From a virus, in the IMG/VR virus record IMGVR_UViG_3300046171_000085, positions 1-33,876 of that record: a DNA stretch of 33,876 nt. One strand, 5' to 3'. Each line of letters starts with the position of its first letter. Position 1 is the first letter of the stretch. Positions 1-33,876 of this stretch are shown here, piece by piece. A program made the translations under genes and the position numbers. Under the pieces are notes generated by a model. It was not told the origin of the DNA, did not search any database, and saw only the letters and a list, made by a program, of their open reading frames with translations.

Positions 1-15
1 TATCATTTTTTCCAT
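1..15 (-). CDS. First five codons of a small gene that continues at the other end of the window
   Basis: Reading leftward, an ATG at 15..13 follows an A-rich leader and gives M-E-K-M-I to the window edge. Joining base 1 to base 33876 keeps the frame and runs into the short open frame that ends at 33733. The joined product is 52 residues. This is the main evidence that the window is a circularly permuted complete genome cut inside this gene. Function is unknown. Confidence 0.6.
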
Positions 16-26
16 GTTGTTTTGTT

Positions 27-245
27 TTAAATTGTTGTTTTTTTTACATGAGAGTAATTTTGCGCCCCCCAATTTTTTAAAGTTTCTTTATAATTAAGAT
101 TAGCGCAAGCATTATCACAATGTGTTTTAGATATATTAAAATTTTCAGAGGTTAATTTGTTCTCTCTATTATCAAATATACCTGTATTAAAATTAAAGAA
201 TATTTTAAAATGACTATCTATCTTATAAATTGTATATACTTTCAT
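27..245 (-). CDS. Small unknown protein, 72 aa
   Basis: A 72-residue frame starting MKVYTIYKID with an A-rich leader. It follows the 48-residue gene by a few bases and precedes the origin-spanning gene, so the three form one short leftward operon. It contains two cysteines in a C-D-N-A-C arrangement near residues 43-47 and no membrane segment. Its first codons match those of the upstream neighbour (both begin MKVY), which may reflect duplication of the start region only. I do not recognise the family. Confidence 0.6.
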   Translation of the reverse strand: MKVYTIYKIDSHFKIFFNFNTGIFDNRENKLTSENFNISKTHCDNACANLNYKETLKNWGAQNYSHVKKTTI

Positions 246-251
246 GTTTTT

Positions 252-398
252 TTATTTTAAATTATTATTTATTAAATTTAATTTTATATATTTTAATGTG
301 TACCAAAATAAAAAATAATAAATACTTTTTTTATTATTCCATCTTTTGGATTTATATAATTTTAAAGCGGAATTTATATTTTTAAAATATACTTTCAT
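252..398 (-). CDS. Small basic unknown protein, 48 aa
   Basis: A lysine- and asparagine-rich 48-residue frame beginning MKVYF, with the ATG at 398 after AAAACAAA. It lies directly downstream of the hairpin ending the structured RNA at 432-581, and no separate TAnnTTTG box was found in between, so expression may depend on read-through. Composition is very AT-driven (many K, N, I, Y), so coding status is only moderately supported by its position in a compact gene series. Confidence 0.4.
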   Translation of the reverse strand: MKVYFKNINSALKLYKSKRWNNKKSIYYFLFWYTLKYIKLNLINNNLK

Positions 399-431
399 TT
401 TGTTTTGTTTTTAAGTTAATATTATTTATAC

Positions 432-581
432 CACCAAAACCCCGCATAAATAAATATGCGAGGTTTTTGGTAATTTCTTACAATTTTTGCCTGCGAATCT
501 TTGCACCCGTATCTTAGCCAGTTATGCGCAAATTTTCCAGAGAGTAGGTTTTTTCCTCCCAAATACCCTTTAAAGATATCT
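432..581 (-). ncRNA. Structured non-coding RNA with its own promoter and terminator
   Basis: A perfect Bacteroidota-type promoter (586-615) fires into about 150 nt that contain no ATG on the leftward strand before the hairpin at 433-471. Three hairpins can be drawn: GGGAGG with CCT-A-CTC around A6 (542-560), TTTGCGC with GTGCAAA around a 19-nt loop (500-532), and the terminator. It does not resemble a tRNA, tmRNA or a CRISPR repeat that I can recognise. It could instead be a long 5' leader with an attenuator for the tiny genes at 398 and 245. The existence of a transcript is inference; the promoter and hairpins are seen. Confidence 0.55.
433..471 (-). terminator. Strong hairpin terminator, probably bidirectional
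   Basis: Inverted repeat with a core of CCTCGCATA paired to TATGCGGGG (one mismatch) around a 6-nt A/T loop, extended by ACCAAAA on one side and TTTTGGT on the other. The A-run and T-run flanking the GC core give an intrinsic terminator shape in both directions. Read leftwards, it closes the structured RNA that starts near 581. Confidence 0.7.
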
Positions 582-585
582 AAAG

Positions 586-615
586 CAAATATACAACACT
601 TTTTTAAATAACAAA
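586..615 (-). promoter_or_regulatory. Bacteroidota-type promoter (TTTG-18-TATATTTG)
   Basis: On the leftward strand, a -33 TTTG (615..612) is followed by 18 nt and then TATATTTG (593..586), an exact match to the TAnnTTTG -7 box. The expected start is near 579-581. An A9 tract lies just upstream of the -33 element and could act as an UP-like element. Confidence 0.75.
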
Positions 616-748
616 CAAAAATATATTTTTTTTTGTGAATTATTGTTATTTATACTTATTCTAAATAAGTATTAATAAATAATAAATGAACGTGCACACG
701 TCTACAAAAAATAATTGAATAAAGCAAACAAAAATTAATTTTTTTTTG
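612..748 (+). repeat. 24-nt direct repeat, two copies (612-635 and 725-748)
   Basis: CAAACAAAAAT, two variable bases, then a T-tract and G occurs twice with 22 of 24 positions identical. The left copy supplies the -33 element and A-tract of the promoter at 586-615. The right copy has the same TTTG, but TGTAGACG stands where a -7 box would be, so it may be a decayed or regulatory duplicate. Confidence 0.6.
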
Positions 749-842
749 CGCTGGTTCGTTCGTATTATTGCCCTATGAATTTAAACAATACCAAACAAAT
801 AAAAAGTGTTAAAGTTTCTTATTTATATTTATTCCAAATAAG
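646..842 (+). repeat. 24-nt direct repeat, two copies (646-669 and 819-842)
   Basis: TTATTTATAYTTATTCYAAATAAG occurs twice with 22 of 24 identities, each downstream (plus sense) of a copy of the 612/725 repeat. Each copy is itself partly inverted (CTTATTT ... AAATAAG). A shorter relative, TTATTTATATTTATT, occurs at about 1149-1163. The 600-860 stretch otherwise has no gene; it reads as a duplicated regulatory or origin-like module. Confidence 0.55.
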
Positions 843-859
843 CAAACAAGAAGCCACCC

Positions 860-962
860 CCACCCCCTCATATTAAACGCCCCATAATATTAAACATAGG
901 CCACCCCATCATATTAAACAAAAAAGGGGATACGTTTTATCCGCACCCCCCTTATGTTAAAC
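860..962 (-). repeat. Cluster of four GTTTAAYATG elements with G-runs
   Basis: Leftward copies begin at 962, 919, 895 and 878, each followed by AAGGGGG, ATGGGG or AGGGGG. The cluster directly follows the stop codon of the gene at 968-1123. Three of the four G-runs have no nearby C-run partner, unlike other loci. The G-runs at 851-915 are close enough to permit a four-run G-quadruplex in the transcript, with the motif in the loops; this is inference. Confidence 0.6.
920..950 (-). terminator. Intrinsic terminator after the small-gene cluster
   Basis: Leftward: GGGGGTGCG, loop GATAAAA, CGTATCCCC, then TTTTTT (six A on the plus strand at 920-925). The nine-pair stem includes two G-U pairs. It ends the 2221-968 transcription unit. 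A GTTTAACATA element sits immediately before the stem and a GTTTAATATG immediately after the U-run. Confidence 0.75.
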
Positions 963-967
963 AGAAA

Positions 968-1123
968 TTATTTTCTTTCGTGATTAATTTTTCTGCCAAC
1001 ATCAATCACATTTTCAGCCTCAGCTATTGATAAATCATAGTACTCTGCAAACCTCGAGGTACTTATAAAGTTATTAAACCAATCGAGATACATTTCTTCG
1101 TACATTTGTTTTGTTCGTCCCAT
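968..1123 (-). CDS. Small unknown phage protein, 51 aa
   Basis: The frame begins MGRTKQMYEEMYLDWFNNF and ends KINHERK. The middle part (W-x-N-N-F, then R-F-A-E-Y-Y, then a helix with repeated acidic residues) resembles short proteins that I have seen in phages and plasmids of Bacteroidota, where the tyrosine-rich stretch reads like a single helix-turn-helix half. It starts one base after the stop of the gene upstream (TAAGATG), so the two are coupled. Last gene of the 2221-968 cluster. Function unknown. Confidence 0.65.
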   Translation of the reverse strand: MGRTKQMYEEMYLDWFNNFISTSRFAEYYDLSIAEAENVIDVGRKINHERK

Positions 1124-1124
1124 C

Positions 1125-1277
1125 TTATTTATTGTTTAGTAAATAGTTATTTATATTTATTATATCACTGATTAATTCTTTTTTAGTTTTATATGCTAAA
1201 TTAATATAATCTTGTTTGCTCTCAAATTCATCCTGTGAATGTGTTAAAATCTTATCTATTAAATCTTTTCTGTTCAT
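1125..1277 (-). CDS. Small unknown protein, 50 aa
   Basis: Begins MNRKDLIDKILTHSQDEF and ends YLLNNK; mostly helical composition with alternating charged residues. The ATG at 1277 follows the stop of the next gene upstream by two bases, and its own stop is one base from the start of the next gene. This tight spacing on both sides is the main reason to accept it. No motif recognised. Confidence 0.6.
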   Translation of the reverse strand: MNRKDLIDKILTHSQDEFESKQDYINLAYKTKKELISDIININNYLLNNK

Positions 1278-1279
1278 AA

Positions 1280-1480
1280 TTAAAATATTTTTATTCCGTT
1301 ATTTATTTCTTTTTTTATTACCTCGACAAGTCTAAAAGTGTCAAAGTGCTTCCTAAACTGCCCTAGGTCGTTTGTAAGGCGATAACTAATTATTTTGTTA
1401 TCTTGGCCTACATTAAACAAAATAAAGTCTTTACGGCTATTGTGGATGCGTGTAGCATCAAATATATTTATTGTGTACAT
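1280..1480 (-). CDS. Small unknown protein, 66 aa
   Basis: Begins MYTINIFDATRI. Start overlaps the stop of the preceding gene as TAATG. It shares a short pattern with its upstream neighbour (an I-N-D/F-D-A-T/L-H-A-T stretch near the N-terminus), so the pair may be diverged duplicates. No membrane segment and no known domain seen. Confidence 0.7.
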   Translation of the reverse strand: MYTINIFDATRIHNSRKDFILFNVGQDNKIISYRLTNDLGQFRKHFDTFRLVEVIKKEINNGIKIF

Positions 1481-1674
1481 TATAATTGTTTTATGTAGTT
1501 TATAGTTTGTTGTTTTATGTGTTCTAAGGTTTCATCGTCTATCCATTGGAGGAAGTCAAAACTGCTAAATATAATTGTTAAATCATCTCCATTTTCATCC
1601 GTACCACTTATAAATAATTCATTATCTTTTGTGGCGTGTAGCGTGTTTATGTCGTTTATTCTTGTATATTCCAT
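1480..1674 (-). CDS. Small acidic unknown protein, 64 aa
   Basis: Begins MEYTRINDINTLHATKDNEL and is rich in D and E. It is translationally coupled to the next gene through TAATG. The N-terminal pattern resembles the 66-residue neighbour downstream, suggesting a local duplication. Small acidic proteins of early phage regions are often inhibitors of host enzymes or DNA mimics, but nothing here shows that directly. Confidence 0.7.
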   Translation of the reverse strand: MEYTRINDINTLHATKDNELFISGTDENGDDLTIIFSSFDFLQWIDDETLEHIKQQTINYIKQL

Positions 1675-1675
1675 T

Positions 1676-2035
1676 TTATTGTATTTTAAATAATTCTAAA
1701 TATTCGTTAAATAATTCTTCTAAATCGTCCTTTGCTTGATAGAGTTTTTCTTGCTCTATATTTTGCATCAATATAGTGGCCAAAGTTTCACTATTTAAGT
1801 TTTCAGCCTCATATCCCATATTTGAGGCCAAACCTAAAGACTCCGACAAACTTATATCGTTATCCATAAGGTACTCCATAGCCACCCTATAATAAATACA
1901 TTCTATTAAAAAAGTAGCCTCAATCAAGTCATTAAAATATTCGTCAAAATCATTTTGTTCCGTTTCAGGAAATGTATCTATCTCTAATTTATATCTTGTT
2001 TCTAAGTCAAAAAACTTTTCTTCTATTGGCGTCAT
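1676..2035 (-). CDS. Acidic helical unknown protein, 119 aa
   Basis: The longest gene of the 2221-968 cluster. It is strongly acidic throughout (runs such as DDLEELFNEYLELF near the C-terminus) and predicted by eye to be almost all helix. No catalytic motif or cysteine cluster is visible. An anti-host or DNA-mimic role is possible from the charge and location but is only a guess. Start ATG at 2035 follows an A/T-rich leader. Confidence 0.75.
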   Translation of the reverse strand: MTPIEEKFFDLETRYKLEIDTFPETEQNDFDEYFNDLIEATFLIECIYYRVAMEYLMDNDISLSESLGLASNMGYEAENLNSETLATILMQNIEQEKLYQAKDDLEELFNEYLELFKIQ

Positions 2036-2047
2036 AATTATATTTTT

Positions 2048-2221
2048 TTATTTGTTTGATTTTCTTTGAGATACATACACATCATGTCCCATTAATTTAT
2101 ATTCGTTTATTAAACGTCTAACTTCTTTTTTATACTCTGAGAAAGTATTGAAGTTATCCCTTTCAACAGAGTCCCAAGTTTCTACTCCGTACTGCGTTTT
2201 TGTGTTTAAGTATTTTATCAT
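2048..2221 (-). CDS. Small basic unknown protein, 57 aa
   Basis: Begins MIKYLNTKTQYGVETWDSV and ends SQRKSNK. First gene behind the leftward promoter at 2252-2259. The pattern (short strand, TWDSVE, then a helix K-K-E-V-R-R-L-I-N-E-Y-K and a terminal strand) resembles small orphan phage proteins of Bacteroidota. Function unknown. Confidence 0.65.
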   Translation of the reverse strand: MIKYLNTKTQYGVETWDSVERDNFNTFSEYKKEVRRLINEYKLMGHDVYVSQRKSNK

Positions 2222-2251
2222 AATTATATTGTTTTATTGTTATTAATAGCA

Positions 2252-2259
2252 CAAACATA
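2252..2259 (-). promoter_or_regulatory. Leftward promoter -7 box TATGTTTG
   Basis: TATGTTTG matches the TAnnTTTG box and lies about 30 bases before the start codon at 2221. The -33 region is only a T-run. The start site would be near 2246. It heads the six-gene unit 2221-968 and is divergent from the rightward promoter at 2405-2412. Confidence 0.65.
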
Positions 2260-2288
2260 CGAGCCATAATTCAATAAAAAAAACTATT

Positions 2289-2323
2289 TCGATAAACTAC
2301 ACAATTAATCGTTAAGTTACACA
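2289..2323 (+). promoter_or_regulatory. Two direct 15-nt repeats 20 bp apart, operator-like
   Basis: TCGATAAACTACACA at 2289-2303 and TCGTTAAGTTACACA at 2309-2323 agree at 12 of 15 positions with starts 20 bp apart, two turns of the helix. They lie between the divergent promoters at 2259 and 2405, just upstream of the leftward -7 box, as expected for a regulator binding site. The binding protein is not identified. Confidence 0.45.
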
Positions 2324-2404
2324 TATCTTCTTATTACAAAAAATATATTTAATACGCAAGACTTTTTTGCTGATTTTTTTCTATCCATAACATAGGCTTC
2401 GATT

Positions 2405-2412
2405 TATATTTG
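2405..2412 (+). promoter_or_regulatory. Rightward promoter -7 box TATATTTG, leaderless gene
   Basis: TATATTTG is an exact -7 match. It ends four bases before an ATG at 2417. Because transcription in Bacteroidota starts a few bases after this box, the mRNA would begin at or next to the start codon. The -33 region is weak. Confidence 0.55.
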
Positions 2413-2416
2413 TACC

Positions 2417-2536
2417 ATGTTTAGAATTATAAGAAACATATTAACCACTTTGCTCAAAATGATAGTTTTTTATGCGGTCATATTTTTGACCTTATTAATT
2501 AGCTATCTGATTTTCGGTTATCATTTTAACCACTAA
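2417..2536 (+). CDS. 39-aa single-pass membrane peptide on the opposite strand
   Basis: The only well-supported rightward gene. Begins MFRIIRNILTTLLKMIVFYA and ends IFGYHFNH. Positively charged residues (R3, R6, K15) precede a hydrophobic stretch of about 20 residues (I16-F33), so one membrane segment with the N-terminus inside is likely. It has its own TATATTTG box and would be read from a leaderless mRNA. It ends just before the GTTTAAYATG hairpin cluster shared with the convergent terminase gene. A membrane role such as superinfection exclusion or lysis timing is possible but unproven. Confidence 0.5.
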   Translation: MFRIIRNILTTLLKMIVFYAVIFLTLLISYLIFGYHFNH

Positions 2537-2540
2537 CCAA

Positions 2541-2625
2541 GATACCCCCATCATATTAAACATGGTGGGGGTATCATATTAAACACAGGGGGGTATCATA
2601 TTAAACATACCCCCTCATGTTAAAC
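2541..2625 (-). terminator. Four GTTTAAYATG elements forming hairpins between convergent genes
   Basis: Leftward copies begin at 2625, 2606, 2584 and 2561. GGGGGTAT, then GTTTAATATG as loop, then ATACCCCC forms one perfect hairpin (about 2592-2617). GATACCCCC and GGGGGTATC flank another copy (2541-2575). No long U-run follows, so termination would rely on the stems or a factor. The cluster begins three bases after the terminase stop and serves both it and the rightward gene. Confidence 0.6.
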
Positions 2626-2628
2626 GTC

Positions 2629-3843
2629 TTACCTAATTACATACTTTCCAGAGTTCACACCTTGAAGTAAATACATAAGCGAGTACCTAATCGCATCAAT
2701 GTAGTGGTTGAACTTATCAACTGGACGTTGGTTTCTTTCGTGCCAAACATAGTTGTTTATCTCTCTGATAATACCCTCAGAGTTCCTGTCTACTATTATC
2801 TGGTAATCTTGCATTAGGGCAATCCCTGAGAGGATTGACCCTTTCTTCTTTATTGTAGGTCTTATGTTAAGACCCATATTCTTAAGCTCTGATATAAGTC
2901 TTGGCTCTGCTGAGTCACAGATAATCAAATCTGTGCCACACTCAGTCTTGTTTCTGTAGGCTATGTCTGAAGTAGATAGGTTTGTCTTTCCGTATATCTG
3001 CTTCACATAAACACTTCTGGTGTCCTTATCCACAGCCACCTTTACTAAACTGGTTATGTCTGTAGAGAATCCAAAATCCTGTCCGTAACACATAAGTTCT
3101 GTCTGTACGAAGTGTCCTACCTTCCAGTTAGTTATTATAGTTCCTTCTGCCTTGTTTAGCCAGCCACCAAGTATCTGATGCTCGAACTTAACTATATCAC
3201 GCCTTTTAAGGTCGTATAACTGCTCTAAATAACTTTTTGATAGATTATCCTTATTATCTTCAAAAGTCGTGTGTATGTACGTTACATCGCCTTTAGAGGC
3301 GTTTGTACCAGCTTTCACGTTAGGGTACATAAAGAACCTCTGATATATCCAATGCTCTTTAGTTGTTGGATTCAGTATTAATATAACCCTGTTGGCTTTG
3401 GTGTTAGAACGTATGGAGAAGTCAATCTTACTAAAGGTGTCCTCGTCCACCAGCTCTTCTGCCTCGTCCAGAACAAAGGTCGTAACGCCACTAAGAGACT
3501 TCAGGGCGGCTGTTTGGTTACCAGATGATGTCCTGATACCTTTAAAGATAATAGAGCTTCCTGTGGTTAGATTTATAATCTCATCCTTTGTTATCCTAAA
3601 GTCTGACTCAACTCCCATAAGTTCAATCTTCTCAATGAACTCTGGTATAATAGATGCGGCAGCAGAGGTTAATGTAAAACGAGTAAACAGGACTTTGTGT
3701 CCTGCCTCGTATGTTAGGTTAAGTAAGAATACATTTACGCCAAAAGACTTACCAGAACCACGACCCCCTGTAACAACAAAATACCTCGATTTGTCAGTAA
3801 AAAGAGGTACATACTTGTCATTTAATTGTATTGAGTTTTTCAT
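2629..3843 (-). CDS. terL: Terminase large subunit (ATPase-nuclease motor)
   Basis: A 404-residue protein of the PBSX-type terminase family (Terminase_3), which cuts concatemeric DNA and pumps it into the prohead. The Walker A is G-G-R-G-S-G-K-S near residues 26-33 and the Walker B is FVLDEAEE near 124-131. The C-terminal half carries the RNase H-like nuclease: D(F/G)F near 246-248, ICDSAEP near 310-316, and a DKFNHYIDAIRY end (D379 to Y390). Its start overlaps the end of the small subunit by four bases (ATGA). Length is normal. Lies at the end of the replication/packaging operon, far from the portal gene. Confidence 0.93.
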   Translation of the reverse strand: MKNSIQLNDKYVPLFTDKSRYFVVTGGRGSGKSFGVNVFLLNLTYEAGHKVLFTRFTLTSAAASIIPEFIEKIELMGVESDFRITKDEIINLTTGSSIIFKGIRTSSGNQTAALKSLSGVTTFVLDEAEELVDEDTFSKIDFSIRSNTKANRVILILNPTTKEHWIYQRFFMYPNVKAGTNASKGDVTYIHTTFEDNKDNLSKSYLEQLYDLKRRDIVKFEHQILGGWLNKAEGTIITNWKVGHFVQTELMCYGQDFGFSTDITSLVKVAVDKDTRSVYVKQIYGKTNLSTSDIAYRNKTECGTDLIICDSAEPRLISELKNMGLNIRPTIKKKGSILSGIALMQDYQIIVDRNSEGIIREINNYVWHERNQRPVDKFNHYIDAIRYSLMYLLQGVNSGKYVIR

Positions 3844-4232
3844 TCCTCTGTCTCTATGTCAATAGTATTATCAATCTGAGGCTGTTGATTATTCATAACA
3901 AAGTTAATTGTAGGCGCAGACTTGGCTTTCTTCTTGCTGTCTGAGTTTATACTGTCTGATGGCTTACCATAAGCATACTCCATAAGTAACTTCATCTGGT
4001 TAAAGTTCTTCTTGGCTAGTTCTGCCATGTGTATAAAAGCATCCTTCTCACTGCCGAATACTTCTTTCATAGCTGAAACGGCATAGGAAGCTATCCTGTC
4101 TTTCTTAGCCTTTGTAGTTCTAGCAGGCTTAATCATCTTGTCCTTTGTAGATATAGGCTTTGGTGCTAACCTCTTATTATACTTCCTGCCATCGTTCTTA
4201 GAGGTCTCCTCTGATTTCTTATGTCTACTCAT
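3840..4232 (-). CDS. terS: Terminase small subunit (DNA-recognition)
   Basis: A 130-residue basic protein, N-terminal third rich in K and R, then a helical segment with E-V-F-G-S-E-K-D-A-F and L-M-E-Y-A-Y-G-K-P-S-D, and an acidic tail. The MEYAYGKP pattern is typical of terminase small subunits in Bacteroidota phages. It directly precedes and overlaps terL. The start carries the leader TTGTTATAATATTATG, shared with three other virion-block genes. A canonical N-terminal HTH is not obvious, so the call relies on this pattern and position. Confidence 0.75.
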   Translation of the reverse strand: MSRHKKSEETSKNDGRKYNKRLAPKPISTKDKMIKPARTTKAKKDRIASYAVSAMKEVFGSEKDAFIHMAELAKKNFNQMKLLMEYAYGKPSDSINSDSKKKAKSAPTINFVMNNQQPQIDNTIDIETEE

Positions 4233-4246
4233 AATATTATAACAAT

Positions 4247-4450
4247 TTACTTATTGTTTTGTTTATTGTATAGTTTGATGTAAACATCTCTAACGGCCTG
4301 ATGAATAGTTCTTTTGGTGTGAGTCTCGTCAAGCAAGGCACTTTGATGAGCCTTGCTGACTTCGACCTGATAAGTCTGATTATCTTTTGTAACAGGGTAT
4401 ATCTTATAGCCCTCTTTAAAACACCACTTTATTATTTCTTGAGATAACAT
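4247..4450 (-). CDS. Small unknown protein, 67 aa
   Basis: Starting at ATG 4450 (MLSQEIIKWCF), one base after the stop of the gene upstream; an in-frame TTG at 4468 would add six residues but is less likely. Contains a W-C-F-K-E-G-Y stretch and a C-terminal K-R-T-I-H-Q-A-V-R-D-V-Y helix. No known domain. Sits immediately upstream of terS. Confidence 0.65.
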   Translation of the reverse strand: MLSQEIIKWCFKEGYKIYPVTKDNQTYQVEVSKAHQSALLDETHTKRTIHQAVRDVYIKLYNKQNNK

Positions 4451-4451
4451 A

Positions 4452-4598
4452 TCATTCTTCTTCTTCAAGGTGATAACCAGTTTTATCTTGTATTACTTTA
4501 ATCTCTCCCTCAATCTTCTTAGTAAGTATGAATAGCTGAGAAACAACTTTCTCTAATCTACCTATTCTTTGTTGCTGTGTTAGTTTTTTAAGTCTCAT
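4452..4598 (-). CDS. Small coiled-coil protein, 48 aa
   Basis: Starting at ATG 4598 (MRLKKLTQQQRIGRL), whose first bases overlap the stop of the gene upstream as ATGA. Residues 8-40 show a heptad-like hydrophobic pattern (I, L, V, L, I, I), and the end is four consecutive glutamates. A longer frame reading to 4730 exists but would overlap the membrane protein gene, so the short form is preferred. Its position next to a two-segment membrane protein recalls spanin or holin accessory pairs but no function can be assigned. Confidence 0.6.
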   Translation of the reverse strand: MRLKKLTQQQRIGRLEKVVSQLFILTKKIEGEIKVIQDKTGYHLEEEE

Positions 4599-4849
4599 AA
4601 TATTAAGTGTGTTATCCAAGCTATAAGCCCATTTATATTTAATGCCACCAAGTTCCACTGTTTTCTGGAGGCAGTCTGTATCATTACAAGTGTAAAGCCT
4701 ATTATGTATAGTTCTGGCTTTATAGTCCACTGTGCGGCTATTAAAAAGCCGCTACCCATGTAACCTACCCTTGATGCAAACTTCTGGTATGAAGTTAGCT
4801 TATTGGTGTATTGTAGTGCCTTAAGCATCTTTTTATTTACTTTAATCAT
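4595..4849 (-). CDS. Small membrane protein, 84 aa
   Basis: Two hydrophobic segments (about residues 30-55 and 66-83) separated by a short basic turn (T-A-S-R-K-Q-W), after a basic N-terminal 25 residues. Likely a two-pass inner-membrane protein. It is coupled (ATGA) to the coiled-coil gene downstream. It could be an alternative holin or exclusion protein, but a separate three-segment holin lies at 13225-13701. No family recognised. Confidence 0.65.
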   Translation of the reverse strand: MIKVNKKMLKALQYTNKLTSYQKFASRVGYMGSGFLIAAQWTIKPELYIIGFTLVMIQTASRKQWNLVALNINGLIAWITHLIL

Positions 4850-4855
4850 AGTAGT

Positions 4856-5390
4856 CTATTTTAAAAAAGGATTAGATACCGCTCTTCTTATTACGGCAGG
4901 CTCTACCTTTACTGGGGCAGTTCTTAGTGTTTTAGCTTGCATCATCTTATCATAAGGCTCAAGTCTTGTATTTATAAAATCATTTATTGACTCAATATCC
5001 CACTCCTTAACAATACCTGTAATACTATCTATCAATTTTTGACTAATATAGCTTAAGTTGTCTATAGCCCTTGACTCTGCTTCAGCCTGCATTATAGCTT
5101 TTTTTGTGTCTAACTCAATCTCTTGTATAGGAAGAGAAAAATCCTTAATAACCCTGTTGAATATAACCTTGTCCTTTATTTCAACAGAATAAATAGTCCT
5201 GCAGTGATACAAGACAGAAGCGTGCCCTACCCCTATGTGAGCTCCTATCTGCTCAAAAGTATATCCCATTTCTCTTGCCAATGCAGAATAAACCTTTTCT
5301 CGCATAAACATATTCTCTTTGTCTTATGCGCTGCTTGATGTCAAATTTATAATATTCGTTAAGTTTGTCTGTTAAATCTTGTAGTGTCAT
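4856..5390 (-). pseudogene. DnaA domain IV-like protein, split by one extra base
   Basis: Frame one starts at ATG 5390 (MTLQDLTDKLNEYYKFDIKQ) and reaches R-Q-R-E-Y-V-Y-A-R-K; frame two continues V-Y-S-A-L-A-R-E-M-G-Y-T-F-E-Q-I-G-A-H-I-G-V-G-H-A-S-V-L-Y-H. Together this matches the C-terminal helix-turn-helix of DnaA, where R-D-H-S-T-V-L-H binds the DnaA box. Removing one A from the A4 run at 5298..5295 restores a single 177-residue frame. The C-terminal half (about 110 residues) is helical and unlike DnaA, and there is no ATPase domain. It probably binds replication-origin DNA. The break may be a sequencing error. Confidence 0.7.
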
Positions 5391-5400
5391 TGTTTTGTTT

Positions 5401-5625
5401 TTATTTTTCTATTCCTTTATTTAATTCAGATAGGACTGCCTGAATTGTGTTTGTCTTGGCAAATTCTATGGCTTGCCTCATGCCATCACACTGTTCGTAT
5501 AAATCATCCTGTTCAAATCCCAGAACAACCTCCTCCAGCTCCTCAATGGTCTCCCCTTGAGATATACTGTACAAAGTTAACAAGTAATACGAGTAAACTA
5601 TGTCTTGTTGTGAGTCATTATACAT
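5401..5625 (-). CDS. Small acidic unknown protein, 74 aa
   Basis: Begins MYNDSQQDIVYSYYLL; rich in E, Q and D. It overlaps the end of the exonuclease gene by eight bases and precedes the DnaA-like gene by ten, so it belongs to the same operon. All-helical appearance with no catalytic motif. Function unknown. Confidence 0.7.
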   Translation of the reverse strand: MYNDSQQDIVYSYYLLTLYSISQGETIEELEEVVLGFEQDDLYEQCDGMRQAIEFAKTNTIQAVLSELNKGIEK

Positions 5626-6302
5626 TTGTCCTTAATTTAAGTAGGTTATAAGATTGGATATACTTCTCTCTTGCCTTAGACTTGTAATGTTCCTTATAAA
5701 CATTGTAAACAGCCTTTACCATTTGATATTTTGTGGTTAGTGGGCCAAGCAACTTGCCTGCATAAGCCTTTCCCTTGCCACTACAGACCTTTATGTTGTC
5801 TGCGGTGTCTCCAACTATCATTTGAGTGTAAAAGTTCCTTAGAGCGTCTAATTCTGACAATTCAACTAACTCATTAGTGTTATAATTGTATATTTTAGCT
5901 GGGAACTGCAAGTAATCCTTGTCTATAGAGACAATAACAGGGTTTTCTCCTGCTTCTTGGCTCTGTAGCCACAACTTAGCAACCAAATCATCGGTTTCAT
6001 AGCCATAACCAGACATAGACTGCCAATCCTGCTTACAATAGTCGTGTAACTGCTCTAAAAAGGGCGGTCTTTCGGTGTCCTTTACGGTTTGCCTTGTAAT
6101 TATCGGCAATAAAGTGCCTAAAATTACCTTTTGAACCGTTGCAAACGATTAAACTTACAATATCATAGCCCAAGTCCTGCAAATTGTTCAAAGAATTGTT
6201 TATTTTAGCGTCTAGCTTAACTTTAGCTTCTTCTAAGTCCTCTGAATTTACTGCGGAAGCATAAACCATGCTGTCTGCGTCTAAAATAGCATTAATATCC
6301 AT
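5618..6302 (-). pseudogene. 5'-3' exonuclease (FEN/T7 gp6-like), split by one extra base
   Basis: The N-terminal part (6302 to 6033) carries the first acidic motif L-D-A-D-S and the Y-K-A-N-R-K segment. The C-terminal part, in the next frame, carries E-T-D-D-L-V-A-K-L, S-I-D-K-D-Y-L-Q and G-D-T-A-D-N-I-K followed by a G-x-G-K-A helix-hairpin-helix. These are the ordered metal-binding motifs of the flap/5' exonuclease family. Deleting one base from the C3T5 run (6064..6057) gives one continuous 227-residue frame. It would remove RNA primers or resect DNA ends for ERF-mediated annealing. It may be intact in reality if the extra base is an error. Confidence 0.85.
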
Positions 6303-6321
6303 AATATACCTATTTATTTAA

Positions 6322-6329
6322 CAAATATA
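6322..6329 (-). promoter_or_regulatory. Internal promoter -7 box TATATTTG
   Basis: An exact TAnnTTTG match lies in the 47-base gap upstream of the exonuclease start, with an expected start site near 6316. The -33 region is T-rich without a clear TTTG at the right distance. It could boost the exonuclease-to-terminase part of the operon. Confidence 0.45.
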
Positions 6330-6349
6330 AACAAAATAACTCAAAAAAC

Positions 6350-6472
6350 CTAATTTTCTACAACTTCTTTTTTGTAAACGGCATATCCGTTCTCTTTTAG
6401 TAGCTGTATAGCCTTTTGTATCTCTTCTTGTTCCATTCTGTATGAGTCGAAAATATAATTGTGTATTACCAT
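6350..6472 (-). CDS. Small unknown protein, 40 aa
   Basis: Begins MVIHNYIFDSYRMEQEEIQK and ends YKKEVVEN. A short helix with E-E-I-Q-K-A-I-Q-L-L-K-E-N-G-Y-A-V-Y follows, a pattern typical of the end of many small phage proteins. It starts 15 bases after the stop of the basic 42-residue protein. Unknown function. Confidence 0.55.
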   Translation of the reverse strand: MVIHNYIFDSYRMEQEEIQKAIQLLKENGYAVYKKEVVEN

Positions 6473-6487
6473 AATATTATTATTTAT

Positions 6488-6616
6488 TTATTTCTTTCCT
6501 TGACCTCTGTAGGGTTTCTTGTACCCTGTCTGGCCTTTACTTGCGTTCTTAGAGTGAATACCTCTTCTTCTTTTTCTAGGCTTCTCTATCTTTGTTGTTA
6601 TCTGCGCTCTTGCCAC
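6488..6616 (-). CDS. Very basic 42-aa protein with KKPYRGQGK end, GTG start
   Basis: Starts at GTG 6616 and reads VARAQITTKIEKPRKRRRGI, then H-S-K-N-A-S-K-G-Q-T-G-Y-K-K-P-Y-R-G-Q-G-K-K. About 40% of residues are K or R. The R-R-G-I/V-H-S/A-K pattern followed by Y-K-K-x-Y-R-G-Q-G is a recurrent small protein in phages of Bacteroidota. The charge suggests nucleic-acid or virion-DNA binding; this is inference. No ATG alternative exists in the frame. Confidence 0.65.
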   Translation of the reverse strand: MARAQITTKIEKPRKRRRGIHSKNASKGQTGYKKPYRGQGKK

Positions 6617-6624
6617 CTTAATAT

Positions 6625-6990
6625 TTATTTATTGTTATACTCGCTTAGGGGTGCTTCTCCAGAAGCCTCCAGTTCTTTCTGTAGATTCGCTAAGGCTCTC
6701 CAAGCCACCTTTGCCGAATGTCTTATGCCATCTGTGTCTACAGTTCCAGCTTCTATCAAGTGCCTTGACAAAGCGTCTAATTCGTCTCCAGACTTGCTTC
6801 TATCCCAATGAAGAGGCTTGTCTGGATGATGTTGCTCATTACCTGCCCAAGACGTTTTAGAGACCTCTCTAATTGCGTCTGGGAAGTATTTTAATACGCC
6901 ACTAAATACAGGCATATTCTTTCTCTTCTCTACTACATAAGCAGACTCAGTTCCGCTTATTATATCGTGTGTTATAGTCATAGTCCACAT
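6625..6990 (-). CDS. dATP/dGTP diphosphohydrolase-like protein
   Basis: A 121-residue protein with K-Y-F-P-D-A-I-R-E-V, then an L-H-W-D-R-S-x-S-G-D-E-L-D-A-L-x-R-H segment near 82-97 and a C-terminal H-S-A-K-V-A-W-R-A-L helix. This order matches the phage dATP/dGTP diphosphohydrolase N-terminal family (formerly an unknown-function family), which hydrolyses dNTPs to reshape pools. Start is ATG 6990 (MWTM) or 6981. It lies between a nuclease-like gene and the basic 42-residue gene, in the nucleic-acid metabolism block. Confidence 0.65.
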   Translation of the reverse strand: MWTMTITHDIISGTESAYVVEKRKNMPVFSGVLKYFPDAIREVSKTSWAGNEQHHPDKPLHWDRSKSGDELDALSRHLIEAGTVDTDGIRHSAKVAWRALANLQKELEASGEAPLSEYNNK

Positions 6991-6992
6991 AT

Positions 6993-7337
6993 TTAAAATA
7001 ATTCATTTATAGGCAACAGAATACCTTTGGAGGTATTGCTGTCGCCACCTAGTTTGTCTCTTTTTGTTCCAACATACTTTCTACACTTCTGCTTAAGCAA
7101 CTCAGAAGGTATCAAGTGAAACGTATTGTTGATGCAAAAGCAATAGTAGTCAGACTCGCTTGTGCTTATCCCACTGGCCTTACCTCTACTCTCATACTCA
7201 ATAAATACATTACCTGTCTCATCTGCTCTAAGGTCGTACTTAACCTCAATAGTCTTACTTGAGAATATGTTGGCAAGCTCTCGTTCTTTTACTTGCCCAA
7301 CTTTCAGGTCGTATTTAAAGTCGTTGTTGTAGTTCAT
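6993..7337 (-). CDS. PD-(D/E)XK-like nuclease, probable
   Basis: A 114-residue protein with an N-terminal E-R-E-L-A-N-I-F helix, then T-I-E-V-K-Y-D near 29-35, and F-I-E-Y-E-S-R-G-K-A-S-G-I near 45-57. A conserved glutamate helix followed by E-V-K and a strand with E-x-E-x-x-G-K-x-S-G-I fits a minimal PD-(D/E)XK fold such as phage Holliday or resolvase-type nucleases. A tyrosine/cysteine stretch (S-D-Y-Y-C-F-C) follows. Coupled to the phosphoesterase by TAATG. The catalytic assignment is inferred, not certain. Confidence 0.5.
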   Translation of the reverse strand: MNYNNDFKYDLKVGQVKERELANIFSSKTIEVKYDLRADETGNVFIEYESRGKASGISTSESDYYCFCINNTFHLIPSELLKQKCRKYVGTKRDKLGGDSNTSKGILLPINELF

Positions 7338-8050
7338 TACAGATTCATAAGTGCGTTAATTACAGTATGGCCGCCAATAACAACAGCACATCCTATGGCT
7401 GGCTTCTTGCCTGCCTTAGCGTATGCAAAAGCATACTTTTCGTGGTCTATCCCACAGCCTACCTGAGTTCCGAATACTTTGAACTTAGCACCTACAGACC
7501 ACTCTGTATAACACTGAGTGTGCAAGTGTCCTTGAACCGTACTCATCATATCTGCCTTAGACTTAGTTCTGGCAGTACCGCCCTCTCCATGAATATACTG
7601 AACATCATCAATAACAACTCTCTCTGTGAAGTTCCAGTTAGGTGTATTGAGCACCTCTGAGTAATCCCTTACCCACCTCTTAGGTATAGATGAAGTCTGA
7701 GCTTTCCTTGCTATTATTCTGTCGTGGTTGCCAATGGTTACATCAGCCTTTGGAAAGGCTCTGTACCACCTTGCTATCCTGTCTATGGCTAGGTCTAGCT
7801 CATCTCCACCACCCATACCGTCAGCATTTGTTTCGTGGTAGCTTGAGTAATGGTTGTCGATTACATCTCCAATAAACACAACTCTATTACAGTTGTATTT
7901 AGCATAAACATCTTTACAGTGCTTAAGGTACGAGTCCAAGCAAAATGGCTCGTGCAGGTCTCCAATAACCAGAACTCTACTTTCGTCCTTAGTTATATTC
8001 CTAAAAGCCTTTAGCTTGTTTCCGCTTAATCTTGGTCTAAAATCTCTCAT
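7337..8050 (-). CDS. Calcineurin-like metallophosphoesterase
   Basis: A 237-residue protein with all the dimetal phosphoesterase motifs in order: G-D-L-H-E-P (31-36), G-D-V-I-D-N-H (61-67), G-N-H-D (107-110), an H-G-E-G near 154, and G-H-L-H (174-177). Related phage enzymes include lambda-type protein phosphatases and nucleases of the Mre11 fold. No capping domain is visible. It starts with TAATG overlap behind a tiny lipoprotein gene. The substrate cannot be told from sequence. Confidence 0.88.
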   Translation of the reverse strand: MRDFRPRLSGNKLKAFRNITKDESRVLVIGDLHEPFCLDSYLKHCKDVYAKYNCNRVVFIGDVIDNHYSSYHETNADGMGGGDELDLAIDRIARWYRAFPKADVTIGNHDRIIARKAQTSSIPKRWVRDYSEVLNTPNWNFTERVVIDDVQYIHGEGGTARTKSKADMMSTVQGHLHTQCYTEWSVGAKFKVFGTQVGCGIDHEKYAFAYAKAGKKPAIGCAVVIGGHTVINALMNL

Positions 8051-8187
8051 TATCTATCACAATTATATTGAACACAAATCCAGTCACTAGTGCCATCGCT
8101 GTAGAAAACATCGTAACACTCATAACAGGGGGCTGGCTCGCATCCAAGCAGAGCCAAGCCCATAACAAAACCTTTTATCTTATTCAT
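8050..8187 (-). CDS. 45-aa lipoprotein with cysteine-rich tail
   Basis: Begins MNKIKGFVMGLALLGCEPA: a basic N-terminus, a short hydrophobic stretch and the lipobox A-L-L-G-C at residues 12-16. The mature part holds four further cysteines (C21, C24, C38, C43) and a Y-D-V-F-Y-S-D-G. The start overlaps the previous gene by eight bases and the stop overlaps the phosphoesterase start (TAATG), which strongly supports translation. Phage lipoproteins often block superinfection at the cell surface; this is the likeliest but unproven role. Confidence 0.6.
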   Translation of the reverse strand: MNKIKGFVMGLALLGCEPAPCYECYDVFYSDGTSDWICVQYNCDR

Positions 8188-8602
8188 AATTATTCATCAA
8201 TTTTCTAAGGTCAGCAATCATACCTCTAATACAACTAGGGCAACTGCTCATCTGCTTTCTCTGATTAAACACTCTATTGAATATATCCAACAAAGCTCTC
8301 TGCTCAACCATAGTTACGTTCTGCTTATTCTTAGACAGAAAATCGCTAAGGTAGTTGTACTCTTTCTCTTCAAGGCAATTAGTGACGTTATAGCTCATAA
8401 GTTTGTTCAACTTAGCCTTACGCTCATCACAACCGCAATCCTCTCCGAAAAGAGCCTTAACAGCTTTTTTAACACCTGTTGCTTCAGTAATCTTCTCAAC
8501 AGTATCTCCAAGTCCTTTTGACTTGCTCTCTTGTTCTTTCTCGAATCTAGCTTTCCATTCTCTGTAAGCCTTTGTTCTTTTGTCTCCTTTAAATTCTTCC
8601 AT
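8180..8602 (-). CDS. Conserved phage protein with cysteine pairs
   Basis: A 140-residue protein: charged N-terminus (K-A-Y-R-E-W-K), then G-L-G-D-T-V-E-K-I-T-E-A-T-G-V-K-K-A-V, then D-C-G-C-D-E-R-K-A-K-L-N-K, and S-S-C-P-S-C-I-R-G-M near residue 120. The G-D-T-V/I-E-K-I-T and C-G-C-D-E-R-K-E/A-K-L-N segments recur in flavobacterial phages. The C-x-C and C-x-x-C pairs could bind zinc. Located directly after the sigma-like gene; function unknown. Confidence 0.7.
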   Translation of the reverse strand: MEEFKGDKRTKAYREWKARFEKEQESKSKGLGDTVEKITEATGVKKAVKALFGEDCGCDERKAKLNKLMSYNVTNCLEEKEYNYLSDFLSKNKQNVTMVEQRALLDIFNRVFNQRKQMSSCPSCIRGMIADLRKLMNNYE

Positions 8603-8604
8603 AA

Positions 8605-9171
8605 TTAAATTTTATCGTAATCTCCGTTATAATAGTCCTCAGCATCCTCTGAGAAACTTTCTCTTATCACTTCTCTATATCTCCTTATTGAGTTATAAAG
8701 ACTGCTTCTTCCTATGCCTGTCTCATTGGATAGCTTATCCAGAGACAGTCCTGTAGTAAAGTAAGCTATGAATATGTTTTTAGAATAGAAATCCCAGCTA
8801 TTGACTTCTGTAAATATCTTATTCATTAATCTCTTAAAACCCTGCTCCTCTTCAACATCCGCAAACTCTTCTCTTAGGTTGTTTAGCGTAAACTCCAGAG
8901 CCTCCTGTTGCATATCAACAGTCTCATTGGCTATGCTTTTTTTCTTTGCTTTGTTAAGATATATGCTTCTTAATGTCATGTACATATAAAAATCATTTAC
9001 ATCATCATCTCCGTAAGATATATCAACTCCTTTGTTTAGGTATTCATAAACCCTGATATAAGCGTCCTGAACAACATCTTCTACATAAGAGGGGTTGCAA
9101 CCCATACTCCTAACCAACCCAACCCAAGTCTTGTGCTTGGATGCAAGTTTCTCTAATTGCTTATTAATCAT
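8605..9171 (-). CDS. Sigma-like transcription factor
   Basis: A 188-residue protein with a region-2-like N-terminus (V-E-D-V-V-Q-D-A-Y-I-R-V-Y-E-Y near 31-45) and a C-terminal region-4-like helix-turn-helix (L-S-L-D-K-L-S-N-E-T-G-I-G-R-S-S-L-Y-N-S-I-R-R near 142-164), separated by an acidic linker. This is the layout of ECF/RpoE-type sigma factors. Phages of Bacteroidota often carry such a gene, and it could direct host RNA polymerase to late promoters, since no TAnnTTTG box precedes the late operon here. Its start overlaps the resolvase gene by eight bases. Confidence 0.7.
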   Translation of the reverse strand: MINKQLEKLASKHKTWVGLVRSMGCNPSYVEDVVQDAYIRVYEYLNKGVDISYGDDDVNDFYMYMTLRSIYLNKAKKKSIANETVDMQQEALEFTLNNLREEFADVEEEQGFKRLMNKIFTEVNSWDFYSKNIFIAYFTTGLSLDKLSNETGIGRSSLYNSIRRYREVIRESFSEDAEDYYNGDYDKI

Positions 9172-9577
9172 CTATAGTTCTAATTAAAATCTCAACTCTG
9201 CCATTACCTTTATCATAAACTGTAGGCAGTATTGTTTCTGTCTTTACATAATCGTCATTGTCGTCTTCCCAGCAGCCTGTCTCTGTTATTGCGTCAAGCA
9301 AATACTTAGACGTTACAGCTATGACATTCATCTTGTCAAGCCTCCTTTTGCTCGGCTTGAATACCTGATAGAATATCTCTACAGGTGTCGGTATCTTAAC
9401 TCCGACTAGCTGGCTTGATACTATGTCCTTAAACTTCTTCTTCACTTGGTTGTTTATAAAGTGATTTACATTTCCATAAGAGTTCATATTCACATAAACT
9501 CTTCTGTCCTTTTTAGTTTTTCTCTCTAAATCAATGTACATAGGCGTAACTATGCGATATTCATTTTTTGTTGCCAT
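9164..9577 (-). CDS. RusA-like Holliday junction resolvase
   Basis: A 137-residue protein with the RusA pattern: a basic N-terminus (K-T-K-K-D-R-R-V-Y), then K-R-R-L-D-K-M-N-V near 76-84, L-L-D-A-I near 93-97, and W-E-D-D-N-D-D near 104-110. The aspartates in D-K-M-N, D-A-I and D-D coordinate the catalytic metal in RusA. It would resolve branched DNA before packaging. It overlaps the helicase gene upstream by 28 bases. Confidence 0.82.
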   Translation of the reverse strand: MATKNEYRIVTPMYIDLERKTKKDRRVYVNMNSYGNVNHFINNQVKKKFKDIVSSQLVGVKIPTPVEIFYQVFKPSKRRLDKMNVIAVTSKYLLDAITETGCWEDDNDDYVKTETILPTVYDKGNGRVEILIRTIDD

Positions 9578-10455
9578 TTACTAGGTTCTTTCTTCTGGGG
9601 CTGAATAGCAGCTATATCATCATCCAGACTGGTTACAATCATTGGATAACCAAACTCCGTAACCTTAAAGCTAAAAGGCTCAAAAGAGAACCCCCTACTT
9701 TGCTTACATCTTACGGTTATAAACTCCTCTTCAGTTTCGTTTCTCTCTAACACTATGCCTGTCTCACATTTTTTCTGAGCAAAAGAACCTAGATGACCTG
9801 TGGGTTTCTCTGAGCCATTGTTGGTGTGAATACAAAGCACAATATGGCAGTTGTATCTTTCACTCCAAGTCATCAGCCTTTGAATACACTCGTTAGACTC
9901 CTGTATATCGTTAACATCACTAACTAAGTCAGCAATACCATCAATAACGACTAAGCCTATCTCATTGTCCTGAGAAACTGTTTTTAGCTTGTAGTCTATA
10001 AAGTCAATCCTTGTCTTGTACCCTATTGAACGGAGTCCGTAGGTATGGTAGCAACCTACGTTCTCTCCGTTGTTCATTTCGACAACTCTCCTAAACACTC
10101 TCTGTGCGTGGAACTTGCCCTGCTCTGTGTCAAAGTGTATAACACACTTGCCCTTTCTGTCGGCTCTCATTTTGCCGCCATAGGGGTTTTTACCAGATGA
10201 TGATAAGTAGACTGAAGTTAGTAGTGAGACAAAAAAGGTTTTCTTGGTTTTGGGTGGGCCGCTTACGAAACTAAAGTTACCATAAGTGCCAATAGGTATG
10301 GGGTATCTCTTTATGCCACTTGGCGTGTTTATAGAGTATCTGCCAAATGACAACGCAACAGGAGGGTGCTTTATGGACTCAGAGATATCGACATAACAGT
10401 CGTTATCTATTTTCTCCATGTGCATCCTTTGTATTTCTTTGTCGTCTGTGTTCAT
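9550..10455 (-). CDS. RecA-fold replicative helicase/ATPase (RepA/AAA_25 type)
   Basis: A 301-residue protein. Walker A is S-G-P-P-K-T-K-K-T (about 65-73) and Walker B is G-L-V-V-I-D-G-I-A-D (about 167-176), followed by C-I-H-T-N-N-G-S-E-K-P-x-G-H-L-G-S (209-225), the conserved histidine/sensor loop of the RepA and DnaB-like RecA fold. No N-terminal DnaB domain or primase is present. With ERF, SSB-like protein and resolvase it forms the replication-recombination core; no phage DNA polymerase was found, so host polymerase is presumably used. Confidence 0.85.
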   Translation of the reverse strand: MNTDDKEIQRMHMEKIDNDCYVDISESIKHPPVALSFGRYSINTPSGIKRYPIPIGTYGNFSFVSGPPKTKKTFFVSLLTSVYLSSSGKNPYGGKMRADRKGKCVIHFDTEQGKFHAQRVFRRVVEMNNGENVGCYHTYGLRSIGYKTRIDFIDYKLKTVSQDNEIGLVVIDGIADLVSDVNDIQESNECIQRLMTWSERYNCHIVLCIHTNNGSEKPTGHLGSFAQKKCETGIVLERNETEEEFITVRCKQSRGFSFEPFSFKVTEFGYPMIVTSLDDDIAAIQPQKKEPSKWQQKMNIA

Positions 10456-10486
10456 ATTTTTATGTTTGTTTTGTTATTTTGTTTTA

Positions 10487-10514
10487 ATAAAAAGGGGCAG
10501 GTTTCCCCACCCCT
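10487..10514 (-). terminator. Intrinsic terminator between SSB-like and helicase genes
   Basis: Leftward: AGGGGTGGG, tetraloop GAAA, CCTGCCCCT, then TTTTTATT. The nine-pair stem includes G-U pairs. It sits just before the helicase gene within the operon, so it probably sets a ratio by partial termination rather than ending the transcript. Confidence 0.7.
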
Positions 10515-10524
10515 GTTTGATTGG

Positions 10525-10806
10525 TTAGAACGGCAAGTCAGCCCCAGCAGCAACTTTGAAGTTGTCTCTTTTAGGCACTGGTGTCCCACTGTTGCTTGAC
10601 TTTGGAGTAAAGGTGTTTAACTCCATGTAGTACTTGCCGCTTTTACTTTGCTTAACATCTAAGTTTACCCAGCCATTGTTCTGGTTAGCGGATAGGAACT
10701 TCTGTGCCTCTTCTACCTTGATGCTAATTCCACCTATAACAAATTCAGGTGCATTTTCATTTCGCTTAAAAATAAATCCGTCTGCGAATACTTTTGTGTT
10801 TTCCAT
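10525..10806 (-). CDS. Small SSB-like protein with DLPF tail
   Basis: A 93-residue protein of alternating strands (F-A-D-G-F-I-F-K-R, F-V-I-G-G-I-S-I, W-V-N-L-D-V-K, Y-Y-M-E-L-N-T-F) suggesting an OB-like core, a flexible S/P-rich linker and the terminal residues A-D-L-P-F. The end resembles the D-D-I-P-F tip of bacterial SSB that docks partner proteins. Located between ERF and helicase genes. A single-stranded DNA-binding role is likely but the core lacks a diagnostic motif. Confidence 0.5.
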   Translation of the reverse strand: MENTKVFADGFIFKRNENAPEFVIGGISIKVEEAQKFLSANQNNGWVNLDVKQSKSGKYYMELNTFTPKSSNSGTPVPKRDNFKVAAGADLPF

Positions 10807-10810
10807 AATA

Positions 10811-11338
10811 TTACTTATTTAATAGTTGTTTAACTTCTGTTGATAATTTATACTTCTGTTCAATAGTGGATAAAGTTCCACCTGATGCCATAAACTGCTG
10901 TGCTTTCTTAAACTCAGGAGTGTTCTTATTTAGCCATTTACGAGCGTCCTTATGGTCGTTCGTTGCATCTGCGTCCTTAGTGTCATCAATAAGGAATAAG
11001 CCGTTTAGAGCGTATTTACGAGCGTATGAAGAGCTACTGCCAAAAGACTGTGCTATATCCATACCTTTTCGGTTAGGGTCAATACCAGCCTGTGCTGTGG
11101 CCTCAATCCTGCCCTCAGTATCAAATAATACTGCTCTTGCTTCTACATAGACTAATCCAGCCACTTCCTTAATCTCGTCAGTAATCATAAGGGTTAGTCC
11201 ATTTGCAGTTAATAGTGGCTTTACAGCCTCTAATATATCCTCACAAGAACGGTAATTGTATTTACCGAAATTGTTTCTTTGGTTCTTAGGAGCTTTTAAC
11301 TCCGATTGTACTTTTAGTACCTTGTCATGAAAGTTCAT
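10811..11338 (-). CDS. erf: ERF-family single-strand annealing protein
   Basis: A 175-residue protein with the ERF signature: K-N-Q-R-N-N-F-G-K-Y-N-Y-R-S-C-E-D-I (17-34), then P-L-L-T-A-N-G-L (42-49), and a G-S-S-S-S-Y-A-R-K-Y-A-L-N-G-L-F-L-I-D-D-T-K-D-A-D (100-124). This set is characteristic of the ERF/Rad52-like annealases that pair complementary strands for recombination and circularisation. The C-terminal 40 residues are more variable. Works with the SSB-like protein downstream and the 5' exonuclease. Confidence 0.9.
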   Translation of the reverse strand: MNFHDKVLKVQSELKAPKNQRNNFGKYNYRSCEDILEAVKPLLTANGLTLMITDEIKEVAGLVYVEARAVLFDTEGRIEATAQAGIDPNRKGMDIAQSFGSSSSYARKYALNGLFLIDDTKDADATNDHKDARKWLNKNTPEFKKAQQFMASGGTLSTIEQKYKLSTEVKQLLNK

Positions 11339-11366
11339 AATGTTAATTGTTTTAATTAATATTCTG

Positions 11367-11398
11367 CTAATATAGTAAATAAATAGCTTATATCCAAA
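11367..11398 (-). promoter_or_regulatory. Candidate internal promoter for the ERF operon
   Basis: Leftward TTTG (11398..11395), a 20-nt spacer and TATATTAG (11374..11367). The -33 is exact and the spacing fits, while the -7 differs from TAnnTTTG at two positions in TTTG. Located in the gap upstream of erf. Confidence 0.35.
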
Positions 11399-11581
11399 TT
11401 ATTCTTCATCTTTTCCTGAAAATAATTCTTTCCTAACTATATTTTTATAGTCGTCTGGATAGCTTTCGTCTGTCAATTCAAATATAAAAGTCTCCAGTTT
11501 AGTGATGTATTCTCTTAGTTCACTAAGTTCATTGTGCAGTGCTTTTATCTGCATATTTTTAAAGTCGTGTAAATCATTCAT
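11399..11581 (-). CDS. Small coiled-coil protein, 60 aa
   Basis: Begins MNDLHDFKNMQIKALHNEL with a heptad pattern through residue 38, then an acidic end (Y-P-D-D-Y-K-N-I-V). Overlaps the upstream coiled-coil gene by four bases (ATGA). The neighbouring gene is also a coiled coil, so the two may form a complex. No known family. Confidence 0.7.
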   Translation of the reverse strand: MNDLHDFKNMQIKALHNELSELREYITKLETFIFELTDESYPDDYKNIVRKELFSGKDEE

Positions 11582-11817
11582 AATATACTGTTTAAATCTT
11601 CTATTGTTTCTTTTAGCTTTTCTTTTAGGCTCTGCAGCTCAAACTCAAGTTGTCTATTCTCTTTAGCTATCTTTGCGTTATGCAACCCAATAATCTCAAC
11701 GGCCTTGACTAAATTAATCAAGTCCTTATTGTCTGGCTTGGCTTCGTGCCAGTCAAGTAGCTTATTACCTAAAGCCTTATACCAAGCGTTATACGTCTGA
11801 TGCTCTATCAATTCCAT
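11578..11817 (-). CDS. Small coiled-coil protein, 79 aa
   Basis: Begins MELIEHQTYNAWYKALGNKL; the second half (residues 45-78) is a clear coiled coil rich in K, E and L. Start overlaps the upstream stop (TAATG) and the end overlaps the downstream start (ATGA), so it is well supported as a gene. Function unknown. Confidence 0.7.
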   Translation of the reverse strand: MELIEHQTYNAWYKALGNKLLDWHEAKPDNKDLINLVKAVEIIGLHNAKIAKENRQLEFELQSLKEKLKETIEDLNSIL

Positions 11818-12047
11818 TATCTATAGTTTTCGTTCATTACAATCTCTTCAATCTCTTCTAACCTATTGTATAAAAGGTCTGTTACATCTATCTCTACATC
11901 TCCCTCTTCAATATGCACACTGTCTAAAGAGAACTCTTCTGGTTCTGGTGGATTGAAATAATCTCCACTCATTCCTTCATAGTAGCTTCCATAGGCTGCT
12001 AATAATACTCCGTCTAATTCTAATTCGTGTCTATCCATTGTTACCAT
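11817..12047 (-). CDS. Small acidic unknown protein, 76 aa
   Basis: Start at ATG 12047 (MVTMDRHELEL) or 12038. Strongly acidic, with S-x-x-Y-E-G-M-S-G-D-Y-F-N-P-P-E-P-E near 21-38 and E-E-G-D-V-E-I-D-V-T-D. The P-P-E-P pattern recurs in small early phage proteins of Bacteroidota. Could be an inhibitor or DNA mimic; no evidence beyond charge. Confidence 0.7.
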   Translation of the reverse strand: MVTMDRHELELDGVLLAAYGSYYEGMSGDYFNPPEPEEFSLDSVHIEEGDVEIDVTDLLYNRLEEIEEIVMNENYR

Positions 12048-12186
12048 AGCTTTTTAATGATTTAAGTATTCTTCTTTCTGCTGCTAATTTAGATGAATTT
12101 ATAAGTTCATCTTTAGCAAACACTTTCCAACCTGTGATTGGATTTGTGTTCGTTTCCCAAAATGGTTTTTCTTTTTGCTTTTTCAT
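12031..12186 (-). CDS. Small basic unknown protein, 51 aa
   Basis: Begins MKKQKEKPFWETNTNPITGW and ends K-S-L-K-S-Y-G-N-N-G. A short stretch P-F-W-E-T-N-x-N-P-I-T-G-W-K-V-F suggests a compact beta hairpin, followed by a basic helix A-A-E-R-R-I-L-K. Its end overlaps the following gene and its start follows the upstream stop by one base. Too short for family recognition. Confidence 0.6.
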   Translation of the reverse strand: MKKQKEKPFWETNTNPITGWKVFAKDELINSSKLAAERRILKSLKSYGNNG

Positions 12187-12187
12187 G

Positions 12188-12382
12188 TTAAAATAATTTA
12201 TTAATTACAAGGTCGTAAACCAATTCAGGGTACTCACTTGTCAGTTCATCTAATTGTTCGTCAGTTAATGGCTCTCCATCTATCTCTGCGTGAGAGATAA
12301 ACGCATCAACAAAATCAGGATAATCTCTGGTGTCAATGCCATCTACTTCTAAGTTGTCTATTTTATTTATATCTATTTTCAT
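12188..12382 (-). CDS. Small acidic unknown protein, 64 aa
   Basis: Start chosen at ATG 12382 (MKIDINKIDNLEVDGIDTRD), because the longer frame to 12421 would cover the -7 box at 12406. The protein has D-G-I-D-T-R-D-Y-P-D-F-V-D-A-F-I near 14-29 and G-x-P-L-T-D-E-Q-L-D-E-L-x-S near 38-50. This pattern is frequent among small Bacteroidota and phage proteins. First gene of the replication operon behind a strong promoter; role unknown. Confidence 0.75.
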   Translation of the reverse strand: MKIDINKIDNLEVDGIDTRDYPDFVDAFISHAEIDGEPLTDEQLDELTSEYPELVYDLVINKLF

Positions 12383-12405
12383 TGTGTTAATTATTAATGT
12401 TGGTA

Positions 12406-12437
12406 CAAACATAAATAACATTTTTCAATTATCCAAA
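12406..12437 (-). promoter_or_regulatory. Strong promoter of the replication operon (TTTG-20-TATGTTTG)
   Basis: Leftward TTTG (12437..12434), 20 nt, then TATGTTTG (12413..12406), the complete Bacteroidota promoter. Expected start near 12399, 17 bases before the start codon at 12382. It lies immediately downstream of the terminator at 12445-12471, so the early operon is insulated from the gene before it. Confidence 0.8.
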
Positions 12438-12444
12438 TAAAAAT

Positions 12445-12471
12445 AAAAAAAGAGCCACATTTCTGTAGCTC
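12445..12471 (-). terminator. Intrinsic terminator of the 12510-12935 gene
   Basis: Leftward GAGCTACA, loop GAAA, TGTGGCTC, followed by TTTTTTT. The eight-pair stem has one G-U pair. Separates the single early gene at 12510-12935 from the replication operon. Confidence 0.85.
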
Positions 12472-12509
12472 CCTTCTTAAAACAAAATAAAACAAAATAA
12501 AACAAAACA

Positions 12510-12935
12510 TTACTTGATATGCAATGACATTGGTTTGAGGTCGTCAGTATCAAAGTAAACGAACTCGTCACACAATCTAATCCTAGTGACTCCTCGCATT
12601 ATTAAACCTCGAACTAACTTTAATCTTTTCATATTATTAATTATTCTAATCTTTACTGCTAATCCAACTCTATGTGGATTCTTACTTATCAATGCTATTT
12701 TATCAGAGTGATGCTTGCAAGTATATGCTAATCTAATATCAAACCTCATTCTCTCCTCCTGTGCTATCTCATCTAATATAAAAACAGGCAACCTTTCCAT
12801 AAAGTTCTTTCCTGTCTTAATACTACAACGCCCACACTTACACATAAACTGAGACCAAAGCAACTTCCTTAATCCCTCTTTATCATCCTCTTCACTGTAA
12901 CCTATTTCATATTGTGGGCGATGTAATAATGACAT
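12510..12935 (-). CDS. M15 peptidase-like protein with altered active site
   Basis: A 141-residue protein. After C-K-C-G-R-C near 32-37, the order R-L-A-Y-T-C-K-H-H, N-P-H-R-V-G-L-A-V-K-I-R-I, M-R-G-V-T-R-I-R-L and E-F-V-Y-F-D-T-D-D resembles small M15 (D-Ala-D-Ala carboxypeptidase-like) proteins: S-x-H-x-x-G-x-A-x-D-I and F-x-H-x-D. Here the metal-binding Asp is Lys (A-V-K-I) and the last His is Tyr (V-Y-F-D), so zinc catalysis is unlikely. It is a monocistronic unit with its own promoter and terminator, separate from lysis genes. It may have been reused as a binding or regulatory protein. The fold assignment is an inference. Confidence 0.5.
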   Translation of the reverse strand: MSLLHRPQYEIGYSEEDDKEGLRKLLWSQFMCKCGRCSIKTGKNFMERLPVFILDEIAQEERMRFDIRLAYTCKHHSDKIALISKNPHRVGLAVKIRIINNMKRLKLVRGLIMRGVTRIRLCDEFVYFDTDDLKPMSLHIK

Positions 12936-12942
12936 AACACTA

Positions 12943-12950
12943 CAAATATA
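12943..12950 (-). promoter_or_regulatory. Promoter -7 box TATATTTG for the 12510-12935 gene
   Basis: Exact TAnnTTTG match seven bases upstream of the ATG at 12935, so the mRNA would be nearly leaderless. The -33 region is a T-run at about the right spacing. Confidence 0.6.
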
Positions 12951-13005
12951 ATAAATAATAGGTATATAAAAAAGGGATAGTTATTAACATTGTTAGTAAC
13001 TTAAC

Positions 13006-13036
13006 TTGACTTTCTGCGGAAAAAACGCTACCTTTG
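13006..13036 (+). promoter_or_regulatory. Rightward promoter (TTG-20-TACCTTTG)
   Basis: TTG at 13006-13008, a 20-nt spacer and TACCTTTG at 13029-13036, with a following C, make an excellent Bacteroidota promoter on the plus strand. It is divergent from the promoter at 12943-12950. Expected start near 13041-13043. Confidence 0.75.
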
Positions 13037-13040
13037 CTTA

Positions 13041-13180
13041 AACTTTGTAAAAACAGCCACAAGGCTCACAAAAGCCGAAGTGGCGAAATTGTCCCACGTA
13101 TAAATCAAGTATTTTTCTTCAAAATACGATTTCTACTCTTTGCAAAGCCAACTATACAGGATAGCTATGTTCTATAGCCA
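13041..13180 (+). ncRNA. Rightward structured non-coding RNA
   Basis: Downstream of the 13006-13036 promoter there is no credible gene before the holin gene, which runs the other way. Two strong hairpins are visible. The first is nested: GCCAC (13056-13060), GGCT (13063-13066), AGCC (13073-13076), GTGGC (13080-13084). The second has AAATC-AA-GTATTTT (13102-13115), loop TCTTC, AAAATAC-GATTT (13121-13132). A small palindrome CTTTGCAAAG follows at 13138-13147. The right end is unclear; the GTTTAAYATG hairpin at 13185-13221 is a possible end. It is not a tRNA. It may be a regulatory RNA, or structured origin DNA. Confidence 0.55.
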
Positions 13181-13221
13181 AAACAGGGGCATTATGTTAA
13201 ACAACCCCCAGAATATTAAAC
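13181..13221 (-). terminator. GTTTAAYATG hairpin after the holin gene
   Basis: Leftward: GTTTAATATTCTGGGG (from 13221), then GTTTAACATAAT (from 13202), then GCCCC and TGTTTTGG. GGGG and CCCC pair with the second element in the loop and a U-rich stretch follows. It starts four bases after the holin stop and is the end of the late lysis block; it also faces the rightward RNA. Confidence 0.65.
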
Positions 13222-13224
13222 AAG

Positions 13225-13701
13225 TTATTTCTTCCAGTTCTTAGTTATTTTTTCGGCACTTCTTGCCCCAAAATAACCTCCATAAACAAGAAGCAGTAGT
13301 GAAGATAGTAAATCAATCCAATTAGAGGCTATTTTAAAGCCCTCTAATGAACTATCTAGTATTATGTATACAAATAGAGTCAAAGTCAAGAATCCAAGGC
13401 TTAGAGGCCTTATATTCTTGCTTAACCAACTATCAGAGTTCATGTCAGCAACCCAACGCTTAGTTGACTCCTGCATTTCAATCATATCATATCTTAATTC
13501 CTCTAATAGCAACTCCTTATCAGCTTCGCTGAGTTGTTTATTTGTGTCAATCTTATTTGCAAGTTCTTTTAACTGGTCTATTCCAGTTATGCCACCAGCT
13601 ATTGATAATAGTTCTGGTGCTACTTCCTTGCCTTGTTTTACTAGCCAACGTAAAGCGTCTCCGACTCTTGTAGTTCCGTTCTTTTTCTTATAATCACCCA
13701 T
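13225..13701 (-). CDS. Holin of the GTA/3TM type
   Basis: A 158-residue protein with a soluble N-terminal half (K-E-L-A-N-K-I-D-T, then a D-K-E-L-L-L-E-E-L-R-Y-D helix), then W-V-A-D-M-N-S-D-S-W-L-S-K-N-I-R-P near 84-99, two hydrophobic segments (about 100-118 and 126-146) and an end G-x-Y-F-G-A-R-S-A-E-K-I. The A-D-x-x-S-x-x-W-L-x-x-x-x-R-P motif and the closing G-A-R-S/T-x-E-K are typical of holin_3TM proteins. It overlaps the endolysin gene by eight bases, forming the lysis pair, and is the last late gene. Confidence 0.75.
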   Translation of the reverse strand: MGDYKKKNGTTRVGDALRWLVKQGKEVAPELLSIAGGITGIDQLKELANKIDTNKQLSEADKELLLEELRYDMIEMQESTKRWVADMNSDSWLSKNIRPLSLGFLTLTLFVYIILDSSLEGFKIASNWIDLLSSLLLLVYGGYFGARSAEKITKNWKK

Positions 13702-14071
13702 TCCAACGTGCTTTAGTTTTTCTAATATCGTAGTGTGTAAAATTCTTGTAGTTGCCTAAACCTCCTTGCAACATGAGACCCATATCAATTAAGTCTTCTA
13801 TAAGTGCAAATACCTGTGCTGGATTAAGGCCGTCTATTGTGATGTCTGCTGCTTGGCCTAGCAGATGGCGTGAGTTTGGTACTCCACCTATATCTTGATT
13901 ATGAGCTTCCGACCTGAAACCACTATTAATTCTTATAGCTCTTCCTGTGTAGTCTCTCAGGAATTGTAGTTGTCCTGCAAGTTTAATGATGTTCTCGTAA
14001 GCCTCTAAGGGCATTTCGCCACCACCTTTGCACTCAAACTCTTTTAGCTTAAAGTTCTTTGTCAGTTTCAT
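13694..14071 (-). CDS. M15 endolysin (D-Ala-D-Ala carboxypeptidase-like)
   Basis: Start at ATG 14071 (MKLTKNFKLKEFECK), 125 residues; an upstream in-frame extension is not needed. The zinc motif is S-R-H-L-L-G-Q-A-A-D-I (S-x-H-x(3)-G-x-A-x-D) near 67-77 with the third ligand in F-T-H-Y-D near 110-114. G-F-R-S-E-A-H-N lies before it. It cuts peptide cross-links in host peptidoglycan. No signal peptide, so it needs the adjacent holin. Confidence 0.9.
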   Translation of the reverse strand: MKLTKNFKLKEFECKGGGEMPLEAYENIIKLAGQLQFLRDYTGRAIRINSGFRSEAHNQDIGGVPNSRHLLGQAADITIDGLNPAQVFALIEDLIDMGLMLQGGLGNYKNFTHYDIRKTKARWNG

Positions 14072-14222
14072 TCTTTCTCTTGTAGGTTGCGTATATCTTC
14101 TGGAACGTATAAAAGATAGTAGCCAAAAGAAGTACAATTTTTAGACTATTTTCAACAGCAGTAAAACTAACACCTAAAGTAATTATATTAAATATGTACA
14201 ATTTTATATCTTCTAAACTCAT
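14049..14222 (-). CDS. Small membrane protein, 57 aa
   Basis: Start chosen at ATG 14222 (MSLEDIKLYIFNIITLGVSF), overlapping the previous stop (ATGA); an upstream GTG would extend it by ten residues. Two hydrophobic stretches (about 6-22 and 27-41) and a basic, then acidic, tail (Y-K-R-K-N-E-T-D-K-E-L). Its end overlaps the endolysin gene by 23 bases. It may assist lysis (second holin or antiholin), inferred from position only. Confidence 0.7.
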   Translation of the reverse strand: MSLEDIKLYIFNIITLGVSFTAVENSLKIVLLLATIFYTFQKIYATYKRKNETDKEL

Positions 14223-14317
14223 AACATTAAACCTCTTAAAAAAGCGTTCCACTTAGCAATAATGTAAAACTGCAAGTATTCTATTTTGTCTGCTAAGTAC
14301 CTAAGTGCTTTTACCAT
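14219..14317 (-). CDS. 32-aa amphipathic peptide gene in the lysis block
   Basis: Reads MVKALRYLADKIEYLQFYII to L-R-G-L-M-L. The start overlaps the previous stop as TAATG and its stop overlaps the next start as ATGA, so both ends are translationally coupled. This is strong evidence for a real gene despite its size. The composition is a hydrophobic helix with interspersed K and R. Confidence 0.55.
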   Translation of the reverse strand: MVKALRYLADKIEYLQFYIIAKWNAFLRGLML

Positions 14318-14683
14318 TACATTTTATTTTCTTGATAGTCCACACCGTAAAAGCTGTGTACTCCGTTACCATCTATATTACCAACAGCAGCAGACTTCCA
14401 GCCGTAAGGATGCTCTGCTTTAATAACATTACCCTCTTCATCAACAGTATCTTCTAACTTCCACATAACGTCTAAGTGGTATTTGTCGCTTAATACTGGT
14501 GCTTTGGTTTCGTTACCCTCTTCATCGTATTCGCCTTGCTCTAAAACAATATGTCCTAACTTTACAATAGCGTGTCTGTGTGTTGGGTACTCGTTACCAT
14601 CTTCGTCTGTATCTACTCCTAAGGCTTTTATTTTTAGCCTCAGCAGTTGCTTGGTCTTTAAATTCGTATTTTCCTATTTTCAT
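14317..14683 (-). pseudogene. Unknown 121-aa protein, split by one extra base
   Basis: Frame one starts at ATG 14683 (MKIGKYEFKDQATAEAK). Frame two continues I-K-A-L-G-V-D-T-D-E-D-G-N-E-Y-P-T-H-R-H-A-I-V-K-L-G and ends Y-G-V-D-Y-Q-E-N-K-M. Dropping one A from the A5 run (14635..14631) joins them into 121 residues. The protein has repeated E/D-E-G-N-E/V acidic turns and an H-P-Y-G-W-K-S-A motif, typical of a small virion-associated or fibre-accessory protein of Bacteroidota phages. Its end is coupled to the 32-residue gene (TAATG). Function unknown. Confidence 0.7.
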
Positions 14684-14799
14684 TTTATTTACTTTTAGTT
14701 ATAACTATTAGTGTTTATATGTATAGTTTTTTTATTTTTTTTATCTTATTGTGTTTCTTATGTAAAGATTTACCCTTGTTTTTATCATAGGTGTAATTG

Positions 14800-17235
14800 C
14801 TACACTTGTGTTAATTTTTGTAGTTGTTCGTCTGTTAATGCTTCTTTAAATACTGCAACGGATTTAGCGTTTCCGTAAAAGTTTAAAGCTCCATTACCAG
14901 TATCGAAAGTAATTCTATCTAATCCTATTGGAGTAGCTCCAGTTGTATCTGTTGCAACTTCTACACCATTAATCCATAAAGCAAAATCATTTTCTTTGTA
15001 TTTAACACAGATTTTGTGATAATCTAAAGTAGATGCGACAATTTTTTGTTCATCAAATGAAGTAGAGCCATTACTTTTAACTATTGTCCTTATAGAATTA
15101 GAATTAGTACCTAAAACAAGCGTTAATCTATTATTAATAGAGCCATCATACAAAGATATACATCTATTAGTTCCATCGTCTGCTAAAGCACTTATTTCTG
15201 CATATAAAACTCCCTCTGTTGAATTTATAAGGTCAGAACTTCCTGCTCCTGATAGAGTTTCGCCTAATCTTGTTACTGTACTTCCGTTTGTTGGTATGTA
15301 AGAAGTTGCGTATGATAGAGCTTCTTCTTGTGGCTGGCATACTATAATAGAAAATCCACCGCTTGAAGTACCCGCTGACAGTCTTAACTTTAAATTAAAT
15401 GCTTCATTGGCGCTTTTTGTGCCTGATAATTGATATCTAACAAACTTTGTCGTGTCAATATTCACTAAATCTGTTAAAGCTGGCGAGCATCTTAATTGTA
15501 GTGTTTTTGACCCGCTTTCAACAAGTTTTATGTACACACTACCGCTAACAGAACCCGAAGAAATTGAAGATGTGGTTTGACCAAAAGTAAGAGCAACATT
15601 TTCTGCATCGGCTGGAAAGTCAATTTGAGCTGCATTTGTACCGCCAAACATATCTGTTTTGCCAGTTGTTATAGTTCCTAAACTACCGCTTCCATACTCT
15701 GTATAAGTCCAATTTGATGTAATTTCAGAATTTTCTAATACGTTTGTACTCTGCGGCTCTAACAACAAACTCCCAGTTCCATCTGTATAATCTATTCTTG
15801 GTAAGTCTGTGTCTTCTGTTATTTCTATTACTGATATGTTGTCTATTGTGACATTTGATGAATTAGACCTTATAGCTAATGCATTTGAACTATCTTTTGT
15901 AATGTAAACAGATTTTAAACCTATTGTAGTAAATGAAGCGTATGTAGTTGCAGAACCTGTATCGTATATATTACAAACACCGTCTGCAATTGATACTATT
16001 TCAAATTGTACTTTATATAATTTGTTAATTGTTAAAGATGCGTTTGTAATTAAATTTCCTGTTGAACCTGTGTGTAAAGCTACACCATCTCCAATAGACC
16101 ACCCTGTCCCAAAAGTCCAATTCTGTCCGACCTCTTTGACTGATACGTTGTCTATTGAGCCAGTGAAATCTGCGTTACCTTTTATGCTAAAAGAAGTGCC
16201 TTGTGCTTCAATATATTCAGTATATGTGCCATTGGAGGTATATAAAGTTGAGCCTACGCTTCCTGTTTTAAATCTAACTGCACCATTTGAAACATTAGAA
16301 ACAGTTATTACGCATTTGTAAGTTTTCCCTAATATTAAAGTAGTGTTAATTGCTTCTAATTCAGAGCTTGATAATTGTGCAGTTCTTAAAGCTACACCAC
16401 CACTTATACTCCATCCAGTGCCTTTTGTCCAATCAGTATCAGTATCAAACGTACCATTTGTAATCAGTTCACTACCTATCTGCTCAAAATCTCCGTTTTG
16501 TACTAAATTACCACTTAATATCTGTACATCTTCTATAAGACCTTGTTCGTTTACTCTTGTGGCTGATGAGCCTCTTGTAAAGTCAAAGTCTGCGTCATTA
16601 ATAAGTTGTATAGATATATCCTTAAACTCTACTTCTTGATTTGCACCAGTAACAGAAGAATTAAATTTTAACTCTTGATTTCCACTTGAACCAGTTGTTA
16701 TAATTACTTCAAAATATAAAAATTCATTTCCACTATAAGCATTTACAATATTACCTTGAGTAGAGCCGTTATAAAATGCAACATAAACGTTTGTAGCAGA
16801 TATATTTCTTATAAATCCACTTACTTTATATTTTTGATTATATCCTTTAGATGTAAGACCCTGATTTTGATAACTTAATATAGTATAATTATTCGCACCA
16901 GTTGAACTTATATTAGCAACTCCGTTTGTAACTGTTTTAATTCCAGAATTAACACCAAATGTTGTATAATCTAAATTAGTGTTTAAATTATCTCCAAAAG
17001 ATTGAACAGGCTTAACACTATGTAAAGAGCCATTATCGTAAGCTGTTGGTGTTAGTAATATACTTGGCTTTGGGTATATATCAGCCATTAGTTTGTCTGT
17101 TTCGTTGCTATTCTCGTAATAGTCTGAACGTATATACATTTCGTTAGTCGCATCAAACTTCTCGTAAGTATCGCCCCAAGCAATATCGTTTACTGCATTA
17201 CCCCAATTACTTCTATGATATATTTCGTTTGCCAT
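14800..17235 (-). CDS. Large LamG/carbohydrate-binding receptor-type virion protein
   Basis: An 811-residue protein. An N-terminal region of about 220 residues carries D-F-D-F-T-R-G-S-S-A-T-R-V-N near 214-227. Then come two similar modules with G-T-G-W-S-I near 271 and 373, each ending in a D-N-I/V-S-V strand, as in CBM4/9-like domains. A third beta-rich stretch follows (to about 650), and the end is a LamG/concanavalin-like domain with E-G-V-L-Y-A-E-I-S-A-L-A-D-D, F-A-L-W-I-N-G-V-E and F-K-E-A-L-T-D-E-Q-L. Likely binds host surface sugars. Neighbour of a shorter paralogue. Virion location is inferred. Confidence 0.7.
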   Translation of the reverse strand: MANEIYHRSNWGNAVNDIAWGDTYEKFDATNEMYIRSDYYENSNETDKLMADIYPKPSILLTPTAYDNGSLHSVKPVQSFGDNLNTNLDYTTFGVNSGIKTVTNGVANISSTGANNYTILSYQNQGLTSKGYNQKYKVSGFIRNISATNVYVAFYNGSTQGNIVNAYSGNEFLYFEVIITTGSSGNQELKFNSSVTGANQEVEFKDISIQLINDADFDFTRGSSATRVNEQGLIEDVQILSGNLVQNGDFEQIGSELITNGTFDTDTDWTKGTGWSISGGVALRTAQLSSSELEAINTTLILGKTYKCVITVSNVSNGAVRFKTGSVGSTLYTSNGTYTEYIEAQGTSFSIKGNADFTGSIDNVSVKEVGQNWTFGTGWSIGDGVALHTGSTGNLITNASLTINKLYKVQFEIVSIADGVCNIYDTGSATTYASFTTIGLKSVYITKDSSNALAIRSNSSNVTIDNISVIEITEDTDLPRIDYTDGTGSLLLEPQSTNVLENSEITSNWTYTEYGSGSLGTITTGKTDMFGGTNAAQIDFPADAENVALTFGQTTSSISSGSVSGSVYIKLVESGSKTLQLRCSPALTDLVNIDTTKFVRYQLSGTKSANEAFNLKLRLSAGTSSGGFSIIVCQPQEEALSYATSYIPTNGSTVTRLGETLSGAGSSDLINSTEGVLYAEISALADDGTNRCISLYDGSINNRLTLVLGTNSNSIRTIVKSNGSTSFDEQKIVASTLDYHKICVKYKENDFALWINGVEVATDTTGATPIGLDRITFDTGNGALNFYGNAKSVAVFKEALTDEQLQKLTQV

Positions 17236-17236
17236 A

Positions 17237-18478
17237 TTATGTCGTTAATTTTTTTAATTCTGCATCTGTTAATGCTGTATCGTAATATCTTAAATCTTTT
17301 ACTTTTCCGTAAAATTTTAATGATGATGTAGGATTTAAACTTAAACTTAAATCATTTAACCCACTTAAAGAAAAAGTTAAAGAACTTGTAGCAGCTTCTA
17401 ATCCATTTACCCACAATGCAATATCTCCGCTTTTATATTTAAAAGCGACTTTATTTATATTGGTTATGCCTACGCTTGACGATATTGATGATGTGCCACT
17501 AACAAATCCTTTCAGAACATTATTAGTGTCAAAAAATATATTTACTCTATTTGAGGCTGTACCATCACTTATTCCTATGTATCTATTTGTATTATCATCA
17601 GCTAAAGCAGCTATCTCTGCATAAAGCACACCCTCGTTATCGTTGAATGTATTAGCATCTCCAGCATTGTTGCAAACATCTGCGTTTCTTGTTGCTGAAC
17701 CGCCCTCTGTTTTTATGTACGAAGTTGAATAAGTGTCTTTTTCTAATTGAATACCCCATACATACATAAAACAACTATCTGAACTATCAGTCAAAGCAGT
17801 TGTAACTACATCATTTTTTGGAGATATTAAAACAGTAATAGAACTGTGGGCATCTGTTGATACTGCAAAAGACAACCTTACCCATCCATCATTGTAGTTT
17901 TCAGCCTTTGTGCTTAATATTGTAAAATCTACAAAATCAATAGAAGCGTTTATTGTACCTTGTTCAAAGTCATATTGTAAATAGGCTCTGTCTGGGTAAT
18001 CTCCTTGTAAAGCCAATGTAGCATATCTGCTATCTCCTTTTTTCACAAATACAGAAAGCGTAAAGTTTTGAACTTCAGAAGCAGTCTTAGTGAAGAGTTT
18101 AGCCAACCTATCTGAGCTTGTTGATGTTCTTTGTAGTTTGTCGGCACTTAAAGTTCCATCTGGAGAAGTTGTTTGATTTGCAGTAACGCTAACGCCAGTT
18201 TTTATCCAATAAATATTATCTGTCTGTTCTGAATAATGTGCAAGATTTGTTCTGGATGGCTCTAAAAGTAAACTCGGACAGTTAGAGTTAAACCAATCAA
18301 GTCTTGGTATGTCTGCTGCGACCTCTTCAATAAGTCCATCCTTGCGAACTCGTGTGGCTACTGTATCCCTATCAAAAGTGAAATCTCCACTACCATCATT
18401 AGGCAATATAGAATACACCTTTGGTGTACTCCCACCTTTATATCCGCTTGGTATTAATGCTAACTTTGGATTACTCAT
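17237..18478 (-). CDS. LamG-domain virion protein, paralogue of the 811-aa protein
   Basis: A 413-residue protein. It has F-T-F-D-R-D-T-V-A-T-R-V (related to D-F-T-R-G-S-S-A-T-R-V in its neighbour), L-L-L-E-P-S-R-T-N-L near 71-80, a beta-rich middle and a C-terminal LamG domain (E-G-V-L-Y-A-E-I-A-A-L-A-D-D, I-A-L-W-V-N-G-L-E, T-A-L-T-D-A-E-L-K-K-L). The LamG ends of both proteins align residue for residue. The pair probably arose by duplication and may form two receptor-binding specificities. Its start overlaps the 39-residue gene. Confidence 0.7.
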   Translation of the reverse strand: MSNPKLALIPSGYKGGSTPKVYSILPNDGSGDFTFDRDTVATRVRKDGLIEEVAADIPRLDWFNSNCPSLLLEPSRTNLAHYSEQTDNIYWIKTGVSVTANQTTSPDGTLSADKLQRTSTSSDRLAKLFTKTASEVQNFTLSVFVKKGDSRYATLALQGDYPDRAYLQYDFEQGTINASIDFVDFTILSTKAENYNDGWVRLSFAVSTDAHSSITVLISPKNDVVTTALTDSSDSCFMYVWGIQLEKDTYSTSYIKTEGGSATRNADVCNNAGDANTFNDNEGVLYAEIAALADDNTNRYIGISDGTASNRVNIFFDTNNVLKGFVSGTSSISSSVGITNINKVAFKYKSGDIALWVNGLEAATSSLTFSLSGLNDLSLSLNPTSSLKFYGKVKDLRYYDTALTDAELKKLTT

Positions 18479-18594
18479 TTCTTATTTATTTGTCCTAATA
18501 TACTGTCTTCTAATTGTATCTTGCTAAGGTATTTCTTTAGCTTAACAACATTAACCTTTTTAGGCTTGTATATGTTTATCTTTTTCTCTTTCAT
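18475..18594 (-). CDS. Small basic peptide, 39 aa
   Basis: Begins MKEKKINIYKPKKVNVVKLK and ends L-G-Q-I-N-K-K. Start overlaps the connector stop (TAATG) and stop overlaps the LamG gene start (ATGA). Coupling at both ends is the evidence for it. Very lysine-rich; possible virion accessory peptide. Confidence 0.55.
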   Translation of the reverse strand: MKEKKINIYKPKKVNVVKLKKYLSKIQLEDSILGQINKK

Positions 18595-19112
18595 TATATG
18601 TACCAGCCACCTGTGTAGTTAACATCTCTGTCTGGATTCATCTCCTCATTAGAGCTGCTTGTGTACTCTGGGAATAAATTAGAATAATTGCAAATGTAAT
18701 CTAAGAACCGCTTAGTATAAAACTCAGCAGTATCATTCATTCTTTGAGCCAAGTAAGTCATATCCTCATGTGTGGCTGTCTCAGAGCTTTCTGAGATGTG
18801 CTTTCCAACGCCTCCATTAGTGATAGAGAACATCATATAAGGCAGTATCGTTGACTGTGTGTACCATATTAGCATGGGCTTGATATAGTCGTCTAAGAGG
18901 GTCTTATAATTAGAATTATCAGCTTGAGATATTTCTCCAGAAACAACAAGTTGCTGTATCTTTTTGTATAGCTTACCACCTAAGTAGTTTTGTATGTGTA
19001 AGTCCTGAGCAACCTCAATATATTGAACGATTTTGCTGCTGTCAACATTACCGTCAATAATAGACCTTTTCTTAAGGTCGGCTACGCTTATAAATAGTGC
19101 TTTTGTTGACAT
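18594..19112 (-). CDS. Head-tail connector-like protein
   Basis: A 172-residue mostly helical protein with an N-terminal F-I-S-V-A-D-L-K-K-R-S, then I-V-Q-Y-I-E-V-A-Q-D-L-H-I-Q-N-Y-L-G, and a later R-M-N-D-T-A-E-F-Y. This pattern (helical, Q-x-L-H/x-I-x-x-x-L-G) is typical of the phage connector family seen next to portals in Bacteroidota phages. It overlaps the portal gene by one base. Position beside the portal supports a connector role. Confidence 0.65.
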   Translation of the reverse strand: MSTKALFISVADLKKRSIIDGNVDSSKIVQYIEVAQDLHIQNYLGGKLYKKIQQLVVSGEISQADNSNYKTLLDDYIKPMLIWYTQSTILPYMMFSITNGGVGKHISESSETATHEDMTYLAQRMNDTAEFYTKRFLDYICNYSNLFPEYTSSSNEEMNPDRDVNYTGGWYI

Positions 19113-20332
19113 TATTCCTCTTCGTCTTTTAGTTCTACTTCTATCTCGTTTATCTCCTGTTCAACCTCAACCTGTGAGCTTAGTCTCTCTCCAGTCTCTT
19201 CCTCTCTTTTTACCTTAGTAGATATGTTGTCTAACTCTGTAAATTCAATAGGCTGTAAGGTTATAAAGTACAAGTCTAAGTCAATATTGTTAAACTTTAA
19301 TATCTCCTCTAAGGCTTCAATAATTCCGTCCTGTAATGGTCTTATAATTACGTTATCCATAAGCACAGCAGCCGTTCTAAGCTCCTCTGCGTTATTTCCG
19401 AAGCCAGTGTTATCTTTGATACCTAAAAGTATCGGAGAAACGATGCCATGACCTAACATAATCTTTTCTCTAGCTTCATCAGACATAAATTGATATTGTG
19501 CATGAGCGTCAGGCAAGTGTATAGGCTCTATATCTGCCTTAGTGTCTTGTGACTCGTTAAATGCAATTATAAATTTACCTGCGTTGCTAGAACCTGAGAA
19601 CTTCTCGTAGATTTTGCGTTCTAATGCCGCTTGAGTTTCTTCAGGTGGTGTGCCGTTATTGAAGTTAATCAATAAACTTGGTTGCAGACCATTCTTGATG
19701 TTGTTTATGTGGTAATTAGATACCTCCTGCTCTAAGTTGCAGTATTGTAAGCATCCGTTATAATCTACAGGGGCATAATAATAAAAGCCGCTTCTGTAAG
19801 GTTTTACGATGTATAGCTCGTTTTGTTGCTTCTTGCCTCCGTTACCAAATGTAGGTATTCTCTTAGGCTTGTCAGTAGTCTTATACTCAGCCCAGTTTGG
19901 GTGATAGTAGTAAGCCTTTATAACTCCGTTAGCGTCACACTTCTCAGCTCTAAGCGTTTCCATAGGGAAGTGAGATACCTTAAGTATTCTGGTCTTTCTC
20001 TTGTTGTATGTTACCTGTATGGCAGCCTGCCCTAACATCTTATAGTCGTGGGCTATTCTCTTTACAGTTCTCTTCTTGAGAAGGTTCTTCATCTCAATAT
20101 ACTGCTCTGGCTTATCTTCTCTGTTTGTAGCCTCTAAGCCTCTACCAGCAATCATATCAACAATACCATTGATACAACGAGAGTTCGTTGGAGAACCCAT
20201 GTAGTTGTCTATAAGAGTCTTGAAGTAGTTGTTATCTTCTCCATACTTAACCCAGTCCTTGTTGTATTGTTCCTCAACTAAGGGGGTCTGGTAGCCAGAT
20301 AACTCTATTATTCTAATGTTTTTACTTTCCAT
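19112..20332 (-). CDS. Portal protein
   Basis: A 406-residue PBSX-like portal, forming the dodecameric gate for DNA entry. Features: Y-G-E-D-N-N-Y-F (30-37), S-P-T-N-S-R-C-I-N-G near 47-56, G-Q-A-A-I-Q-V near 99-105, and late in the sequence G-I-V-S-P-I-L-L-G-I-K-D-N-T-G-F-G-N-N-A-E-E-L (near 293-315), the typical wing/clip segment. Ends in an acidic tail (E-E-E). Leader TTGTTATATATTTAAAAATG is a partial match to the common virion-block leader. Terminase lies 15 kb away, an unusual separation. Confidence 0.85.
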   Translation of the reverse strand: MESKNIRIIELSGYQTPLVEEQYNKDWVKYGEDNNYFKTLIDNYMGSPTNSRCINGIVDMIAGRGLEATNREDKPEQYIEMKNLLKKRTVKRIAHDYKMLGQAAIQVTYNKRKTRILKVSHFPMETLRAEKCDANGVIKAYYYHPNWAEYKTTDKPKRIPTFGNGGKKQQNELYIVKPYRSGFYYYAPVDYNGCLQYCNLEQEVSNYHINNIKNGLQPSLLINFNNGTPPEETQAALERKIYEKFSGSSNAGKFIIAFNESQDTKADIEPIHLPDAHAQYQFMSDEAREKIMLGHGIVSPILLGIKDNTGFGNNAEELRTAAVLMDNVIIRPLQDGIIEALEEILKFNNIDLDLYFITLQPIEFTELDNISTKVKREEETGERLSSQVEVEQEINEIEVELKDEEE

Positions 20333-20368
20333 TTTTAAATATATAACAATTTTAATTCAGGACACTTT

Positions 20369-20713
20369 CTAGGTAGCGTCAGAGTCGTATATGAAATAAT
20401 CATCATTGTTGTTGTACTGCGTGTAATCAGCAGCAGTATTCATCTCTCCACTAAACCTAACAATATCCCTATACAAAGGAACACCAGATTCAATCAGTAT
20501 AACTGATAAGGTTGTGTCGCTGTCAATAGAAGAAAGAAAGTCAGAGTCTGTTATATCAAATGTCAAAGTGCTTCCTTGAGTGTATGTAAACGTAGACTCC
20601 TCTATAATCTCTTTGGACTCTTGGTTTATTACCTTCACAGAACTTCCTGTTCCTTCTCTGCCAGTTACATTAAGTGTAATTGTTGGCAAGTTATTTACGT
20701 CTGCTATTGTCAT
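20369..20713 (-). CDS. Unknown beta-rich protein, 114 aa
   Basis: Begins MTIADVNNLPTITLNVTGRE; beta-strand-rich with S-T-F-T-Y-T-Q-G-S-T-L-T-F-D-I-T and an acidic tail (N-N-D-D-Y-F-I-Y-D-S-D). This is the look of a small Ig-like head decoration or tail protein. It is the first gene after a terminator and carries the leader TTGTTATAATACTATG, shared with TerS, the protease and the first tail gene. It lies directly upstream of the portal gene. Function inferred only loosely. Confidence 0.6.
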   Translation of the reverse strand: MTIADVNNLPTITLNVTGREGTGSSVKVINQESKEIIEESTFTYTQGSTLTFDITDSDFLSSIDSDTTLSVILIESGVPLYRDIVRFSGEMNTAADYTQYNNNDDYFIYDSDAT

Positions 20714-20751
20714 AGTATTATAACAACAAACAGGTGTTTTTGTTTTATTTA

Positions 20752-20797
20752 ATAAAAAAAGGGGCTAATGTTAAACAAGAGCCCCCTAATATTAAAG
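20752..20797 (-). terminator. Intrinsic terminator with GTTTAACATT in its loop
   Basis: Leftward: TTTAATATTAG (from 20797), then GGGGCT, loop with CTTGTTTAACATT, AGCCCC and TTTTTTT. A perfect intrinsic terminator whose loop contains the GTTTAAYAT element. It ends transcription after the tail tube gene and before the portal block. Confidence 0.85.
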
Positions 20798-20808
20798 ATG
20801 ATTAGTTA

Positions 20809-21357
20809 TTACGGATTAATAACTGTAGTGTTTACATCAAAGTCAAGTCCAGCACCAACTATTGTAGAATCTACAAAGTAAGCAGGTCTAGTTTCTTTAC
20901 CTTCAAATGAGATATTGTAACCGTTAAGGTCTCCCATAGCACCACCAGTGGCAGTGTTTACAGTAAACTCAACACCATTTTGAACACCAGCAAGTCTAAA
21001 GTTACCATTGTAGTCTTCAATTAAAACGTGAGGTCTTCCGTAAGAAAGTAATTTAAGAGCTTTTTGAGTTGCAGCATCTTGTTTTTTAAGAACGATTGAA
21101 CCTGTTTGAGTCCAGAAAGAAGTTCCATTGTCTCTTGAGTTCTCGTTAGTTTCCTCAAAAGTGTTGTTCTCTCCTCTTAGCTCAAACTTGTAAACAACTA
21201 GGTCAGTTGCTAATGCAGTAATCTGCTCATCAGAGTCTAGGTTTGCAAGTACGTCAGCATGAAGTCCAGCAACAAAGTTACCGATGTAGATGTTTCTTAA
21301 TCCACCAACACTTTCTTTACACGCTTCCGTTCTTCCAGTAGCTATATCACAAGGCAT
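20809..21357 (-). CDS. Major tail tube protein
   Basis: A 182-residue protein beginning MPCDIATGRTEACKESVGGL, then F-E-L-R-G-E-N-N-T-F-E-E-T, a W-T-Q-T-G-S-I-V-L strand and H-V-L-I-E-D-Y-N-G-N near 109-118. The beginning C-x-I-x-x-G-R-x-E-x-C-K-x-S-V-G-G is the signature of tail tube proteins in Bacteroidota siphophages. It lies next to the major capsid gene and its transcript ends at the terminator at 20752. Confidence 0.7.
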   Translation of the reverse strand: MPCDIATGRTEACKESVGGLRNIYIGNFVAGLHADVLANLDSDEQITALATDLVVYKFELRGENNTFEETNENSRDNGTSFWTQTGSIVLKKQDAATQKALKLLSYGRPHVLIEDYNGNFRLAGVQNGVEFTVNTATGGAMGDLNGYNISFEGKETRPAYFVDSTIVGAGLDFDVNTTVINP

Positions 21358-21381
21358 AATTTTATATTTTTATAGTTAAAC

Positions 21382-21421
21382 AAAAAAGGGGTGGGATAGA
21401 CACCCACCCCCTTATATTAAA
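21382..21421 (-). terminator. Intrinsic terminator after the major capsid gene
   Basis: Leftward: ATTTAATATAAG, GGGGGTGGGTGTCTATCCCACCCC, then TTTTTT followed by GTTTAAC. The stem GGGTGGG/CCCACCC pairs strongly. Here the element flanks the hairpin rather than sitting in its loop. Likely allows high capsid expression relative to downstream genes. Confidence 0.85.
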
Positions 21422-21432
21422 TGAACAGGTTA

Positions 21433-22362
21433 TTAAGCTGTGTAATAAACAATCTCAGCTCCAAAACCATACTGGATTCCTCCAGTGAAACGTGCGATTA
21501 CACGAACGTTCTGTGAACCGTCTAGGTCAGCCATGTCTAAAACTTTTACTTGGTTTAAGTCAGACAATACGCCTGTACCAAAGTATAAGTTAGAAGACTG
21601 AGCAGCTACCATTTTGTTATCTGCAAGACCGTTAGCCAAGAATACAGAAACTCCGTCAAAAGATAAAGCTCCGTTGTCATACCATTGAGTTCCTTTATTG
21701 TCAGAACCAGCAGCACCTAAACCTTGAGCTCCAAATCCGCCTAATGCACGAACGTAAGCTTTCATTACGTTTTTAGAAACGTATAATTTAAGGTCTTCTT
21801 TTCCGTAGATAGCAGAAGGGATAGCGTCAACTACTTTGCCCATTTCAGCAATTACGTTAGAAGAGTCAACTGTAGTTCCAGTTACGTCAATAACGTCTCC
21901 GTCAGCAGCAAATAAAGTAGTAAATCCGTCAAACTCTCCAGCGTTAGCGTTAACTCCACTCCAGATAGTAGTTTCCATTTCTTCAGCTACTTTAGCAGCA
22001 ACGTGGCCTACTAAGTAATCAGCGAAAGATGGAGGCAAGCTGTCAAATGCAGAATAGCCCATAGAGATAGCATCCCAGTCAGAACGAAAATCGTCCTTAC
22101 ATAGTTGCAAGTTAACCTGAAAAGTCTCTGGCTGTAAGATTCTCTCAGCGAGAGTTACAGAAGAACTGTCAGTAAAGTCGCAAGTATCATCAGCAATCAA
22201 AGTTCCTGTAGCAAGAGACTTGATTACGGCTTTAAACTTGACGTTTGGTTTTACTGTAACACCACCATTTTCAATAGTGTTAGCAGATAATAATGCAGCA
22301 GAGATAAAGCCTTGCAATTTCTCACCAGCATAAGTTGTAGTAATAGATGTTGTTGTTGCCAT
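21433..22362 (-). CDS. Major capsid protein (HK97 fold)
   Basis: A 309-residue protein beginning MATTTSITTTYAGEKLQGF. Features of HK97-fold capsid proteins: an early N-terminal arm, D-Y-L-V-G-H-V-A-A-K-V-A-E-E-M-E-T-T-I-W-S-G (spine helix, near 111-132), D-L-K-L-Y-V-S-K-N-V-M (P-domain, near 192-202), and G-G-I-Q-Y-G-F-G-A-E-I-V-Y-Y at the end. Located behind the scaffold and followed by a strong terminator, as expected for the most abundant virion protein. Confidence 0.88.
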   Translation of the reverse strand: MATTTSITTTYAGEKLQGFISAALLSANTIENGGVTVKPNVKFKAVIKSLATGTLIADDTCDFTDSSSVTLAERILQPETFQVNLQLCKDDFRSDWDAISMGYSAFDSLPPSFADYLVGHVAAKVAEEMETTIWSGVNANAGEFDGFTTLFAADGDVIDVTGTTVDSSNVIAEMGKVVDAIPSAIYGKEDLKLYVSKNVMKAYVRALGGFGAQGLGAAGSDNKGTQWYDNGALSFDGVSVFLANGLADNKMVAAQSSNLYFGTGVLSDLNQVKVLDMADLDGSQNVRVIARFTGGIQYGFGAEIVYYTA

Positions 22363-22377
22363 TTTTATTTAGAATAA

Positions 22378-22872
22378 TTAATTATTAAACATTTTGTTAA
22401 ACACTCTGTCTTTAGTAGTCATTGGTCTGTTTCCGCCAATAACAAATCTAGCTTTGCTTTCAACGCCAGACTCAGGAGAGTGAGAAATTTCCTCAGCATC
22501 TTCTGATAAATCAGAACTTAATTCTGCTGGTACTTCTTTTTTATACTCTTCTTCTTTTTTCATAAGACTTTCAATTACTTCCATGAACTCTTTTTTCATG
22601 TCAGATAAGTCTTGCTTAGTTGCGTATTCAGGAGCAGCAGCTTCTTCTTCTACCACTTCTTCTTCTACAACCTCTTCTTCTTCTTCAGCTAGCTCAGTAG
22701 TTTCTTCTACTACTTCTTCGCTAACTTCTTCTTGAGCTTCTAACTCAACGTTCTCCACTACCTCTTCAGAAGATAACTCCTCTTTGACTTCCTCTACAGG
22801 AGCCTCAGATACTTCTGCTTCAGCAGATAGAAAAACATTCTGTAGTTTCTCTAAAATTTCTGTAGCTTTCAT
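22378..22872 (-). CDS. Capsid scaffold-like protein
   Basis: A 164-residue protein with an extremely acidic middle (long E/V repeats, about residues 20-80), a helical part Y-A-T-K-Q-D-L-S-D-M-K-K-E-F near 83-96, and a C-terminal T-K-D-R-V-F-N-K-M-F-N-N. Acid-rich, coiled, located directly before the capsid gene: the properties of a prohead scaffold. A protease lies three genes upstream. The C-terminal short basic end could bind the capsid protein. Confidence 0.7.
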   Translation of the reverse strand: MKATEILEKLQNVFLSAEAEVSEAPVEEVKEELSSEEVVENVELEAQEEVSEEVVEETTELAEEEEEVVEEEVVEEEAAAPEYATKQDLSDMKKEFMEVIESLMKKEEEYKKEVPAELSSDLSEDAEEISHSPESGVESKARFVIGGNRPMTTKDRVFNKMFNN

Positions 22873-22930
22873 AAATTAAAGGTTTTTATATTAGTATAAC
22901 AATTAAGTTAAAGTTTATTTCATTTTTGAC

Positions 22931-23392
22931 CTAAGCCTTTTTCTGTATGATAAACCATTCCACACCGTCACTCCATAATTGTATGCCCTCATGTGCTTTG
23001 TTTATTTCATAGGGAGTTTCGCTATTGTCAATACTTTGGCCAGATACAGGTGTTAAGTAGACTCTGGTGTTCGTTGAGAATGTTCTATCAGAAATAAATC
23101 TCATTACTCTATTAGTATTTTTTGAGCAATCTGGCATAGTCATTGTCATATTTCCATTTGAACCAGACCAACTTAGTTTTATTAACTCAGCAGAATCGTA
23201 ATCTGATACACCCAAGTCAATATCGTTTCCATCACTTACCGTAATATTTTTAGGAACTAAATAATTAACTACTTCTTTCTGCAGATTGCCAAATGTTATC
23301 TTCTTAGTAGTTCCCTCATCAACAACTACAAATTCATCAGCACTTACTAAATCAGTAGTTTCTGTTAATTGTGATATTTTTTTATTAGACAT
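22931..23392 (-). CDS. Fibre/decoration-like protein, 153 aa
   Basis: Begins with M-S-N-K-K-I-S-Q-L-T-E-T-T-D-L-V-S-A-D-E-F-V-V-V-D-E-G-T-T-K-K-I-T-F-G-N-L, the short motif that starts many phage fibre or decoration proteins, followed by a beta-rich domain with W-S-G-S-N-G-N-M-T-M-T-M near 75-86 and a closing W-F-I-I-Q. Located between the protease and scaffold, so it may be a head decoration or head fibre protein. The stop-start coupling with the upstream zinc-ribbon gene (TAATG) supports the start. Confidence 0.65.
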   Translation of the reverse strand: MSNKKISQLTETTDLVSADEFVVVDEGTTKKITFGNLQKEVVNYLVPKNITVSDGNDIDLGVSDYDSAELIKLSWSGSNGNMTMTMPDCSKNTNRVMRFISDRTFSTNTRVYLTPVSGQSIDNSETPYEINKAHEGIQLWSDGVEWFIIQKKA

Positions 23393-23571
23393 TATAATTT
23401 AATTTTATTGTTATTTTCTTGTCGCAACTCAAAGCCGTTCTCCTGAAGTAAATAATACTCTAGAACCCCAGTAATCACTCCTATACCTTGCTTCCAGTAG
23501 TCAGGAGCATTACAGTCCTTACAGTTGTTTATCGTGTATGTGTTTTTACACTTGCAATAGGTTGCTCTCAT
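23392..23571 (-). CDS. Small zinc-ribbon-like protein, 59 aa
   Basis: Begins MRATYCKCKNTYTINNCKDCNAP. Cysteines at C6, C8, C17 and C20 give a C-x-C...C-x-x-C set that could bind one zinc. The rest (G-I-G-V-I-T-G-V-L-E-Y-Y-L-L-Q-E-N-G-F-E-L) is a short helix-strand. Starts with ATGA overlap to the protease gene and ends with TAATG overlap to the next gene. Function unknown. Confidence 0.65.
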   Translation of the reverse strand: MRATYCKCKNTYTINNCKDCNAPDYWKQGIGVITGVLEYYLLQENGFELRQENNNKIKL

Positions 23572-25145
23572 TTCTTGCTTGATTTAGGGTGTTTAGCTGG
23601 TAATAAATCGTAATCAGTAGTGTACTTAGCGTTTTGTGGTCTACCATTCTTCACTAGATACATAAAAGCGTTAACCCTTGCGTGTGCCCACTGACTTGCT
23701 GATTTTACGTTTGGAGAGTGGCTAGTGTTAAACGCCCCTAGACCTCTCTGAAATACAGATGCCAGCATACCGACTGTTACGCCATATCCTAGCTTTTCCT
23801 TATACTTTTTGTTAAACTCATCAGCCTTCTTTTGTAAAGCTTTTCTATCCTTTTGAGATACCTTAGCTCCAGTCTTGCCAGAAGCGTCTCCCTTAGCAGT
23901 TCCCTTGCCTTTTGGGCTTTTGTTAGGTGTGTCTGACTTAGGTGCTTTAGGGCTCTTCTTAACGCCCCCTCTAGGACCTACCTCTGCCATTTTTGTACAC
24001 TTGCCACCTTTCTTCTTGTAACCTTTAGGGCAGTTGTCGTACATATCTACACTGTGTCGCTCACATGGCATATACCACTCTTGACCGTCAACTTCGTGTA
24101 TGTGATATCCACCACACCCTATGTCTTTAGATATCTTTTCAGCCTGCTCTTTGGTTTTGTAGGCTAATCTGTCTCCCACTATTAAGTAGTCTTCTCCGAC
24201 CATAATAGGTTCTTTCTGTAGCTTCTCAGAGTCTATCTTCTTTAGTTTGCTAATAGCCCAGTTAACTCCAGCAGAACCACCCCAAGCATCCCACATAAGA
24301 CCACCGCATCCCTCAGAATAAGGTACGTCTTTGTGTTGTTGATGTCTTTTGAAGCTAGCCATTCTTGCAATCGTAGAGCGGCTAAGATTAGCACCTCTAG
24401 CGAGCTGTGCGGCTCTCGTCCAGCCCACACTTGTGCCACAAGAACTACCATTCTTCTCTTTCCAAGCTATAGCTCTCTTAGCATTGTTTCTGGCAGCTTG
24501 TGGATAGTCTCCATACGTTTTTAACTCTACGTTATTAGCTGCACTTAAAATTTCTTGTATCTCGTATATCTTGGCTAGGTCTTCTGCTGACAAATCTTCT
24601 TCGACACTTTCTTTAGGGCCGTTCTGGTTCTTATCACTGAAGAACCCCTCAATGCTAAAGCCTTTTACTTTTTCAGTCTTAACAAACTCTTCCCATATTT
24701 CATCGTTGTTTACCTTTACAGAAACCATCCAAGTTCCAACAGGCATATTTAGATTGTACTTGCGAGACTTGTCTTGTACTTCGTCTTCAATTATCCAAGA
24801 CTCTACAACAGATAAACCGCCAAGCTCAACTTCGTGTTCTAAGGTTGAGTTGTTTTGTTTACCCCTTGATAGAAAAAGCTGTGATGCTTTTCTTACTGTG
24901 TCTTCTGAGAAGTATATCTTATATTCTTTGTCTCCACTCTTTCTGTATATCTGCTTGTTTGGTATCAAAGCAGCACCCATTAGGATTCTCTTCTCCTTGT
25001 CTACCTCTGCAAGCTTTATCTCTTGTGATTTAAGAGCAATAAAGTCTTCTTCAATAGCTGGATTCTCAACGATAGAGATAGCTTCTATGCCACCCCATTC
25101 GTTTTCCTCGTCTATGAATAATTCAAATATGTCTAAGTTTTCCAT
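23568..25145 (-). CDS. Head maturation protease fused to two further domains
   Basis: A 525-residue protein starting at ATG 25145 (MENLDIFELFIDEENEW), with the leader TTGTTATAATATTATG. Residues about 50-200 resemble the XkdF-like/S78-type prohead protease (G-A-A-L-I-P-N-K-Q-I-Y-R, then S-T-L-E-H-E-V, and V-K-G-F-S-I-E-G-F-F). The middle (about 210-310) holds a Y-P-Q-A-A-R-N-N-A-K-R-A and M-W-D-A-W-G-G motif domain common in phages. A lysine-rich linker leads to a C-terminal domain (R-G-L-G-A-F-N-T-S-H-S-P, D-Y-D-L-L-P). The triple fusion is unusual; roles of the last two domains are unknown. Confidence 0.7.
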   Translation of the reverse strand: MENLDIFELFIDEENEWGGIEAISIVENPAIEEDFIALKSQEIKLAEVDKEKRILMGAALIPNKQIYRKSGDKEYKIYFSEDTVRKASQLFLSRGKQNNSTLEHEVELGGLSVVESWIIEDEVQDKSRKYNLNMPVGTWMVSVKVNNDEIWEEFVKTEKVKGFSIEGFFSDKNQNGPKESVEEDLSAEDLAKIYEIQEILSAANNVELKTYGDYPQAARNNAKRAIAWKEKNGSSCGTSVGWTRAAQLARGANLSRSTIARMASFKRHQQHKDVPYSEGCGGLMWDAWGGSAGVNWAISKLKKIDSEKLQKEPIMVGEDYLIVGDRLAYKTKEQAEKISKDIGCGGYHIHEVDGQEWYMPCERHSVDMYDNCPKGYKKKGGKCTKMAEVGPRGGVKKSPKAPKSDTPNKSPKGKGTAKGDASGKTGAKVSQKDRKALQKKADEFNKKYKEKLGYGVTVGMLASVFQRGLGAFNTSHSPNVKSASQWAHARVNAFMYLVKNGRPQNAKYTTDYDLLPAKHPKSSKK

Positions 25146-25176
25146 AATATTATAACAATTAATTTTGTTTTTATTT

Positions 25177-27369
25177 CTAATTGTCTCCGCCAAATGTAGC
25201 GTCAGACTCTATTATGTTATCTAGCTGCTGTTGTGATGTTATCTGTGAGCTCACAACATAAGATTGAATAGGCCCTTGATTAAATTGACTTCCAACGGCC
25301 TGTGCTAATTGGTCTTGTCCTGTAGAGCCAACAAGATTGAAGTCAAAGGTTCTTCCTCCCCCTGAAGGTGCAGAGCCGCCTGAAACTCCAGCAACCTTAA
25401 CAGCTAATATTTGCTTGACCCTTGCCAAACCAGCAGCCAGTGCAGCAGCACCAGCAAGAACTGCTCTTGGTACAGAAGTTGGGTCTCCTGGAATTATTTG
25501 AGACTCATAAGCTCTTTGAGTCGCCGAATATGTGGATATTGTTGTTGATGCAACAGCCAAAGCCTTACCTGCCTTAGTAGACTTTCCAGCAAGCTGGCTG
25601 GCAGAATTTAACAACGCCGCACCATCTGCCGCAGCTTGTCTTTTCGACTCCAACTCTATTCTGTCTAAAGTAATAAGAGCCTTGCTTCTCATTTCTGCTC
25701 CCCTCAAGAAGTCTTTTTCTCTCTGCTCTTTCTCTAGTAAAAGCTCTGCTTTTTTCTCGTTAGACAGTATGTCTGCCTGAAGCTCGGCTTCAATGCTATT
25801 TATTGCTAATGCAGCCTCAGAACTTATTTCTAAACCTGTCTGCGCATCCTTTTGAGCCCCTAGAGCAGCTTCTCCTCTTTTACCTGTTGTAAATGGCTTT
25901 TGTTGTCTAGCCATTGACTCTTCTCCAAACTCAATGTCCTCTAGCTTTCTTCTGTTCTCTAAAGCCAGCCTTTCTCTTTCCTCGTTAAAATCTCTTATGT
26001 TTGCAAGTCTCTCATTAAGTTGAGCAGAATCTAAAGCGTTAATTGCGTTTCCATATTCTACCTTAGCAAGCTTTAGTGATTCATCGTGTTTATTCTGAGC
26101 TTTTAATATTAGCTCATTTGCATTTTCTGCACCCTTAACTCTTTCTTTATATTCCCTAAGTCTAAGATTTTGTTTAGCTACAAACTCATTATATTTCGCC
26201 TCTAGCTCCTCTCTTTCATATCTTCTTTTTATTTCGTTAAGGTCTGATTCTGATTGCTCAAGGGCAGTTTCCTCTCTCTCACTAAAAGACCTTATTTCTT
26301 CTGTAAGGTCTATAAACTGTTGTTTATAAGCTTTTATAGCTCCAGTTCCTTTGTTCTCTAAAACCTTAAACACTTTCTCATACTGAAGCTCATGGCTGTA
26401 TAGCATTTCTAATTGCTCTCTTAACAAAGAAAGCTGTTCTTTGTAGCGTTCTTCCGCTTCAGCTTTTTCATAAATATCTTCATAAGCACCTGCACCCTCC
26501 TGTACTAACTCTCCTATTTCTTTTTCAGTTGTCTTTATTTTGTTCCTAGTGGCTAATAAAGCTTGGTAAGATTCTACTAGGTTTCTTACAAACTTTTCGT
26601 CTTTTTTCTGCTCATCTGTTAAGGTGTTGTATTTTTTGCCAAACTCTGAAAACTTGTTCACAAGGACTTCAATGTTTTCATTAAATTCTTTGCTGCCAAA
26701 AGCTCCTTGTGATATTTTTTCAGTTAAAAGACCCTGAAGTATTCCCAGCCTATTTGTTTGCTTGTCAATAGAAATAGTAAGCTCATCTACATCTTCTTTG
26801 GCTTTTTTCTGTCTGGCTGAGAAAAAATCTACAGCAGCTATGACAGCCTGAAAGGCTAGTAATATTCCCAACGGACCTCTTAATGCCATAAAAAGACCCT
26901 GTATAGCCTTAGTCATTCCTCCTGCCTGTCTTGCGGCAAAAAATAAATTAGAGCCTAACTGTGACAAGTTGTTTGCCACACCTCGAATACCATAAGGCAT
27001 ATCCGATACAACCCTGCCAAGTTCAAGAGCAGAGGCGGTCATACCTCCTGTTGCCGCACTAGAGCCATTTAACTGAGCGGTAAGCTGATTGATTCCATTA
27101 CCTAAGTTTTGATATTCCTTAGAGCCTATTGCAGCAGACTGCTTAAGCTTTTGGAGCTGAGATATTTCTTTTTTCAGTTGAGCCTCTGATACTTGTAGCT
27201 TTCCGTTTAAGCTTTTGATTTTTTCTCCAAACTTGTCTATTGAGATAGTGCTACTAGAAAAAGAATCTTTAACCTTTTTAACGGAATTGTCAAGTTGGGT
27301 TAATTTAACCTTGACCTCTCCATCATCTACAATTATGCTAAATTTTATTTTATTTTCAAGTTGTGCCAT
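25177..27369 (-). CDS. Tape measure protein
   Basis: A 730-residue, helix-dominated protein with long heptad stretches (about 200-560, rich in E, K, L and A), a hydrophobic patch near 160-185 (L-F-M-A-L-R-G-P-L-G-I-L-L-A-F-Q-A-V-I-A) that can become membrane-inserted, and a flexible G/S-rich end. This is the design of siphovirus tape measures; its length predicts a tail of about 100 nm at 1.5 Angstrom per residue. It begins with TAATG coupling to the 46-residue gene. Confidence 0.82.
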   Translation of the reverse strand: MAQLENKIKFSIIVDDGEVKVKLTQLDNSVKKVKDSFSSSTISIDKFGEKIKSLNGKLQVSEAQLKKEISQLQKLKQSAAIGSKEYQNLGNGINQLTAQLNGSSAATGGMTASALELGRVVSDMPYGIRGVANNLSQLGSNLFFAARQAGGMTKAIQGLFMALRGPLGILLAFQAVIAAVDFFSARQKKAKEDVDELTISIDKQTNRLGILQGLLTEKISQGAFGSKEFNENIEVLVNKFSEFGKKYNTLTDEQKKDEKFVRNLVESYQALLATRNKIKTTEKEIGELVQEGAGAYEDIYEKAEAEERYKEQLSLLREQLEMLYSHELQYEKVFKVLENKGTGAIKAYKQQFIDLTEEIRSFSEREETALEQSESDLNEIKRRYEREELEAKYNEFVAKQNLRLREYKERVKGAENANELILKAQNKHDESLKLAKVEYGNAINALDSAQLNERLANIRDFNEERERLALENRRKLEDIEFGEESMARQQKPFTTGKRGEAALGAQKDAQTGLEISSEAALAINSIEAELQADILSNEKKAELLLEKEQREKDFLRGAEMRSKALITLDRIELESKRQAAADGAALLNSASQLAGKSTKAGKALAVASTTISTYSATQRAYESQIIPGDPTSVPRAVLAGAAALAAGLARVKQILAVKVAGVSGGSAPSGGGRTFDFNLVGSTGQDQLAQAVGSQFNQGPIQSYVVSSQITSQQQLDNIIESDATFGGDN

Positions 27370-27509
27370 TATCTTCGTTTTATCACGTTTTTAAATTCAC
27401 TCCAGTTTGTTGGAGATTGATATTTGCCTTTTGCTATTTTTATGTCTTCATCATCAATATACCAGTCTTGGCTTGATAGAAGCTGTATTATGTTTCTTAG
27501 TGGTAGCAT
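27369..27509 (-). CDS. Small unknown protein, 46 aa
   Basis: Begins MLPLRNIIQLLSSQDWYIDD and ends E-F-K-N-V-I-K-R-R. The start lies one base after the stop of the large tail protein, and its stop overlaps the tape-measure start (TAATG). Coupling at both ends is strong. May be a small tail accessory or chaperone peptide. No family recognised. Confidence 0.6.
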   Translation of the reverse strand: MLPLRNIIQLLSSQDWYIDDEDIKIAKGKYQSPTNWSEFKNVIKRR

Positions 27510-27510
27510 A

Positions 27511-29700
27511 TTAACTTAGTTTACTTGCGGTTCTTGTCATTAGCTCTAAATCAGCTTTACCTGTGTTCAAATTTAGCTTCATCTTGTTTATTCCGTACAG
27601 CCTGTTGCCTATAGTAACCTCATCATCTAAAGTCATTCTGAGCACTACACTTACTGGTAGAAATGCTTTTACCTTTAGTATTCTTGACCTTCTGTTGTAT
27701 ATGTCCTGTACATACTCCTCATAGTATGTTTTAAACAAGCTAGTTGTGTTTTCTACTTGATGGAACTCATCAAACTCACTACCGAAGTTTATTGACTGAG
27801 CTTCTACTAGACTCCCACTACTGTAATAAGACCTCGTATTAGATGCTCTTATGTACTGTGAAAGGTTAGTGTATGTCCCATCTGAGTTGTCAAATAATAT
27901 TTGTGTAGGAAGGGATGAACTTAGCTGCTGTTTTATGCCGTAAAATAATATAGGCTTAGTTAGAACAGCGTCTTGGTCTTTGTTTACAAGCCAACCCCAT
28001 CCAACATTGGTATTTACACCTCCTGTTTGGTTTGTCATTCTCTCGTACATTATCTTCTCAAACTTGTTCTTTACGTTGTAAGTTCCTCCGTCAAATGCTA
28101 GTGTGCTAAATATCTCTGGGTCTTGATTCAGGTTATTCATTTTTTCATTACCAAACTCGTCAGATGTTATTTCATTAGAGTTAAGCACAGCAAATGTGCT
28201 TGGCTTCTCAAACTCGAAGTTTATAGTAGAATATAAGTTTGTCCTGTTTAGGTTTGCAACATTATTATCTACATAGTCTGTTAAGTCTATTGATTGTCCG
28301 TTGTCGTAATAATCAACAAGAGTCTTTACTGTTACTATGTCATTGTCATAGTATGCTACCAAATTAAACGTCTTAAAAAGTGATGTAAGAAAATCTATTA
28401 CCTTTATGTCTGGCATATTACCAGTTATGTTAAAGCTAGTAGGCTCTCCAGACTTAGAGTAGGTTGATGTAGAATCAGGTAAAATTGTACTCTGTCTGGC
28501 CTGCATGGTTCTTTGCTTGTGAACAATAGATACTGATTGAGTAAAGTTTGATGTGTTTTCCCCTTGTATTTTGAACTCTAAATCAAATTGTTTTCTTGTG
28601 TTTTTAGTCAACTCAAAGTTAAACGTAGTGCTTGTTCCCCCTCCATTAGACTCAAATACGGTTGAGCCGTCAATTTTGTTTGTTACCACTAATGAATAAG
28701 TAGAGCTTGAAAAGGCAGTTCCTACTGTGTAAGATATATTATATGAAGAGTCATTTCCGTTCTGAAATCCACTAATCCTGCTTGTCTGCATTGGCCTAAC
28801 GTCAGTTCCGCTATCTCTGGTAAAGTCATCAAAGTCTGTTATTACAGTACCAGCGTCTCCAGCATACTGACCCTTTTCCTTACTAAGAAACAAGTATAGC
28901 TCATAAAAGTCTAGGTTTGTTGTAGAGAAGAAGTCTGTGCTGAATGTCAATCCATACTTTTCTTCTATTGCTTTTATTATGTGATATACCCTTATTCCAA
29001 ACTTTAAGTCTCCAAAAGATATTCCTCTTGGCGTTACCAAAGCTGATTCGTTAACATTGATATTTCTGGACTCGCTAGCTCCTTCTGCAGGATTAGGTGC
29101 ATTTTGCGTGGTGTCATAGAAATAGTAGTTCTGAGCTGATATGAAAGGAACACATAGGTCTCCAGCAGTTGTGGTAGATGTGTTCTCAACAATAGTTCCT
29201 CCAGATATGTTATATCCGCTTGCAAATCCAGTCTGAACATTTGCACTCGAATAATTTAATTGAAATTGATTAAGGTGTGATGTGTTTAGGTCTTTTAGCT
29301 TGTCGTCTGAAAGTAGTTGTTTAAGGCTTACTGTTTCTCCGTAAAATACAACACTATAGTTCTTCGCTCTGTTCTTGTTAAGAGCTGACCCCTTTAATGT
29401 TAAACGACCCTTCTTGTAATCAACACCGTTTATTTTTATTAGTGCAGGTACTTTCAGTCTAGCGTCAAACCCACCTTCTGATATATCCCAATTATAGTAG
29501 TGAGAAAACAGCTTATTGTTGTTTTTAGACGCAGGAACTTTAAACTCCTGAGTAAACTCCGTAAACACCTTTCCAATGTCTCTAGCGTCTTTTATAGAGT
29601 TGTTTATGTTGATGTCCTCGAAGTCAAACAAATCAACTCTGTCATATCCTGTGCCTGATTCGTTGTCTTTCTTTATGTATAATTCTACCTGTCTTCTCAT
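27511..29700 (-). CDS. Large tail/baseplate protein, 729 aa
   Basis: Begins MRRQVELYIKKDNESGTGYD and contains K-V-F-T-E-F-T-Q-E-F-K-V-P-A-S-K-N-N-N-K near 44-63, which recurs in tail-tip or hub proteins of Bacteroidota phages. Mixed beta-rich domains follow. The end R-L-Y-G-I-N-K-M-K-L-N-L-N-T-G-K-A-D-L-E-L resembles the closing part of tail hub proteins. Located between the 515-residue tail protein and the tape measure. Likely part of the tail tip. Confidence 0.7.
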   Translation of the reverse strand: MRRQVELYIKKDNESGTGYDRVDLFDFEDININNSIKDARDIGKVFTEFTQEFKVPASKNNNKLFSHYYNWDISEGGFDARLKVPALIKINGVDYKKGRLTLKGSALNKNRAKNYSVVFYGETVSLKQLLSDDKLKDLNTSHLNQFQLNYSSANVQTGFASGYNISGGTIVENTSTTTAGDLCVPFISAQNYYFYDTTQNAPNPAEGASESRNINVNESALVTPRGISFGDLKFGIRVYHIIKAIEEKYGLTFSTDFFSTTNLDFYELYLFLSKEKGQYAGDAGTVITDFDDFTRDSGTDVRPMQTSRISGFQNGNDSSYNISYTVGTAFSSSTYSLVVTNKIDGSTVFESNGGGTSTTFNFELTKNTRKQFDLEFKIQGENTSNFTQSVSIVHKQRTMQARQSTILPDSTSTYSKSGEPTSFNITGNMPDIKVIDFLTSLFKTFNLVAYYDNDIVTVKTLVDYYDNGQSIDLTDYVDNNVANLNRTNLYSTINFEFEKPSTFAVLNSNEITSDEFGNEKMNNLNQDPEIFSTLAFDGGTYNVKNKFEKIMYERMTNQTGGVNTNVGWGWLVNKDQDAVLTKPILFYGIKQQLSSSLPTQILFDNSDGTYTNLSQYIRASNTRSYYSSGSLVEAQSINFGSEFDEFHQVENTTSLFKTYYEEYVQDIYNRRSRILKVKAFLPVSVVLRMTLDDEVTIGNRLYGINKMKLNLNTGKADLELMTRTASKLS

Positions 29701-31247
29701 TAATTTGCTAGGTTTATCTTGTCAAATGCAAAGTCAACTTCTATGTTGTAGTTTATTAACTTGTCGTTTAATTGAGTCTTGTACTTTATTGAAGATGTTT
29801 TTATGTTTACTGGAAGTGTTTTATTATCGTAATTAATCCAAGTCTCCTCACTAAGCATAAGTTGCTTAAATACCTCATTGTAAGACTCTGGGTAGAATCC
29901 ACTATTAAGCTCTAATGACTCCTTTCCTGATGAGTATATGTTTTTATACTGATGAACTGATGTGCTGTAATCAACGCTAAGGACTCCAGAGGTTACGCTT
30001 CCAGATACTACAGAGGCTCTGTATTGCTCGTTCTCTACCTCTGTGGATAGGTTAGCTCTCTTGTAGAACCAAAGGTCTTGTAGAGCACCAAACTTATTTA
30101 CGAATGTAATCTTGTATGGCTCGTACTTACATTCCTCTACATTTGTTACTGTTATAAGGTCAACAGTTCCGTCAGTTCCAGTTATGTATATTGTATCTAC
30201 AGGGTATATTGTGTTTGCGTCCTCAAAGTTCTCTATGCAGGAATTATTCTCAAATACCCCTTCGTCTAAAAGCACTCTTTGCATGAAGCTGTCAAATCCA
30301 CTTACAACATTACTGATGTATAATATTTGTTCATCGCATGATGTTGAAGAATGTACTGATGTTGAGTAAACCATTTCTCCATTGTGGCTAAATTGAACTG
30401 AGCTGGTTGCGTTTCTAAGCACAGGAACTCTAACTGGAGAGTCGTCTAGCTTAGATATATTGGTGTTGGACTGCATAAGAGCTTTTGTCAACTCTGGGTT
30501 GTAGCCGTCTTCAAAATAGCCATAACCATCAAACGCCACAAAAAAGTTTCTATTAAGTTGCAAACCAGTTGGAGAAATTTCTGTTGCTATAGCACTTGAG
30601 TTTTTAGTCTTATAAACTCCATCAAAGTTATTGGCCAGATAGTCTCTTGTGAATGGACTCAAATCTATAAGTCCATAAGAATTAACCATTGTGGAGGTTA
30701 GTTCAAGTGTGCTCATAGTTGATTGATTACTTGAAAATATATTGTTATCATCTACTAAAAGCTCTATTGACAAAGAAGATGCGCCTGTGCTTGTCTTTAG
30801 TCCAAAGTTATAAGGACTCCTTGCAAGAATATTTGTGAAAGACGCATTAACAGTTCCAATAGAAAAAGATAAGGCCCCTGTTGCATTAGAGCCTCCAGCC
30901 ACAACAGATGAAATAGTCAGACTGTCATTCCCCAATAAAAAGTTTGAGTATGTTAAAAGGTCTCCAGAGCTAGGGTCTTCCCCTTGAAAATATATTTGAT
31001 TACTAGCAAGAGTTTGACCAAATCCAGTAAGCTGCATTTTTCCGCTTATAGATATGTTCTCTTCATTTGCTAGTGAGTCTATAAAGCTCAATAGAGTCGG
31101 AGAGGGGTCTACACCTGTAGGTGCAGCGTATGTTGCTGGAGAAGTCCAAGTAAGTGTGTTTCCTCCAGAGTCAGTTACCACTATTGTGTCGCCAGCAGTA
31201 AATTCTGTTGTTATTTGTAATCCCGCCTTGCTAAATGTCTTTGTCAT
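29700..31247 (-). CDS. Large beta-rich tail protein, 515 aa
   Basis: Begins MTKTFSKAGLQITTEFTAGD. Beta-rich through the middle, then E-E-C-K-Y-E-P-Y-K-I-T-F-V-N-K-F-G-A-L-Q-D-L-W-F near 374-396 and a closing P-V-N-I-K-T-S-S-I-K-Y-K-T-Q-L-N-D-K. These stretches appear in distal tail proteins of Bacteroidota siphophages. TAATG coupling to the 729-residue protein. Probable virion tail component. Confidence 0.65.
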   Translation of the reverse strand: MTKTFSKAGLQITTEFTAGDTIVVTDSGGNTLTWTSPATYAAPTGVDPSPTLLSFIDSLANEENISISGKMQLTGFGQTLASNQIYFQGEDPSSGDLLTYSNFLLGNDSLTISSVVAGGSNATGALSFSIGTVNASFTNILARSPYNFGLKTSTGASSLSIELLVDDNNIFSSNQSTMSTLELTSTMVNSYGLIDLSPFTRDYLANNFDGVYKTKNSSAIATEISPTGLQLNRNFFVAFDGYGYFEDGYNPELTKALMQSNTNISKLDDSPVRVPVLRNATSSVQFSHNGEMVYSTSVHSSTSCDEQILYISNVVSGFDSFMQRVLLDEGVFENNSCIENFEDANTIYPVDTIYITGTDGTVDLITVTNVEECKYEPYKITFVNKFGALQDLWFYKRANLSTEVENEQYRASVVSGSVTSGVLSVDYSTSVHQYKNIYSSGKESLELNSGFYPESYNEVFKQLMLSEETWINYDNKTLPVNIKTSSIKYKTQLNDKLINYNIEVDFAFDKINLAN

Positions 31248-31729
31248 TTCGTTTGTGTTATTTTATCTACAGCTTCGTCTATTGCTCTTTTAAGCACCTC
31301 TAAAAGCTCATCACTTATGTTTTTCTCAATATTTCTATAAGACCTCATTATCACATCGCTTCCACTCCAAGAGCTTCTATTGATGCCTCTTGCTATTCCA
31401 AATGCGGCCCTCTTATAATTCATTGGGGTCTTTCTAACAAACCTACCCCTGTATCCCCTTATGGATAGCTTCTTGTATTGCATCCATTCCGCAATCCTAC
31501 TTACCATAGCTGGAGATGGTTCTTTGCTAGTAGCCTTCTTGCCCTCACTAATAGCACCTATGTAATCTTTAACACTTATGTTTATAGTGCTGTCCGATAC
31601 ACTAGACTTTATGCTTTTAATAAGCCTGCCAGACGCTTTATTACCGTCTGCCGCTAGCTGATTCTTCAGCTCTGTAACATAATACCTTCCGACGCTTTTC
31701 AACGCCTTATCCATTCCTTTTAAACTCAT
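31244..31729 (-). CDS. HK97 gp10-like tail completion/neck protein
   Basis: Start at ATG 31729 (MSLKGMDKALKSVGRYYVTE), 161 residues; an upstream TTG is also in frame. Basic, with L-I-K-S-I-K-S-S-V, Y-I-G-A-I-S-E-G-K-K-A, and R-F-V-R-K-T-P-M-N-Y-K-R-A-A near 98-111. The order and the A-x-x-I/V-E-x-G pattern fit the gp10-like neck family. It overlaps the upstream gene (ATGA) and the 515-residue gene downstream (ATGA). Confidence 0.6.
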   Translation of the reverse strand: MSLKGMDKALKSVGRYYVTELKNQLAADGNKASGRLIKSIKSSVSDSTINISVKDYIGAISEGKKATSKEPSPAMVSRIAEWMQYKKLSIRGYRGRFVRKTPMNYKRAAFGIARGINRSSWSGSDVIMRSYRNIEKNISDELLEVLKRAIDEAVDKITQTK

Positions 31730-32232
31730 ACGCAATTAGCTGGCAGCCCTAAGTCTGATGCTGCTGAACCAGATATACCAAAAGAGCCGTCCTGAGCCTT
31801 TTTAAGCGTTATACTTGTTTCCCAGCCAGCAATCTCATTGTCGAATCTTTCCTTGAATGGCGTTGCTATAGGTTCGTCTTGAAGTCTGGTAAACTTCTCC
31901 CCCACTAAGTCTAGTTGCCTAAGTGCGTTTACTAACTGCGTAGTAACCCTTAATTGTGTGTTAAGAACGTCTTGCGTGTTGTCGTTTCCATAGAAATCGT
32001 CAACACCTAGGTCGGTATTCATCTTATCAACAATATCAGCAGCAATTATGTTTAGCCTGTACTCCATTGTTGAGGCTTGTATTGTCACCTGCTCCAGAAC
32101 CATGTGTAACAAAGGAAAGGTCGTGTCTTTATTTAAATCCACATCTGCAATCTCCCCAAAGGTAATCTTATTGGTAAAGTCGTTATCCCCTATTATTTGT
32201 TTAATTAAGTCTATTAATTCGTAAAAGTTCAT
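31726..32232 (-). CDS. Probable tail completion/terminator protein, 168 aa
   Basis: Begins MNFYELIDLIKQIIGDNDFT, with D-V-D-L-N-K-D-T-T-F-P-L-L-H near 30-43 and R-L-N-I-I-A-A-D-I near 58-66. This helix-strand arrangement with an early F-P-L-L-H strand resembles tail terminator proteins that occur next to gp10-like proteins. Evidence is position plus fold impression, without a named motif. Confidence 0.5.
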   Translation of the reverse strand: MNFYELIDLIKQIIGDNDFTNKITFGEIADVDLNKDTTFPLLHMVLEQVTIQASTMEYRLNIIAADIVDKMNTDLGVDDFYGNDNTQDVLNTQLRVTTQLVNALRQLDLVGEKFTRLQDEPIATPFKERFDNEIAGWETSITLKKAQDGSFGISGSAASDLGLPANCV

Positions 32233-32235
32233 ATC

Positions 32236-32307
32236 TTATTTTTTGTATGCTTTCTTTATTAGTAAATTCTCTAATGTGTTTTTATCCTTTTCGTATTCTA
32301 ACATCAT
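32236..32307 (-). CDS. 23-aa peptide gene coupled to the chaperone-like gene
   Basis: Reads MMLEYEKDKNTLENLLIKKA to Y-K-K. The start overlaps the upstream stop (TAATG) and its end is three bases before the next start. Siphoviruses often make a frameshifted extension of the tail chaperone from this place. No slippery heptamer was seen, so I treat it as a separate tiny gene with moderate doubt. Confidence 0.4.
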   Translation of the reverse strand: MMLEYEKDKNTLENLLIKKAYKK

Positions 32308-33026
32308 TAAACACTTATGAACACTGGTTTCTGTAATTTCATCGATTCTTCCGACATCTCCTTTAGTAAGCGTGTGTATCGACTGATACCATCCCCATTT
32401 TCTCCCAAAATTTGCTTGAGCTGAGGTGTCAGCTCCTCCTTCTTCAACACCTTCTGTAAATAGTCCAGAGTAAGATGAGGTAATTTTGTTCCTAAACGAT
32501 AAAAAAAAACCGAAGCACCTAATGCTACACTGACTGGCATATCTAACATAACGTCAGAATATCTATCAGAGCCGCCATATCCGTCTATGCGATAGAACTC
32601 TCTCTTCTTGTGTATAATGGGTCTGAATAAAACAGCCATAGCCTTGTGCATAGTCTGCCAGTCCACAATATAAGTCTCCAAGTCAATGAACTCTCCAAAA
32701 GATATGTCGTCTAACTTAGGTATAAAACCAAACTCAAGTTCCGCATCATTACCTTCCTTGTCTTTGCCACTCATGGTAAACTTCCTAATCAAAGGCGTTT
32801 CCTCATTCAGGCAATCCATTAAGTGTGCTATTGTTCCATCAAATGAAGCTAACGGTATTTTAAGCGTATCTTCTATTGGTAGCCCACAAAATATCTGAAG
32901 CATCTTAGTCTTTATGTAGACCTCATCTTCCTTATCCCACTTCTCATAAACCTTAAGGTATTGCTGATATTGCTTAAGCGTAATACCAGATAAATCCAAA
33001 GGTATCTCCAAATTTATTTCACTCAT
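32307..33026 (-). CDS. Probable tail assembly chaperone, 239 aa
   Basis: Start at ATG 33026 (MSEINLEIPLDLSGITLKQY); a longer frame from 33056 would run through the conserved TTGTTATAATACTATG leader and is less likely. The protein has I-T-L-K-Q-Y-Q-Q-Y-L near 15-24, then F-G-F-I-P-K-L-D-D-I-S-F-G-E-F-I-D-L near 99-116, and L-F-R-P-I-I near 137-142. L-x-x-I-x-x-G-E-F-I-D-L and A-x-L-F-R-P patterns are typical of small tail chaperone-type proteins of Bacteroidota phages. It is the first gene of the late operon and no TAnnTTTG box precedes it. Confidence 0.5.
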   Translation of the reverse strand: MSEINLEIPLDLSGITLKQYQQYLKVYEKWDKEDEVYIKTKMLQIFCGLPIEDTLKIPLASFDGTIAHLMDCLNEETPLIRKFTMSGKDKEGNDAELEFGFIPKLDDISFGEFIDLETYIVDWQTMHKAMAVLFRPIIHKKREFYRIDGYGGSDRYSDVMLDMPVSVALGASVFFYRLGTKLPHLTLDYLQKVLKKEELTPQLKQILGENGDGISRYTRLLKEMSEESMKLQKPVFISV

Positions 33027-33330
33027 AGTATTATAACAATATTTGATGAATATCATTTTATCATAGATATTATCTATAGCTAACTAAGTATCAATACTTT
33101 TTTCTTATACACCCAAAATGAAAATAGTGGTTTATTGTTATAAGTGTATAGCAGTCGCAAATCTGCATAAGTTGCCAAACTTCTATAGAGATATAGTTGG
33201 TTCAGCTAAATCAAATCTCCTTAGAGATTGCACTACTTAATCCTTTGTTATTTTCGCTGATGCCCAAGTAGTATTCAAACTAACGAGTATAAATCTATTT
33301 TAAAATAACTATCTTCCTAAAGGGGGGCAT

Positions 33331-33421
33331 CATATTAAACATAAACTTGTTTCCAGATATATTTCTGAAATCAATAAATCAGTTTTAGTCAAAAAGAGTT
33401 TTGACCCCCATCATATTAAAC
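33331..33421 (-). repeat. Pair of GTTTAATATGATG elements with G- then C-run
   Basis: Leftward GTTTAATATGATGGGGG begins at 33421 and GTTTAATATGATGCCCCCC at 33340. The G5 and C6 could pair over an 80-nt interval containing the GTCAAAA/TTTTGAC hairpin and a second TTTCAGA/TCTGGAA hairpin. This is the only locus that is upstream of an operon (300-400 bases before the late genes). Confidence 0.6.
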
Positions 33422-33540
33422 GTGATTGAAATCATTAGAATGGATAACTACACAAATAGGCACTCCGATTTACGTGCATGACAAAATGACAAAACCAAAT
33501 AATCTTGCTGACAATGTGGCAGTCTCTTATTAGCTGATAT

Positions 33541-33560
33541 AAAGCGTTTTAAGACGCTTT
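33541..33560. repeat. Perfect 7-bp inverted repeat (AAAGCGT/ACGCTTT)
   Basis: AAAGCGT, six bases, ACGCTTT form a hairpin readable on either strand. Only a weak T-stretch follows leftwards. Possible protein-binding site or weak terminator in the control region. Confidence 0.45.
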
Positions 33561-33682
33561 GTACTGGATTTGATAGTTGAGGTTAGAGGAAAAGAGTTCG
33601 TCCATTAGGAGGGCTTAAAATCGGCCACAAACCAAATTAATACCTATATTTGAAACTCAAACAATTAGAAAAATAATTGCAT

Positions 33683-33709
33683 AAAAAAAGGGGCTAAAAT
33701 ATAGCCCCT
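33683..33709 (-). terminator. Intrinsic terminator after the origin-spanning gene
   Basis: Leftward GGGGCTA, loop, TAGCCCC, then TTTTTTT. Seven-pair GC-rich stem plus a seven-U run. It ends the unit that begins at the promoter 586-615 and runs across the window joint, and so insulates the late control region. Confidence 0.85.
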
Positions 33710-33732
33710 AATTTGTATAATATGTATTAAAA

Positions 33733-33876
33733 TTAGACTTTTAAAAGGTATCTAATTTCGTCAAATATTTGTTTGTAAGTGTGCACCTCTCGAAGTTGTT
33801 TGTAACTATTGAGGTCACCTAATATAGCTTTAACTTCGTAATGTCCAAAATACTTTTGTAAATTGTACATTTCGTT
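33733..33876 (-). CDS. Main part of the gene spanning the window ends
   Basis: Reads N-E-M-Y-N-L-Q-K-Y-F-G-H-Y-E-V-K-A-I and ends I-R-Y-L-L-K-V before TAA at 33735..33733. With the five codons at 15..1 it gives 52 residues. An internal ATG at 33870 would give 45 residues if the window were linear. A short helical protein with H-Y-E-V and Q-L-R-E-V-H-T-Y-K-Q-I-F-D-E; function unknown. It is followed by an intrinsic terminator. Confidence 0.6.
   Translation of the reverse strand, partial: NEMYNLQKYFGHYEVKAILGDLNSYKQLREVHTYKQIFDEIRYLLKV

Follow-up and report, generated by a model that had tools for sequence, protein, structure and literature searches.

A structured, apparently non-coding RNA family with a near-invariant unpaired core in marine phages and flavobacterial islands

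In the window, by which we mean the whole 33,876-nt stretch of viral DNA analysed here, the main open reading frames lie on the minus strand. The intergenic stretch 12936-13224, flanked by ORF141 and a holin gene, had been read from its letters as the site of a promoter that points right, against all neighbouring genes, into two perfect hairpins. This raises a question. Is there really an RNA gene here, and if so what might its product do? The features discussed below are collected in Table 1.

Table 1. Features at and around the RNA locus, in window coordinates
Feature	Position	Strand	Remarks
ORF141	12510..12935	-	Divergent early gene beside the RNA in phage groups; degenerate M15/Hedgehog-like
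Near-perfect 21-bp palindrome	12980..13000	.	GTTATTAACATTGTTAGTAAC; between the divergent promoters; candidate operator
Bacteroidota-type RNA promoter	13006..13036	+	TTGAC 13006-13010, 18-nt spacer, TACCTTTG 13029-13036
Predicted RNA	13041..13215	+	5' end inferred from the promoter; 3' end uncertain, somewhere after 13180
Hairpin P1	13056..13084	+	Outer stem GCCAC/GUGGC, internal loop AA/GAA, inner stem GGCU/AGCC, terminal loop type UCNCAAAA
Hairpin P2	13098..13136	+	AAAUC..GAUUU and GUAUUUU..AAAAUAC, AA bulge, U-C mismatch; lineage-specific
Invariant core	13153..13173	+	UAUACAGGAUAGCUAUGUUCU; 5' half unpaired, 3' half enters P3
Hairpin P3	13164..13178	+	GCUAU..AUAGC directly 3' of the core; 94% paired, A-U to G-U
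GGGG..CCCC inverted repeat, then TGTTTTG on minus	13186..13208	-	Candidate holin-operon terminator; direct sequence reading
Holin gene	13225..13701	-	Convergent with the RNA; PHROG 3427, E 1.6e-24

The promoter is indeed present, its direction is as described and it leads into two hairpins. It also stands back-to-back with the promoter of ORF141 (a minus-strand -7-like TATATTTG at 12943-12950) and faces the holin gene, as had been noted. The predicted RNA gene sits between the early and late genes of the virus. TTGAC-N16..20-TANNTTTG has a single match in 33.9 kb where 0.17 are expected, and at least one match arises in 16 of 100 shuffles. On its own the promoter match is not significant. It is credible because its position and sequence are conserved in relatives. 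Just upstream is a palindrome that the sequence-only reading had passed over, for which 0.1 chance matches are expected. Similar palindromes can be made out by eye upstream of the RNA promoter in L006, L008, L091, L092, L094, and L095.

ORF141 is the first early gene. It has the look of an M15/Hedgehog fold in which two of the three zinc ligands are lost (D to K, H to Y), as weakly indicated by tblastn matches to Rheinheimera phage M15 proteins and by Sonic Hedgehog as the top Foldseek hit of a model with a pLDDT of 60. The true M15 endolysin of the window is encoded at 13694-14137. The identity of ORF141 offers no direct clue to the role of the RNA. Another local element is the repeat CCCCATNATRTTAAAC, which occurs in four copies at 865-965, within extended non-coding sequence on the far left of the window, and in two copies at 13187-13223 beside the holin stop, with two more in L091-L093. 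These repeats mark the ends of both minus-strand operons and are candidates for an operon-end or regulator-binding element.

The locus recurs in marine phages. Protein searches with the holin and ORF141 recovered 95 viral loci, and the rightward promoter and RNA are found in every contig that has ORF141 and an intact upstream region, even where ORF141 is only 60-65% identical. Across groups whose remaining RNA sequence cannot be aligned, one segment is nearly invariant. This is the unpaired AUACAGGAUA-NN-URUGUU at 13154-13171, the most conserved part of the RNA and one that had not been singled out before. A protein-blind DNA search of IMG/VR with the 18-nt core ACAGGATARSTRTGTTNT then uncovered new groups (G, H, '188', and L297). 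An ORF141 homologue lies divergently beside the RNA, at E <= 1e-36, in 28 loci of these groups, namely those with enough flanking sequence. Two independent searches, one by ORF141 and one by the core, therefore lead to one two-part locus consisting of an early gene, divergent promoters and the RNA. The pair is present in dozens of uncultivated phage contigs; nearly all of the sequences compared come from uncultivated sources. Among the isolated phages of INPHARED, blastn with five probes gave no match to the RNA. An exception of another kind is the holin-gene similarity in Nonlabens phages P12024S/L, and their region is without the core. Core matches in L321, L322, L324, and L326, many promoterless matches and the G445/L373 model hit fall inside coding genes and are attributed to chance.

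The core itself is not entirely uniform. The dinucleotide after GGAUA varies (GC, GG, AG, or AC), and there is a second core class, AAGGGAUA-RY-UAUAUU, in L094, L095, L116, L122, and the second copy of L117-L120. In L117-L120, two tandem RNA units with separate promoter-like sites lie upstream of the ORF141 homologue, with a class-1 and a class-2 core, and L116 looks like a fusion of both units. To judge by their sequences, these tandem units look as if an sRNA gene were undergoing duplication.

Does the transcript fold? The predicted RNA has a folding energy of -37.9 kcal/mol (z = -2.75), which none of 200 shuffles equals. For the opposite strand, folded over the whole intergenic region, z is an unremarkable -0.60. 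In an alignment of 13 sequences from four groups the pairing of P1 is 95.3%, compared with 79.8 +/- 2.5 when shuffled, and it contains 16 double-change cells as opposed to 5.7 +/- 1.9 in shuffles, a count that 0 of 500 shuffles reach. This control ignores relatedness, so the comparison is strong evidence rather than a formal probability. The pairing collapses once the partner strand is slid. Between groups the outer stem is variable, the purine internal loop is AA/GAA, GUA/GAA, or GGA/GA and the inner stem is GGC/GCC in some and GCC/GGC in others, with a terminal loop of type UCNCAAAA; loop and inner stem are conserved in four groups. Nevertheless, the RNA body is highly variable and P1 is not recognisable in several groups.

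P2 is a different matter. In the closest group it is 98% paired, with a single change from U-A to C-G, and it is absent from L091-L093. Both of the hairpins first reported are real, but neither is perfect, given the internal loop of P1 and the AA bulge and U-C mismatch of P2, and the second extends over the limits in Table 1 rather than 13102-13132. Retention in relatives that keep the flanking genes holds for P1, but not for P2 outside the closest group. At the position of P3, other groups have a different short hairpin, as seen by eye. A long-range closing stem of the predicted fold (CUUUGUA/UGCAAAG) was dropped, being mismatched in relatives and only 80% paired. Reading of the sequences also finds a terminator-like hairpin and U-run within ~60 nt in groups G and H, L066-L072, L116-L120, and L323, while no clear terminator marks the 3' end of the RNA in the group of the window. 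In L066-L078, at the same locus downstream of the holin, arrayed repeats of 16-17 nt (..CTAGAAGT.. or AAGCTTCTTTAGAGTC) make up the body of the RNA. L179 has a 16-17-nt repeat array behind a TACCTTCG promoter, without the core.

A covariance model built on P1 and the core reached six groups outside its training set. Non-training members were found at 8.6e-5 (L259), 1.6e-4 (L285), 2.5e-4 (L323), and 4.4e-4 (L120), and others at 0.003 (L281), 0.003-0.004 (L260 and L266), 0.018 (L325), and 0.021 (L057). The comparison loci L010, L014, L022, L049, and L362 gave nothing at E <= 1. A form of the core is present in all of the members found in this way and probably contributes most of the score. Rfam yielded no match above the gathering threshold and only chance-level matches up to E 10. 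The family is definable as P1 with compensatory changes plus AUACAGGAUA-NN-URUGUU, both of which are found. Because versions with a near-unchanging core recur in many marine phages and in flavobacterial islands, this structured, apparently non-coding RNA family without an Rfam match is, at the level of sequence comparison, real. The earlier description of a structured, probably regulatory RNA is well supported in that conservation, covariation and the covariance model all agree with it, although the overall interpretation offered with it stands only in part.

The islands deserve separate attention. A core scan of 84,980 bacterial and archaeal genomes gave six hits, four of them inside coding genes and attributable to chance. 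The others, L323 and L325, are in Flavobacteriaceae MAGs. In both, a tyrosine integrase and a small gene flank the core and a promoter-like site, and L323 has a terminator-like end as well. Their integrases are 50% identical and their small proteins 41%. The L325 island (L325 227-4238) is 3,952 bp long and is bounded by direct repeats of a tRNA-Met gene, 60 nt each and 97% identical. It encodes the small protein (MPFNSESAREAGKKSRRGKS..), the RNA and the tyrosine integrase, and its cargo comprises an HNH endonuclease gene and a HIT-domain gene, the latter weakly similar to defence proteins. No capsid or replication gene was recognised in it. It may be a minimal satellite of phages in Flavobacteriaceae.

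A search with the small protein located a third RNA-bearing island, L333/L359, in which the integrase 3' end is still readable, and further islands without the RNA. Among the latter is L362 3441-7424 (G319), a 3,941-bp sister island with tRNA-Ala repeats, an integrase, the same small-protein family and different cargo, in which the spacer of ~515 nt between the integrase and the small gene is without the core. In one flavobacterial genome, G346, seven places are similar to the small island protein (e.g., L333, L349, L354-L358), two of them interrupted by stops, as if islands may accumulate in some hosts. A role for this protein as a terminase small subunit was rejected; it has no family match and is unlike the protein encoded beside the window terminase. 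The three islands with the RNA share the promoter, the core and a same-strand downstream gene. For this reason the RNA appears independent of its phage neighbours. It is also not a chromosomal housekeeping RNA, since matches are nearly absent from 398 genomes of the order, where the known island is the sole genuine match and one other hit lies inside a gene.

What might such an RNA do? The reading that we prefer is that it is a discrete trans-acting small RNA, regulatory or decoy, whose core would contact a conserved partner. We put the probability of this at about one half. Its own promoter, its fixed orientation and a changeable body around an unpaired invariant core make this the best explanation, and the tandem duplication in L117-L120 and the presence in unrelated elements fit it as well. 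That the RNA is discrete is suggested by the promoter, P1, the core, the short hairpin and several terminator-like ends, together with the lack of a conserved reading frame. The proposed sequence of events is that, as infection begins, a host-type promoter of its own would drive synthesis of a small RNA of ~120-200 nt, with the first early gene transcribed in the opposite direction. P1 and P3 would stabilise the RNA and present the single-stranded core, which might contact either another RNA or an RNA-binding protein of flavobacterial or phage origin, and so sequester or guide it. The partner would then be something that both phages and islands need to control. We read the sequences as a new family of small RNAs of mobile elements, which probably act in trans and early.

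Perhaps the partner is another RNA. However, at the translation starts of five contigs the core forms no better duplexes than shuffled cores do, and no strong complementarity to the rRNA fragments examined was found. The decoy suggested at the outset is one version of the preferred reading, but the search for targets at translation starts was negative. That the dinucleotide varies speaks against a single fixed RNA as target, and a protein partner is therefore somewhat more likely. Mimicry of the base of the 23S rRNA L1 stalk, an idea prompted by AGGATAGGTG and ACCACCCTTTAAT, is unsupported by flavobacterial 23S. At most 10 nt of the core match in some members, there is no match of 10 or more in the window, and the 13 nt that L094 shares with E. 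coli shrink to a shorter match in flavobacterial 23S. What if the RNA, common to lytic-type flavophages and to 4-kb islands integrated at tRNA genes, is a handle that plugs the islands into the phage cycle? In this scenario the phage would need the RNA for a replication or takeover step and the islands would carry a copy, being amplified by the phage or interfering with it. This idea is tentative and rather unlikely.

The main alternative to a trans-acting RNA is a replication origin, at which the transcript would prime DNA synthesis or open the duplex and the islands would be replicated by the machinery of a helper phage. No replication gene was recognised in the islands (one of just 3,952 bp), which carry an integrase, the small protein and cargo, whereas the PICMI satellites of Vibrio, comparable in scale, depend on a primase-like gene (PMC10803314). 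The locus is also AT-rich, divergent and at the early/late boundary, and in the groups of the window and of L091-L093 the 3' end has CCCCATNATRTTAAAC repeats beside it. However, GC skew is flat with no inflection at the locus, and the repeats are not tied to the RNA, being absent by reading from the G, H, 188, and island groups and having four further copies at 865-965. In several groups the core is followed by terminator-like structures, and tandem copies with diverged cores fit poorly with an origin. An origin or primer is possible but unlikely, and nothing positive supports it. An anti-defence mimic, either an RNA anti-CRISPR (Racr) or a type III antitoxin mimic, is slightly less likely. 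An early, strongly promoted, structured RNA on several kinds of mobile element would suit it, and the 16-17-nt repeated units at the L066 and L179 loci recall repeat-type RNAs, but no CRISPR-repeat mimic was recognised by eye, Rfam has no match and the unpaired core is not a repeat.

Other explanations are improbable, among them that the core is the ribosome-binding site of a translated minigene or leader peptide, with AGGA, five bases and AUG or GUG. Most class-1 cores do contain AGGA-N5-RUG, and group G reads AUG UUC UAA. However, the start codon is GCG in L090, GUA in L117/L120, and AUA in L094/L095/L116/L122, and by reading the frame is anywhere between 2 and ~36 codons long and encodes no conserved peptide. 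A cis-acting DNA site, for packaging or for binding a regulator, that merely resembles an RNA gene is about as improbable. Protein-binding DNA sites can be as short and nearly invariant as the core, yet the compensatory changes in P1, the upstream promoter in fixed orientation and the terminator-like ends speak against such a site. The least probable of these explanations is cis-antisense or convergent-transcription control of the holin/lysis operon. The RNA faces the holin in the window and many relatives, and read-through would be antisense to holin mRNA. Nevertheless, the antisense role first suggested is not supported by comparison. The holin family changes in L090-L093, other sequence lies downstream in L266, L281, and L313, and what is conserved is the RNA itself and not complementarity to the holin. 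Such control is unlikely because the RNA also occurs without a holin, as in the islands, where it lies beside an integrase.

How does this RNA compare with known systems? Phage lambda OOP RNA is a defined antisense to cII, and P4 CI RNA acts on a leader. The RNA here resembles them as a short phage or satellite RNA near a control region, but no comparable target was found for it. Sponge RNAs of the CsrB/RsmZ type have multiple GGA motifs in hairpin loops that are bound by CsrA, and ACAGGAU in the core resembles such GGA sites. A CsrA-titrating sRNA is nevertheless rejected; there is a single GGA, it is single-stranded and it is not kept in L057, L072, and L094. To our knowledge, CsrA is not typical of Bacteroidota.

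Racrs are also phage-borne small non-coding RNAs and are thought to neutralise a host function, but they mimic CRISPR repeats (PMC10651486), whereas the RNA here is a hairpin plus an invariant unpaired core in which the eye recognises no repeat mimic. The Bacteroides sRNAs FopS/GibS, which are bound by RbpB, have canonical Bacteroidota promoters, a conserved single-stranded stretch and paralogous copies (PMC11697453), and these three features have their likeness here. However, FopS RNAs are chromosomal and have a 5'-terminal seed as well as a terminator hairpin (PMC11697453), while this RNA is on mobile elements and Rfam searches give no sequence match; a link to RbpB/FopS was dropped for want of sequence evidence. 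PICMI are tiny integrase-bearing islands of Vibrionaceae that reside at fis and carry alpA and a primase-like gene (PMC10803314). The islands described here are likewise tiny (about 1/8 of a phage genome), integrase-bearing and without capsid genes, but they are at tRNA genes, carry the integrase, small protein, RNA and cargo, and are candidate satellites. In broad outline the RNA is like other phage-borne small RNAs, and no defining feature of the known classes compared here was recognised in it.

Few phage-encoded structured RNAs are known, and a brief search of the open-access literature found none described for marine Flavobacteriaceae phages. An invariant core that persists amid turnover of the rest of the RNA, and that is common to phages and minimal islands, points to a conserved flavobacterial partner. 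For a lineage that is abundant in the ocean, the identity of that partner could reveal a step by which hosts are taken over, defences are evaded or satellites act as parasites.
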